Part shown: positions 1 to 46,128 of the stretch, in pieces
Numbering within the stretch: the stretch's first letter is position 1
How the letters are laid out: each line of letters starts with the position of its first letter
IMG/VR virus record: IMGVR_UViG_3300030110_003801
Span: 1 to 46,128 of that record
Length of the DNA: 46,128 bases
DNA from: a virus
Direction: 5' to 3' (one strand)
The notes under the pieces: generated by a model
What the model was told of the DNA's origin: nothing
The model's input: the letters and a program-made list of their open reading frames with translations, nothing else
The model's database searches: none
Made by a program: the position numbers and the translations under genes

Positions 1-215
1 ACAGTTGTTCCATCACCCCAATCTACTTGGTAGTCACCTCTAAATTTAAAAATAATAAAGTTACTTCCTTTCTCATAAACTTTAACAAGCATGTGAACTT
101 TCTCGTCTCCTTGGCTTAAAGCAGGCATATCCAGCCACTCAGTTGGCCTAGTCCAAGTTTGTCTTGGAGTTGGAGTTGTTGAAATTACTCTTTGTTTGCT
201 CAGTATTATTGCCAT
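1..215 (-). CDS. Tail-associated protein, N-terminal part (cut by window start)
   Basis: The reading frame starts at an ATG (213-215) four bases after the TAG of the upstream 366-aa gene and runs off the window after 71 codons. The visible protein begins MAIILSKQRV and ends in a segment DYQVDWGDGTT. The VDWGDGT pattern is the signature of PKD-like beta-sandwich domains, which are common in surface and tail proteins of Bacteroidota and their phages. It follows two fibre-like genes in the same direction, so an exposed tail or adhesion role is inferred. The full length and the C-terminal domains cannot be seen. Confidence 0.75.
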   Translation of the reverse strand, partial: MAIILSKQRVISTTPTPRQTWTRPTEWLDMPALSQGDEKVHMLVKVYEKGSNFIIFKFRGDYQVDWGDGTT

Positions 216-219
216 AATT

Positions 220-1320
220 CTATCCTCTAATTAATCTAATCCAAACATTATCATCTGTTGCAGTAAACCAGTAGTTAGCGTTAACATGTGCTTGACCTTG
301 ATACGTTCCAGTTATTGTTGCTCCTGTGTAAACTCCGTTTACATCCCAATTAGATGTGTTTTCTAACAAAGTTACTGTTGTTCCTGCTGATAGATACTGT
401 TCAATTATTGGAATTTCTCCCACCGTTCCTGCACCTAAAGCAGTACCTAATATAGCTGCTTGAGTGGTATCTTGCATTTTAGGATAAGTAACTTTATCAT
501 TTCCAATGGTAACTACTCCTGCATTATCTATCGTAGTGTCTCCACTCATAGCTACTGATTGAGCCGCATTTGAAGCATCACCTACATATATTTCTCCGTT
601 ATTTAAAGCTGGTGTTGACCCTGATGAAGCTATAGCATCGTCAACATATTTTTTAGGCACTAATGATGTTCCAACTAAACTAGCATAGCTTGCTCCCGTC
701 GCATTTGTTTCAGAAGTTTCACCAAATCCGTTTAATAAAATTCCATATTTATTAGTAGAATTATCTTGATACAAAGTGTTTGCTGTACCAACAGAACCAA
801 TTGAAAGACCACCATTTCCTGATGATAGACTTACAGATATTCCATCGATAGCTATATCACTTGAACCTTCTGACAAAGCTATTGAACCCGGACTAATAAC
901 CAAAGATGTATAAGCTGTTGAACTATCTGCTATGAATGTTATATCTGTACTGTTAATATTATAACTGTTAACAACATTTGTAGTTGTATCGTTTAAATAA
1001 CCCACTATTCCTGCACTACTAAATCTTGAGTTACCTATTATGTTAGTACTTGAATTGTCAATGTCGAATTTAAATTCTTTGTCATTTAAAGTGTGGCTTC
1101 TATTAGCTAATAGATTTAAATTTGATGTGAAAAGGTTTGCTGCTGCACTAATATTTGACCATATAGCTGCTGTTGCTGAAGAATCTACACACACATAACC
1201 TTCATTTGCAGTTGTGTCAACCCATGTACTGCCAACATTATACCCTAAAGTTGAGTCATCTGTAGCAGTAGGGGCAACAGTTGCGGAATTATTATTTCTT
1301 AAATTTGAAGTATTTTTCAT
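220..1320 (-). CDS. Tail fibre-like protein, 366 aa
   Basis: The protein is rich in Ser, Thr, Asn, Gly and Ala with almost no Cys, as in beta-structured phage fibres. Near residues 20-55 it carries a segment containing VGSTWVDTT and EGYVCVDSS, a short motif commonly seen in phage and prophage fibre proteins. The middle (about 205-300) has the TPALNNGEIYVGD and ITIGNDKVTYPKMQD-like pattern of collagen-like or knitted fibre shafts. It lies 10 bp downstream of the 1254-aa fibre gene and 4 bp upstream of the cut gene, so the three are probably one transcript. No chaperone, lyase or peptidase motif is visible. The receptor-binding role is inferred from composition and place; the exact position in the tail is unknown. 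Confidence 0.7.
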   Translation of the reverse strand: MKNTSNLRNNNSATVAPTATDDSTLGYNVGSTWVDTTANEGYVCVDSSATAAIWSNISAAANLFTSNLNLLANRSHTLNDKEFKFDIDNSSTNIIGNSRFSSAGIVGYLNDTTTNVVNSYNINSTDITFIADSSTAYTSLVISPGSIALSEGSSDIAIDGISVSLSSGNGGLSIGSVGTANTLYQDNSTNKYGILLNGFGETSETNATGASYASLVGTSLVPKKYVDDAIASSGSTPALNNGEIYVGDASNAAQSVAMSGDTTIDNAGVVTIGNDKVTYPKMQDTTQAAILGTALGAGTVGEIPIIEQYLSAGTTVTLLENTSNWDVNGVYTGATITGTYQGQAHVNANYWFTATDDNVWIRLIRG

Positions 1321-1330
1321 ATCAATAATT

Positions 1331-4300
1331 TTATCCTATTATAATCCAACTTGTTCCATCCGACTGAATGGTAATCCAATCGTATTGGTCAAATAACTCT
1401 TGTGTAGTAGATCCGTCTATTGTTTCTGAAGAGTTAGCGTCTATAATAATTTTATTAGCTTGTACTTTTTTCTTTACAACATATATCCTTCCGTCAATTC
1501 CTGATGCTGTAGGAAGGTTTACGGTAACATTATTAGATGTCGTATCCGCATATATAGTGACTTCATCTCCTGCCGTATAAGAAGCTGATGATGTTGTAAC
1601 TAGCTTCATTTCAGCAGAACCATTTACCGATAGTGTAGATGTTGGAGAATTTGTTCCAATACCAACCTTACTGTCTGATTCATCCATATAAAACAGACTA
1701 ACTCCTCCGTTAGTTCTATATTCTACATCAATACCAGAAGTCATTGTGTATAAAGAATCAGAGGTTGTCGTAGACCCTGAAGATGTGCTGCTTAATGTCA
1801 CTCCTAAACTTGAAGCCGTAATGCTTGCCCATTCAGCAACACCGTTTGCGTCTATAGATTTTAAGTACTTATTTGCTCCTGTTGTTCTGCCGTCATCAAA
1901 TATACCTATATATGATGTACCCGTACCTGGGTTTGCTGTTTTAATATGTATACCGTAGTTATCATCAGAATTGGAAACAGTAGCTGCACACCAAATACCT
2001 GCAGCGTCTCCTGCATTAGTTGAAGGTGCTGATGAGCTTGCTGAAAGCCCTACACTAACATAACTGAAAGTTGTGTTTGCATTATTAGCTGCAGCTAAAA
2101 CACCAATATCTTTACCTCCAGACTGAGCATTATTTGCCGACCCGTAAACACCGCAATTTCTGTTAGCAGCATTGTTAACATTACCTTGAACACCGTAAAC
2201 ATAAGTACCAGTGCTTGATGTAAGTTGGGCTACAATTCCTTTTGTACTTCCAACAGCGGAACTACTTGATAACTTCACTAAACCTGATACTATTCCACTA
2301 GCAGTACCCGTGTAAGACATATCTAATATACAAGATCCTGCAGCTGACCCTGTGTGATCTATTTCTATAGTTGTATCTACATTGGATACAATATCTATCC
2401 TCTTAGAGGCACTTGGGGTAACACCAAAACCTGTTGTTGTTCCGTCATCATAAAAAGATGAATTACCTGTACTACTTGCTGAATCCCATCTAGTAACTCT
2501 ATCCGTAGTACCTGACCCTAAAACTATATATCCACTTTCATCTGGAAAGTTTATTGTTCTATTTGCCGTAGGATTGGCTGATACAGTTGTAGTAAACGAG
2601 CTATTGTCATAAACTAAACTAGAACCTGTTAGCTCAATATTGTTTGTTGTAGCATTTCCAATGTTCGTAACTGACTGCAGGTTTATGGAAGAATTAGCAT
2701 TCTCCCATGTCGCATTACCGTTAGCGTCAGATGTTAACACTTTTCCTGCACCTAAAGGAGACGCACCACTATTAGTGTAAGTGTATTTTATAGCATCATT
2801 ATATGTTAATAATCCTGCAGAATTAATTGTTGCTACTACCCCTGCTATAGAGTTTTCTATTTTTAATAAATCAGTGCCATTAGTACTGTTTATATGTAGT
2901 CTTGCCGCTATAGCTGTTGGTTTATCTCCTATAGCTGCGTTGTCAAGATCATTGCTTATAACACCACTATTAACCCATTGACTTAAAGCGGAGTCATATG
3001 CAAGAGTGTCCCAGTCATTTGGTGATGCTGATGTTACATCGGATAAATCATCTAATGCAGAAACAGATCCTGTAATCGAAACATCAACTTGTCCTGCAGA
3101 AGGAGATGAAGCTGTAACACCTGGCCCAACAAAGTTTATTACATTGGCACCAGCTAGAATAGAAGCACCTTCATCTTGTATAGTCACAGACGGATCATTA
3201 AAAGCAACATTTCCGTCAGCGTCTGAAACTTGCAAAAACTTACCTGTATTGTCGTTTCCGTCTTGAAGTCTTAATACGTAATTATTAGCACCACCCGAAA
3301 CATTAAACCAACCACCTATATTGTTAGCTGAGTTTGTTGCTGTGATAGAAGATTTTACACCGTAAGTATCAACATTTTTAGTTCCTTGTAAAAGTATGTC
3401 GACACCGTAATGAGTAGAGAATCCGTTATCTCTTATTACAATAGCTTTTTCTGCGTCAGCTGTAGCACCTATACCAATACCATTTTTAGTAGCGTACATT
3501 GCAAAAGCACTAGGATTTTCAGTTGGAGCACTTCCTGCTGTTCCTGCAGCTCCAGTGTCTGAATAAATAAAACTTCCAGTTACTGAAAAATATTCCGTGT
3601 AAACACCGGATGCAGTACCCTTGTAAACTCTATATGATGTTGCTCTAGGGACTTCTGCCCATGTTATGTCTACTTGTGTTTGAGCAATTCCATCCACTGT
3701 ACCAGATACTTCGTTTTGAGATATACTTTCACCTCCTAAAGAATCAATAGCTGTAACAGTATAGTAATAAGTATCAGCTACTAAAGAGCCTCCTGTTGTT
3801 GTTGAAGCATTAAGTCCTGATACATCATCAAGCTGCCATGCCTGTGTAGCGGAAGCACCTATGTGTAGTTCTTGTTGCGGAATACCGCTTCCTCCAATAC
3901 CTACGGCATTATCCATGTTTCGCAAGAATGTACTCACTTGGTACTGACTACTACTTGTGTCGTAATACAATGTCTGCCCTTGTGTTGCTCCTGCAGGAAT
4001 TAATGTAGCTGCTATTCCAACATTTTCCCAAGTACTAGTGCTTGAGTTATACTGCAACACATCTCCGTTTGCTAATGAATTTAATGTTACATTTTCACTA
4101 TACGATTGAACCCTACCTTTATCATCAACAGTAAATTGACCAATACCCCAATCATTTGTACCTGCAGTACCAAAGTTTTCTAGTTTTGCTGCAGTTACAT
4201 TTAAATCTGTAATATGCCTTGTTAGGACGGCATTGTCAGTCATTCTTTCACCATCAAACCAATATAGATTTCTAAGGTCTGTTGCTGCGGTTACACCTGA

Positions 4301-5095
4301 TCCGTCAGTTACAAACTTCCAAAGTCTAACTCCGCTTACTGGTGGTGCTGTGCTTCCTGATGCTACATCTGTAATAACATAATCAGTGGCACTTTCAGAC
4401 CAATCAACATAATTATCTCTACTTGCAACTAAAGTTACATTCTGATTAGCTACTTTATACTTTATTCCGTTTATGTAATAACGTCCAACTCCACTAGGAT
4501 TACTAGTAATTGGAACTATTAAACTACTAGAAGAGTGTCCTGAGTCACCCCCAATACCAATCCAGTCTTCGTGAGTTGATATTGATTCGTAATCATACAA
4601 ATCTGTTTGGTCTGCACCACTTAATGTGGTTAATCCATTACAAACATATGTTGTTAACGCATCAAGATAAGCTGTTGTAGTACTTGCCGCAGTAAATGTG
4701 CCAATACAAGTTGTTCCTATCAAACTACCAGTTACCTTTATGCTGTCTGTTGTTAAGTTAGTAACACTAGGTATACTGCTTTCTACCGAACATATGTATG
4801 TTGCTAAAGAAGTTATTGCGTCATTAACCGTAGTGTTTACCGTTGGTGTAACAGGAATATTGCAAGTCCCCAACGTAAGGTTTCCGTTGTATGTTATGCC
4901 GCCAGAATTAGGAAGTGAAAAACTTCCAAAAGCATTATCTATAGATGTTACTACATTATTTAAGGACGATACACTTGGTGTAATTCCCGACAGGTTACTT
5001 ACAGCTGGACCATCGTACGTTGTTACATCAGAAGTGCTTAAGTTCTGAGACGTTGGTTTTTTTGATCTAATTGGATTACAACTTCCTCCACTCAT
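1331..5095 (-). CDS. Large tail fibre/appendage protein with FN3-like domain, 1254 aa
   Basis: This long, low-charge, Ser/Thr/Gly-rich protein has several recognisable parts. Residues about 75-155 hold two related Cys-containing units ending TSLATYICSV and DALTTYVCNG. Residues about 425-530 read as a fibronectin type III-like domain (DTYYYTVTAIDSLGGES, then ATSYRVYKG). About 730-760 is a phage fibre repeat (AGANVINFVGPGVTAS), and near residue 1170 the segment KVGIGTNSPTSTLSVNG is a common fibre module. The C-terminus (VNLPTASGIDGRIYVVKKK to WIIIG) is a small beta domain typical of fibre ends in marine Bacteroidota phages. The ATG lies 13 bp after the 102-aa gene. A host-recognition role is inferred. 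I see no catalytic triad or intramolecular chaperone, so a spike enzyme is not supported. Confidence 0.75.
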   Translation of the reverse strand: MSGGSCNPIRSKKPTSQNLSTSDVTTYDGPAVSNLSGITPSVSSLNNVVTSIDNAFGSFSLPNSGGITYNGNLTLGTCNIPVTPTVNTTVNDAITSLATYICSVESSIPSVTNLTTDSIKVTGSLIGTTCIGTFTAASTTTAYLDALTTYVCNGLTTLSGADQTDLYDYESISTHEDWIGIGGDSGHSSSSLIVPITSNPSGVGRYYINGIKYKVANQNVTLVASRDNYVDWSESATDYVITDVASGSTAPPVSGVRLWKFVTDGSGVTAATDLRNLYWFDGERMTDNAVLTRHITDLNVTAAKLENFGTAGTNDWGIGQFTVDDKGRVQSYSENVTLNSLANGDVLQYNSSTSTWENVGIAATLIPAGATQGQTLYYDTSSSQYQVSTFLRNMDNAVGIGGSGIPQQELHIGASATQAWQLDDVSGLNASTTTGGSLVADTYYYTVTAIDSLGGESISQNEVSGTVDGIAQTQVDITWAEVPRATSYRVYKGTASGVYTEYFSVTGSFIYSDTGAAGTAGSAPTENPSAFAMYATKNGIGIGATADAEKAIVIRDNGFSTHYGVDILLQGTKNVDTYGVKSSITATNSANNIGGWFNVSGGANNYVLRLQDGNDNTGKFLQVSDADGNVAFNDPSVTIQDEGASILAGANVINFVGPGVTASSPSAGQVDVSITGSVSALDDLSDVTSASPNDWDTLAYDSALSQWVNSGVISNDLDNAAIGDKPTAIAARLHINSTNGTDLLKIENSIAGVVATINSAGLLTYNDAIKYTYTNSGASPLGAGKVLTSDANGNATWENANSSINLQSVTNIGNATTNNIELTGSSLVYDNSSFTTTVSANPTANRTINFPDESGYIVLGSGTTDRVTRWDSASSTGNSSFYDDGTTTGFGVTPSASKRIDIVSNVDTTIEIDHTGSAAGSCILDMSYTGTASGIVSGLVKLSSSSAVGSTKGIVAQLTSSTGTYVYGVQGNVNNAANRNCGVYGSANNAQSGGKDIGVLAAANNANTTFSYVSVGLSASSSAPSTNAGDAAGIWCAATVSNSDDNYGIHIKTANPGTGTSYIGIFDDGRTTGANKYLKSIDANGVAEWASITASSLGVTLSSTSSGSTTTSDSLYTMTSGIDVEYRTNGGVSLFYMDESDSKVGIGTNSPTSTLSVNGSAEMKLVTTSSASYTAGDEVTIYADTTSNNVTVNLPTASGIDGRIYVVKKKVQANKIIIDANSSETIDGSTTQELFDQYDWITIQSDGTSWIIIG

Positions 5096-5107
5096 AATTG
5101 TTTCTAC

Positions 5108-5416
5108 TTAAAAATGTATACCACTAGTATTACAAGGAATACTACTATCTAGCTCTCTAAACAACCTGCCTACCAAGCATCTAAGATCATCCTCTGTTAA
5201 TGTTTTTGCGTTTGTGTACGTGAACATGTCTAGAATGTTATTTTTTAAAATAACGTCTCCCCACTCAGTATCAGACTCTGAACCTAAATTATAGACCATC
5301 GCTAAAGCTAGTTTATTTAGCTTTAAGACAATATCACGTTTAACAGTTTTCGTGTTTGCTTCAGTCATTACTGAAACATTTTCCGGATCTAATAGATGTT
5401 GTTGAATCTGGCTCAT
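5108..5416 (-). CDS. Small tail-module protein, 102 aa
   Basis: I do not recognise this protein. It begins MSQIQQHLLDPEN and is predicted helical, with a central LKLNKLALAMVYNLGSE segment and a C-terminus rich in acidic and polar residues. I chose the ATG at 5414-5416 because it shares its A with the TAA of the 245-aa gene (TAATG), a typical translationally coupled junction. A longer reading from a TTG at 5422 would add two residues and has no support. It lies between two appendage genes, so it may be a tail adaptor or a fibre-assembly protein. Confidence 0.6.
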   Translation of the reverse strand: MSQIQQHLLDPENVSVMTEANTKTVKRDIVLKLNKLALAMVYNLGSESDTEWGDVILKNNILDMFTYTNAKTLTEDDLRCLVGRLFRELDSSIPCNTSGIHF

Positions 5417-6153
5417 TAACAATTACAAATTGATTTAGCTGCATTGACCAAATTGGTTGCCTCAGTAAAGTCTCCTGCATCACTGGCGTATCCTATACCA
5501 TCTATTAAGGTTTTAAGCTTAACTTGATTTAAGAATGATGTATTACCGCAAAGAAGGTCGTCATCACACGAATCTCCACTCACAGTACACCCTGCCTCTA
5601 ATGTCAGTCTTTCTAAACATTGATTAAGCTCTCTACATGTTAAAGAAAATGTAGCTGTCGCTTTATACTTAGAACTAAGGTCTTTTCTGGTTATTTCTTT
5701 CCAATACTCAGAACCAGACTCTGGAGTATTTGATGAAGGTGTTGTTTGTAGTGTCTGCCAAATTTTATTGTTGTAATAAACAGATTTTGGGCTAGCCGTG
5801 GTATGCGTGTAGCTGACAGACGAGTTATAAGTTGGTACAGAAAAAAGAGTCAAAACGTATACGCCATCTAAATCTGAAGAAGCTAACGTCCTGTTTAGAG
5901 TATTGTTTCTAGAAGTCCCTTGATCCCAAGCTGCATCTAAATTTCCTTGAGCATCGTAATCGTATGTTGAACCATCTGGAGAACTAATTTCTAACTGCCT
6001 ATAATCTGCAAAGTCTGCGTTTTCATGACCTGATTCATCTGAAGTAGTATAATTAGAATTATCCTCAAAAGTCAAAATTGAACAGTCCGTATCAATAGAT
6101 ACGTCTATTGTGTTTGTTGATGAATCGATTAATGTTGCTTGAAAGTTTGGCAT
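5416..6153 (-). CDS. Tail appendage protein, 245 aa
   Basis: The N-terminus (MPNFQATLIDSSTNTIDVSI) and the segment around DGVYVLTLFSVPTYNSS suggest a beta-sandwich. Residues about 120-150 contain SVYYNNKIWQTLQTT and a nearby SGSEYWKEI, which together look like the short carbohydrate-binding or baseplate-decorating module YxNxxWxxL...P....YW found in many phage tail proteins. The C-terminal 70 residues carry eight cysteines, including CTVSGDSCDDDLLCGN and a terminal CNC, which is unusual for a cytoplasmically assembled virion protein. It is the first gene after a TAnnTTTG element at 6170-6177, so it may start a separate tail-fibre transcript. The role in the tail is inferred from position. Confidence 0.65.
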   Translation of the reverse strand: MPNFQATLIDSSTNTIDVSIDTDCSILTFEDNSNYTTSDESGHENADFADYRQLEISSPDGSTYDYDAQGNLDAAWDQGTSRNNTLNRTLASSDLDGVYVLTLFSVPTYNSSVSYTHTTASPKSVYYNNKIWQTLQTTPSSNTPESGSEYWKEITRKDLSSKYKATATFSLTCRELNQCLERLTLEAGCTVSGDSCDDDLLCGNTSFLNQVKLKTLIDGIGYASDAGDFTEATNLVNAAKSICNC

Positions 6154-6169
6154 GACTTGTCTCTTTTAA

Positions 6170-6177
6170 CAAATATA
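6170..6177 (-). promoter_or_regulatory. Candidate -7 element (TATATTTG) upstream of tail-fibre block
   Basis: On the minus strand the sequence reads TATATTTG, a perfect match to the Bacteroidota TAnnTTTG element, 16 bp before the ATG of the 245-aa gene. No TTG is present at the matching upstream distance, so the promoter would be incomplete or use a phage factor. It lies in one of the few gaps of the late module (79 bp). Confidence 0.4.
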
Positions 6178-6232
6178 TAAATTATTTAATTACTATATTA
6201 CGTGGCTTCCTTAGTTTTTGTTAGGGTCAATG

Positions 6233-9200
6233 TTATGGTGTTATTCTGCTAGCTTCATTGATAACTTGTTGTATTTTTTTACCTAAATACTTCTTTTCTT
6301 CTATCCATTTTTCCCGAAGCTCTCTATTCTGCAACATCCTTATCTTTCCCCCTTCACCTTTTATTCCTTCTATTTTTTTAATCTCCTTCTCTTTTGCCTT
6401 CATGTACTCTTCAGAAGCTTGAACAACAGCGAGTTTATATCTAAGCTTTTCTCCTGTTTCTTTTGCTGCATAAGCTAATTCGATAAAATCCTCTATAGGT
6501 GCGTCTTCTCTCCAAAGATCACCAAGCTCTCTTTTTAATCGGGTTTGTGTAAACCCTTTTCTTACACCAACAGCAACGGATACGGTTCTAGTTAAAGGAG
6601 TAAGGTTTTCATCAGGATTAAATATCTTTGACGAAAAAGGAAGTATAACATCTAAAGCAGCTTCACCTCTTGTTCTGTAAGGATCGTATATAGTCTTAGG
6701 GTCTATTATAACGTCTGAAATAAACCTTAAATTAGGAGACGCTTTAGACGCAAGTCTTCCTAATGGGTCTTCTAGCATTTCTGGCACCTCTAAAAACTGC
6801 TTAGACATCCTGTAATACATCTTCTCATTTGTAGCAGGACTCCTTCCTCCCATCAAAGCAAATTTATTTCCTCTGTCGTTTTCATACATAAACTTACCTA
6901 CTGTTCCGTCTGGAATAATACCAAAAGAATCCATTGCTTTATCAAACGCATTTCTATCTCTTTCATCCTCTCTATCCCTATCATCACTCCATGCTGTTAT
7001 AACGTAGTTTGCGACATTCATTAGTAAATAGTATCTAAGGCATGCATTAGACCAAAAACGCAATCCCATATTTCTTCTTGTGCTTGCAGAGTTTAAATCG
7101 TTTGCTACATCTAACTTCTCTACAGCATTGTATATTCCATCAATAGTATATAAAGGTCTTTTACCGTAATTACCATCTCTTCTTAACGCTCTAAATGTTT
7201 TTGAGTCAGAAAATCCAGCAAACATTGATAAGAACTGTCTACCGGTAGATACCGTCCAATCTGGAGAAAGCAATAACAATTGTAGTGTTTGAAGCGTTTT
7301 CTTACTAACCGCTAACATTTCCCACGCTTGTCCTCCAAACGTATCGTTAACCTGGCCTGCAATTTCTCTATAAGCAAGTTTTCTCTGCTCTTTAGTTGCG
7401 TTTGGGTTTTTAACATCCCAGTCGGTTTTCATGTTTTGGAAAGCCGTTAACTTAAAACCATTATGCAGGTAATCCCATAAAAATCCATCCCATTTTTTCA
7501 CAAGTTTATCTGTACCCTTTACAGGGTTTAGATTAATTGTTCTCATCTTTCCATCTGCGTCTTTAAAACTTATTTCAGTTTTATTAAAGATCGCATTATC
7601 CAAACCTCTAACTGCTCGATTAAACAAGTTGTCTGAAATCTCTCTAGATATATCTGGAGAAGACTCTATCATAAGCCCTGCTTCTAACGCCTCTTTAGTT
7701 AAGGGAATATTTCTAAATACTTCCATTGGATTTTCATTCGTGAAGTATTCTTTCATTATTTTTCTAGGATTCCACATGCCGACTGCTGCGGTTAAACTTG
7801 CAGGAGTAGCTGTAGCTGCTTCACTTAAAGCCCAATGGTGAAAAAAGGAAATACTTAGATTTATCTTTTTTACTACCTGCGTCAAAGCGTATAATGCCTT
7901 TAAACCTTTATTATCAAAACCTTGGCTAGCTAACGCATTGACATATCCTGCTATTTCAGGATGAGCCATTACAGGAACTTCAGTAAGTTCAAATTTACCG
8001 TCCTTGTTTGGTTTCATTACGTATTTCGTAAAAGCTGGATTATCGATTTTAACATATCCTGGAGGTGCTTTTGAATCAGCTGGAACAACTAATCTTTGTC
8101 CTGACTCTGTAACCATCTCATATAAAGCCTCTACAAAACCTTTATTAGCTGTAGTCTGATGATAATTTTTAGAATAGACTCTTAATAAATCGCTTGCTTT
8201 TAAAGTTTTTGGCGTTAATCCTAATTTAATACCTGCCTCATAACTTTGTATGTATCTCTTTTTTGTGTTGGGGTTTTTTAAATCGAATACTTTTTTTACT
8301 TCTCCAATTTCTTTTCCTTTCAAATCCCAAACCTGTGGCATATATCCTGTTACATAAGCCTCTTCTGTAAGCTGACCATTTTCCGTCATAGCTTCAAAGT
8401 ACTTAGAAAACCTTTCGTATATTTTATTTTCAAAAAGTACCATGTTTTGCGTAGGATTTTGTAGCAATCCATTTATAATAGCCCTTTGCTCTTTACCCAT
8501 TTTTAACATTTCTGGAACTTTTTTAGTTCCTTGAGTCATAAAAGTTAATGCTATATTTTCAGCTTCAGTTAAAACCTCCATTTCATGAGCTAAAACATCA
8601 TCTTCAAACATACCTCGATGTATGTCTCCGTGTCTTCTATAAATTAAATCTTTTATAGCACCCTTGATTTTATTTCTCATTCCCGATGTCACAGCTATTG
8701 CATCCATATGGCCGCTAAGAATATCAATATGCCTAGGTGCTGTTGGATTAGCCTCTTCTTGCAACCTAGCTTTTACATCATCTAGATTTGTCATTCTACC
8801 AACATCATTAGACAGCTTCATTAAAGCTGCTGAAGCTAATGCATAAGATTTCTTTTTTTCCGATATACTTTCTGACAAAGCCTTAAACATAGCTGCTTGA
8901 TTTCTTATGAATAAAGATATATCACTAATATCACCTTTCATGTTAGCCGCTTCTCTCACAGTGTCCTCAAAAGCTGTTGCAGTGTCAGGATCAATACTGT
9001 TATAATCTATATCTGAAGCAGACATCTTTCCTTTACGTGCGTACTCTGCTACTTTATTAAATATTTTTCCAAAGATGAATTTAACAGCCTTTATAGTTGC
9101 AATTCCAATCTCGTCAAGAAGTTTGTACAATACTTTATCTACAAATTTTGCAACTAAACTTGAAACCTGATCTGTTGCAAATTGATAAGCTTTAAGTCCG

Positions 9201-12200
9201 TATTTTATTGGCACACCAACGCCTTTCTCTAAAACAAAAAGACCACCGCCAGCTGCCATCTTCACAACGCCTTTTAGAAGTTTTAACGATGCTTGAGTTC
9301 CTCCAAGAAAAAGACTCATCTCGCCTCTAGCTTGTTTAGCTGCATCAGTAATATCTTTAAGACCTGACTCAAACATTTTTGACGCAAGCTTTTTCTTTTC
9401 TAGATTAACTTTTGCTTGAGCTTTTGCTAGACCAACTAATCTCGCTTTAGCAATTTGTTTTGCTAACTCGTTTCTTAAGTCTGCAGAGCCGTCTTCCGAA
9501 TTTATAACATTACTTCCGTCTTCATTTTTTCTGTCTAAACCAAATACTAAATCCCAAACACCACTTTGCTTATCGATAAATACTTTTCCGTTTTTATCTG
9601 TAGTCATCTTTAGGAAAGGAATCTTAGACCCACCAATAATTATAGTAGCAATATTTCCTTTGGCTAATTCGTCTATTGCTTTAACAATATCTTGTATTAC
9701 TGTTTTTTTATGCTTAAATACAGTATGATCTTTTGGAAGAGCATCTGTCTTTTGTTTAATTGTTTCTTTAGAGTCTTCGCTTACTTTGTATTCTCCTGCT
9801 TTTTTAGTTTCTGCATCATGCTCTTTTTGTGCCGCTTTGTTATTTTTGTCTGCTAATTTTTTAGCTTCTCTTTTTAATTGTGCAGCCTTCTTTTCTTGTG
9901 GAGTAAGTTTTCTAGTTTTCTTTGGAGCTGGCTTAAGCTTGTCAAGTTTAGCTTTTGCCGCCTTAAGTTCTTTTTCAAGTTTTACAACCTCGTTGTCTAA
10001 TGTTTTCGCATTTCCTGTTTCCTTAAACAACTTTACAGCTTCTTGTTTTTTTTCATCTAACTCTTTTTGAATTCTAGATACTTCATCCTTCGCTTTCTGC
10101 AGTGGAGTCTTTGATTCAGCTTTTGACTCTTTTTCGGCTGCTGTCCTGGACTTCTTTTCGTCTGTTAATTTCTTCAACGCAGAAACTGTTTTGTTCTTTG
10201 ACCCATCTGCAAATGATGCCTTTTCGTTGGCTGCCTTTGCCTCTTTAATGGCTGCGTTTAACTCCTTATCAGACATCTGTTTTGGACTTACTTTTGGAGT
10301 TTCTTCTTTCATTCGTTTTTCTTCAGAAGCTTCAAACTCTTCCTGGTCTTTAGCCTTTTCTTCAAAAAACACTTCCTCTTCAGTAGAAAGGTCTGCATTA
10401 GGATCTTTTTCTTTTAATTTAGCTAAGTCATTTTTCTTTTCTTTAAGAGTCTGCTCTTTAGCTTTTAAATCCGCTTCTTTTTGACTTAATCCTTTTTTAT
10501 TAAATACTTTATTTCTCCATTTTGCTATACCCCCTTCTTGCAAAACATCTAGTATAGCTTCAAACACATCGTCTGAATCAATGTTATTTGTGTCATTTGC
10601 TTCAGCAGCTATGTCATCCGCTATGGCTCTTATTGATCTCCCAGTTTTAGATGTTGACTTAATGTTGATGTCACCCTTGGTTCCAACAACTTGTCTTCCT
10701 TTTGTGTTTTTTCCTGCCAATTGAACTGCAGCATCTTCGCTATTTACAGGCTCCCACTTTCGTGAAACTAAATCGTTTACTGTTTCTATTTCATTTTCAA
10801 GTCCATCTTTATCTGATTCTAGTTGCCTTCCTTCGAAAGCAATTTCTTTTTCTAAAATATCTATCTCATCTTGAAGTTCTTTTGCTTTTGCTTTTCTCCC
10901 AGTTTTAGTATCTGGCTTAGAATCAGCAGTAACTTTTTTAATTGCCGACATAAACTTATCGGTAGTAACTCCTTTCCTTATAGCTGAAGCAAATACCGCT
11001 TGTGCTGATGACGCTTTACTTTTAATACCTAGCTCGTCTTTTAATGACGATAACTCTTGTGAGTCTAAGTCGTAGTTGTCCTTCAAGTATTGGTTAGCTT
11101 GCTTCCTGTCTTTTGTCAATTCTTTTCCAGTGACTCCTTCAGATATTTTTTTCTGAAGACTATTCATTGCGGATAAACCTTTTTCTTCTGCGGTTGTTTT
11201 CGGGCCAACATCTGTTTCTCTCGTTAAAGTAAACCCTTCTTGTTTTCTTAAATCTTTAACGATGTTCTCACTAAGCGTACTCTTGGTTCCGTTTATATCT
11301 ACATCTATTGACCCATCTTTATTAGTTCCAATAACATCGTAATTAACATAACTACCATCATCTTTTTTAGAACTTAGCCTGTCTCCTTTCTCAATTTTGT
11401 CATTAGAATCTAACGTAACAAAAGATTTGCTATCTGAATCAGAAACAATACCTGCTCGTATGTCTTGTTTTTCTCTAATTATCTCATCTATTTCAGAATC
11501 CACTTCAAAAGATTCATCGCCTTCAGCCTTTTTCTTTTTAAGTTCTTGTAATCTTTTGGTTTTTTCTTCACCTAGCTTTTCATTTACTTCGGTTGCAACT
11601 TTTGAGTCTTTTGTATCAATGTCTTCATCTAACTCAATTTCAGATTGAACTTGCTCTTCACTTATAGATTTATCTTCTAACAAAAGATCCATATCTCCTG
11701 TAGACTCTTTTCCTGACTTTAATGCTAGCGGAACTTTTCTTGCCTGCCTTTTACCTCCTTCTGAATCTATTTTTGACTCTTCTTCAACCACTTTCATAAT
11801 AGCAAGAGACTGGTCGTTAGCCATGTCACCTACAGCTTCGTCTACTACCTTTGTGTTTCCTCCACTACCTTTATGTTTACTGTATAGTTTATTAAACTGA
11901 GCCATACCTCCAAACATACTACCCATTAAATAGGTAGTTATAAGAAATTCGTCTATCGATTTAGCATCAGGAAATTTTTTCCTTAACTCTGCAAAAAAAG
12001 ATTTTCCTTCCGGAGTCTGTCTATATGTTTCAACCATTTCCTGGGCAATCTCTTCTCCAACCTCACCAATACCTCTAGATTGTATTTCTATAATACTATT
12101 AGCAAGACCTTTGGCTTTATCACCAAACACTACTCCTAACCTAGCTAAAGCATCTTCAGCACCAGTTTTAGTAAATAAAGATGATGCACCAGACTTAATT

Positions 12201-14650
12201 CCTTTAGCTGTTAGTCCTCCTAAATAACCACCTGCAAAACCTGACCAAAAATTAAATGTATCTTCATTTGTTTGAAACACTTCTCCAACCAGTTCAAAAC
12301 GCAATCCTTCAAATGCAGCATTTTTTAGTAAAGGATTTTTTGCAAATACAGAGTACTTGGCTAGACTTGAAGACTCTTTTAATAAATCAAAATACCTAGC
12401 TGAAGCCTTGCCTAATCGTTTGAATTTCTTAGCGTTTTTTAAAGTATTTCCAATTCTCGCCAAAACAGCTAATCCTCCTGCACCTCCTTCGGGAGCGGTT
12501 GCAACCATTGCTGGTAACATTTCAACCATAACACCTGCTAACATACCAGTTGTCTGTCCTGCTCTAACAGGATCAACTTCATCCCATGTAAATGGGTTCC
12601 ATAACTTAAAATCTTCTTTAAACAAATCTGCAGGTGTGGAAGCTCCTGATATTGCTTCTAATGTTTTTTTATCCACATTGTCAACACCGTACTCATCTAT
12701 GAATCTTTGAGTTACCGACATTCTTTTTTGAGTCATGTTAGTGTCGCCAGCATAAAGATTAGGTAACATAAATGATCCCATTCCATCCCAAAAACCATCC
12801 CAAAAACTATCATCAGTAACTTTAACCCTGTTCGTTAAATAAATAGGCAACATAGCGTTAAGCCCTGATAATCCTTTAATAGCTTCCTTTTGTTTATCCG
12901 TTAAAGACATGGTACCTTCGTCTACAGGTATAGAAGTAAAAGGAATTCTCTTCCAATTAAAAGCATCTTTTATATATGGTGACCACCCTATGTCTACTTC
13001 TATTACAGGACGCATCATTTCATCCATTCCTGCTTCTTTTGCATAACCAACTTCTATAAGGTTTTGCGTTACAGCTTCCCTGTGAGCTAAAAAAAACAAA
13101 TCAAACTTCTCCTTTGCAGATGCGTTAGGATGATCCTTGTCAATAGTATCCATGATTTGCTTCATTATAATCTTATTGTTTCCTTCTAATGCAGGAGTTA
13201 AAGATTTAATGGCTTGCTCTGGGTTATCTAGAATAAGATTTCTTTTTAATCCTTGTTGAATTTTTATCTGCTTATTAATTGCGTCAATTCTTTTTTTAGA
13301 AATACCTTGTTCTAGCTTTAAGGCATTTAGCTCGTTAATATTTTTATTAATTGGAGCAAAATACTCTTCTAAAACATCCGCTCTTTCTTCTTTTAGTTTA
13401 TCTAGTCTTTTTTCGTATTTAACAGAGCCTATCAACTTTATAGTTGTCTCCCTGTCTTTTTCCATTTGAGCTATTTTTTTGTCAATTTCAAATTCAGTTG
13501 AAAAAATTTCATTTTCAGTTCCTTTGAATTCACGAACAATAAACTCCTTATCGGTACTCAACATCTCCTTTAAAGGTTCGTCTATCCCGTCATACCAAAT
13601 GTATGGTGCAGCTGATATTCCCGCTGCTACTTCTAGCATGTTTTTTTCTGTCTTAATATCTTTTTTTAACTGTTCTACTAAAGTCCCTAATTGTGTTGTT
13701 TTTTTTGCTTGATGAATACCTATTTCGGATTGACGTTGCAGTTCAAATAAATCTTGTCTATGTTCACTTACTCCCAAATCCTCATTAACCCGCTCATGTA
13801 TCTTTTCTTCAAAGGTTTTAGCCGCTTCGTCTATCTTATTTTGTCTATTTTCTTTTTCTTGTCTAGTTTTTTCTGCCGCTAATTCTCTTTCGTAAGCAGG
13901 CATCAAAGCATCTAATCTGTCTTGAAGTTCTCTTGCTTTGTCGTAAGAAGCAGCTTCTTTAGTGGTTAATCCTAGAGCATCTGGTAATTGGTCTACAGTA
14001 AGATTTATCCTCCCTGTATTTGCCATTTCATAGCCATCCTCATTGTTATTTGCTACCACATCATCACTCCGTACTTGACTTAAATAGTCTTGAAGGTTTT
14101 CCTCGTATGCCTCATCTGATAAATTGTTTGGGCCAGAAAGTATGTCGTATATTTCTTTTGCCTTTTCATCCGTACCAAGCCAATTGGTTTTAAATTCATC
14201 AAAAGTACTTACAAGGTTTATGTCTGGATCTTCGCTTAAAAACTGATAAAGCTGTTTTGCTTTTTCATTGTTTACTGTTTTTTCCGGAGGATTTTTAGCG
14301 TACCTTGTTACTGGCACTTTGTTTTTAGTGTCCTCTTCATCTACCTCTTGTTCGCTTGCTTCTTCAATTTCATCAACAACCTCTTCCTCTGGAGTCTCTT
14401 CTTGCGAACTTATAGTATCTTGTATTTCCTGTGGCAACGCAGGCTCCTCTGTCGCAATAGACGTTGTATCACTAGCACCTTGAGAAGTTTGGTTAGCTGC
14501 GTTTTTAGCTAATTGTAGTTTAAGCTTTGCTTCCTCTTCTTTTTTCTTCTTTTCCTCTTCAGTCAGAATATTGTCATCAACTATTCCTTCACCAATTTGT
14601 GCAGAAGATTCATCATAAGATTCTTGTCCTAATTCAAATTCGCTTGCCAT
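6233..14650 (-). CDS. Giant virion cargo/ejection protein, polyvalent-protein-like, 2805 aa
   Basis: At 2805 residues this is the largest gene of the window. The N-terminus (1-300) is acidic and coiled-coil-like. Around 690-930 there are Gly/Ala-rich hydrophobic stretches (for example GQTTGMLAGVMVEMLPAM and FAGGYLGGLTAKG) that could enter a membrane. Residues about 950-1640 are Lys/Glu-rich with long coiled coils. About 1400-1460 contains a segment ending IDSDDVFEAILDVLQ. From about 2100 (YMPQVWDLKG) to 2550 it resembles C-terminal regions of large polyvalent phage proteins (LPD38-type), including NDTFGGQAWEMLAV and LLLSPDWTVSTGRQF near 2430-2465. It sits next to the muzzle gene, where crAss-like phages encode ejected cargo and virion RNA polymerase. 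I see no DxDGD polymerase motif, so it is more likely an internal protein delivered into the host. The function is inferred. Confidence 0.75.
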   Translation of the reverse strand: MASEFELGQESYDESSAQIGEGIVDDNILTEEEKKKKEEEAKLKLQLAKNAANQTSQGASDTTSIATEEPALPQEIQDTISSQEETPEEEVVDEIEEASEQEVDEEDTKNKVPVTRYAKNPPEKTVNNEKAKQLYQFLSEDPDINLVSTFDEFKTNWLGTDEKAKEIYDILSGPNNLSDEAYEENLQDYLSQVRSDDVVANNNEDGYEMANTGRINLTVDQLPDALGLTTKEAASYDKARELQDRLDALMPAYERELAAEKTRQEKENRQNKIDEAAKTFEEKIHERVNEDLGVSEHRQDLFELQRQSEIGIHQAKKTTQLGTLVEQLKKDIKTEKNMLEVAAGISAAPYIWYDGIDEPLKEMLSTDKEFIVREFKGTENEIFSTEFEIDKKIAQMEKDRETTIKLIGSVKYEKRLDKLKEERADVLEEYFAPINKNINELNALKLEQGISKKRIDAINKQIKIQQGLKRNLILDNPEQAIKSLTPALEGNNKIIMKQIMDTIDKDHPNASAKEKFDLFFLAHREAVTQNLIEVGYAKEAGMDEMMRPVIEVDIGWSPYIKDAFNWKRIPFTSIPVDEGTMSLTDKQKEAIKGLSGLNAMLPIYLTNRVKVTDDSFWDGFWDGMGSFMLPNLYAGDTNMTQKRMSVTQRFIDEYGVDNVDKKTLEAISGASTPADLFKEDFKLWNPFTWDEVDPVRAGQTTGMLAGVMVEMLPAMVATAPEGGAGGLAVLARIGNTLKNAKKFKRLGKASARYFDLLKESSSLAKYSVFAKNPLLKNAAFEGLRFELVGEVFQTNEDTFNFWSGFAGGYLGGLTAKGIKSGASSLFTKTGAEDALARLGVVFGDKAKGLANSIIEIQSRGIGEVGEEIAQEMVETYRQTPEGKSFFAELRKKFPDAKSIDEFLITTYLMGSMFGGMAQFNKLYSKHKGSGGNTKVVDEAVGDMANDQSLAIMKVVEEESKIDSEGGKRQARKVPLALKSGKESTGDMDLLLEDKSISEEQVQSEIELDEDIDTKDSKVATEVNEKLGEEKTKRLQELKKKKAEGDESFEVDSEIDEIIREKQDIRAGIVSDSDSKSFVTLDSNDKIEKGDRLSSKKDDGSYVNYDVIGTNKDGSIDVDINGTKSTLSENIVKDLRKQEGFTLTRETDVGPKTTAEEKGLSAMNSLQKKISEGVTGKELTKDRKQANQYLKDNYDLDSQELSSLKDELGIKSKASSAQAVFASAIRKGVTTDKFMSAIKKVTADSKPDTKTGRKAKAKELQDEIDILEKEIAFEGRQLESDKDGLENEIETVNDLVSRKWEPVNSEDAAVQLAGKNTKGRQVVGTKGDINIKSTSKTGRSIRAIADDIAAEANDTNNIDSDDVFEAILDVLQEGGIAKWRNKVFNKKGLSQKEADLKAKEQTLKEKKNDLAKLKEKDPNADLSTEEEVFFEEKAKDQEEFEASEEKRMKEETPKVSPKQMSDKELNAAIKEAKAANEKASFADGSKNKTVSALKKLTDEKKSRTAAEKESKAESKTPLQKAKDEVSRIQKELDEKKQEAVKLFKETGNAKTLDNEVVKLEKELKAAKAKLDKLKPAPKKTRKLTPQEKKAAQLKREAKKLADKNNKAAQKEHDAETKKAGEYKVSEDSKETIKQKTDALPKDHTVFKHKKTVIQDIVKAIDELAKGNIATIIIGGSKIPFLKMTTDKNGKVFIDKQSGVWDLVFGLDRKNEDGSNVINSEDGSADLRNELAKQIAKARLVGLAKAQAKVNLEKKKLASKMFESGLKDITDAAKQARGEMSLFLGGTQASLKLLKGVVKMAAGGGLFVLEKGVGVPIKYGLKAYQFATDQVSSLVAKFVDKVLYKLLDEIGIATIKAVKFIFGKIFNKVAEYARKGKMSASDIDYNSIDPDTATAFEDTVREAANMKGDISDISLFIRNQAAMFKALSESISEKKKSYALASAALMKLSNDVGRMTNLDDVKARLQEEANPTAPRHIDILSGHMDAIAVTSGMRNKIKGAIKDLIYRRHGDIHRGMFEDDVLAHEMEVLTEAENIALTFMTQGTKKVPEMLKMGKEQRAIINGLLQNPTQNMVLFENKIYERFSKYFEAMTENGQLTEEAYVTGYMPQVWDLKGKEIGEVKKVFDLKNPNTKKRYIQSYEAGIKLGLTPKTLKASDLLRVYSKNYHQTTANKGFVEALYEMVTESGQRLVVPADSKAPPGYVKIDNPAFTKYVMKPNKDGKFELTEVPVMAHPEIAGYVNALASQGFDNKGLKALYALTQVVKKINLSISFFHHWALSEAATATPASLTAAVGMWNPRKIMKEYFTNENPMEVFRNIPLTKEALEAGLMIESSPDISREISDNLFNRAVRGLDNAIFNKTEISFKDADGKMRTINLNPVKGTDKLVKKWDGFLWDYLHNGFKLTAFQNMKTDWDVKNPNATKEQRKLAYREIAGQVNDTFGGQAWEMLAVSKKTLQTLQLLLLSPDWTVSTGRQFLSMFAGFSDSKTFRALRRDGNYGKRPLYTIDGIYNAVEKLDVANDLNSASTRRNMGLRFWSNACLRYYLLMNVANYVITAWSDDRDREDERDRNAFDKAMDSFGIIPDGTVGKFMYENDRGNKFALMGGRSPATNEKMYYRMSKQFLEVPEMLEDPLGRLASKASPNLRFISDVIIDPKTIYDPYRTRGEAALDVILPFSSKIFNPDENLTPLTRTVSVAVGVRKGFTQTRLKRELGDLWREDAPIEDFIELAYAAKETGEKLRYKLAVVQASEEYMKAKEKEIKKIEGIKGEGGKIRMLQNRELREKWIEEKKYLGKKIQQVINEASRITP

Positions 14651-14652
14651 TG

Positions 14653-16887
14653 TTATATTGTTTTCTTCTTATTACCAGTATTGGTTTTGCTTTTGTTATT
14701 TTTCTCCTCTTTTGTTCCAGGCTGCTGCTTATATGTTCTATCGCTATTTCTGTTGTATTCAACATTAGCACCTTTAACTTCATTATCCAACATTGCTGCA
14801 GTTGCGTTATCTAAATTGTATACTATTTGTGTAACAGGAACCGTTGTGTTTGTACTCCATCCCGATTTAGTTACAGCTTCTTTTAAATGAGGAAGCTTCA
14901 TTGTAACTGACTGATATGTTATAATTATTTTAGGTATAGCGTTATCTATAAGGTTTGGATTTAAACGCACATCATCAGCAGTTAATAGTTTTGATTGCCT
15001 AGTTTCTTCATCAAACGTGTATAAAGCCATTTCGTATTTCGTAGCCAAACCTCTATTCCCATCACCAAACGCACCATTTGTTGGCGATAATTTTGCATTT
15101 CTCAAGTCAGCTACGGTAAGATTTCCTACCTCTAACCCTGTCAACACATTATACATAACCTTGTCACTTTCACTGAAGTCAGTTGGATGCTTAGTTTTAA
15201 GATGTTTTAGATAATCCTGTGGTGCAACTTGATCTCCATTTAAATCATAAGTTACATCAGTTACTCTTTTGTCATATGACTTATTATCTCCTGCATTTTT
15301 TATTTCCCCTTTTAATTCTCCATACTTACCACCACCTACAAGGTTTCCTTGATCATCTATTTTAAGATCCATTTCAAGACCATAGTGATTTGCAAAAGCA
15401 TTAGCAACACCAATTCTGTATTTATTGATTTGAGCGGTAGTCATACCTGTTGCTGGTATATTCGCTTTATTTGGTGCAGCTTTTGCAATTTCATTCTTCA
15501 ATGAAGACACCTGTTCAGGGTTTGCTGAAAGGTCTGCCTTATCAGTAAATATTGTGAAAGCTTGTTTTCTATTGCGATTATTGCTATTACTGCTTGAGTC
15601 TTCTCTAGCTTTTACAAAGTTTACGTTTGTTTTAATTTCTGCACCTATAAGACCGTAAACATAATCTAAAGCATATTGTCTCCATTCTTTTTTCTCTTGA
15701 GCGTTAGTACCAACATAGAAATTGTTTTGCTTTAAAACAGCATCAACAACTTGCTCTACTCTTCCGTCTTTATAGAATTTTTTAGTAGCACTTACAACCT
15801 TATCGTGTGTTTTTGAATGGTAAACTTCATCGTATGCAGCTATTAAGTCCGCATTACTTTCTGGCTCTTTAAATATACCGTTTATCATAGGCACAATATC
15901 AGCTTTAATATTGTCCACTACTTTTGTATCAAGTACATTTGTCATGTTATCATAAGCGACAAGATTAGAAGACGTTTCAAACCATTCCTTTCTTCCTTTT
16001 TTAGATAGTAACTTATCAATATCAAATTGACCTTCTTTGATTCTCATAGCAGACTGTATTACTACAGGTGGATAAAAACCTTCAGATTTTTTCATACCTT
16101 TTAAAACTGCATCCGCTCTCTTGTCTGCGTCTTTTTGCTCTCTTGACAGCCTTTTCATTTGTCGCATATCTGAACGATACTTAAGAGCTAAAGGATTGCT
16201 TACGTCAGCTAAAACTTCGAATTTCCAATTTGTCTTTTCCCCATATTCCTGAAGAAGGTCATCCATCTTTTCATCAAAACCTTTTTGGAATTGTTGTGCT
16301 GTGTCTATGTCTAATAAGTTTAAAACTTTTTTTCTAATCTTACTTCTTTTTGCGGCAGCTTTTTGTTGTGATTTGTTTCTTTGTGCTATAAGCCCTAAAG
16401 GAAGTAAGTTACCCTCACCAACAAAAATGTCCACATTACCCACTACTTTACCTTGGTAGCTTCCTACTTTTATTGGTCTATCGTAATTCGGGAACAATTC
16501 TCTTCGTGTTGCGTCTGCAGCAAAACTACCCCGTGCTGTATCTCTTCCAGGTTGCCTTCCATATATCTCCGCATACCTTCTAGCTTCATCTATTCTTTCT
16601 GGAGTGTAAGTGTCTAAATCAACTTCATCTTTTGTGATAGGTTCATTAACTATGTCACTAGCATCAACATCTGCCTCAACGCCTGGACTTTCTCCGTCTT
16701 GCATTTCATCTATTACTTCCTTTGGTATTTCGGTCTGCTCAACATTATTTACGCTATTAAGTATACCATCCCTTTCTTGATCCAAAAAAGATTCTGTTTC
16801 ATCAGTGACAAAAGTGTTAGTGTTGTTAAGTGCAGCTTTTTGCACACTTTGTACAATTTTGTCTACGTTTGCGTTTTTTTTATCCAT
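14653..16887 (-). CDS. Probable virion cargo/internal protein, 744 aa
   Basis: I do not recognise a family by name. The protein is highly charged, with an acidic N-terminal 100 residues, a basic segment near 185-210 (QQKAAAKRSKIRKKVL), long helical stretches to about 400, and a Lys/Asn-rich tail (EEKNNKSKTNTGNKKKTI). It contains no signal peptide or membrane segment. It is 2 bp upstream of the 2805-aa gene and 12 bp downstream of the 253-aa gene, and the three form one block directly after the muzzle gene. In crAss-like phages this location encodes proteins packed in the capsid and ejected with DNA, so a cargo role is the best inference. A tail-sheath or baseplate role is less likely given the charge pattern. 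Confidence 0.65.
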   Translation of the reverse strand: MDKKNANVDKIVQSVQKAALNNTNTFVTDETESFLDQERDGILNSVNNVEQTEIPKEVIDEMQDGESPGVEADVDASDIVNEPITKDEVDLDTYTPERIDEARRYAEIYGRQPGRDTARGSFAADATRRELFPNYDRPIKVGSYQGKVVGNVDIFVGEGNLLPLGLIAQRNKSQQKAAAKRSKIRKKVLNLLDIDTAQQFQKGFDEKMDDLLQEYGEKTNWKFEVLADVSNPLALKYRSDMRQMKRLSREQKDADKRADAVLKGMKKSEGFYPPVVIQSAMRIKEGQFDIDKLLSKKGRKEWFETSSNLVAYDNMTNVLDTKVVDNIKADIVPMINGIFKEPESNADLIAAYDEVYHSKTHDKVVSATKKFYKDGRVEQVVDAVLKQNNFYVGTNAQEKKEWRQYALDYVYGLIGAEIKTNVNFVKAREDSSSNSNNRNRKQAFTIFTDKADLSANPEQVSSLKNEIAKAAPNKANIPATGMTTAQINKYRIGVANAFANHYGLEMDLKIDDQGNLVGGGKYGELKGEIKNAGDNKSYDKRVTDVTYDLNGDQVAPQDYLKHLKTKHPTDFSESDKVMYNVLTGLEVGNLTVADLRNAKLSPTNGAFGDGNRGLATKYEMALYTFDEETRQSKLLTADDVRLNPNLIDNAIPKIIITYQSVTMKLPHLKEAVTKSGWSTNTTVPVTQIVYNLDNATAAMLDNEVKGANVEYNRNSDRTYKQQPGTKEEKNNKSKTNTGNKKKTI

Positions 16888-16899
16888 TACTAAATAAAT

Positions 16900-17661
<762 letters not shown>

Positions 17662-17690
17662 AACTATTAACCTTTTAAATTGTGTATAAT

Positions 17691-17698
17691 CAAATTTA
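17691..17698 (-). promoter_or_regulatory. Candidate -7 element (TAAATTTG) upstream of cargo block
   Basis: The minus strand reads TAAATTTG, a perfect TAnnTTTG, 29 bp before the ATG of the 253-aa gene in a 64-bp gap between the muzzle and cargo genes. The upstream region has GTT rather than TTG at the usual distance. It marks the same kind of block boundary as the elements at 6170 and 28554. Confidence 0.4.
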
Positions 17699-17725
17699 AC
17701 TAATTTAAGCCATATAAACTTGCCT

Positions 17726-20700
17726 TTATTTTAGCACTTTATATTGCACTTCTGTGTTTATCACCTTAAACTCTTCTTGCTTGTCATGTGTTATTTTGAA
17801 AAACAAAATTCTTCCTTGTACTCTTTTCCTGTCCGCTGTTTTTCTAGGCACATACTGCTCAAACCCGTGATAATCTTTTAACACCGCAGGTAACGCTACA
17901 GCGTCTAAGGTGCACACAGGGGTGTCTGCATCTAACTGAGCTTCTGTCTCATAAAAGTCTACCTTACTAGGTTTATTGTCGGAACTAACTCTAATTCTAG
18001 AAAACTCTTTATCGCTAGAAGTGTCTCCCCTTGTTGTTCCCGTAGTAGTTTTAGACTTTCCTTTACCTGTTGATGTATTTATAACGAAACCTTTGATGGA
18101 TTGGTTATATATTAAGTCTCCTGTATTTAGCACATAAGTCTCTCCATTACGCATTCCATAGAGTTCATTATCAAAAGAAAGATATCTATCAAAATCATGA
18201 GAGTTAGTGCCGAGCCAGTGATCATTCAAAGCACCAAACATTGGCGTTACACATTTTTGTTTCTTTACACCGCTAAACTCATTATATGTTGCAGTCATAT
18301 TGATTGATGTTACAACTTGGTTTTCATCTACAAAAACAGTTATATAATAAGCTTCACCAGGATTTACTACTGTTATCACATTAGTAAATGGGTTTTTAAA
18401 TCTAATAGAATTTCCCGTAGGGTCTACTACAACCTTAACAGCAGTAGTTAAAAGTTGTCCATTAAAACCACCAATAACTATAACCGAATCATCGGTAGGG
18501 GTTCCCGTAAGAAATAATGTGGGAGAAGCGGCTGATACTCCAAAGTATTGATTTCCTGAATTGGCAACATTGCCATTATAAGCAATATTTAAAACAGATC
18601 CTATAGCGTCTGAAGAAATGGGATTCCACTGTAAATAAGTAACACTAGACGTATCTACCTCTGTGTTATTTTCTTTATCGTTAAAAGAAATCCAATATTC
18701 ATTATGCAGAGTATTGTAGACACCTGTTAAATCCGTACTGTATCCTGTTCCAACTTTTTGCAAGAAATCTTTCCACAATCTACTGTGATATTTTTTTCTT
18801 CCAATATCTTCAAGTTGATTACCTGTAAGTCTATAAGCTGAATTGTAATTAGCAAAATAAATTGAAGAACCACTTTCTGCAGCTGTTCTCCACATTTCAT
18901 CGGACATACCGGTACGCTTGGTTAGCCATATTTGTTTTTGGACTCCTCTTGTGGCACTTTCTATAGCAGCTAACTGCGAGCCACTTACTTCGCTAATAAT
19001 TCTTTTATCGGTTAAACAAATAGCAATACCGCTATCAGTAAATGCAATAAGGTTGTTTCCTTTGCCGCTATCTGAATCAAATAAATACTTTATTTCACCT
19101 GTGTTATCAGACAAGTCAAAAACATTTAAAGCTGGAAAACTTCTTACACTCGGACTATCTTGTACGTTTACAGGCTTTTCTGCTGACCATATAATCCTAG
19201 TGCAGAACTTGCTTTGATCCGTAAACCCAACTTTAGGCTTGCTTGTATACAAAGTAAAATTATTGTATTGAGCGTAATCAATATTTGTCATTTGTGTAAA
19301 ACGGAAACCACCGTAATTCCAATACTTCACTTCATCTCCATACTCAGTCGTATAAGCGTCATGAGTTGTAACCGTAGGATTGTTGTCATTCCACTTGTTC
19401 GGCCTCTGTCTGTAGTGCGTTATCGGAAAGAATGTGTTTAAGGTTTCTCTAGGGGTAGATTCACCATAAAAATACGGTATACCATGTCTGGTTTCTGCCG
19501 TATACATTAGTAACCACTGTCTCATTCTTGACGGTTCTTGCCCTAGTATCTTATCATGCTTTAATGTCTCAACATTCTGTATATTATCAGACAACACGTC
19601 CAATCCTGACTTAACCATAAATATTCTTTTATTTACAGTTACTTTTCTATAAGGCATTCCAATATTGATTCTATGCTTGTTTGCGGCATCAATAGGACAA
19701 CCTGTGCTTTTGTACTTTAAATCGTATATAGGGTGAACACTTTCTCCTACATAAGTGTCTCCACCAAAAAATCTAATAGGTATTCTTTTGTCCCAATCGA
19801 CATATACTTTATGTCCTTTTTTCGGAATAAAATTATCGTCTGGATACAAAGATGTATTTACTCCCGAAGGCCAACCTCCTGTATCAAACTTTAATGCAAA
19901 TCGCCTATTATTATAGTCTGTGTGTTTGTATATACCGTAAACTCTAGTTGATGAGCCGTCTGTTGATTGGTAGTAGCCATTGTTCTGTATGTCTTGCAGT
20001 ATAGTGTTAATTTGTGACGCTGTTTTAAAAGTACAATTAATCCACTTTTTCTCGTTTCCTTGACTATCAATAACAGTAACAAATCTATCTAAATTATAAT
20101 ACTCAGCAGACTGAGTAGGCATTAGTGTTTCTGCTATTTGATTACCACTAGAGTCTTGTAAATCAGGTATACAATCTTCCCATCTTTCATCAACTAAGTT
20201 TGCTGTTATAGGATCTGTATCATCTAAACTAGCTGCCACTAAAGAGCGTACATGCTGTATTTGACCTGTTGGTATGTAATCTTGTATCTGAGGGTCTTCT
20301 ACAGAGTTAGCATTTCTTACAATAGAGCAAACATATACTGGCTCGTGCCAATTTCTTACTGCTTCGTCTTGAAAATCTAAAGAATACCCAGAGCCTAAAC
20401 CTCCTGAAGCGTAAACATCTTTATCTAAAGTAACTTCCCAATAGTGACCCCCTCTATCTCCTGCTGTAGTACCTGCACCTTTTATTACTTTTATATTGGT
20501 GATATTAAATAAATTTGAATTAGTTCCTGTTCCAAAAGCAGGAGGTATTGGCGAAGACTCTCTTCTCCATTCACCCCAAGAAACATATCTCTGTCCATCT
20601 GGACCAGGTATTCCCATGCTACTACTTTCCATTGGGTTGAATTCAGCAGAAACTTTATCTCTCATTAACCTAGCATAAGAAATCATATCAATACCAAAAG

Positions 20701-22822
20701 TCGGAACTGCACCACAAGCTTTTTCATTGAAGTTATAATACTCACTACTAAACCCTAATGGACTTTCCATTTTCAAAGAATACTCCCCCGTACCAACACC
20801 GCTTAAAACCTGGTCAAAGATTTGTGGATACAATCCACTATCTTGATTCATATCGGGGGAGTAAAACCACACTCTGTTTTTATACTTCATTGTGTTAGCA
20901 CCAAATAAACCATCGGCACTCTTTAAAGCATAAAATGCCAGCCCTTGGGCTTCTACTTTTTTAGCAGGTTGAGTTCTCATTATTGAAAATGATTTTACCC
21001 AGCTAGGTAGATTTATTCCTTCAATAGAAAATCCTTTTGCATAATAATTTGGTGCAAACATTTTCCTAGAAGGAGAAACCACTTTACCTGTTCTGCTTCT
21101 GTAAATTTCTTGAGTTGGATTATAATTATGATTAGTATAACTATCTGCGGGGTAATAAGGTCTTAAACCTCTAAACCCTAAATCTTTGCATTTTATTTTT
21201 TTACCTGCACAGGAAGTAGATATTTTTTTTAATGAATCCGCATTACTACATGAACCAAAATTTTGTTCTCCATCACCTACGTTTCTGTAACACTTTCTTC
21301 CTTCGTCAATCATGTTTACAAATGAACACCGCTCAGTTTTACCTACTGCGTCATCCATATCAAATACTTCATGACAATAATTTGCTCCACCTAGAGTTAA
21401 TGCAGCTTTAGGAATGCCTTTAATTGATGTATCTATAGTTTCTTGAGAGACAGGATCTCTTCTTGAAGGAACTTCTACATTACCAGCACCGTCTATCTTT
21501 TTTACAAATGACCTAGAACCGTTTTCATCCATAGCCACTATACCAAAACCATACTTTTCAGTAGACATATAGCTTTTATGGTAAGCATAATTATATGGTA
21601 AACTATGTCCACTTTTGCCTAAAGCTTCTATTGTTGGGTGTATTTTTGCAACTCCTCCAACGGTATCGAAAGTTAAGTCTGTGTCAATGTCTTTACTGGC
21701 GTATTGAACATTACCTAAATAAAGTTTGTTTTCGTAATACCTTATCGACTTAGCCTTTGCTACAGCGTTTAATACATCAGCTTCTTCTTCTTGGGTAAGA
21801 TCTTCTACCTTGCTTAAAGACGCATCTTCGACATCGAATGAACCAACCTCACCTTCTTCAATATCTATTTTTAATATAACCTCACCTGCAGGCGGTGTTC
21901 CTAAAGCAGTACCACTAGTCCATCTAATACGAATAATTTCTATGTAATCGTAGTTGTTAGTATTACTAACCCTAACCCTAAGTCTTATTGCGAATTGTGT
22001 CAGGTTTGTTTCGTTAGGCAAATCACCCATTGTTTTGGAATATGGGTATATTGTGCTTTGAGATGAATATTGACTTACAACAGGTATAGTAGGCGTAAAC
22101 ATCCCTACATTTGTTCTTTCTCCAGAATCCGACACATACCTCATTGCATACGCATATGTTCCTACAGGTAAACCTCCTGCACCATTTCTTTTTCTATAGC
22201 TTATAGATGTTGAACCAGTTGATTCAAGATCGATAAATTTTGGAACATTGAGACTACCTTGTAAAGAAAGTTTATATTGATTCGGATTGTATTGTGAAAA
22301 ATACTTATCACTACAATCGGATGAGTTAAAAATCCCTGCGTTAATCATTAAATCCTCTACATTAAAAAACATAGGGGTATTAAAGTTGTCTGTTACATAA
22401 ACCTCTCCTCCTGCACAGGATTCGTTCTTAGCAATTTGTAAAGGATAATCGTGTCTTATTGGAAAGTCAGGGCTTTTTAAAACTATCGTGCCATTAATTC
22501 TAACGAAAGAATCTAAAGCTTGGTTTTCGTCTGCCCAAAATTCTATGATATTATCATTAACCTCAACTGTACCTATACATTTATAACTAGAAGATAATGG
22601 ACTACTTGTTCCGTCTTGACAATTATTATCTACTGCAGCATAATGTATTTTCTCACCTTTTATTTTAGGCAATGCACCATTATCCCCATCCATGTCTGTA
22701 GGACGCATGTTGCAGGCATCTAGATATGAACCTTCATCTCCACTGAGAAATTCTTTTTCAATATCTCTATTTGCCCCTTTTACGTAGGTTTTTGAGTCTT
22801 TAGGATGATGTAATTGTTTCAT
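17726..22822 (-). CDS. Muzzle/tail stabilisation protein, 1698 aa
   Basis: The N-terminus contains KGANRDIEKEFLSGDEGSY followed by LDACNMR, which fits the N-x-D-x(n)-L-x-x-G-x-Y-x-D-A-x-N pattern at the start of podovirus tail stabilisation proteins. The C-terminal third carries further family features: GNNLIAFTDSGIAICLTDKR, EMWRTAAESGSSIYFANYN and the aromatic MFGALNDHWLGTNSHDFDRY. In the crAss-like phage structure the homologue (gp44) forms the large muzzle around the tail tube. Length is near or above the crAss-like range. It lies immediately downstream of the 245-aa ring protein gene (2 bp). A cluster of cysteines near 490-560 is notable. A host-surface role for the outer domains is inferred. 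Confidence 0.8.
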   Translation of the reverse strand: MKQLHHPKDSKTYVKGANRDIEKEFLSGDEGSYLDACNMRPTDMDGDNGALPKIKGEKIHYAAVDNNCQDGTSSPLSSSYKCIGTVEVNDNIIEFWADENQALDSFVRINGTIVLKSPDFPIRHDYPLQIAKNESCAGGEVYVTDNFNTPMFFNVEDLMINAGIFNSSDCSDKYFSQYNPNQYKLSLQGSLNVPKFIDLESTGSTSISYRKRNGAGGLPVGTYAYAMRYVSDSGERTNVGMFTPTIPVVSQYSSQSTIYPYSKTMGDLPNETNLTQFAIRLRVRVSNTNNYDYIEIIRIRWTSGTALGTPPAGEVILKIDIEEGEVGSFDVEDASLSKVEDLTQEEEADVLNAVAKAKSIRYYENKLYLGNVQYASKDIDTDLTFDTVGGVAKIHPTIEALGKSGHSLPYNYAYHKSYMSTEKYGFGIVAMDENGSRSFVKKIDGAGNVEVPSRRDPVSQETIDTSIKGIPKAALTLGGANYCHEVFDMDDAVGKTERCSFVNMIDEGRKCYRNVGDGEQNFGSCSNADSLKKISTSCAGKKIKCKDLGFRGLRPYYPADSYTNHNYNPTQEIYRSRTGKVVSPSRKMFAPNYYAKGFSIEGINLPSWVKSFSIMRTQPAKKVEAQGLAFYALKSADGLFGANTMKYKNRVWFYSPDMNQDSGLYPQIFDQVLSGVGTGEYSLKMESPLGFSSEYYNFNEKACGAVPTFGIDMISYARLMRDKVSAEFNPMESSSMGIPGPDGQRYVSWGEWRRESSPIPPAFGTGTNSNLFNITNIKVIKGAGTTAGDRGGHYWEVTLDKDVYASGGLGSGYSLDFQDEAVRNWHEPVYVCSIVRNANSVEDPQIQDYIPTGQIQHVRSLVAASLDDTDPITANLVDERWEDCIPDLQDSSGNQIAETLMPTQSAEYYNLDRFVTVIDSQGNEKKWINCTFKTASQINTILQDIQNNGYYQSTDGSSTRVYGIYKHTDYNNRRFALKFDTGGWPSGVNTSLYPDDNFIPKKGHKVYVDWDKRIPIRFFGGDTYVGESVHPIYDLKYKSTGCPIDAANKHRINIGMPYRKVTVNKRIFMVKSGLDVLSDNIQNVETLKHDKILGQEPSRMRQWLLMYTAETRHGIPYFYGESTPRETLNTFFPITHYRQRPNKWNDNNPTVTTHDAYTTEYGDEVKYWNYGGFRFTQMTNIDYAQYNNFTLYTSKPKVGFTDQSKFCTRIIWSAEKPVNVQDSPSVRSFPALNVFDLSDNTGEIKYLFDSDSGKGNNLIAFTDSGIAICLTDKRIISEVSGSQLAAIESATRGVQKQIWLTKRTGMSDEMWRTAAESGSSIYFANYNSAYRLTGNQLEDIGRKKYHSRLWKDFLQKVGTGYSTDLTGVYNTLHNEYWISFNDKENNTEVDTSSVTYLQWNPISSDAIGSVLNIAYNGNVANSGNQYFGVSAASPTLFLTGTPTDDSVIVIGGFNGQLLTTAVKVVVDPTGNSIRFKNPFTNVITVVNPGEAYYITVFVDENQVVTSINMTATYNEFSGVKKQKCVTPMFGALNDHWLGTNSHDFDRYLSFDNELYGMRNGETYVLNTGDLIYNQSIKGFVINTSTGKGKSKTTTGTTRGDTSSDKEFSRIRVSSDNKPSKVDFYETEAQLDADTPVCTLDAVALPAVLKDYHGFEQYVPRKTADRKRVQGRILFFKITHDKQEEFKVINTEVQYKVLK

Positions 22823-22824
22823 TC

Positions 22825-23562
22825 TTACTTATGTAATGCGTTTGATATGTATTCGTCCATTGATTCTTTTTCGAAAGAATTCATACTGGATATTCTAATC
22901 TTTGCTTTTTCTAACTCTTGATTATATTTTGCGTCTGCTCTATCTAAAAGACCAATCCACTTTCGTGGCTCTACCGCTGATTTAGCTAACCAAAACTGAT
23001 ACTGAACATATGCATTTACTGCTCTTTCAAAAAACCTGGGAATAACCGGAGTGTCTCCAACCTGTATACCCATTCCATTATAAGTTATTCTTATTTTGGA
23101 AAATGCTGCACAACCAGGGCTTAAACTAATAATGCCATTCTCTACAGCTGCGTAGTAGTAATTGCTAACACCTCTAGTTGAAGGCAAAATAGGGTCATGT
23201 CTATTAGCTTTTTCTGTAGGCATATTTCTTGTAGCCGCACCATCAACTTTTTTTTTGTTATTGTAGTTTCTTTTCCAATGAACGGTAGCGGATGAACTAG
23301 GCGTACAACAATCACCGTTATACAAAACCATTAATCTAATATTAAAAGCATTATCTATCATTGGAAGATTCAAGTCCGAAGGAACATCGAAATCATCCGT
23401 AATTTTTTGATAAAAAGTATCAATAGCTATTTCTTGAAGTGCATCTTGTATTCTGGAAATATACCAACCTTTAGACATTCCACTTCTAAAATCCTTATCT
23501 GCCAAAGCTTGTGAAGCTTCAGCTAAAATGTGATTCACTGATAAGTAATCGTTACTGTCCAT
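22825..23562 (-). CDS. Ring/connector protein 1-like, 245 aa
   Basis: Residues 25-55 read SGMSKGWYISRIQDALQEIA followed by IDTFYQ, and about 80-95 VLYNGDCC followed later by HWKRNY. This WYIS..Q.AL.E.A.DTF and NGDCC arrangement is the pattern I associate with ring protein 1 of crAss-like phages (gp43 in phi-crAss001), which joins portal to tail. The C-terminal half (RFFERAVNAYVQYQFWLAKS) is helical and amphipathic. The ATG overlaps the 264-aa gene by 11 bp and the stop is 2 bp from the muzzle start, so the connector and muzzle genes are translationally coupled. Membership of the family is fairly clear from motif order; the exact ring number is inferred from gene order. Confidence 0.75.
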   Translation of the reverse strand: MDSNDYLSVNHILAEASQALADKDFRSGMSKGWYISRIQDALQEIAIDTFYQKITDDFDVPSDLNLPMIDNAFNIRLMVLYNGDCCTPSSSATVHWKRNYNNKKKVDGAATRNMPTEKANRHDPILPSTRGVSNYYYAAVENGIISLSPGCAAFSKIRITYNGMGIQVGDTPVIPRFFERAVNAYVQYQFWLAKSAVEPRKWIGLLDRADAKYNQELEKAKIRISSMNSFEKESMDEYISNALHK

Positions 23563-24346
23563 TTGCTAATTGATTTTGTATTCTTTGTCTTTGTTCTTGT
23601 TGCGTTGCAGCTTGATTAACAATCTGCTCTTCTGTAGGCTGTGGAGTTTCTGTTTTTGGAACTTGATTAACAGAACGTCTTGTTAAGTCTGATCCGTCAT
23701 TAACTCTTTCTTGTGGTGATATTAAGATAAATCTTCCTAAGTTTAAAACTCTTGTTATTAACTCTTCTATCAACCACTCTGGTAATGGAATCTCTTCATC
23801 TAGATTACACACCTGTGATGGGTCTTGACTACAAACAATACCTATTTCTACGTCAGAAACATCTATACACTCTAAACCTAAAAAGTATATTCTATTTACA
23901 TTGTCACAATTATTAATACCTGTAACCCTGTAAAAGTATGGTTGTTTTGGACTTGGTCGCTCATACTCGTCCATTTGTAACCTCATTGATTCTCCAGGAG
24001 ATGTAGGTTGAAATTGAACTTGTGAAAAATTAGGCCCGGTACAACAGCAACCTGTGTCGTAATTGTACGTTATATACTGAATGCCTTTGTCATTATCCAT
24101 GTCAAAAACATCAGTAGGAATGTCAATATACTTTTGATTTTTACAATTAGCGTCCGTATATACAGGAACACTACAGAACCTTGTTAGATATCTCGCTAAA
24201 CCTATCTCTTCTTTGTTCTCCCTCCTTAAACGATTCGTTACTACCTGAATCCAAAAAACAACTTGAGCAGGTTGCACAGTTGTGTCGTCGTGTACTTTCT
24301 TGTAAGACTCAAGTACGTTGTATAATACGTGTCTATATGTTGCCAT
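23552..24346 (-). CDS. Ring/connector protein 2-like, 264 aa
   Basis: The N-terminus MATYRHVLYNVLESYKKVHD, then VVFWIQVVTNRLRREN, matches the RH-x-LY-x(n)-D-D-x(n)-Q-V-x-W-x(3)-V-A/T-N-R-L pattern of a conserved crAss-like connector protein. The middle has a Cys cluster (GCCCTG at about 98-103) and the C-terminal 60 residues are Gln-rich and disordered (EEQIVNQAATQQEQRQR). It ends within the 245-aa gene. The order of three small connector genes between capsid and muzzle is the same as in crAss-like phages. A portal-to-tail ring role is inferred from this. Confidence 0.75.
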   Translation of the reverse strand: MATYRHVLYNVLESYKKVHDDTTVQPAQVVFWIQVVTNRLRRENKEEIGLARYLTRFCSVPVYTDANCKNQKYIDIPTDVFDMDNDKGIQYITYNYDTGCCCTGPNFSQVQFQPTSPGESMRLQMDEYERPSPKQPYFYRVTGINNCDNVNRIYFLGLECIDVSDVEIGIVCSQDPSQVCNLDEEIPLPEWLIEELITRVLNLGRFILISPQERVNDGSDLTRRSVNQVPKTETPQPTEEQIVNQAATQQEQRQRIQNQLANGQ

Positions 24347-24348
24347 AA

Positions 24349-25110
24349 CTAACTAATTGCTCTTAACAGTATTGAGATATCTTGACCACTAATTTGACTA
24401 ATATTCGTGCCATCTCCTTGCTTATATGCAATATAAGCTAAAGCTTTGTTAAATAGCAACGAAAATACAGAATCCGGAAACTCAATACTATCAGTTAGTG
24501 CGGTAATTTTGGTCGGTTTTTTAATATAAAAAACAGTTACCTCATCGTTAACAACAGCAGGTCTTACTTCGATTTCTTGCTTTTGTGGTGCCGAGTCATT
24601 AGAACGATAATCAAATGGACTTAAATATGCGTACTCTTTTAAAGTGTCGCATACAGCGGTACCAGCATAGCCTGCAGCAAATGGGTTTTGTTTGTTTAAA
24701 GCCCATTCTTCTATAGTTAGTCTTTTAGCGGAATAATCAGATGTTATATGATATTTGTTAGTAACATGAGCACTTTCCTTTTTATCCGTAGGCTCTGTAT
24801 ATGTACCATCATTATCCCCTGTTGTTGGAAGAGGATACACCGCTAGAATTGTCCATGGATCATCAGGAAATACCTCTAACGATATTCTAGAATCACTTGA
24901 TGTTCTGAAAACTCTAGCAAATGTTAATTCCCTAAATATTTCCTCTCCTAATTTTTTTTGTCCTAAGACAGAATTGATAACCGATATCAGCCACTGAACT
25001 GAAGAATTTATAGCTGGTATAATATCTTCATTATCACCATAGTGATCAGCGTTCTCTGCGTCTAATGCAAATCTTATTTTATCCGCTAAATCCTGTGCTG
25101 CTATCGCCAT
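24349..25110 (-). CDS. Ring/head-tail connector protein, 253 aa
   Basis: Residues 1-60 (LADKIRFALDAENADHYGDN, then IIPAINSSVQWLISVINSVL) fit the N-terminal helical pattern D-I-x-x-A-L-D-A-E-x-x-D-x-Y...A-I-N-x(3)-W-L of a conserved crAss-like protein between capsid and tail genes. About 90-110 contains SLEVFPDDPWTILAVYPLPT, a second conserved stretch. It is 2 bp from the next connector gene and 11 bp after the 261-aa gene. It could be the third ring or a head-completion protein. Calling it a virion connector is well supported by order; the exact place is inferred. Confidence 0.7.
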   Translation of the reverse strand: MAIAAQDLADKIRFALDAENADHYGDNEDIIPAINSSVQWLISVINSVLGQKKLGEEIFRELTFARVFRTSSDSRISLEVFPDDPWTILAVYPLPTTGDNDGTYTEPTDKKESAHVTNKYHITSDYSAKRLTIEEWALNKQNPFAAGYAGTAVCDTLKEYAYLSPFDYRSNDSAPQKQEIEVRPAVVNDEVTVFYIKKPTKITALTDSIEFPDSVFSLLFNKALAYIAYKQGDGTNISQISGQDISILLRAIS

Positions 25111-25121
25111 CTTTTATGTTT

Positions 25122-25907
25122 TTATGTGTAAACATCCTGTCCGGAAGCTACACCTTTGTTTATAAGCTTATTTGACTCACCTGCTTGAGCTGCGTTTAAT
25201 GAGTTAACGTGATAAGACTTTTTGTTGTTACTTTCTGCGTTCAAATCTTTTCTTGTTAACTTCTCAACCAGCTGCTTTCTAACAAGGTCAATGTCTGGTG
25301 TATTTGTATTAACGCCCTCCATTCTAGCTCGTTCTACTGCCTGCATATCGCTCATATTGCTAACCATATGATTGATTTCAGTCATTTTTTCTGCAAACGT
25401 AACATCTACAGAAGAAGCGTCACTGATTGATTCAAAAAACTTTACACCAAACAAAGTATGTTCTCTCAACCATTTTACCAGGGCTTTACTTTGAACAGTA
25501 ACTGAACAAACAGAAACTATTTCCATACCTCTTCTAGCAGCAGTTCTTCTTTCGTATCTGTAAGCTTTAGAAAACTTAATACCACCATCTACAGGTGCGT
25601 GTACAATTTTTCCTCTTCTTTTATCCCCATAAACTCTCCATGTACTACCATAAGAGAAAAACATTACGGGGTCTTCTAAATAATCATCTTCTACAGATGG
25701 CTCTAAACTTTCTTCATTACTGCTAGATGCTTTTGCCTCCAGTCTATTAATTTTAGCTTGAAGGTCTTTAATAAGTGTCATTTCCGCACTTTCTGTTTCA
25801 ACAGATTGAGGTATCTCACTTAGTTTTTTTGCAGCTATTTCTTTTGCTTCTTGAGTAGCTTTTTGCTGCGATGCTTTCTCATTTCCCTTATTAACTGAAC
25901 TTTTCAT
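25122..25907 (-). CDS. Head-module protein of unknown function, 261 aa
   Basis: The first 80 residues are Lys/Glu/Gln-rich and coiled-coil-like (MTLIKDLQAKINRLEAKASS). They are followed by a compact region with VMFFSYGSTWRVYGDKRRGK and SKAYRYERRTAARRGMEIVS, then VQSKALVKWLREHTLFGVKF near 155-175. The C-terminus is polar. I do not recognise the family. It follows the capsid gene after a clear terminator, so it depends on read-through or its own start, and is probably made at lower level. Candidates are a capsid auxiliary protein or a connector-associated protein. Confidence 0.6.
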   Translation of the reverse strand: MKSSVNKGNEKASQQKATQEAKEIAAKKLSEIPQSVETESAEMTLIKDLQAKINRLEAKASSSNEESLEPSVEDDYLEDPVMFFSYGSTWRVYGDKRRGKIVHAPVDGGIKFSKAYRYERRTAARRGMEIVSVCSVTVQSKALVKWLREHTLFGVKFFESISDASSVDVTFAEKMTEINHMVSNMSDMQAVERARMEGVNTNTPDIDLVRKQLVEKLTRKDLNAESNNKKSYHVNSLNAAQAGESNKLINKGVASGQDVYT

Positions 25908-25928
25908 TTATCTTTTCTTACGTTGTTT

Positions 25929-25959
25929 TAAAAAGCCTGCCCAATTATGAGCAGGCTTT
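25929..25959 (-). terminator. Rho-independent terminator after the capsid gene
   Basis: A perfect 9-bp stem (AAAGCCTGC at 25932-25940 with GCAGGCTTT at 25951-25959) encloses a 10-nt loop. On the minus strand the right arm runs into TTTTT. It lies 17 bp after the capsid stop codon and would limit transcription into the 261-aa gene and the connector genes, matching the need for more capsid protein than tail protein. Confidence 0.85.
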
Positions 25960-25975
25960 CTGTATAAATTAAGTA

Positions 25976-27211
25976 TTATAGTGTTACATCGATGTATCCA
26001 CAAGCTAAAGGATTGTTGAACTGAACACCGTAGTTAGCGTCAACCCACATTTCCTTGTATCTCTTTGGAACACCTTGAACTCTATCAAGAGTTTCTCCTG
26101 ATCTCTCACCCCACATTGATCTCAATGTAATGTTCTTCATATCTACGATGAAGATTCTGTTTGCGAATGCAGCAGGGAAAGATGCGTCACTACCAAATCT
26201 TGAGTAAGGAACCAATACAATTCTAGAAGAACCTAAATCGATTTCTTTAAGACCTAGTTTAGCAATCTCATCATTCGGAGTGTATCTTGTCAAAGTATCT
26301 TTGTACTGCTTAGAAAGCTTTAAGATAATCTTTGGAGTAGCAAAAGCCATTCTCACTGCACCATACTCACCAAATTCAGTATCCAATACTGTGTCTTCAA
26401 AAGACTCTTTTAAAGTTGCTAATGTTGCAGAAGCGTTTGGAGAACCAGCAGCAACCATCGCAGGGTAAACACCTTGAGTAAGTTTTGCTTTATCACCATT
26501 AGCTAAAATAGCCTCACCTTTTTCACCATTCCAAAATGCATTTGAAATATCTGTTCTGAACTGACTGAACATTGCGTTCTTTTCCATTTCAATAAAATTG
26601 TCAGTTGCAGCAGCTTTTTGAAGCTTGTACAACTCAACTTCACCATAACGGATTGTTTTAGAAAACAACTGTACGTAGTTGTAACGCTCAGTAGTTGTAG
26701 CTCTAAACATGTTTGCAAATCCATCTGCACCATCAGCTTCAACAGGCGATAGTAAGTGAATGTTATCTCCACTTGTTACAGTAGGAACGGTATCTCCATT
26801 TAAAGGAGTAATTGTAACAATTTTAGTAGTTGTGTTAACGTCAGTTACAATACCTTTTTTGTTGTTAGGATATACAATTACATAATCCTCTGCGATATCG
26901 TCTACCGAGGTTAACGTAATAGCTTGAGTTGTTGGGTAAGTTACACCAGCAGGCGATGAAGCAGCTACTGAAACTTTTCTTTGATAATCCATTTCCTGGT
27001 AGAAAAACTCATCAGAGTTTACAGGAACTGATGGCTTCATGTTTAACAGTTTCAAATCCATGAACTGTTGTGGTGAAGCATCAAAGATAGCTTTGTTAGT
27101 AATCTTCTCTACTAAAATAGAGGTATCGTGACTGAAGTCACTAGCATACTGTGAACCAACTGAGTTTAAGTTCACTATGCTCTTGTCTGAAGCATTGTCG
27201 TAAATTGCCAT
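25976..27211 (-). CDS. Major capsid protein, 411 aa
   Basis: The protein follows directly on an acidic scaffold-like gene and is followed by a strong terminator, as expected for the most abundant virion protein. It has a helical N-terminal arm (SILVEKITNKAIFDASPQQF), a central segment TTERYNYVQLFSKTIRYGE followed by a long helix ending in AMFSQFRTDISNAFWNGEKG, then a domain with YGAVRMAFATPKIILKLSKQ and SRIVLVPYSRFG. This alpha/beta order fits an HK97-fold capsid protein, and the C-terminus GVQFNNPLACGYIDVTL is typical. It is shorter than the roughly 490-aa capsid proteins of gut crAss-like phages. Its place between portal/scaffold and connector genes supports the call. Confidence 0.85.
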   Translation of the reverse strand: MAIYDNASDKSIVNLNSVGSQYASDFSHDTSILVEKITNKAIFDASPQQFMDLKLLNMKPSVPVNSDEFFYQEMDYQRKVSVAASSPAGVTYPTTQAITLTSVDDIAEDYVIVYPNNKKGIVTDVNTTTKIVTITPLNGDTVPTVTSGDNIHLLSPVEADGADGFANMFRATTTERYNYVQLFSKTIRYGEVELYKLQKAAATDNFIEMEKNAMFSQFRTDISNAFWNGEKGEAILANGDKAKLTQGVYPAMVAAGSPNASATLATLKESFEDTVLDTEFGEYGAVRMAFATPKIILKLSKQYKDTLTRYTPNDEIAKLGLKEIDLGSSRIVLVPYSRFGSDASFPAAFANRIFIVDMKNITLRSMWGERSGETLDRVQGVPKRYKEMWVDANYGVQFNNPLACGYIDVTL

Positions 27212-27248
27212 TTTTTTTCTTTTTTACTTTTTGTTAACTAATTAATAA

Positions 27249-28523
27249 TTAAGAATATGGGTCTTCTTTAAATTGTCCTTGCAGGTGGTTTACAGATTGC
27301 TCTGTTCTAGCAGCACTATGACCTTGCTGGCTTCTAGAAGTTTTCACTTTACTGTTACCTCTGCTAAAGAACTCTTCTTTAGACTCATTCTTACCAGTTC
27401 TTTTCGCTTTGGTTACTTTAGCCTTTATGATCTTTTCACCATACAAAGCAAAAGCAATCCTTTTGGCAGCATCTTTAATATATTTGCCATCTTCTACGAA
27501 TAGACTATTAATATCACCGTTAACCAAGTGCCGTCTAATTTTTTGCAACTGACTGCTACTGAAGTTAGGGAACTCATCCTTTAAAGAATTGACGGAACCA
27601 AGTGCAGAACCTTTGAAAGCCTCTTCGCTTTCCTCTTGTTTCTTAATCACCTTGGCACGTTCTTTCTCTATAGTCTTCTTATCTGACGCAAACAATCTTT
27701 GAGAGGAATCATAAAAATCTTCAATTCTATCATTATACTCATCCTCATCAATATCCTCTTCATCCAGTTTTTTGCGTAAAGATTCATACCTTCTTTTGAA
27801 GTAATGCTCAACAACGGCCTCTTTGTTAAGTTCTTCAAATTCTGCATTAAAATCTAAATGCGTAGCTGCATTCGAGAATGCTGATCGCCAATCCTCACTT
27901 TCACTGTAAGCTTGGATGGCATCCTTAATTGGTTGTGGTAAAGAACCTAATCCTTCAACTATTTTCTCATTTTGTTCTTGTACTTGAGTTAGTTGTTGAC
28001 TATCGTTCCTCCACTTATCAACCGATTCAAAGAGCTTTGGGTAATCTTTGGCACCGTACTTTTTCTTCATAAACTCATCAACTTCTTTTCTGTCTTTGAA
28101 TTTATACTTAGTACCTTTTCTACCTTTATTGATTCCGAAAACATCGTCTTCATCATCAATGTCCAAGGTTTCTTCCTCTTGTTCACTCTCTTGAGTTTCC
28201 TCTTGAGTTTCTTCTTCCTGTTCTTCTGCTTCTTCTTGCTCTGTGTCTTGAACTTCCTGAGTTTTACTCTTTTCAATTTTGGATAATTCCTCCATCATTT
28301 CTTGATACTCAGGCATTTCCTTTATGGCTGGATTAGTTTTAGCCATATTCATTATGTGGTCTATTTCAGCTGCTCTTTCATCTGTAGTCTTGCCCAGTGG
28401 TTGACCACCCGTTTCTCTTTCCTGTGCCGTAGGATTACTCTGTTCTTCTTGTTGCTCTGTTTCCTGAACCTCTACAACTTCTTGTTCCTCAGTTGCTTTT
28501 GATTCACTTTTCTCTTCAGACAT
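27249..28523 (-). CDS. Probable scaffolding protein, 424 aa
   Basis: The first 125 residues are extremely rich in Glu and Gln (runs such as EQEEAEEQEEETQEETQESE) and predicted disordered. A middle domain begins GRKGTKYKFKDRKEVDEFMK and continues in long charged helices to about residue 300. The C-terminal 60 residues are basic and Ser/Gln-rich. An acidic, coiled-coil protein directly upstream of the capsid gene is the usual arrangement for phage scaffolds, where the basic C-terminus contacts capsid protein. The 37-bp gap to the capsid gene is AT-rich and has no terminator, so both are co-transcribed. No protease motif is visible. Confidence 0.7.
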   Translation of the reverse strand: MSEEKSESKATEEQEVVEVQETEQQEEQSNPTAQERETGGQPLGKTTDERAAEIDHIMNMAKTNPAIKEMPEYQEMMEELSKIEKSKTQEVQDTEQEEAEEQEEETQEETQESEQEEETLDIDDEDDVFGINKGRKGTKYKFKDRKEVDEFMKKKYGAKDYPKLFESVDKWRNDSQQLTQVQEQNEKIVEGLGSLPQPIKDAIQAYSESEDWRSAFSNAATHLDFNAEFEELNKEAVVEHYFKRRYESLRKKLDEEDIDEDEYNDRIEDFYDSSQRLFASDKKTIEKERAKVIKKQEESEEAFKGSALGSVNSLKDEFPNFSSSQLQKIRRHLVNGDINSLFVEDGKYIKDAAKRIAFALYGEKIIKAKVTKAKRTGKNESKEEFFSRGNSKVKTSRSQQGHSAARTEQSVNHLQGQFKEDPYS

Positions 28524-28553
28524 ATTTCATTACATTTTACATGACAATATACG

Positions 28554-28561
28554 CAAATATA
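28554..28561 (-). promoter_or_regulatory. Candidate -7 element (TATATTTG) upstream of scaffold and capsid genes
   Basis: The minus strand reads TATATTTG in the 49-bp gap between portal and scaffold genes, 30 bp before the scaffold ATG. The match to TAnnTTTG is perfect but no TTG is found 17-21 bp upstream. An internal promoter here would raise scaffold and capsid levels over portal. Confidence 0.4.
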
Positions 28562-28572
28562 TCAATAAATGT

Positions 28573-30840
28573 TTAACTAGAACGTAGCATTCTTTTTATA
28601 TTGTCTGCAATCTCTGCATCTTCCTCGTTCAGTTCACCATCTTTTTTTAGTTCAGCTCTAGTCCTTTCTCTCTGATCCTGAAGCTCCCCTCTTAATAATG
28701 TTTGGTCTACTTCATGTTGTCTGGCTCTTTCAGATTCTTCCATTTGCATTTCCATCATTTGCTCTTGGTCTAACCTAGCCATTTCCTGTTCTTGTTGAGC
28801 GTCTGCCATCATTTGGTTTTCTGCAGCCATTTGTTGGTTATCCGTTCTGTTGGTAGCAGTTTTAAGATTAATCTGATGCTGTCTCATTGCTGTAGCAACT
28901 TCATCAGCGTCTGCTCTGTTAAATAAATTAGCAGCTACATTATTGTCTATTAATCCCATTTGGAATAACGTCAATATTAAATTGTTCGTAGTTTCCAATT
29001 GTGTTTCTTTTGGCTGTGACCTTTCGATAAAAATTCTAAAATCCTCTAACATCATTTCTTTTGTAATGTTGATTCTTTCTAAACCTTTGTCTCCGGTTAT
29101 CATTGTAAGCTTTCTAGGGTTGTCGTGGTAAATCCTTTTACCAACTGTAGCCATATGTTGGTATGCTTGCTTAAGTATTGATGTTAAAGCAAAATAAAAT
29201 GGCTCTTGAATTAAGGTACCTCTTTGTATTTGAGATTGAATAACACCAACTAAAGAGTCTCCTTGAGTTCCTGTCATAGCCTCATTTATCCCTGTTACAT
29301 CCTGAAGGCTTACCTGCATTTCTTTAACTAAGCTAAAAATCTGGTTAACACCTCCACCAAGATCGGTACCATACGTTCCAATAGCATTTTGTACTGACCC
29401 AGTCCTTGTAATGTCAACAGTAATTGGTTTGCCTTTATTAATGTTTCTTTGAATTTTTTCCTCACCATCTCTAGGGTCTATAGCGTTTTTAGCTATAACA
29501 GTTCCTGAACCTCTCATGTTATTCACATGTGATTCCGCTATGGATAGCATCCTATTAATAAACCTTTGAGGTTGTATTGCGTCATCTAATGGTGAAAGAA
29601 CTTCTCCTTTATCATAAGACCAAGCGTAAAACTTAATTGGAAACTCTACATTAGAAGGGTCAAACCAATATGTTTCTTCATACGGCAAAATACCGTGTTC
29701 CAAAACTATATCTTCGCTTCCTGCTCCTAAATTACCAACTTCTTCTTTTGGTATAAATGTGCAATACCTTAGTACGTCAACGTATATTTTTGCTTTCTTC
29801 TTTTTACCTAGTATTTCTTTATGAGAATCGTTTGGTGGGTCGATTAAGTCTTTTGTAGTATAAGCACTATTTTCGTGATCGATTAAAGTAAAGAAAGGGT
29901 ATCCATACTCATCATTAACCCATCCATACCACTGCTGTTCCGTATCTTTCCAGAATGTTTCAAATACAGGTATCTTACTTCCTGTATGGTTGTAAAACTG
30001 CTGTACTATCTTATTGACCGATGTGCTTTCGTTTTTAGAAGCTTGTTCAATTGTTCTTCTTTGTTCATTAGTAATGCCTTGCCATCTTTCTAGAATTGAT
30101 GGTACATCATGGTAATACCATCTACCTTGGTACTCTGCATCAGTTAAATCAGGTTTTTGTGCTGATCTATCAAACCAACAATACATTGGGTCAACTGCTT
30201 CTCCAATATAATTTGAGTTATACTCAGAACCCATATATGCACCTAAACCAGTAATGGCTAAATGCTTTGTAGTAATGAATTTTATTTGGTCAATATCAAC
30301 ATGCTTTTCCATCCATTGCAATAAACCATTAATATCTCTTTCGTATTCATTGACGAATACATTTTCAAATATCTCCATGGTTTCCTCTCTCGTCTCACCG
30401 AGAGGGATGCTTTTATCGATATGCTTTTCCATTAAATCATCTGACTCTCTAGCGTCATGATAAAATGCAAGCTTTGCCAATTCTTCTTCTCTTTTGTTGA
30501 TTACATAATCAGATTGAGCTTTTGCTCTTGCACGATATGGTAGTCTAATAGCATTACCTACGTACTGCTCTACCATTGGTCTAATCATGTTCTTTTGAAA
30601 CTTCAGTCGATTCCGAATATCTCCGGACTCATCCATAAAGAAAGCTTCTAGGTCTTCATCAAATATCCACTGATTACCTTTGTAGAATGACCAGTTAATC
30701 ATTGATTTCTTTACGTAAGCCTGGTGTAATGGATGATTCAATCCATTTAAAACCCACCTACCAAATCTTAAATGATAATCTTTATCTTTCTTCTCCTCTA
30801 TTCTATTTGGCCTATGTGATTCAGTTATGTAAAACAGCAT
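28573..30840 (-). CDS. Portal protein, 755 aa
   Basis: The length is that of crAss-like portals. The N-terminal region has INWSFYKGNQWIFDED (about 48-63) and QKNMIRPMVEQYVGNAIRLP (about 82-101), the K/N-x-I-R-P-x-V-E-Q-Y pattern found in portal proteins of this group. A wing region contains YNSNYIGEAVDPMYCWFD. The stem/crown region (about 455-560) includes VSLQDVTGINEAMTG, the helix and turn preceding the portal tunnel loop in many families. The C-terminal 100 residues are Met/Gln/Glu-rich coiled coil (AENQMMADAQQEQEMARLDQ), likely the barrel or a packaged-DNA-facing helix. It is downstream of the terminase and upstream of scaffold, the usual order. Confidence 0.9.
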   Translation of the reverse strand: MLFYITESHRPNRIEEKKDKDYHLRFGRWVLNGLNHPLHQAYVKKSMINWSFYKGNQWIFDEDLEAFFMDESGDIRNRLKFQKNMIRPMVEQYVGNAIRLPYRARAKAQSDYVINKREEELAKLAFYHDARESDDLMEKHIDKSIPLGETREETMEIFENVFVNEYERDINGLLQWMEKHVDIDQIKFITTKHLAITGLGAYMGSEYNSNYIGEAVDPMYCWFDRSAQKPDLTDAEYQGRWYYHDVPSILERWQGITNEQRRTIEQASKNESTSVNKIVQQFYNHTGSKIPVFETFWKDTEQQWYGWVNDEYGYPFFTLIDHENSAYTTKDLIDPPNDSHKEILGKKKKAKIYVDVLRYCTFIPKEEVGNLGAGSEDIVLEHGILPYEETYWFDPSNVEFPIKFYAWSYDKGEVLSPLDDAIQPQRFINRMLSIAESHVNNMRGSGTVIAKNAIDPRDGEEKIQRNINKGKPITVDITRTGSVQNAIGTYGTDLGGGVNQIFSLVKEMQVSLQDVTGINEAMTGTQGDSLVGVIQSQIQRGTLIQEPFYFALTSILKQAYQHMATVGKRIYHDNPRKLTMITGDKGLERINITKEMMLEDFRIFIERSQPKETQLETTNNLILTLFQMGLIDNNVAANLFNRADADEVATAMRQHQINLKTATNRTDNQQMAAENQMMADAQQEQEMARLDQEQMMEMQMEESERARQHEVDQTLLRGELQDQRERTRAELKKDGELNEEDAEIADNIKRMLRSS

Positions 30841-30851
30841 ACTTTAAAGTT

Positions 30852-31427
30852 TTAATCTTGGTCTATTTCTGATAAAACATCTTTAAGCGATATCTTAACT
30901 TCAGCTTTACGATTGTTTTTCTCAACTATCTTAATACCGAAACCACCTTCTATCCTATCTACAAGTTTTGGCAAATCTGCCGATACCTTAGATAGTAATG
31001 CTTGATATTCTTTCTTTTCATCACCAGTCATCATCTTCCTGGTTTGCTTGTCAATTATAACAAGATCTTGCATTGCTTCAAAAATATACTCGGTATTTAA
31101 CTTTGCTTTTAGTCTTACAGTTGGAACATAAGTAGTCATTTTTGCAATTGCCAGCTTTAGCTTTGAAGGTATAATTCCTTTTCGTAAACCGTCTATCATC
31201 GATTTATCTCTTCGGTATCCTTCAAACGCAGTTTCAGCTGCTTGCACAACTCTAATCTTTTTGTCCAGTTTTGCTAAAGGGCTAGTACGATTTCCTACAT
31301 ACCAACAAAACTTTAATTCTCTTGCGTTTAATTCCTCAAATTCTTCTACATCTGCGAGTTCTGGATAATCCAGCTTCATATCTCGCTTGGATGGTTCAAA
31401 TAATGAAATTACTAACTCTTTACTCAT
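30852..31427 (-). CDS. Unknown head-module protein, 191 aa
   Basis: I do not recognise this protein. Residues 30-60 (ELNARELKFCWYVGNRTSPL) and 60-80 form a short conserved-looking helical unit, and the remainder is amphipathic helix with Lys and Glu (QALLSKVSADLPKLVDRIEG). The C-terminus KAEVKISLKDVLSEIDQD is acidic. It is 11 bp upstream of the portal gene and follows the terminator after the 260-aa gene. Crassvirales genomes carry a small gene at this place beside the portal; whether this is its homologue needs a profile search. A packaging or portal-assembly factor is a reasonable guess. Confidence 0.55.
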   Translation of the reverse strand: MSKELVISLFEPSKRDMKLDYPELADVEEFEELNARELKFCWYVGNRTSPLAKLDKKIRVVQAAETAFEGYRRDKSMIDGLRKGIIPSKLKLAIAKMTTYVPTVRLKAKLNTEYIFEAMQDLVIIDKQTRKMMTGDEKKEYQALLSKVSADLPKLVDRIEGGFGIKIVEKNNRKAEVKISLKDVLSEIDQD

Positions 31428-31442
31428 TTCTCATTTTACGAT

Positions 31443-31467
31443 AAAAAGAAGGGGAGGTATACTCCCC
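31443..31467 (-). terminator. Rho-independent terminator after the 260-aa gene
   Basis: The arms GGGGAG (31451-31456) and CTCCCC (31462-31467) enclose a 5-nt loop. On the minus strand the stem is followed by TTCTTTTT. It begins 6 bp after the stop codon of the 260-aa gene. The arm sequence GGGGAGG resembles that of the hairpin at 35325-35346. Confidence 0.8.
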
Positions 31468-31473
31468 CGTTTT

Positions 31474-32256
31474 TTAAATAGTAATATAATTCTTTACAGA
31501 CCCTGCTAATGCTGCAATGCTTGCGGTATCCAAACCTCTAGATCCGGAAGATGCTGTTTGAGCTAAAATTTGGTCAATATCTGTTTCTAAATCAGAGAAG
31601 TTTGTTGCACCTTCACGAACATAAATTACAGCTTCTACTTCCAAGAAAGCTTTTTGTCCACTAATAGCGTTATGCGAAACAGGCTTATCGTAAATAATAG
31701 AATACTTAGTGTACTCTCCATTAGTTTGTGATGCCCCTTTTCTAGCTGCTTCAACTTCAGCAGCACTTCCTGCCGGAGCTACAAAAGCAGTATTTGTAGT
31801 AACCGATGCACCAGCTGATGATGAAGTAATACCTCCTCCTGATAAAGCCGAAGCCTTCATTGTAAGCTGAACTACGTTTGTTGAAGCAACTGCAGTTACA
31901 ACAGCGTTAGGATCATTGTTTACATCAGCTACAATAGCTGTAACAATTGCTGCAGCGTTAGTAGGTGCGGTTTTACCAATCATGGAGTACGTTCTTGTTT
32001 TTCCGTTATGCTTAACTGAAAGTGTGTACTCGGTATTAGCTGCTGGAGTAATTGCTGTAAAATCAATATACTCTTTTTCGGCAGTACCTGCTGCATAAGA
32101 TGTTTTTGAATAAGACACAATATTCTTCCATTGTATCGGTAAAATTTGGTCTGCTGCTCCTGAGTCCAGCGACACTTTTCCATTTGAAATAACAATATCT
32201 GCTCCCGAAGCTTGCAGAGTGTTAAGTACGGCTACGTCGTAATTTTTTTTTGCCAT
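31474..32256 (-). CDS. Probable abundant head protein (decoration/auxiliary), 260 aa
   Basis: The protein is Ala/Thr/Ser-rich with short beta-strand patterns (TEYTLSVKHNGKTRTYSMIG) and a repeated Ala/Val-rich stretch (NAAAIVTAIVADVNND), then NVVQLTMKASALSGGG. This composition fits a beta-structured capsid surface or fibre protein. The C-terminus ends RGLDTASIAALAGSVKNYITI. It has its own leader of 115 bp and is closed by a strong terminator, so it seems to form a separate, strongly expressed unit between terminase and portal. Candidates are head fibre, decoration or auxiliary capsid protein; I cannot choose from sequence alone. Confidence 0.6.
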   Translation of the reverse strand: MAKKNYDVAVLNTLQASGADIVISNGKVSLDSGAADQILPIQWKNIVSYSKTSYAAGTAEKEYIDFTAITPAANTEYTLSVKHNGKTRTYSMIGKTAPTNAAAIVTAIVADVNNDPNAVVTAVASTNVVQLTMKASALSGGGITSSSAGASVTTNTAFVAPAGSAAEVEAARKGASQTNGEYTKYSIIYDKPVSHNAISGQKAFLEVEAVIYVREGATNFSDLETDIDQILAQTASSGSRGLDTASIAALAGSVKNYITI

Positions 32257-32337
32257 GATTAAAATATTTAGTTAATACAGAAGAAATGCAGTTCTTCAGT
32301 ACAGTTATAAAAAACTCTGCACAGTATTACTATTCAC

Positions 32338-32362
32338 AAATATAATTTTTTTTCTTATACAA
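32338..32362 (-). promoter_or_regulatory. Weak candidate promoter upstream of the 260-aa gene
   Basis: In the 115-bp gap between terminase and the 260-aa gene the minus strand has a TTG (32360-32362) and, about 15 bp on, TATATTG, one base short of TAnnTTTG. Both spacing and element are imperfect. The long leader and the terminator downstream make an independent transcript likely. Confidence 0.25.
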
Positions 32363-32371
32363 ATCATCTAG

Positions 32372-34396
32372 TTAATTAAGATACTTAACAACCTCTCCTT
32401 TGTCATTCACCTGTGCTAGACGCATTTGAAAGTTGGTTTCTCTATTCTGAACGTACTTTGTAAACACTTTGTTCGATTTTGCACCACTAATTTTTCTTGG
32501 CTCAAATCTATTGTGTGCGTCTGCATTAATATACGCATAAGTTATTGAGAATATAACATCATCAAAATCAAACTTCAAATCAGCTGCTTGAAATCTACTT
32601 TGTCTGTGCGAGGTTGTTCCTTTCAAAGACTTCTCGACAAATGTTTTACATTGTATCCAGAACCATGGAATGTATATGTTGTCGGCATATAATTCAATCA
32701 TTTCAATAATCCTGTTTGTAATCCTTCCTGCAGTAGATGCTTTGTTGGATATACCCCACCACTTTGCAGACCCCCCTTGCAAAGACATTGGCAAATCTGC
32801 GTTAGCTACAACACCTCTTTCAAATCCATGCATTTCTCTAAAATCCAAATAAGAATCACCAATATTGGATTCGACAAGATCTTTAGTTTCACGATTGTCC
32901 ACGTTGTAATACATTCCTGCAAGTATGCATTGCAGATAACATTCCTTGTAAGACCTGATTCTCCAGTTAACTACACACGCAGGAGACATTGCAAGTGCGT
33001 CCCATACTGCGGTTGACATTTTGGATTTACCTGTTTCAGAGTTAATAGGGTCAGTTCCCTGGTAGTATCTGAACTCCCAATTCTCTTCAGGGTGCCTCCA
33101 TATTACTGATGTTGTTCTTTCGTCCTGTATTCCTTTAGTCTTCACAAACTCTACCCCTGTAACTTTATACTTTAAAAACAAATCAGGTGTTGGTTCGTTT
33201 ATGTCGTATATGGGCTGGAAGTATCCATACGAAGGCTCATCACCTTCCTTGAGCATATAGATTTTATTTATGTGTTTGTTTATTTCATGGATAGGCAATA
33301 TGGTTGCGGACTTACGAAGAAACATGTCATCGATAGACATTGGATAGTGCTGGTGAAATTGCACCTTACTTCTTTCAGCCTCTACTCCTGTAACGGAATA
33401 GTAGTATAATTTTTCTTTTTCAATAATATCTCTGGTCATACCTTCCCTTGCGTATGCATCAAAGAATAGCGGTATGATTCCGTAGTTATAATTTTTTTCT
33501 CTCCAGGCTTTGTATGCGGCTTTAAACTCTACTTCGAATACGGCACCACCTTTATCCATTTCCCCACCTGTACCCCAAGCGATAAGTTGTCGCTTCATTT
33601 CCATTTGTTTGGTTTTGGGATTGTAGAAGAATAAAGCAGGTCTACCTTCTTTCATCATAGCGGTAAATACATCCATTAGCCCAATCTCATCCATAAGGAT
33701 AAGGTTTGGTTGACCACCGTTTATTGCATCCACAGATGGTGTAACTACCTCTGCTCTAGAATTGGCTCCTCCTGATTCCCCTTTCTTTCCTTTTTCCTGA
33801 AGAGATAACATGTTGTGTGCATCGTTGTATACCTCATTCCTAAGATACCCCGGCACTCTACCAAAAGCCCACTTGATTTTATCACGAAAAATTTCCTCCC
33901 CTTTATCCTTGGTATGGGTTACAAACTTTACGTAATACGAGTTATTGAAATTAATTCTTTTACCTGCGAGCAAACCTAGTGTGGATGTAAATCCAATCTG
34001 TCTTGCTTTACCGATCATCATGTTGTATCCGCAGTCGGCTAGGAACAGTGTTATCTTTTGGGCTTCCCATGCATCAAACTTAACTCCTCCTCCATCTACG
34101 TCTCCTTCTTTCAGGAATCCGTGCTTGTTGCAGTAGTAAAGAGAGTTACCTCTACATTTCAGGTATTCAGATATAATAAAGTTTGCTTGTTCGTCAACAT
34201 CGTGAAAATCTGTGATGTCGGTTTTATCACGTAGCCATATCTCCGCTTGCTCCTGCCATTTGTTGTAAGGCTCGTAATCAATTTTATTCTGCCATCCTGA
34301 ATTGATAGAGTCAATCCATTTGACAAATTCCTTCGGATATTCCAAAGGCCGATGATCAGGTTTCCATGCGGAAAAAGGTATGCCTCCTAGGTTCAT
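32372..34396 (-). CDS. terL: Terminase large subunit (DNA-packaging ATPase/nuclease), 674 aa
   Basis: The protein packages DNA through the portal. The ATPase domain has a Walker A at 130-138 (KARQIGFTS), a deviant form in which Phe replaces the usual second Lys and the catalytic Lys is probably K130, as in the lambda-type deviant loops. Walker B is LILMDE (232-237) and the coupling motif is WGTGGE (274-279). The RNase H-like nuclease domain shows GTDPIN with D449 and a C-terminal DFDDVIFS with D612/D613. Length fits crAss-like terminases. It lies downstream of an HNH nuclease and a winged-helix gene. The call is secure from motif order. Confidence 0.93.
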   Translation of the reverse strand: MNLGGIPFSAWKPDHRPLEYPKEFVKWIDSINSGWQNKIDYEPYNKWQEQAEIWLRDKTDITDFHDVDEQANFIISEYLKCRGNSLYYCNKHGFLKEGDVDGGGVKFDAWEAQKITLFLADCGYNMMIGKARQIGFTSTLGLLAGKRINFNNSYYVKFVTHTKDKGEEIFRDKIKWAFGRVPGYLRNEVYNDAHNMLSLQEKGKKGESGGANSRAEVVTPSVDAINGGQPNLILMDEIGLMDVFTAMMKEGRPALFFYNPKTKQMEMKRQLIAWGTGGEMDKGGAVFEVEFKAAYKAWREKNYNYGIIPLFFDAYAREGMTRDIIEKEKLYYYSVTGVEAERSKVQFHQHYPMSIDDMFLRKSATILPIHEINKHINKIYMLKEGDEPSYGYFQPIYDINEPTPDLFLKYKVTGVEFVKTKGIQDERTTSVIWRHPEENWEFRYYQGTDPINSETGKSKMSTAVWDALAMSPACVVNWRIRSYKECYLQCILAGMYYNVDNRETKDLVESNIGDSYLDFREMHGFERGVVANADLPMSLQGGSAKWWGISNKASTAGRITNRIIEMIELYADNIYIPWFWIQCKTFVEKSLKGTTSHRQSRFQAADLKFDFDDVIFSITYAYINADAHNRFEPRKISGAKSNKVFTKYVQNRETNFQMRLAQVNDKGEVVKYLN

Positions 34397-34411
34397 ATAA
34401 TCAAGCTTAAC

Positions 34412-34424
34412 AACCCGTAGGGTT
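34412..34424 (+). terminator. Small hairpin with T-run between winged-helix and terminase genes
   Basis: AACCC and GGGTT flank a GTA loop, and the plus strand continues TTTC. It is a short, weak stem. If active it would stop plus-strand antisense transcripts, since the genes here run the other way. Confidence 0.25.
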
Positions 34425-34434
34425 TTTCAAAATT

Positions 34435-34980
34435 TTATTTTTCATTATAAGCAGCCACTGCATCCTTGATATTGTTATCAAAAAACATATCCACTTTCTG
34501 CTTCTTCTTGTAAATCGATCCCTTCCAAACAATAGAAGGGTTTACGTGATACGTCCTCCTGATGTTCTTCCCTGTTATCATAACAAAGTTCTTTTGGGCT
34601 AAACCATCAATTGCATCCTTGGCCGTGTTTACACCGATACCTATTCCTTTTGATAGCCCCCTCATTGTAATTCCTTTTACCAGGTTGTTGTAAGTCATTT
34701 TACCAATCAGATAAAAAAGTACCTTTGCTTCGCTTCCGGTTAATTCTTTAGCCATATCAGTAGAGCTTGCCTGGTAAGCCGTAACGTAATCCGGTTTGTA
34801 CCTTATTGCTTTTCTAATCTTCTGCAATACAAACTGTGCTTGTTCGTTGAGAACAGCTAGGACAGGTATAAACTCCCCTGTGTGTTTATCCATCACATAG
34901 ACGTGCTCTAATTGAACATTAGCATCAATGCGGTCACATTCATCCTTTATCGCTTGAAATACCTTTAGCTGTCTTTCCAT
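34435..34980 (-). CDS. RepL-like winged-helix protein; candidate small terminase or regulator, 181 aa
   Basis: The central part (about 75-150) looks like a winged helix: LTGSEAKVLFYLIGKMTYNN, then RGLSKGIGIGVNTAKDAIDG with recognition helix, and a wing ending RRTYHVNPSIVWKGS. The NP-x-x-x-K/W-K-G ending resembles the RepL family of plasmid/phage initiators and regulators. The C-terminus is basic then acidic. It is between the HNH and terminase genes, where phages often encode the small terminase, so DNA recognition for packaging is equally possible. The ATG overlaps the HNH gene by 41 bp, an unusually long overlap, but no better internal start exists. Confidence 0.6.
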   Translation of the reverse strand: MERQLKVFQAIKDECDRIDANVQLEHVYVMDKHTGEFIPVLAVLNEQAQFVLQKIRKAIRYKPDYVTAYQASSTDMAKELTGSEAKVLFYLIGKMTYNNLVKGITMRGLSKGIGIGVNTAKDAIDGLAQKNFVMITGKNIRRTYHVNPSIVWKGSIYKKKQKVDMFFDNNIKDAVAAYNEK

Positions 34981-35314
34981 TGGCCGTCTTGTTCTTTCTT
35001 AACTTCTCTAGAGATATTAAAATATTACGGTAGTATTCCATTTTAGCCTCATGGTCTTTATCCATCTCTCTTACCATAAACTTGATAATACCTTCGAAGT
35101 CCTTAACGGAGTGATCCTGTTTTAAGCTATTACATCTTTTACAGGAATATACTTTGTTGTCGTTAGATAGGATACCGCCTTTACTTTTTGGAATAATGTG
35201 GTCGGTAGTTCGATTGCCTTCCCATAATCTAGAGCCACAATAGAAGCACTCTTTATCATTACTCGGCAGCTTATTTCCGTAGCTTTTCCAGCTCTTACTT
35301 TTTTCTTTACCCAT
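34940..35314 (-). CDS. HNH endonuclease, 124 aa
   Basis: Zinc ligands C23-x2-C26 and C58-x2-C61 flank the catalytic D38-H39 and N51/N53 of an HNH fold (TTDHIIPKSKGGILSNDNKV). In many tailed phages an HNH protein encoded beside the large terminase helps cleave DNA during packaging. I place the start at the ATG at 35312-35314; a longer reading from a TTG at 35350 would be translated across the hairpin at 35325-35346. It is the first gene of the late minus-strand module. It may instead be a free-standing homing-type nuclease. Confidence 0.8.
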   Translation of the reverse strand: MGKEKSKSWKSYGNKLPSNDKECFYCGSRLWEGNRTTDHIIPKSKGGILSNDNKVYSCKRCNSLKQDHSVKDFEGIIKFMVREMDKDHEAKMEYYRNILISLEKLRKNKTANGKTAKGISSDKG

Positions 35315-35318
35315 ATTC

Positions 35319-35346
35319 AAAAAAGGGGAGGTAATCACTCCTCCCC
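35319..35346 (-). terminator. Terminator-like hairpin in the late leader (possible attenuator)
   Basis: On the minus strand CCTCCCC/GGGGAGG arms (35325-35331 and 35340-35346) enclose an 8-nt loop and are followed by TTTTTT (35319-35324). The T-run ends only 4 bp before the HNH ATG and about 42 bp after the -7 element at 35388-35395. A terminator directly after a promoter and before the first gene suggests regulated read-through. Confidence 0.7.
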
Positions 35347-35387
35347 CCAAACTCTAAAACTTATATTCATGGAAAATCATTCCTAAT

Positions 35388-35417
35388 CAAATATATGAAA
35401 AATTCCTTTGTAATCAA
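35388..35417 (-). promoter_or_regulatory. Late promoter, perfect TTG-N19-TATATTTG
   Basis: On the minus strand a TTG (35415-35417) is followed, after exactly 19 bases, by TATATTTG (35388-35395). This matches the primary-sigma consensus of Bacteroidota (TTG-N17-23-TAnnTTTG). It points toward the HNH, winged-helix and terminase genes and lies at the divergence point of the genome. It shows that late or virion genes can be read by the host polymerase. Confidence 0.75.
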
Positions 35418-35596
35418 GACAGTGACAAATTGTATTAATCTCAAATACGCTATTTAACCCTTAAATGCCTGACCATCAGTATAACTAATTATTTCCCCTA
35501 TATATCTATTTTCTCATACTAGTAAACCATGTCTACATTTATCCTTCGGAATTATGTATTATGGCATTACTAAAAAGCTAGCTGTGCTAACTAATA

Positions 35597-35632
35597 TTCT
35601 TTTCTCTCTTCTTCTCTCTTCTCTTCTCCTTT
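35597..35632 (+). repeat. Polypyrimidine tract, 36 nt
   Basis: This stretch has only C and T, mostly as TTCTCTC-type units. It touches the 11-bp repeat array. Such a strand-biased tract can melt or form triple-stranded structure and can bind single-strand proteins. No coding role is possible in frame with any gene. Confidence 0.8.
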
Positions 35633-35636
35633 GTAT

Positions 35637-35670
35637 TGCATCCGCATGGGGTATGCATTACATCTGCAAT
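35637..35670 (-). repeat. 11-bp repeat array A (minus-strand orientation)
   Basis: Read on the minus strand, units TGCAGATGTAA, TGCATACCCCA and TGCGGATGCAA lie head to tail with 11-bp spacing, and TGCA-nn-TGYA is the shared core. The middle unit is degenerate. It is 10 bp from array B and in opposite orientation to it. Confidence 0.65.
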
Positions 35671-35680
35671 GCGAAACTAA

Positions 35681-35724
35681 TGCACTTGTAATACATGTGT
35701 AATGCACTTGCAATGCATCTGCAT
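35681..35724 (+). repeat. 11-bp repeat array B (four tandem units)
   Basis: Four directly adjacent units read TGCACTTGTAA, TACATGTGTAA, TGCACTTGCAA and TGCATCTGCAT. Every unit contains a two-fold symmetric TGCA-nn-TGYA core, so a protein could bind one helical face repeatedly. The TAATGCACT junctions resemble a DnaA box (TTATNCACA) with two mismatches. The same units occur before the DnaA-like gene at 44368-44404. Confidence 0.8.
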
Positions 35725-36176
35725 AAGCTTAACGGTATGTGCATCAGTACTTTAGGGTTTTGATACCCTGTCAAATGTGAAGTTGGTGTGTCGGGGGGTA
35801 TTACTATAATGAACCGACCCCTAGCCTTTCAGGAGAAAATCGGTAACTTTAACCAGGCCAAGCCATCACAGCAATAACAATCCTTTTTTTGCGACGGGGC
35901 CCCACCATCTCAGCCCAGGACAGCTAACGTATTGATTTTCAGTGACTTACAGGACGTCGTGTAGCTTATTTATGGGGCTTTTTGGCCGTCTGGCCGTCCA
36001 CGGAAAAAAACATCACCCAACACCCACAACTACCACAATCTCAACCACTTAGAACAATTTTAACCTGCTATTTGTCCCCCGTTTTGCTCTTAATGGCCTA
36101 ACCTGTTAACAATTAGTTAACAACGACAACAAATTTTAAACTCTTCAAACCCCTGTATTTATTGACTCCAGGCCGT

Positions 36177-36207
36177 TTGTTAGTTTCCTTAGTTAAACTT
36201 TTATTTG
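36177..36207 (+). promoter_or_regulatory. Candidate early promoter TTG-N20-TTTATTTG
   Basis: A TTG (36177-36179) is followed after 20 bases by TTTATTTG (36200-36207), one base from TAnnTTTG. It faces the early plus-strand operon and lies 72 bp before its first small gene. The 16-bp string TTAAACTTTTATTTGC ending here (36193-36208) recurs exactly at 38895-38910. Confidence 0.45.
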
Positions 36208-36279
36208 CTTTATTCAATAATGCGTCGTATCATTGTCCTGTTGCCGAACTAATAGCAACAACTTTAAAACTTTATTAAA

Positions 36280-36408
36280 ATGAAAAAAATAATCGCTTTT
36301 ATACTATCGGACTTTTTCGCGGAAACATTATTCGCAATACTAATGCTAGGAATGTTAGCTGTAGCAATTTATATCGGAATTATTGACACCATTATAAAAA
36401 ACATTTAA
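36280..36408 (+). CDS. Small membrane protein, 42 aa
   Basis: This short frame starts ATG at 36280 after an AT-rich leader containing ACTTTAAAACTTTATTAAA, similar to leaders of the following genes. The protein is MKKIIAFILSDFFAETLF followed by a hydrophobic stretch of about 20 residues (AILMLGMLAVAIYIGIID) and a short basic tail. It has one clear membrane segment and two Lys at the N-terminus. It is first in the early operon. Small early membrane proteins in phages often block superinfection or disturb the host envelope; this is inference only. Confidence 0.55.
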   Translation: MKKIIAFILSDFFAETLFAILMLGMLAVAIYIGIIDTIIKNI

Positions 36409-36430
36409 ACAAATCAAATTAATAAACTCT

Positions 36431-36444
36431 AAAATTTATCAATC
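36431..36444 (+). promoter_or_regulatory. Start leader copy 1 (AAAATTTATCAATC-ATG)
   Basis: First of eight 14-nt leaders of the form AAAAYTTWTCAATC that abut the ATG. None resembles a Shine-Dalgarno sequence. Confidence 0.7.
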
Positions 36445-36828
36445 ATGTACACGAAAACGGAAATTATCAACAGATTAAAAAGAGGTGAAACCTTCTACAT
36501 GTTAAACCCGACTAAATCGGAATTCAGACACATTTCAGGCATCAAAATTGAATACGCTAAACATGGCCGAATGGAGGGAGAATTGACAAGTATCTACGCA
36601 ATAAGAAATAGCGAGATACAATACATGTTAGACCTAAGAGGAGACCAGATGAATATTGACAAAATCACCAATAAACAAATGATCTTGTACACGACAAACA
36701 TGTTTGGAGATAGCGAAACAACAAAAATAAACCTGGACAGAATCGTTTTTGTAACGGACGCGGAATACGTTCAAAACAAAATAGACGAGGAAAAAAGACA
36801 ATTTGATGAACTATTAAAAACTATTTAA
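36445..36828 (+). CDS. Early protein of unknown function, 127 aa
   Basis: I do not recognise the family. The protein is soluble and charged: an N-terminal helical start (TEIINRLKRGETFYMLNP), a mixed middle with GRMEGELTSIYAIRNS, and an acidic/basic helical C-terminus (NKIDEEKRQFDELLKTI). A pattern of alternating strands in 45-100 would fit a small alpha/beta domain. It is preceded by the conserved start leader and followed by a GGGCCC stem-loop, which places it in the early operon. Confidence 0.65.
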   Translation: MYTKTEIINRLKRGETFYMLNPTKSEFRHISGIKIEYAKHGRMEGELTSIYAIRNSEIQYMLDLRGDQMNIDKITNKQMILYTTNMFGDSETTKINLDRIVFVTDAEYVQNKIDEEKRQFDELLKTI

Positions 36829-36837
36829 CACTAAACA

Positions 36838-36873
36838 CCAGGGCCCGGCCATTGCATACCATCTGCTGGGCCC
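36838..36873 (+). repeat. Intercistronic GGGCCC stem-loop 1
   Basis: GGGCCC arms at 36841-36846 and 36868-36873 flank a 21-nt centre. The whole element (36837-36883) is 45 of 47 bases identical to 39221-39267. Its right arm is 40 nt before the next ATG, further than in the other copies. Confidence 0.75.
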
Positions 36874-36899
36874 CTTTAAAACTCAATTAATTAAACTCT

Positions 36900-36913
36900 A
36901 AAATTTATCAATC
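36900..36913 (+). promoter_or_regulatory. Start leader copy 2
   Basis: Identical to copy 1 and preceded by the same ATTAATTAAACTCT-type sequence, so the match extends upstream beyond the core. Confidence 0.7.
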
Positions 36914-37303
36914 ATGGCAAAGAAACAAATCACACAGGAATTAATCACAGCGGAATCAATCAACTACAAAGATGTTTTGCTGGTAAAGCGTAGATTAAAC
37001 GCAGGGACAGACACGGAAATTTTAAACGAGCAAATTTATATCGATTTAATCGATGGGGACGACGGAATCAAATACCTTAGAAACCTGCACAAATCACCCA
37101 CGGGGAAAATAAGAAAGAATAACCCGTTTGGAAACCGTGAAACCGAAATACTAGAAAATTTCACACATTTCGCCCTTGTGGGATTTATGAACCAGGGAAA
37201 CAGATACCACGACTATTATACGCCAATTTGGGCCGTGAATTCTGCAGATGGGGACACGTTCGAATACATACAGGAAGCAGGAACAATAAAAATAATTTCA
37301 TAA
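36914..37303 (+). CDS. Early protein of unknown function, 129 aa
   Basis: The protein begins MAKKQITQELITAESINYKD and has a likely beta-rich body (KYLRNLHKSPTGKIRKNNPF, NFTHFALVGFMNQGNRYHD) ending in DGDTFEYIQEAGTIKIIS. No catalytic or metal motif is obvious. Aromatic residues around 105-120 (YHDYYTPIWAVNSADG) may form a binding surface. A stem-loop lies directly before and after it. Unknown function in the early operon. Confidence 0.65.
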   Translation: MAKKQITQELITAESINYKDVLLVKRRLNAGTDTEILNEQIYIDLIDGDDGIKYLRNLHKSPTGKIRKNNPFGNRETEILENFTHFALVGFMNQGNRYHDYYTPIWAVNSADGDTFEYIQEAGTIKIIS

Positions 37304-37307
37304 ACCA

Positions 37308-37324
37308 GGGCCCAAACTGGGCCC
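37308..37324 (+). repeat. Intercistronic GGGCCC stem-loop 2
   Basis: A 6-bp GGGCCC stem with loop AAACT, starting 4 nt after the upstream stop and ending 17 nt before the ATG at 37342. It is followed by CTTTAAAAC. Confidence 0.8.
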
Positions 37325-37341
37325 CTTTAAAACTCTTTAAA

Positions 37342-37452
37342 ATGAATAAAGTAAAAAAAATATTTGAAAATAACGACGGGCAAATAAATTACGAATTTTT
37401 AATATGCATAGCTTCTGCCCTGGTTACATGGATACTAATTTTAAACCGTTAA
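37342..37452 (+). CDS. Small membrane protein, 36 aa
   Basis: The frame begins MNKVKKIFENNDGQINYEFL and ends in a hydrophobic helix ICIASALVTWILILNR with one flanking Arg, so a single membrane span near the C-terminus is likely. I chose the ATG at 37342 because it stands 17 nt after stem-loop 2, like the other genes with stem-loops; a longer reading from 37228 would overlap the upstream gene almost entirely. It adds a second short membrane protein to the early operon. Confidence 0.55.
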   Translation: MNKVKKIFENNDGQINYEFLICIASALVTWILILNR

Positions 37453-37464
37453 AACTTTTCAATC
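37451..37464 (+). promoter_or_regulatory. Start leader copy 3
   Basis: AAAACTTTTCAATC directly before the ATG. It overlaps the stop codon of the 36-aa gene by two bases. Confidence 0.7.
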
Positions 37465-37869
37465 ATGAGAACAACAGAACAAAACAAAAAGCTAATTAAG
37501 AGACTTAAAGAGTCACAGCGAATAATTGAAGACGCAGCCCAAACAATTGCGGACTGGTTTGAGGACAAAGAAAGCAGAGGCCAGGTATACCAGGATTTAA
37601 TCGAACAAAAGGAAAAAAACCGAAAACTGCTGCAAAAGATATTCAACAACGACGTTCAATTCTTAAACGATTTGTGTAAAATTATAAAGTACAAAACGGT
37701 TAAAAATATAGACCGGGGCCAGACAATAGAAATAAATAAAGAGTATGAAATTTACAGCTATCTAGAAGGCAAACAAGTGGTTTTAATTGACAGACAGACA
37801 GACACAGAACTATTCACAATATTGCTGGACAAGGCAAACAAAATACTAATATTTGAATCATTAACTTAA
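37465..37869 (+). CDS. Early protein of unknown function, 134 aa
   Basis: The first 65 residues are a long charged helix (LIKRLKESQRIIEDAAQTIA, then DKESRGQVYQDLIEQKEKNR), probably coiled coil. The second half is alternating strand-like segments (GQTIEINKEYEIYSYLEGKQ, VVLIDRQTDTELFTILLDK). This two-part organisation suggests a dimeric DNA- or RNA-associated or inhibitor protein. I cannot assign a family. It lies between two copies of the start leader. Confidence 0.65.
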   Translation: MRTTEQNKKLIKRLKESQRIIEDAAQTIADWFEDKESRGQVYQDLIEQKEKNRKLLQKIFNNDVQFLNDLCKIIKYKTVKNIDRGQTIEINKEYEIYSYLEGKQVVLIDRQTDTELFTILLDKANKILIFESLT

Positions 37870-37881
37870 AACTTATCAATC
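37868..37881 (+). promoter_or_regulatory. Start leader copy 4
   Basis: AAAACTTATCAATC directly before the ATG. It begins inside the stop codon of the 134-aa gene. Confidence 0.7.
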
Positions 37882-38448
37882 ATGGACACAATTTTAGAAA
37901 CAATCGAACACAAAGGATACACAATAAAAATATTTGTAGACCACTACGCAGAAAGCCCCCGCAAATGGGACAACCTGGGCACAATGGTTTGTCAGCATAG
38001 AAGATACCATCTAGGGGACGAAACCGAACACAGGGCCCAAGACTATAGCGGATGGCAAGACCTGAAAAAAACACTACAAAAAAATGCTGCAGTAATTTTG
38101 CCGATTTACATGTACGACCACTCGGGACAGACGGTAAGCACAAGCCCGTTTGCATGCCCTTGGGACAGCGGGCAAATCGGATATATTTACGTCGATAAAC
38201 AAAAAGCCCGAGAAGCTATGCAGGTTAAAAGACTGACAAAGAAAACAATCGAACATGTAAAAAACTTATTGGAATCTGAAGTAAAAACATACGACGTTTG
38301 GATAACTGGGTCTGTTTTAGGGTACGAAATTATTGATAACCAAAACGACGAACAAGTTGACTCATGTTGGGGATACTACAGCAAAGAAAGTTTAATTGAA
38401 GACTCAAAAAACATAATCAAAAACATACAGCTAAATGAAAAAGTATAA
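37882..38448 (+). CDS. Conserved phage protein with WDNLG and YDHSG motifs, 188 aa
   Basis: The protein contains the linked motifs SPRKWDNLGTMVC, LPIYMYDHSGQTVSTSPF, CPWDSGQIGYIYV and, in the C-terminal half, EVKTYDVWITGSVLGYEI. This arrangement is a widely spread but unnamed phage family; I recall it from phages of several bacterial phyla. Two aspartates and a histidine in conserved places (WD, YDHSG) suggest metal or substrate binding, but no reaction is known to me. A Cys in CPW may matter. Its presence in a set of early genes is usual. The family is recognised; the function is not. Confidence 0.75.
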   Translation: MDTILETIEHKGYTIKIFVDHYAESPRKWDNLGTMVCQHRRYHLGDETEHRAQDYSGWQDLKKTLQKNAAVILPIYMYDHSGQTVSTSPFACPWDSGQIGYIYVDKQKAREAMQVKRLTKKTIEHVKNLLESEVKTYDVWITGSVLGYEIIDNQNDEQVDSCWGYYSKESLIEDSKNIIKNIQLNEKV

Positions 38449-38599
38449 AAAACAAATAGTGAACGTACCCGACGGCAAAACACAGCACCGGGTAGACCTG
38501 GGCCACATGGCCGTAAAACTTAGTACAAATCACATTGCACTAACGAGCGTAAAACAATACATAATAACTGAAAACTTAGGATTCAAATGGAAATTATAA
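38435..38599 (+). CDS. Small overlapping basic protein, 54 aa
   Basis: This frame starts inside the end of the 188-aa gene (14-nt overlap) and ends 13 nt inside the next gene. The product MKKYKKQIVNVPDGKTQHRV then LSTNHIALTSVKQYIITE is basic at the N-terminus. It fills the 138-nt gap exactly with overlaps on both sides, which favours a real gene over chance. It has no leader motif, so translation may be coupled to the upstream gene. No family recognised. Confidence 0.5.
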   Translation: MKKYKKQIVNVPDGKTQHRVDLGHMAVKLSTNHIALTSVKQYIITENLGFKWKL

Positions 38600-38883
38600 T
38601 AAGGATACCAGAAAAACGATATCAGGGCCCAAGCAAATCAGGCAAGTGTCACAACTTTTTAACTTCAGGTTATGGAGGCAAATATTACTCAATACCAGTT
38701 AAAGCCCTAAGCAAGCCAATAAAGCACTACCAAAAACAAATCAACACAGATCATGTAGTGCCATATATCGAAATAACTTTTCAAGACTGGGCCTTCACAC
38801 TGGGAACCCTGGGCGAGTCTCTTAAAGATGCAATAAACGATTTAAAAAAATACAGGACAGAAGCCCAAGTAATTGGAATATAA
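38587..38883 (+). CDS. Early protein of unknown function, 98 aa
   Basis: The protein reads MEIIIRIPEKRYQGPSKSGK, then a Gly/Tyr-rich part (NFLTSGYGGKYYSIPVKAL) and ITFQDWAFTLGTLGESLKDA before a basic C-terminal helix. The strand-helix order and aromatic content suggest a small compact domain. Its ATG overlaps the 54-aa gene. No leader or stem-loop precedes it. I do not recognise it. Confidence 0.6.
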   Translation: MEIIIRIPEKRYQGPSKSGKCHNFLTSGYGGKYYSIPVKALSKPIKHYQKQINTDHVVPYIEITFQDWAFTLGTLGESLKDAINDLKKYRTEAQVIGI

Positions 38884-38894
38884 TATTTACTTTT

Positions 38895-38910
38895 TTAAAC
38901 TTTTATTTGC
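38895..38910 (+). promoter_or_regulatory. Second copy of TTAAACTTTTATTTGC (possible internal promoter)
   Basis: This 16-bp string is identical to 36193-36208, where it forms the -7 part of the early promoter candidate. Here it is in a 78-bp gap before the 83-aa gene. No TTG stands at the matching upstream distance, so either only the -7 part is kept or the match has another role. Confidence 0.4.
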
Positions 38911-38947
38911 ATAAGTAAAACTAAATACATATTTTTATCTAAACTTT

Positions 38948-38961
38948 AAAACTTATCAATC
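38948..38961 (+). promoter_or_regulatory. Start leader copy 5
   Basis: AAAACTTATCAATC directly before the ATG, preceded by AAACTTT, so a second ACTT lies just upstream. Confidence 0.7.
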
Positions 38962-39213
38962 ATGGCAAAGAAAGAAATAAACAGCTACAGAAAATGGAAA
39001 TTAATTATCATTTGCGAAAATGATGTTTACCAGGTAAAAGTAGATTTAGAAAAAATTTACGCCAAAACAGACCAGGAGGATGATTACGAATACATGTACG
39101 CAATACAGGAACAAATCGACAAACTATTAGACATGAAAAAAAACGAAAGGATAGCCTTTGAGTTTAATAGAAATGATAATTCAGAACCAGGATACATAAT
39201 AAGAACTAAATAA
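38962..39213 (+). CDS. Early acidic protein of unknown function, 83 aa
   Basis: The protein MAKKEINSYRKWKLIIICEN has a basic start, then VYQVKVDLEKIYAKT and an acidic stretch (DQEDDYEYMYAIQEQIDKLL). A strand-strand-helix order is likely. No signal peptide or Cys pair that would suggest metal binding. It has its own possible internal promoter and is followed by stem-loop 3. Unknown. Confidence 0.6.
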   Translation: MAKKEINSYRKWKLIIICENDVYQVKVDLEKIYAKTDQEDDYEYMYAIQEQIDKLLDMKKNERIAFEFNRNDNSEPGYIIRTK

Positions 39214-39221
39214 TAAACTAA

Positions 39222-39257
39222 CCAGGGCCCGGCCATTGCATACCATTTGCTGGGCCC
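39222..39257 (+). repeat. Intercistronic GGGCCC stem-loop 3
   Basis: Near copy of stem-loop 1 (two differences in 47). Arms at 39225-39230 and 39252-39257; the right arm ends 18 nt before the ATG at 39276 and is directly followed by start leader copy 6. Confidence 0.8.
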
Positions 39258-39261
39258 CTCT

Positions 39262-39275
39262 AAAACTTTTCAATC
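39262..39275 (+). promoter_or_regulatory. Start leader copy 6
   Basis: AAAACTTTTCAATC directly before the ATG and only 4 nt after stem-loop 3, the one place where the two elements are joined tightly. Confidence 0.7.
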
Positions 39276-39785
39276 ATGAAAAACTTAATCAACAAACTAA
39301 AACAATTTAACGGGGTGCAATTTGTAGCAATTAACAACTACACAAACAAACAAGGTGAAATAAGCAAAGTTTTGTTAAATGTTGGGGCCAGCATCCAGAA
39401 CGCAAAACAAAAGGATATAAACACACTAAAAGGGATCAGTTACGACTACGAAACAATTGAAGAGAAAGCCAGAATCGAATTGTTAACGGCCCTTACAAAA
39501 CCAACGAAACAAACCAAAAACCGGAGCCAGGGACAAAAGGACGCTTATGTACAACTTTGCACAGGTATTCGCATGCATATTGAGACTAAAACAATTTACA
39601 TATACGGTCTCCAGGTGCGAAAAAATGTAGTGCAAAAGGGTGAATATAAAACCGTCAATTCTAGGCCCCTGACAATTGCCAAAAACATAATACGCAAAAC
39701 ATTAAAGCATACGAAATTTAGACAATACTCTTTATCTAAAATTGATACACTAACTTTCGACGGTGAAACATTAACAATAAACTAA
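39276..39785 (+). CDS. Conserved phage protein of unknown function, 169 aa
   Basis: The N-terminal half (VQFVAINNYTNKQGEISKVL, LNVGASIQNAKQKD) is followed by a region NRSQGQKDAYVQLCTGIRMH, IYIYGLQVRKNVVQKGEYKT and VNSRPLTIAKNIIRKTLKHT, ending in KFRQYSLSKIDTLTF. I associate the YVYGLxVRK...TVNSRPLTIAK arrangement with an unnamed protein family in phages. The basic C-terminal half suggests nucleic-acid binding. It lies 36 nt before the GP88-like gene with a GGGCCC element between. Function unknown. Confidence 0.65.
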   Translation: MKNLINKLKQFNGVQFVAINNYTNKQGEISKVLLNVGASIQNAKQKDINTLKGISYDYETIEEKARIELLTALTKPTKQTKNRSQGQKDAYVQLCTGIRMHIETKTIYIYGLQVRKNVVQKGEYKTVNSRPLTIAKNIIRKTLKHTKFRQYSLSKIDTLTFDGETLTIN

Positions 39786-39789
39786 CAAC

Positions 39790-39803
39790 GGGCCCCCGGG
39801 CCC
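39790..39803 (+). repeat. Intercistronic GGGCCC stem-loop 4
   Basis: Fully paired GGGCCC arms separated by CC; the structure would settle as GGGCC-CCCG-GGCCC. It begins 5 nt after the stop and ends 17 nt before the next ATG, followed by TTTTAAAAACTT. Confidence 0.8.
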
Positions 39804-39820
39804 TTTTAAAAACTTATAAC

Positions 39821-40621
39821 ATGAATTTTCTTCAGTACAAAAAACAAGTTCAGGATCTTGAATTTACAACAATTGCAGCAGCTAAAAAACAAACGGGGCT
39901 ATCTTATTTGATGGGCCTAAACAGCAGCAGCAAAATAAAAAAGGGTGCCAAACTAAACTACCTTTCTGGTATACTTTATTTGGCCCCACATAAAAGTAGT
40001 GGTTTCAATACCTGTAGCATGGCAAGCAAAGGATGCATTTTAGGATGTTTAAATACTTCAGGACGTGTAAAGATGGACACCAAAAATACAATACTTAATA
40101 GCAGACTCAAAAAAACATGGCTATTCTACGCAAACCGTAAGTTTTTTAATAGTTGGCTACATGCGGAAATAAAAGCAGGACAAAGAAAAGCAGAAGCAAA
40201 AAACATGCATTACAGCGTAAGGTTAAACGGAACCAGCGATTTAGACCTAAGGTTATTTAACGTCCTGGAGACTTTTAAAGACGTTCAATTTTACGACTAC
40301 ACAAAAGTTTTTAACCGCTTAGAGACCTTTAAAAACGTACCTAATTATCATCTTACTTTTAGCTACAGCGAATCAAATTTTGAGCAATGGCAAGAAGCTA
40401 TAAACCTAGGTTTTAATGTAGCAGTACCTTTTATGGGGAAAATTTTGCCAGAAAAATATATGGGCCTTGAAGTTTTCGACGCTGATGTTACAGACCTTAG
40501 ATTTTTGGACGAACCCAAGGCCAGCATCGCGGGCTTAAGAGTAAAAAATATTAAAAGCAAAACAGCACAACAAAAAAGTATCAAATCTGGGTTTATTGTA
40601 GACCCACAAATAAATAAATAA
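39821..40621 (+). CDS. GP88-like (DUF7227-type) Cys-motif protein, 266 aa
   Basis: Residues 47-82 read YLSGILYLAPHKSSGFNTCS then MASKGCILGCLNTSGR, giving C65-x6-C72-x3-C76. This pattern (LAP...G...C..AS.GC...CL..SGR) is that of the phage gene product 88 family. The three Cys look like a metal or iron-sulfur site. The C-terminal 120 residues have repeated phrases (FKDVQFYDYTKVFNRLETFK, NVPNYHLTFSYSES) that suggest a barrel-like alternation, and AVPFMGKILPEKYMG. No reaction is established for the family as far as I know. The gene stands in the early operon between stem-loop 4 and start leader copy 7. Confidence 0.75.
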   Translation: MNFLQYKKQVQDLEFTTIAAAKKQTGLSYLMGLNSSSKIKKGAKLNYLSGILYLAPHKSSGFNTCSMASKGCILGCLNTSGRVKMDTKNTILNSRLKKTWLFYANRKFFNSWLHAEIKAGQRKAEAKNMHYSVRLNGTSDLDLRLFNVLETFKDVQFYDYTKVFNRLETFKNVPNYHLTFSYSESNFEQWQEAINLGFNVAVPFMGKILPEKYMGLEVFDADVTDLRFLDEPKASIAGLRVKNIKSKTAQQKSIKSGFIVDPQINK

Positions 40622-40634
40622 ATAACAAACTTTT

Positions 40635-40648
40635 AAAACTTTTCAATC
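40635..40648 (+). promoter_or_regulatory. Start leader copy 7
   Basis: AAAACTTTTCAATC directly before the ATG, 13 nt after the GP88-like stop codon. Confidence 0.7.
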
Positions 40649-41107
40649 ATGGGAACAAGATCATTAACAACTTTTATACAAACGTATAAATCGGAGAAAA
40701 CAGGACAAAGAAAAACAAACAAAATTGTCGCAATGTACAGGCAGTTCGACGGATACCCGGAAGGCCATGGGCTACAACTTTGTGAATACTTATCGGGAGG
40801 AGACCTAGTGAACGGAATCGGACTAGGAAAAAAGGAACGAATGATATTCAACGGAATGGGATGTTTGGCCGCTTCTGTAGTTAGTCACTTTAAAGACGGG
40901 CCAGGAAATATATACCTAGAAGCCCCCCGCAAAATGGACTGGGAAAATTACGAATACAAAGTAATTGGAGACTTTGATACACACGAGCTGACAGTTCATG
41001 TAGTGACACGGGGATACATGAGCAAAAAAGGTGACTATGTAAACAAAAATAAAACTTTGTTTAAAGGATCACCGCAGCAGGTAATCGAATGGATAAACAA
41101 AAAGTAA
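40649..41107 (+). CDS. Conserved MGTRSLT-type phage protein, 152 aa
   Basis: The N-terminus MGTRSLTTFIQTYKS, then VAMYRQFDGYPEGHGLQL, marks a small family found in phages and plasmids (MGTR..T.....Y.Q.DGYP.GHG). The rest includes SHFKDGPGNIYLEAPRKMDW and YEYKVIGDFDTHELTVHVVT, a likely beta domain. Asp and His in the FDGYPEGHG motif are candidates for metal binding. The function is not known to me. The end of this gene, with its stop and stem-loop 5, is part of an exact 37-nt repeat shared with the end of the next gene. Confidence 0.7.
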   Translation: MGTRSLTTFIQTYKSEKTGQRKTNKIVAMYRQFDGYPEGHGLQLCEYLSGGDLVNGIGLGKKERMIFNGMGCLAASVVSHFKDGPGNIYLEAPRKMDWENYEYKVIGDFDTHELTVHVVTRGYMSKKGDYVNKNKTLFKGSPQQVIEWINKK

Positions 41108-41131
41108 ACTAACCAGGGGCCACCTGGGCCC
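41095..41131 (+). repeat. 37-nt direct repeat spanning gene end and stem-loop 5
   Basis: Identical to 41365-41401. It holds the last codons (NKK), the TAA, the spacer AACTAACC and stem-loop 5 (GGGGCC at 41116-41121 with GGCCCC at 41127-41132). The right arm ends 17 nt before the ATG at 41150. Confidence 0.85.
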
Positions 41132-41149
41132 CTTTAAAAGCAAAACAAA

Positions 41150-41377
41150 ATGAGCAAAGTAAGAAGACACCACGGAGAATATTTAGAAAATATAGCTTTT
41201 AATAAAACTAAATTATACAACGAAAATACAGAAGCTACAAAGCAGCAAGAAGATGTAAACGTATGTAAAGATGTATTAATAGCTTATATGGGCTTAGATG
41301 AGTTTAAAAAGCTATCTAAGGATAATTTAAACATGATAATAGGAGCAATGCAAGAGCATGCACAAAACAAAAAGTAA
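41150..41377 (+). CDS. Early protein of unknown function, 75 aa
   Basis: The protein MSKVRRHHGEYLENIAFNKT is basic at the start, then NTEATKQQEDVNVCKDVLIA and a helical end (EFKKLSKDNLNMIIGAMQEH). It looks like a small helical protein. Its 3' end (QNKK and stop) is shared with that of the upstream gene as an exact nucleotide repeat, although the rest of the two genes is unrelated. Preceded by stem-loop 5. No family recognised. Confidence 0.6.
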   Translation: MSKVRRHHGEYLENIAFNKTKLYNENTEATKQQEDVNVCKDVLIAYMGLDEFKKLSKDNLNMIIGAMQEHAQNKK

Positions 41378-41401
41378 ACTAACCAGGGGCCACCTGGGCC
41401 C
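41365..41401 (+). repeat. 37-nt direct repeat, second copy, with stem-loop 6
   Basis: Same sequence as 41095-41131, with arms GGGCC (41387-41391) and GGCCC (41397-41401). It ends 15 nt before the ATG at 41417; the flanking sequence then differs (ATAAAACTTAAGATC). Confidence 0.85.
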
Positions 41402-41416
41402 ATAAAACTTAAGATC

Positions 41417-41650
41417 ATGGCAAGGACAATGGAATACGCACACAAGGAACTAGGAAACGCAATTTACGACCTATCGGACGTTGAATACGAATACATGTCA
41501 GAAAGGGAAAAAGAATACGCAAGGAAACTATATAACCGTTGCAAGGAATTTCTTCTCAAGATGCAAGACGAAGGAATTGAAGAGATTGAAGAGGAGGTAA
41601 TAATCTCATTAAATAAATTGAATTTAAACAAACCTCATAACCTTACATAA
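41417..41650 (+). CDS. Early acidic helical protein, 77 aa
   Basis: The protein has MEYAHKELGNAIYDLSDVEY, then a charged helix (SEREKEYARKLYNRCKEFLL) and IEEIEEEVIISLNKLNLNKP. It is predicted nearly all helical. The leader ACTTAAGATCATG is a variant of the start leader with the TCA replaced. It could be a small regulator or inhibitor; no family recognised. Confidence 0.6.
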   Translation: MARTMEYAHKELGNAIYDLSDVEYEYMSEREKEYARKLYNRCKEFLLKMQDEGIEEIEEEVIISLNKLNLNKPHNLT

Positions 41651-41661
41651 ACTTTAAAACC

Positions 41662-41925
41662 ATGGATAAAGAACTAATTAAATCGATAAACAGAAACAAA
41701 TACGCTCATTCAATAGAGGATGACTTACAAGAAACCACGGTATATAAAATTGAAGGCAGCAAAAGCTATATACTATTCTGGAATAGCTCAAACGGTGAAG
41801 AGCCAGAATTCAGATACGCATTGCCTGAAATATTTAACCTTATTGTAGACGAAAAATACACAGGTACCGTCAGCGACGGATATAACCAAATAATGTATGT
41901 AACTAAAAAAATTGTACAACCTTAA
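41662..41925 (+). CDS. Early protein of unknown function, 87 aa
   Basis: The sequence MDKELIKSINRNKYAHSIED, ETTVYKIEGSKSYILFWNSS and KYTGTVSDGYNQIMYVTKK suggests a helix followed by strands. It starts 11 nt after the upstream stop, with the leader ACTTTAAAACC, and ends 12 nt before the next ATG. No family recognised. Confidence 0.6.
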   Translation: MDKELIKSINRNKYAHSIEDDLQETTVYKIEGSKSYILFWNSSNGEEPEFRYALPEIFNLIVDEKYTGTVSDGYNQIMYVTKKIVQP

Positions 41926-41937
41926 AACTTATATAAA

Positions 41938-42234
41938 ATGGAAGTAATATTCAGAAACAAACCGCACACGGTAAAAAAAGAAAAGTACGCAGAAACAAAA
42001 AACATTTGTCTGGTACTAACCGAAAAGGACACGAACCAACGGGCAGCTGTTGCCACCATAAACATGGCCGACAGAGTTAACCTGCAGCCTGATGAAGTAA
42101 TTATAAAAGACTATTCAGAAAACCAGGGTATGCTCAAAGCTTTGATCGATGGAAAAATTATAGCAATACCAGATAGACAATTTGTGTTAAACCAATTTGG
42201 TACCTTAGCCTATATCTCAAAATGTTTAATATAA
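41938..42234 (+). CDS. Early protein, possibly DUF4313-like, 98 aa
   Basis: Residues 45-80 read MADRVNLQPDEVIIKDYSEN followed by QGMLKALIDGKII. The phrase IKDYSENxGML resembles a Bacteroidota mobile-element family (DUF4313) in which similar text ends the domain. The N-terminal part (EVIFRNKPHTVKKEKYAETK, VLTEKDTNQRAAVATINM) is strand-rich. The match is by memory of a short phrase, so the assignment is tentative. A role unknown in either case. Confidence 0.6.
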   Translation: MEVIFRNKPHTVKKEKYAETKNICLVLTEKDTNQRAAVATINMADRVNLQPDEVIIKDYSENQGMLKALIDGKIIAIPDRQFVLNQFGTLAYISKCLI

Positions 42235-42246
42235 AAATCGAACCCA

Positions 42247-42465
42247 ATGGCAAACGAAAAAGACGAATTAAGACAAACAGAACTAGTCGAACTATTAATG
42301 CTTCTCGATCAGAAACTCTCTGACCTGGAAGCGGCACCCAAGAAAACCAGTGTTATATCATTTGATATCAAAAGGTTAAACAGAATACGGGCCAAGCTAG
42401 ACAAAAAACTTTTAGATATAATTTCAAATAATGAAGTAAAAATCTTAACAAAAAACTTGTCTTAA
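42247..42465 (+). CDS. Early protein of unknown function, 72 aa
   Basis: MANEKDELRQTELVELLMLL is followed by two more charged helices (DQKLSDLEAAPKKTSVISFD, IKRLNRIRAKLDKKLLDIIS), so the protein should be a helical bundle or coiled-coil dimer. No motif identifies it. It starts 12 nt after the upstream stop and is followed by 56 bp of AT-rich sequence before the DUF932 gene. Confidence 0.6.
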   Translation: MANEKDELRQTELVELLMLLDQKLSDLEAAPKKTSVISFDIKRLNRIRAKLDKKLLDIISNNEVKILTKNLS

Positions 42466-42507
42466 TAAAAACTTTGTTTAACTTAGACAAAATATTTTTT
42501 AACTTAT

Positions 42508-42521
42508 AAAACTTATCAATC
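42508..42521 (+). promoter_or_regulatory. Start leader copy 8
   Basis: AAAACTTATCAATC directly before the ATG of the DUF932 gene. The 42 bases upstream are AT-rich with a TTTG (42474-42477) and TATTTTTT about 16 bases on, a poor promoter match. Confidence 0.7.
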
Positions 42522-43421
42522 ATGAATCAATCAATACAACAAATTGAAAACCAAGGAGAATTCGTAGCAGAATTACTCGATAGGTTTCAGCTTTTCTGGA
42601 ACGTAAAAAAGGAAAAGCTTTACACAGGAGAAGGAATCGAGTCGAACTATTATTCGATTAGAAGAGAAGACACGAACCAAGAGTTTTTTGCCGCAAAAGA
42701 AGGTTATGAGGTTTTTCAGAACTGGGAGCTAATAGATATGGTTTCCAAAATTGCACAGCAAAGCGACCTGTCACTAGCAAAAGGAGGATCTTTCCATGGA
42801 GGTAGAAAAGTTTACCTAAAGATTGACACAGGAAGTATAGAAGGCATAGGTAAGAACCACGACCAGATAAAAAAATATATAACTGTCCTGAATTCGCACG
42901 ACGGAACCGGAAGTTTGGCCCTGGGAATGACAAACATTACAATGTCATGTAGTAATACATTTCACAGAATGTACAAAGAAATGAACACCAGGATTAGACA
43001 CTCTGCAAACATGCGAGACAAGGTTGACCTTTTAATGAGAGGTGTGGACAAGATAAGAGAGCAAGAGCAGACTCTTTACGAAAAGTTTTACAGAATGGCA
43101 GCGACAAAGTGTTCAGTTAACGAGACGGTGAGAATGGTGCAAGCTATTACAGGTGTAAACATAGAAACGGATGTTAGTGATGCAAAAAAATTATACAGTC
43201 CAAACCAGATAAAGAAGGCCCAAAACCTTACCGTAAGAATCGCACAAGAGCAAGCTCAAAAAGGTGAGACATTGTGGGGATTGTTTTCTGGTGTGACTTC
43301 CTACACAACAAAAGACGTTTCGAATAGAAGGAACGACATGTGGGAAAACAAGATGACTGGATCAGCATACAAAGCAGATAACAAAGCTTTTGATATGGTT
43401 GATAAAATTACTGTTTATTAG
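42522..43421 (+). CDS. DUF932 family protein, 299 aa
   Basis: The protein follows the order of DUF932 (phage/plasmid TIGR03299-like) proteins: an N-terminal part with YYSIRREDTNQEFFAAKEGY and FQNWELIDMVSKIAQQSDLS, the centre GGSFHGGRKVYLKI and VLNSHDGTGSLALGMTNITM with the SHDGTG phrase characteristic of the family, and a helical C-terminus. Length fits. The family occurs in many phages and mobile elements with no defined reaction; a DNA repair or anti-defence role has been suggested. It is the last gene of the early operon, right before a strong terminator, and carries the canonical start leader. Confidence 0.75.
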   Translation: MNQSIQQIENQGEFVAELLDRFQLFWNVKKEKLYTGEGIESNYYSIRREDTNQEFFAAKEGYEVFQNWELIDMVSKIAQQSDLSLAKGGSFHGGRKVYLKIDTGSIEGIGKNHDQIKKYITVLNSHDGTGSLALGMTNITMSCSNTFHRMYKEMNTRIRHSANMRDKVDLLMRGVDKIREQEQTLYEKFYRMAATKCSVNETVRMVQAITGVNIETDVSDAKKLYSPNQIKKAQNLTVRIAQEQAQKGETLWGLFSGVTSYTTKDVSNRRNDMWENKMTGSAYKADNKAFDMVDKITVY

Positions 43422-43440
43422 TGATTGTTTTTAGAGTTAT

Positions 43441-43476
43441 GGCAGTCGGAGCCTGATTACCTTCGGCTGCCTTTTT
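43441..43476 (+). terminator. Rho-independent terminator of the early operon
   Basis: Arms 43441-43451 (GGCAGTCGGAG) and 43461-43471 (CTTCGGCTGCC) form an 11-bp stem with two G-T pairs and a 9-nt loop, followed by TTTTT. It is 20 bp after the DUF932 stop and separates the early operon from the next genes. Confidence 0.85.
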
Positions 43477-43509
43477 AAAGCATTTTAAACGATTTATACC
43501 TCAACACCA

Positions 43510-43968
43510 ATGGGACATACCAAATACATTAAAGAAGCTCTTTATGAGGAGCTAAAAAAAGAACTTAACCTAATTGAAATAGCCTGCAAAACAATTGAAA
43601 AGTCATGGCTAGAAGCTGATATTAAAAACTTTTTTGTGACAAAAACAATTATTAGGGACAATCTGGAAAGCCATGCATACAATGCCGAGATCGTTATATA
43701 CTCCGTTATAAATAATTGCGAAGTAGTTATCGCAAATCAAAAGTTTGGTATATTTAAATCAGACTGCACGGTGAAAAACGTAAAAGCTGTTGTAAGACAT
43801 AATTGCCGAAAACTAATGTTGCGGTTTTTAATTTACGGAATATCTGCAGCTAGAAAAAATGCTATTACCAAGACCAGGAGCGATGGTAACAGCAAAATGA
43901 ATACGCATATTAGAACACAACCCTTAACGCCAATAGAAGCATATGGATACGAACCCTGGGACATCTAA
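43510..43968 (+). CDS. Protein of unknown function, 152 aa
   Basis: The protein has MGHTKYIKEALYEELKKELN, EIACKTIEKSWLEADIKNFF, then a domain with YNAEIVIYSVINNCEVVIAN and KAVVRHNCRKLMLRFLIYGI, ending Gly/Thr/Arg-rich with KMNTHIRTQPLTPIEAYGYE. Helix-strand alternation. No start leader is present, only ACCTCAACACCA. It is the first gene after the terminator and overlaps the next by 26 bp. No family recognised. Confidence 0.6.
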   Translation: MGHTKYIKEALYEELKKELNLIEIACKTIEKSWLEADIKNFFVTKTIIRDNLESHAYNAEIVIYSVINNCEVVIANQKFGIFKSDCTVKNVKAVVRHNCRKLMLRFLIYGISAARKNAITKTRSDGNSKMNTHIRTQPLTPIEAYGYEPWDI

Positions 43969-44140
43969 GCCGAGCGTAGAAAGTGACTACAGGTGGGTTT
44001 TAAAAAACATCACCAGCGGAAATGTATGTCACTTACAAGCTAACAGAAAACTTATTGAGTTATTTCTGCAGAAACACGGATACAAAGCAATTGATCACTA
44101 CCTAGAACTAAAAACACAACTATGTCTAATTACACTATAG
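43943..44140 (+). CDS. Small overlapping protein, 65 aa
   Basis: The product MDTNPGTSKPSVESDYRWVL, KNITSGNVCHLQANRKLIEL and HGYKAIDHYLELKTQL is mostly helical in the second half. It overlaps the end of the 152-aa gene by 26 bp and the next gene by 19 bp. The frame fills the space between them, which supports its being real. No family recognised. Confidence 0.5.
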   Translation: MDTNPGTSKPSVESDYRWVLKNITSGNVCHLQANRKLIELFLQKHGYKAIDHYLELKTQLCLITL

Positions 44141-44322
44141 ATGAGGACGGAACAAAAAACATACGGACTACAAAAATTATTATATCGCCAATTATAGGAT
44201 TAGGCATAACCAGAGACAGTGAAGAAGGATTGCAGAATGCTGAAATACATGTGACCTATTATGTCCTGCCTTTTTTATTGATTAAGGACTACAGGATTAG
44301 GATATATCCAAGTAACCAGTAG
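44122..44322 (+). CDS. Small protein of unknown function, 66 aa
   Basis: MSNYTIDEDGTKNIRTTKII is followed by strand-like segments (ISPIIGLGITRDSEEGLQNA, EIHVTYYVLPFLLIKDYRIR). It ends 98 bp before the DnaA-like gene. There is no membrane segment strong enough to call, though VLPFLLI is hydrophobic. No family recognised. Confidence 0.5.
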   Translation: MSNYTIDEDGTKNIRTTKIIISPIIGLGITRDSEEGLQNAEIHVTYYVLPFLLIKDYRIRIYPSNQ

Positions 44323-44364
44323 GTCTAAAAATAATACGAACCCGAAGGGAAAAACTTAAACTCG

Positions 44365-44373
44365 TTATGCACA
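44365..44373 (+). promoter_or_regulatory. Consensus DnaA box TTATGCACA
   Basis: TTATGCACA is a perfect TTATNCACA match. It overlaps the first 11-bp unit of the array and lies 48 bp before the ATG of the DnaA-like gene. The host DnaA or the phage DnaA-like product could bind it. Confidence 0.65.
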
Positions 44374-44404
44374 TGCATTGCACATGCATTGCGTATGTAA
44401 TGCA
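44368..44404 (+). repeat. 11-bp repeat array C upstream of the DnaA-like gene
   Basis: Three head-to-tail units TGCACATGCAT, TGCACATGCAT and TGCGTATGTAA, then TGCA. Core and spacing are the same as in arrays A and B at 35637-35724. The array ends 17 bp before the ATG and so can act as an operator for this gene. Confidence 0.85.
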
Positions 44405-44420
44405 AAGAAGATAAAAGTAA

Positions 44421-45107
44421 ATGAAAGTAAAAGATAAGATAAAAGCTTTGATATTTTCAATATCGTATAGATCTAGGTCTAGGATAAATGACTATGAAAT
44501 GAGCAAGATTATAATAAAATCTGTGTCAATAGCTACAGGAATAAACCCTGAACTACTTCATAAGAAAACAAGAAAAAGTGAAATAGTTCTAGCTAGGCAC
44601 TGTGTATTCTATCACATAAGAAACAGAACCAAGTTAAGCCTGGCAAAAATAGGAAGGATATACGACAAGGATCATGCTACAGTTCTTAACAGTTGCAGAG
44701 TATATAACAATATGTTTGAAACCAATAGAATGCATAAGGAATTTATGACAAACGTAAGACATATAGACCTGCATGAGAGAATAGTAGACATAATAGAAAA
44801 CTACATTGGTAATAATGATTACCCGGATGGTGAAGGGAAGTTTCCTGAAACAATATCAAATTGGGATAAATTCAAAACCAAGTATAATGAAGCTGAATAT
44901 ATTAAAAAGAAAAATCAGAACACAATGAAAAAACCAATTGTAGATTGGCAAATCAAAAAAGAACCAAGAGATAATTTCTCTAGGTTTGTAGGTCTCAAAA
45001 CCCTTTCAAGGGAAGAGCAGAGGCAGGTAAGAAACATAGTAGCATTTCCATTTTTCATGGCTTTAGCTGCTATTATTTATTCATCAATTAATTTAATGTT
45101 ATCATGA
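44421..45107 (+). CDS. DnaA domain IV-like DNA-binding protein with C-terminal membrane segment, 228 aa
   Basis: Residues about 26-115 align with domain IV of bacterial DnaA, which recognises the DnaA box. The order is KSVSIATGINPELLHKKTRK, then ARHCVFYHIRNRTKLSLAKI and GRIYDKDHATVLNSC. The signature DHATV (84-88) corresponds to DHTTV of E. coli DnaA, with the first Thr changed to Ala. No AAA+ ATPase domain is present, so it cannot act as a complete initiator. The linker 116-204 is acidic then basic. Residues about 205-227 (VAFPFFMALAAIIYSSINLM) form one hydrophobic helix at the very end, as in a tail-anchored protein. A DnaA box and 11-bp repeats lie upstream, and XRE and Rad52-like genes follow (4-bp overlap with the former). 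Origin binding, self-control or membrane tethering are inferred. Confidence 0.8.
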   Translation: MKVKDKIKALIFSISYRSRSRINDYEMSKIIIKSVSIATGINPELLHKKTRKSEIVLARHCVFYHIRNRTKLSLAKIGRIYDKDHATVLNSCRVYNNMFETNRMHKEFMTNVRHIDLHERIVDIIENYIGNNDYPDGEGKFPETISNWDKFKTKYNEAEYIKKKNQNTMKKPIVDWQIKKEPRDNFSRFVGLKTLSREEQRQVRNIVAFPFFMALAAIIYSSINLMLS

Positions 45108-45331
45108 GAGAGCTTTTAAAAGATGTCCTTATTGAGAAAGGAAGGAGTCAGGTTTGGATAATGCAACAGCTGGCCACGAAAGGTATAGAGAGAAGTACAT
45201 CGACACTATCTCAGTACTGTAACGGATACAAAAAACCAAGAGACAGATATGTTTTATTGGTGCTTGCCGAACTTTTAGAGTGCGGTATAGAAAGAATTGA
45301 AAATTGTTTTATCAACGCTAAATCAGAGTAA
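45104..45331 (+). CDS. XRE-type helix-turn-helix protein, 75 aa
   Basis: The whole protein is one domain: MRELLKDVLIEKGRSQVWIM, QQLATKGIERSTSTLSQYCN (helix-turn-helix with recognition helix STLSQYCNG) and RDRYVLLVLAELLECGIERI. The pattern S-x-V-W-I-M-Q-Q-L...S-T-L-S-Q-Y-C-N-G-x-K-x-P fits Cro/CI-type or XRE regulators. Its ATG overlaps the DnaA-like gene stop (ATGA), so both are made together. It may regulate the replication genes or bind the 11-bp repeats. Confidence 0.75.
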   Translation: MRELLKDVLIEKGRSQVWIMQQLATKGIERSTSTLSQYCNGYKKPRDRYVLLVLAELLECGIERIENCFINAKSE

Positions 45332-45333
45332 TT

Positions 45334-46128
45334 ATGGAGCAAAATAGCTTACAAATCGTACCAGAAGGGTATGTAATTGACAGAGAAACAAACACATGTT
45401 ACCCAAAGGGAACAGGTTTTGGAGGAAAACACACGGTGTTGCCTAGAGAATACCGTGAACTTCTTTCACAGCCAATACCGCCTGGCATGATTAGTACTCA
45501 CCCAACTAAGAAGTACTTGTCTGTTATCAAAGCAATTGCGGTTGTGGAAAGAATGAATGATGTTTTTGGAATTGCTGGATGGGATCTGGAACATGAGATT
45601 GTTAAGGAGACCGTAAATGTTATCGAGCAAACCCAATGGGATAATGCCAAAAGGCAGAAAGTGGTAATCGGTAAAAAAGAAACGCCATACATCTTAATGA
45701 AGGGAAGAATGTATATCAAAAAGTTTGATTTATACACGCCTTACCAATATGGTGGTCACGAGACCGACGGTACAGGAACCGAACCTGCGGATGGCTTTAA
45801 GTCGGCAGCTACTGATATACAATCTAAATGTGGGTCGTATCTTGAAATAGGTATTCAAGTATTTAAAGGTCAACCGACATCCAATGTTGCTAATGTATCA
45901 AAGCAGGATACTCAAGAAGCAATGGATCAGGGTGTAAAAAACTTGACAGCTAAGTCAGAATCCGTTTCTAAAACTGATGGAAGTAATGCCACTAAGCAAG
46001 AGGTAGATGCTGCGAAAAAAAGATCTGAAGCTGCGAAAAAAGCTGCTGCTACAAGAAAGAAAAACAAAGAAGCAAAAGATGTTGAGTCAAATGAAAACAT
46101 TGAAGATGCTAATGTCGTAGTTGATGAA
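45334..46128 (+). CDS. Rad52-like single-strand annealing protein (cut by window end)
   Basis: The frame runs 265 codons with no stop to the window end. Residues about 56-90 read HPTKKYLSVIKAIAVVERMN, DVFGIAGWDLEHEIV, and 140-172 GGHETDGTGTEPADGFKSAA, TDIQSKCGSYLEIG. This pattern (FG..GW.......... and G......AD..K.A.TDA.K....LGIG) fits the Rad52/22 family of phage annealing proteins, which pair complementary single strands in recombination and repair. After 180 the protein becomes a Lys/Ala/Glu-rich disordered tail, as in many phage annealing proteins. The ATG is 2 bp after the upstream stop. Neighbours suggest a replication-recombination operon. Confidence 0.75.
   Translation, partial: MEQNSLQIVPEGYVIDRETNTCYPKGTGFGGKHTVLPREYRELLSQPIPPGMISTHPTKKYLSVIKAIAVVERMNDVFGIAGWDLEHEIVKETVNVIEQTQWDNAKRQKVVIGKKETPYILMKGRMYIKKFDLYTPYQYGGHETDGTGTEPADGFKSAATDIQSKCGSYLEIGIQVFKGQPTSNVANVSKQDTQEAMDQGVKNLTAKSESVSKTDGSNATKQEVDAAKKRSEAAKKAAATRKKNKEAKDVESNENIEDANVVVDE

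Follow-up and report, generated by a model that had tools for sequence, protein, structure and literature searches.

Tandem 11-bp iterons with adjoining pentamer tracts as putative origin copies in a phage of about 64 kb

Repeats in a divergent intergenic region that recur just before a gene for a DnaA-like protein raise the question of whether they mark a replication origin and, if so, which protein binds them. We addressed this question in a window of 46,128 bases of viral DNA. As the initial annotation had described, 11-bp units with a TGCA-nn-TGYA core are present at 35637-35724, and the same units are found again at 44367-44404, directly before the DnaA-like gene. That annotation had, however, distinguished two opposed arrays, A and B, at the first site. 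We find there one array, hereafter A/B, of eight units in a single minus-strand register (unit starts at 35637, 35648, 35659, 35670, 35681, 35692, 35703 and 35714), i.e. 8 x 11 = 88 bp without a break, in which the fifth unit in reading order, TTAGTTTCGCA at 35670, is degenerate. The unit, WTGCAnnTGYA, is quasi-palindromic and nearly its own reverse complement, which is why one array could be read in two orientations. The other array, C, comprises three iterons and a half unit, ATGCA, on the plus strand. Direct repeats in a fixed register, as expected of an iteron origin, are present in both arrays, with eight units in A/B and three in C.

The window corresponds to bases 1-46128 of an IMG/VR record of 128,733 bases, and is directly followed by ten N. 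When the record was compared with itself, 1-615 matched 63647-64261 and 127008-128733 matched 61886-63614, both at 86%. A separate contig of 63,652 bases (G001) matched 1-46128 at 100% and 46139-64261 at 99.5%, the final 615 bases of the latter match being the duplicated stretch. Together, these matches indicate that the record is two related phages joined, phage A (about 1-63646, ~64 kb) and a relative, phage B. Either misassembly or a genuine cointegrate may have brought them together; G001 is phage A on its own. No near-identical relative was found among 50,697 phage records, a search of the window against Rfam gave no match at gathering scores, and a tRNA search found none. The record's sole matches to Lin1244_N and DnaA_C lie in phage A. 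Phage A also carries, at 50754-53368 of the record (L004:4626-7240), genes for a P-II regulator, an ammonium transporter and a BBP2 porin in a row; this stretch, possibly an auxiliary metabolic cassette, shares 77% identity with positions 95544-98167 in phage B.

A whole-genome search with a weight matrix, which the initial annotation had proposed, gave a divided answer. The matrix was built from ten units, and was thus trained on these arrays, and the whole record was searched. Single matches of at least 8.5 bits numbered 113 in the record; eight Markov controls gave 71-111, which puts isolated units at the chance level. Pairs in tandem at a spacing of exactly 11 bp, each member scoring at least 6 bits, numbered 14 (both strands counted) versus 0-1 in the controls, and are nearly confined to the two arrays, which hold 12 of them, the other two forming one weak pair at 47718. 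Phage B showed no tandem TGCA array in this search. Under a looser rule that asked for at least 6 of the 8 core bases, runs reached four units in A/B and three in C; among 100 Markov windows, the maximum was two in 94 and three in 6. By run length alone, A/B is therefore beyond chance, while C on its own is within it. The annotation had also pointed to cumulative skew. The detrended skew minimum of phage A, at 36562, is less than 1 kb from A/B and agrees with an origin there, but gene orientation flips near the same position, so the skew decides nothing.

Each array is followed, on the strand that reads it as ATGCAnnTGCA, by a purine-rich tract with a 5-nt period. Directly after A/B (35592..35636, minus strand), the tract reads AAAGG AGAAG AGAAG AGAGA AGAAG AGAGA AAAGA and has a lag-5 z-score of 2.9 versus shuffles. 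Its counterpart directly after C (44404..44448, plus strand) extends across the start codon of the gene for the DnaA-like protein, with z-scores, on the same basis, of 2.1 at lag 5 and 2.9 at lag 10. When all 40-nt stretches of the window were scanned, the 23 highest lag-5 values all fell at 35588-35605 or 44402-44406; across all 128 kb of the record, the top value is shared with two further places. These tracts are candidate DNA unwinding elements.

The DnaA box has the consensus TTWTNCACA. That the repeat unit is not itself such a box, as originally stated, holds for A/B, which contains none, but a perfect TTATGCACA at 44365-44373 overlaps the first unit of array C. DnaA boxes as the true repeat unit were considered and rejected: the 14 TTWTNCACA sites of phage A are scattered, and in three relatives the arrays are free of overlap with such sites. 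Nor is there the cluster of boxes seen in oriC-like origins, the two arrays having one box at C and none in A/B.

The DnaA-like protein itself (44421..45107, plus strand; 228 aa) matches DnaA domain IV only (Bac_DnaA_C, PF08299, E 1.1e-16). No other Pfam family was found in it, so that it lacks the combination of AAA+ domain and domain IV of a full-length DnaA, and among 50,697 phage records it has two weak matches only. Downstream on the same strand are genes for a small XRE-type helix-turn-helix protein (45104..45331; PF01381 below cut-off, PHROG regulators) and a Rad52/22-like annealing protein that the end of the window truncates (45334..46128; PF04098, 23.3 bits versus a cut-off of 20.3). 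Near A/B, the minus strand encodes a RepL-like winged-helix protein (34435..34980; PF05732, E 4.7e-6) and, between it and the array, an HNH endonuclease-like protein (34940..35314; PF14279, E 9e-12). Short direct repeats, up to 37/37 identical, occur within or close to the intergenic gaps of the early genes in the window (36417-36447, 36885-36916, 38940-38978, 36812-36883, 39197-39267, 41095-41131 and 41365-41401), and are perhaps shared promoters or leaders.

At 0.7 kb past the window end, phage A carries a gene for a Lin1244_N protein (46863-47558; PF14297, 50.6 bits versus a cut-off of 25, E 3.4e-13), adjoined by that of a Toprim primase, possibly a primase-helicase (47560-49398). A structure model of the Lin1244 protein was obtained with a pLDDT of 85.8 and a pTM of 0.55. 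The best VIA-align rows were Nse1/3/4 and CRP winged helices, at Z 7.6 and below, the top row having an rmsd of 3.2 over 74 residues, a score at which no more than a similar arrangement may be shared. With Foldseek, no structure matched at E <= 0.001, and a sequence search of solved structures gave nothing relevant. The VIA-align matches listed include no RepA_N or DnaD structures, which decides nothing. In Pfam scans, each covering ten proteins, at E <= 1 and E <= 0.05, Lin1244_N and RepL were found and RepA_N (PF06970) was not.

Both array positions are kept in a diverged relative, G018 (L225), whose proteins are 65% (terminase-like), 54% (HNH), 37% (Lin1244) and 31% (RepL-like) identical to those of phage A. 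An array with an AAAGT tract lies there on the minus strand beside the HNH and RepL-like genes, in the place and orientation of A/B, and a second array with tract precedes the DnaA_C gene, as at C. A third, at about 20139-20165, precedes the same probable tail gene as one of the two arrays of G087 (L226), which stand before DnaA_C and, at about 22959, before this gene. The gene, labelled as tail from position and sequence, without a family search, is a homologue of window 5416-6153, where no array was seen in phage A. In G026 (L224), an array lies about 2.4 kb before the DnaA_C gene. Outside the phage A family, G002 has modules of array plus tract at 16300 and 27280, with the same ACAAG repeats, one inside a winged-helix gene and the other just before a probable tail gene; its array matching the pattern used below is 11 kb from its replication genes.

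How widely the arrays occur, and with which genes, can be seen from a search of IMG/VR with the exact two-and-a-half-unit pattern TGCANNTGYAWTGCANNTGYAWTGCA, which found 42 stretches, whereas the reversed pattern, used as a control, found 0. A stricter form of the pattern found 17 stretches of bacterial contigs, and the 59 loci from both searches form 34 clusters. Lag-5 z-scores of at least 3 were observed in 7 of 68 array flanks versus 1 of 596 control pieces. Many of the arrays are located within an open reading frame, shortly after an N-terminal domain that resembles DUF4373 or DUF1376. We compared the array records with 43 control records, taken from 80 listed, picked by length and unmatched for host or GC. 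Lin1244_N (PF14297) was present in 14/42 versus 0/43 controls, DUF1376 in 14/42 (8 over cut-off) versus 1/43, and DnaA_C in 10/42 versus 1/43. The Lin1244_N and DUF1376 records are disjoint sets, and the remaining 14/42 match neither.

We also approached the module from the protein side. Lin1244_N relatives, 554 of which were confirmed in one scan, were ranked by likeness to the phage A protein, and the best 80, representing 67 clusters, were examined; a few of them had already been seen via the array search. The scanning alignment consisted mostly of array-bearing proteins, and the scan pattern was derived from the N-terminal domain. A strong tract was defined as a 40-nt window with a lag-5 identity of at least 0.74, a threshold set once, without tuning. 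Such a tract lies at +300..+800 of the gene in 41/67 clusters versus 0/446 control blocks, with a median start at +425, just after the Lin1244 domain; the other 26 clusters are below 0.74, several of them with weaker tracts visible by eye. In 100-bp bins, tracts were found in 36/67 clusters at +400, 4 at +300, 1 at +500 and 2 at +700, and in none in any other bin from -1500 to +2000, while lags of 3, 4, 6, 7 and 12 gave 0 or 1 per bin. The in-gene tract is 81% purine. The 75 nt before it peak at lag 11 (0.416 versus 0.253 in a control stretch), and the half-sites upstream are TGCA in 27/41 and TGCG, TAGC, TGCC, TGGC or TACA in the others, except for one left unassigned. When codons were resampled synonymously, much of the periodicity was lost: lag-5 identity was 0.684 observed versus 0.481 in the null, and all 40 of 40 testable genes were above their null. 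Since, in addition, five is not a multiple of three, selection acts on the DNA, not on the peptide.

Within the stretches fetched, DnaA_C, sought with a five-seed profile, was found at 5/80 Lin1244 loci (L224, L225, L226, L300 and L302), and at 0/41 of the cluster representatives with an in-gene module (+/-4 kb fetched). A longer iteron pattern matched 24/24 records that had been chosen for visible TGCA units, versus one match in all for the reversed control. In 17 of these 24 chosen records, counted by hand, two iteron clusters lie about 200-255 bp apart in the Lin1244 gene. Viewed by eye, L273, L277 and L285 have arrays towards the 3' end of their Lin1244 genes, accompanied by apparent 4-nt repeats in the other orientation. 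The Lin1244-like initiator of Porphyromonas phage 005b, annotated as a replication initiation protein, has TACA-type repeats and an AAAGAT-like run in its gene; it has no TGCA units there and was left out of the counts of module bearers.

Taken together, we consider it likely that A/B and C are copies, duplicated and moved from their original place, of an iteron origin whose initiator is the Lin1244-type protein and not the DnaA-like one. The iteron origin suggested by the initial annotation is thus supported, and extended by the in-gene modules of many unrelated phages and by the conservation of both positions in G018, whereas the DnaA-like protein, there the candidate initiator, has no DnaA_C counterpart in the +/-4 kb fetched around the 41 module-bearing representatives. 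We take Lin1244 as the presumptive binder because it is the common factor; in phage A the link is made by homology, because Lin1244 genes of the phage A type (L223-L226), its own included, are without the in-gene module. The mechanism that we propose is modelled on lambda O, RepA_N plasmids and RctB: a winged-helix initiator of the Lin1244 type, encoded by the phage itself, would bind the iterons cooperatively, the DNA would melt at the pentamers alongside, and helicase loading would ensue, with recruitment of the Toprim primase (which may be a primase-helicase) from the neighbouring gene. Whereas the Lin1244 gene houses the module in most relatives, the module would have moved out of it in phage A and close kin, to the front of DnaA_C or of a tail gene or to the divergent gap between early and late genes. 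With 8.7 kb between them, the two copies in phage A might both be origins, or one might be an origin and the other a regulatory site. More tentatively, and with clear doubt, the 5-nt repeats might be a single-stranded register read by the Lin1244-type initiator or by the helicase, a five-step counterpart of the DnaA-trio common to a large class of phages, the extra copies at late operons of the window's family then being added origins or a means of tying late expression to replication.

Other explanations account for part of these observations. Were the domain IV-only DnaA-like protein the iteron-binding initiator, with array C as its autoregulatory origin, one would understand why C extends into the beginning of its gene, why an array precedes DnaA_C in G018 and G087 too, why DnaA_C is enriched in the array records, and why a perfect DnaA box overlaps C. 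We nevertheless regard this as improbable, given that the 41 representatives, with no DnaA_C in the +/-4 kb fetched, carry the same kind of iterons and pentamers and that the arrays of three relatives bear no DnaA box. The RepL-like protein is a still poorer candidate for the initiator. Its gene is about 0.65 kb from A/B, its PF05732 match is over the cut-off and a counterpart stands beside the G018 array, but a tblastn search of the 80 Lin1244 loci and of parts of G087 and G026, partial stretches that carry the module, gave no counterpart, making this role very unlikely.

It is also unlikely that the arrays are operators, and not origins, through which the XRE, RepL-like or Lin1244 protein couples early and late operons. 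Copies do lie just upstream of genes, i.e. DnaA_C in phage A, G018 and G087 and tail genes in G002, G018 and G087, and A/B sits in a divergent gap between minus-strand and plus-strand genes. Yet most relatives carry the module inside the coding sequence of the candidate initiator, together with a 5-nt tract that no operator needs. A dual role, origin plus operator, may apply. The extra copies before tail genes, which fit a regulatory role as well, count against the origin reading, as do the 14/42 array records with neither Lin1244_N nor DUF1376, the lack of an in-gene module in Lin1244 genes of the phage A type, the 11 kb between the pattern-matching array of G002 and its replication genes, the middling structural matches of the initiator model, and, at array C, the chance-level run of three and the lag-5 z-score of 2.1. 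Repeats without function, due to chance or codon composition, could explain the run length of C, reached in 6/100 random windows, but are next to inconceivable in view of the pattern matches (42 versus 0), the position kept in G018 and the in-gene tracts (41/67 versus 0/446).

If the preferred reading, a relocated iteron origin with a Lin1244-type initiator, is true, sequence alone predicts the site of the origin and its initiator for a large group of phages. The low-complexity linker of Lin1244/DUF4373 proteins (AMQMQCK...KESKVKESK) would then be explained as a by-product of an origin inside the gene, and the 5-nt tract provides a testable idea of how such origins open. In the literature searched, which is thin in subscription journals, we found no description of this module. 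The module of array and pentamers would be a variant of iteron origins and not a new principle.

Four known systems, as far as the accounts cited describe them, share parts of this arrangement. The lambda origin consists of O iterons and an AT-rich tract inside gene O (PMC7466680); in most relatives, direct iterons followed by a tract that may melt easily likewise lie inside the candidate initiator gene. Unlike lambda, the phage module has 11-bp TGCA units and a purine tract of 5-nt period, in phage A it is duplicated and outside the initiator gene, and no lambda O family was found in the Pfam scans. In RepA_N replicons of the pSK41 type, the winged-helix N-terminal domain of the initiator binds Rep boxes that lie in the middle of the gene encoding it, and the linker that the boxes encode is dispensable in RepA_N plasmids (PMC5703833). 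Putative sites for a predicted winged-helix initiator inside its own gene occur in the phages too, but the phage protein belongs to PF14297 (Lin1244_N), the iteron is another one, and a pentamer tract and, in phage A, two relocated copies are added. The ori2 of Vibrio cholerae chromosome 2 has binding sites beside an unwinding element with 5-mers, (G/A)ATCA, recognised by RctB (PMC10797057), and resembles the module, in which putative binding sites lie beside a tract of repeated 5-mers; the 5-mer here is a different one, and ori2 belongs to a chromosome, not a phage. Finally, the DnaA-trio of bacterial oriC is a tract of short-step repeats beside initiator boxes at the opening site (PMC10797057), with a step of 3 versus 5 here, and array A/B has no DnaA boxes.

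Follow-up and report, generated by a model that had tools for sequence, protein, structure and literature searches.

The 46,128-bp phage sequence analysed here (the window) encodes a 228-aa protein in which a stand-alone DnaA domain IV is followed by an uncharged, hydrophobic C-terminal tail. An array of TGCA-type iterons lies directly before its gene, and a larger array of the same unit lies in a divergent intergenic region. We tentatively interpret this protein as a membrane-tethered, autoregulated iteron binder that may act at the late-promoter/origin region of a flavobacterial phage of about 63.65 kb. The protein probably joins a known kind of phage domain to a new membrane anchor, and the sites it is likely to bind are listed in Table 1.

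Table 1. Features of the window, its source record and the sister phage G002 (window positions unless another sequence is named)
Feature	Position	Strand	Remarks
Iteron array 1	35632..35724	.	11-bp units TGCAYNTGYAW; chain of 8 half-sites
DUF932 protein	42522..43421	+	module landmark, 45% identical in G002
Exact TTATGCACA	44365..44373	+	overlaps first iteron of array 2
Iteron array 2	44368..44404	+	units TGCACATGCAT, TGCACATGCAT, TGCGTATGTAA, then TGCA; chain of 6 half-sites
DnaA-IV protein gene	44421..45107	+	228 aa; DnaA domain IV residues 30-93, linker about 96-196, C-terminal hydrophobic helix about 205-228
Predicted tail-anchor codons	45036..45104	+	residues 206-228; KD 1.87, uncharged
HTH_3-like 75-aa protein	45104..45331	+	start overlaps DnaA-IV gene stop (ATGA)
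Putative ssDNA-annealing protein	45334..46128	+	weak Erf-like match; runs into the record's 10-N gap
P-II/Amt/porin cassette, window's phage	L003:6755-9369 (record 50754-53368)
P-II/Amt/porin cassette, second phage	record 95569-98167
G002 array before DnaA-IV gene	G002 1317-1376		chain 6; directly before the gene
G002 array in divergent region	G002 54962-55010		chain 5; region matches that of array 1
G002 array before tail gene	G002 22931-22974 (L112-L113)		chain 5; before 248-aa tail gene

Source record and host

The 128,733-base record that contains the window (G000) is a chimera of two related phages joined near 63.6 kb. In a 63,652-bp contig (G001), window positions 1-46128 and record positions 46139 to about 63,613 form, at 100% identity, one unbroken molecule that spans the place where the record has 10 N (46129-46138). 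The window's phage is therefore about 63.65 kb long, and the rest of the record belongs to a different, related phage. Because G000 and G001 do not differ there and possibly share one sample, their match is not independent confirmation. Repeated tail-gene sequence, about 86% identical, is found at the record join and at the record ends. An ORF in the second half of the record (83768-84301) was considered as a further DnaA-IV gene and dropped, with no Pfam match and E=0.03 to a home-made profile.

Both phages of the record carry genes for a P-II regulator, an ammonium transporter (Amt) and a BBP2-type porin in a row, a phage-borne ammonium-uptake cassette. The Amt proteins (Pfam E=1e-117) are 91% identical between the two phages, and since the best matches of the window phage's Amt are from Flavobacteriaceae (70-78%), its host is probably flavobacterial.

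A DnaA domain IV without the AAA+ domain

The ORF, its domain, its tail and the upstream box all lie where a sequence-only reading of this DNA had placed them. That reading had also claimed a DnaA domain IV lacking the AAA+ ATPase domain, and Pfam, a PDB profile search and Foldseek agree on domain IV. The sole Pfam match is Bac_DnaA_C (PF08299; residues 30-93, E=1.1e-16; score 61.1 bits, cut-off 31.5), and because it is the only one, no AAA+ domain III or other DnaA domain is detected by Pfam; only 29 residues precede the match. Searched against the PDB, a profile of the protein and 19 phage relatives matched E. coli DnaA domain IV (1J1V; E=1.4e-13), with DnaA chains making up all six top matches. 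The AlphaFold model has a pLDDT of about 85-97 over the domain; Foldseek ranks DnaA DNA-binding domains at the top for this model (M. tuberculosis 3PVP, E=1e-3) and matches its fold to 1J1V with a TMt of 0.85 and a probability of 1.00.

The DNA-contact positions of domain IV are kept in the alignment to 1J1V, whose residue numbers were counted backwards from the C-terminus of the 94-residue chain. In E. coli DnaA, Arg399 reads the box at its TTA end through the minor groove, and the recognition helix reads TnCACA (PMC5742627). R51 falls opposite Arg399, and D84-H85, the beginning of the DHATV signature (residues 84-88), falls opposite the start of that helix. The window protein thus has the fold and contact positions of the bacterial initiator in common, but where the initiator has an AAA+ domain it has none, and has a predicted membrane helix instead. 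Translation may start internally at Met27 (44499), because the first 26 codons (44421-44498) lie in a purine-rich tract behind the array; codon usage in these codons favours coding, that is, the longer frame. The only close relative of the whole protein among viral contigs was in the identical contig G001, and there was none among genome contigs.

The C-terminal tail

The last 24 residues (NIVAFPFFMALAAIIYSSINLMLS) contain no charged residue and follow an Arg-containing segment, which bears out the hydrophobic helix of about 22 residues that had been claimed; a membrane helix is predicted here. The Kyte-Doolittle (KD) 19-mer maximum is 1.87, at residue 206, and the best octanol-scale sum is +10.9. 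Codon usage favours frame 0 throughout the tail. Such ends are uncommon: an uncharged C-terminus of at least 20 residues occurs in 3 of 1165 phage ORFs, and a hydrophobic segment restricted to the C-terminus in 3 of 797 ORFs of 80-320 aa from related loci. In the AlphaFold model the tail is a helix apart from the confident DnaA-IV domain, with a confidence there of only about 60. The sequence-only reading had staked itself on a domain IV match and on a C-terminal helix not buried in a soluble fold; domain IV was found, and the uncharged helix is predicted to stand apart. By prediction, the protein has the single hydrophobic segment at the extreme C-terminus that characterizes tail-anchored proteins, and a membrane anchor is the simplest reading of this tail.

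Comparison with other phage and bacterial proteins

Stand-alone DnaA-IV proteins are ordinary in marine Bacteroidota phages. They are encoded near related primases in marine phage contigs at 47 of 79 non-self primase loci, and also in the sister phage. Together with ten deposited-phage proteins and one from a further contig, these make 59 others for comparison. They occur in Cellulophaga phage phi19:3 (gp013), Tenacibaculum phage Gundel_1, Olleya phage Harreka_1, Flavobacterium phage tooticki and Pelagibacter phages Skadi and HTVC, as well as in marine viral contigs. The window protein resembles them in its PF08299 domain, its lack of AAA+ and its neighbourhood of replication genes. It differs in size, at 228 aa where the others have 98-180 aa or, when fused to VRR-NUC, about 220 aa, and in its tail: none of the 59 has a C-terminal membrane helix, all being soluble by this measure, whereas the window protein is predicted to have one. 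A membrane tail as a family trait is accordingly rejected, and the earlier remark that no membrane-anchored phage DnaA-IV was known holds among these proteins; we also found none in the open-access literature, which is no proof of absence. Some other phage DnaA-IV proteins have a predicted coiled coil at the C-terminus. In one marine phage (L102:6990-7652) DnaA-IV is fused to a VRR-NUC nuclease, with both domains recognized by Pfam, and similar sequence indicates the same fusion in L042, L043, L053, L056, L099, L101, L103 and L105. Nearly all of 250 Flavobacteriaceae genomes gave one match, chromosomal DnaA; about ten gave two.

Phage phi29 offers a functional analogy, with no claim of homology, of a phage membrane protein holding viral DNA. 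Its p16.7 is an integral membrane protein that organizes phage DNA replication, working via terminal protein and displaced single strands (PMC4974454), unlike the window protein, a putative reader of double-stranded boxes. Iteron Rep initiators of plasmids and phages combine one repeat type near their gene with a second control or origin region, as here; their Rep-type winged-helix domain was not found, and a binding and replication role for the window protein is putative.

Iteron arrays in the window and in a sister phage

The sequence-only reading had pointed to a consensus DnaA box upstream of the gene. The exact TTATGCACA is there, at 44365-44373, the sole exact copy in the window, but it forms the left edge of array 2, and the unit that recurs is the TGCA iteron, so a single-box reading is too narrow. 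We set aside an isolated box, because this one belongs to an array and because the window shows no enrichment of DnaA boxes as such (TTWTNCACA, 11 observed against 8.0 expected). Arrays 1 and 2 are built from one unit type with the consensus TGCAYNTGYAW, and spacing between their half-sites (TGCA/TGTA/TACA) mostly alternates between 6 and 5 bp. The TGCACA half-sites of array 2 fit the TnCACA read by DnaA domain IV. Behind each array, on the side of the nearby gene, is a purine-rich tract.

Array 1 occupies a divergent intergenic region of roughly 1 kb (about 35351-36444), from which late genes run leftward and early genes rightward, and lies near a local minimum of cumulative GC skew; this region is a candidate late-promoter/origin region. 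The two arrays hold the longest half-site chains of the 63.6-kb genome (8 and 6), where 200 dinucleotide shuffles reached at most 4, a test that is not independent because the 5/6-bp spacing rule was chosen after the arrays were seen.

A better test than the shuffles is the sister phage G002 (60,573 bp; L110, L112-L115), which is collinear with the window's phage at 67% identity in the terminase-like protein, 58% in the annealing protein and 52% in the primase. It too has one iteron type in two such places, ahead of its DnaA-IV gene and within the corresponding divergent region. The DnaA-IV gene stands before DUF932 in G002 and after it in the window, with an array directly upstream in both. 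In two of the G002 arrays the purine-rich tract is followed by TATATTTG, which we take to be a -7 element of the kind used in Bacteroidota; the stretch immediately behind the window's own array has no TAnnTTTG. The G002 arrays contain no exact DnaA box. The G002 DnaA-IV protein has no membrane helix despite the array before its gene, so the anchor is not required for association with an array. In a short, poorly resolved tree that does not suffice to place the window's domain, the DnaA-IV domains of the two phages did not group together.

In the window, the gap that corresponds to the G002 array before the tail gene (6154-6232) has TATATTTG and no array. The upstream 3 kb of two further terminase relatives (L120 and L121, the only two read) contained no array; terminase relatives besides G002 are mostly short contigs. 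An 11-bp repeat in Gundel_1 was rejected as a matching array, being of different sequence and inside a coding region.

These arrays look like regulatory elements, whether or not they also serve as replication sites; lying beside promoter-like sites, they suggest a role in transcription control no less than an origin. The earlier proposal that the protein holds the phage origin is strengthened as far as binding phage DNA is concerned, by matching arrays found also in G002.

A gene slot for putative tail-anchored proteins

The slot before the HTH_3 gene, whose product has a 39% identical homologue at the same place in G002, holds the DnaA-IV protein in the window and a tail-anchored 146-aa protein in G002 (L110:2749-3189). 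The latter ends in a strong predicted membrane helix (KD 2.95, model pLDDT over 90). Its N-terminal region, modelled as three helices with low confidence, gives a match to phrog_323, a profile of D5-like regulators (E=4e-7), and is probably an HTH different from DnaA-IV. The DnaA-IV protein of G002 matches a different part of this profile weakly (E=0.005), and the window protein does not match it up to E=0.1. In both phages, then, the slot probably holds a tail-anchored, DNA-binding protein, with different DNA-binding regions. Scans for relatives of the G002 annealing and tail-anchored proteins found G002 alone, so the comparison rests on two phages, too few to make a rule. In another contig a 94-aa protein (L051:2484-2768), encoded about 0.75 kb before a DnaA-IV gene, combines two CxxC motifs, which probably form a zinc ribbon, with a strong predicted C-terminal membrane helix.

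Proposed mechanism and alternatives

We propose that the 228-aa protein may be a tail-anchored, sequence-specific DNA binder whose DnaA domain IV would read TGCA-type iterons, kin to the TnCACA half of the DnaA box. It would bind array 2 before its own gene, giving autoregulation, and also the larger array 1, whose divergent region probably contains the late promoter and perhaps the replication origin. With the C-terminal helix in the inner membrane and the DNA-binding domain in the cytoplasm, binding would tether the array region to the membrane while the phage genome is being replicated or at the changeover to late transcription. The computed basis for this proposal is the domain fold, the conserved contact positions, the hydrophobic C-terminus and the arrays, with their counterparts in the sister phage; array recognition, membrane insertion, and tethering and its purpose are what we infer. 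A broader version, which we offer as speculation and think rather unlikely, is that the slot is conserved for membrane-anchored DNA binders with exchangeable domains that would hold an iteron-marked control/origin region at the inner membrane of the host, much like iteron Rep systems but membrane-bound.

A possible objection is that the DnaA-IV protein chiefly regulates transcription from its own and the late promoters, the arrays being operators and the helix modulating its availability. The arrays do lie upstream of genes with their purine-rich tracts towards the gene, TATATTTG follows two of them in G002, and the third G002 array, before a tail gene, is implausible as an origin. However, the window's own array lacks TAnnTTTG just behind it and array 1 lies close to the minimum of cumulative GC skew, the place expected for an origin, and we judge this explanation somewhat unlikely. 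The arrays might also belong to another protein while DnaA-IV acts elsewhere, and the HTH_3-like protein is the most likely candidate, as small HTH proteins commonly bind operator repeats close to the genes that encode them and this one is kept beside the slot in both array-bearing phages at 39% identity. We find this improbable, given that the array is directly before the DnaA-IV gene in both phages, though its placing relative to DUF932 differs, and that the window's array includes an exact DnaA box and half-sites fitting TnCACA.

For the tail, the alternative is an oligomerization helix or a buried helix of a soluble protein. Its hydrophobicity is moderate beside that of the G002 146-aa protein, it includes one Pro and one Asn, its model confidence is low, and predicted coiled coils end other phage DnaA-IV proteins. 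Against this, the uncharged stretch at the extreme C-terminus behind an Arg-containing segment is as in tail anchors, and the same low model confidence shows no firm packing on the domain; a soluble helix therefore seems to us a poor prospect. Least to be expected is that the protein stops host replication, by titrating host DnaA sites or sequestering host oriC at the membrane. With its contact positions conserved it could bind host boxes, and the tail could keep them at the membrane, but the sequence gives no hint of a link to the host chromosome, the gene belongs to the phage replication module and the candidate sites lie within the phage genome. The earlier suggestion that the protein keeps host DnaA away accordingly gains no direct support.

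To our knowledge, where in the cell a phage genome is replicated, and what holds it there, is known for few phages. If our proposal of a tethered iteron binder is true, a DnaA-box reader built into the membrane, with candidate sites already mapped, would make tethering of an origin or late promoter directly testable. DnaA domain IV would then be a free module that phages have joined to a nuclease, to a coiled coil and to a membrane helix.
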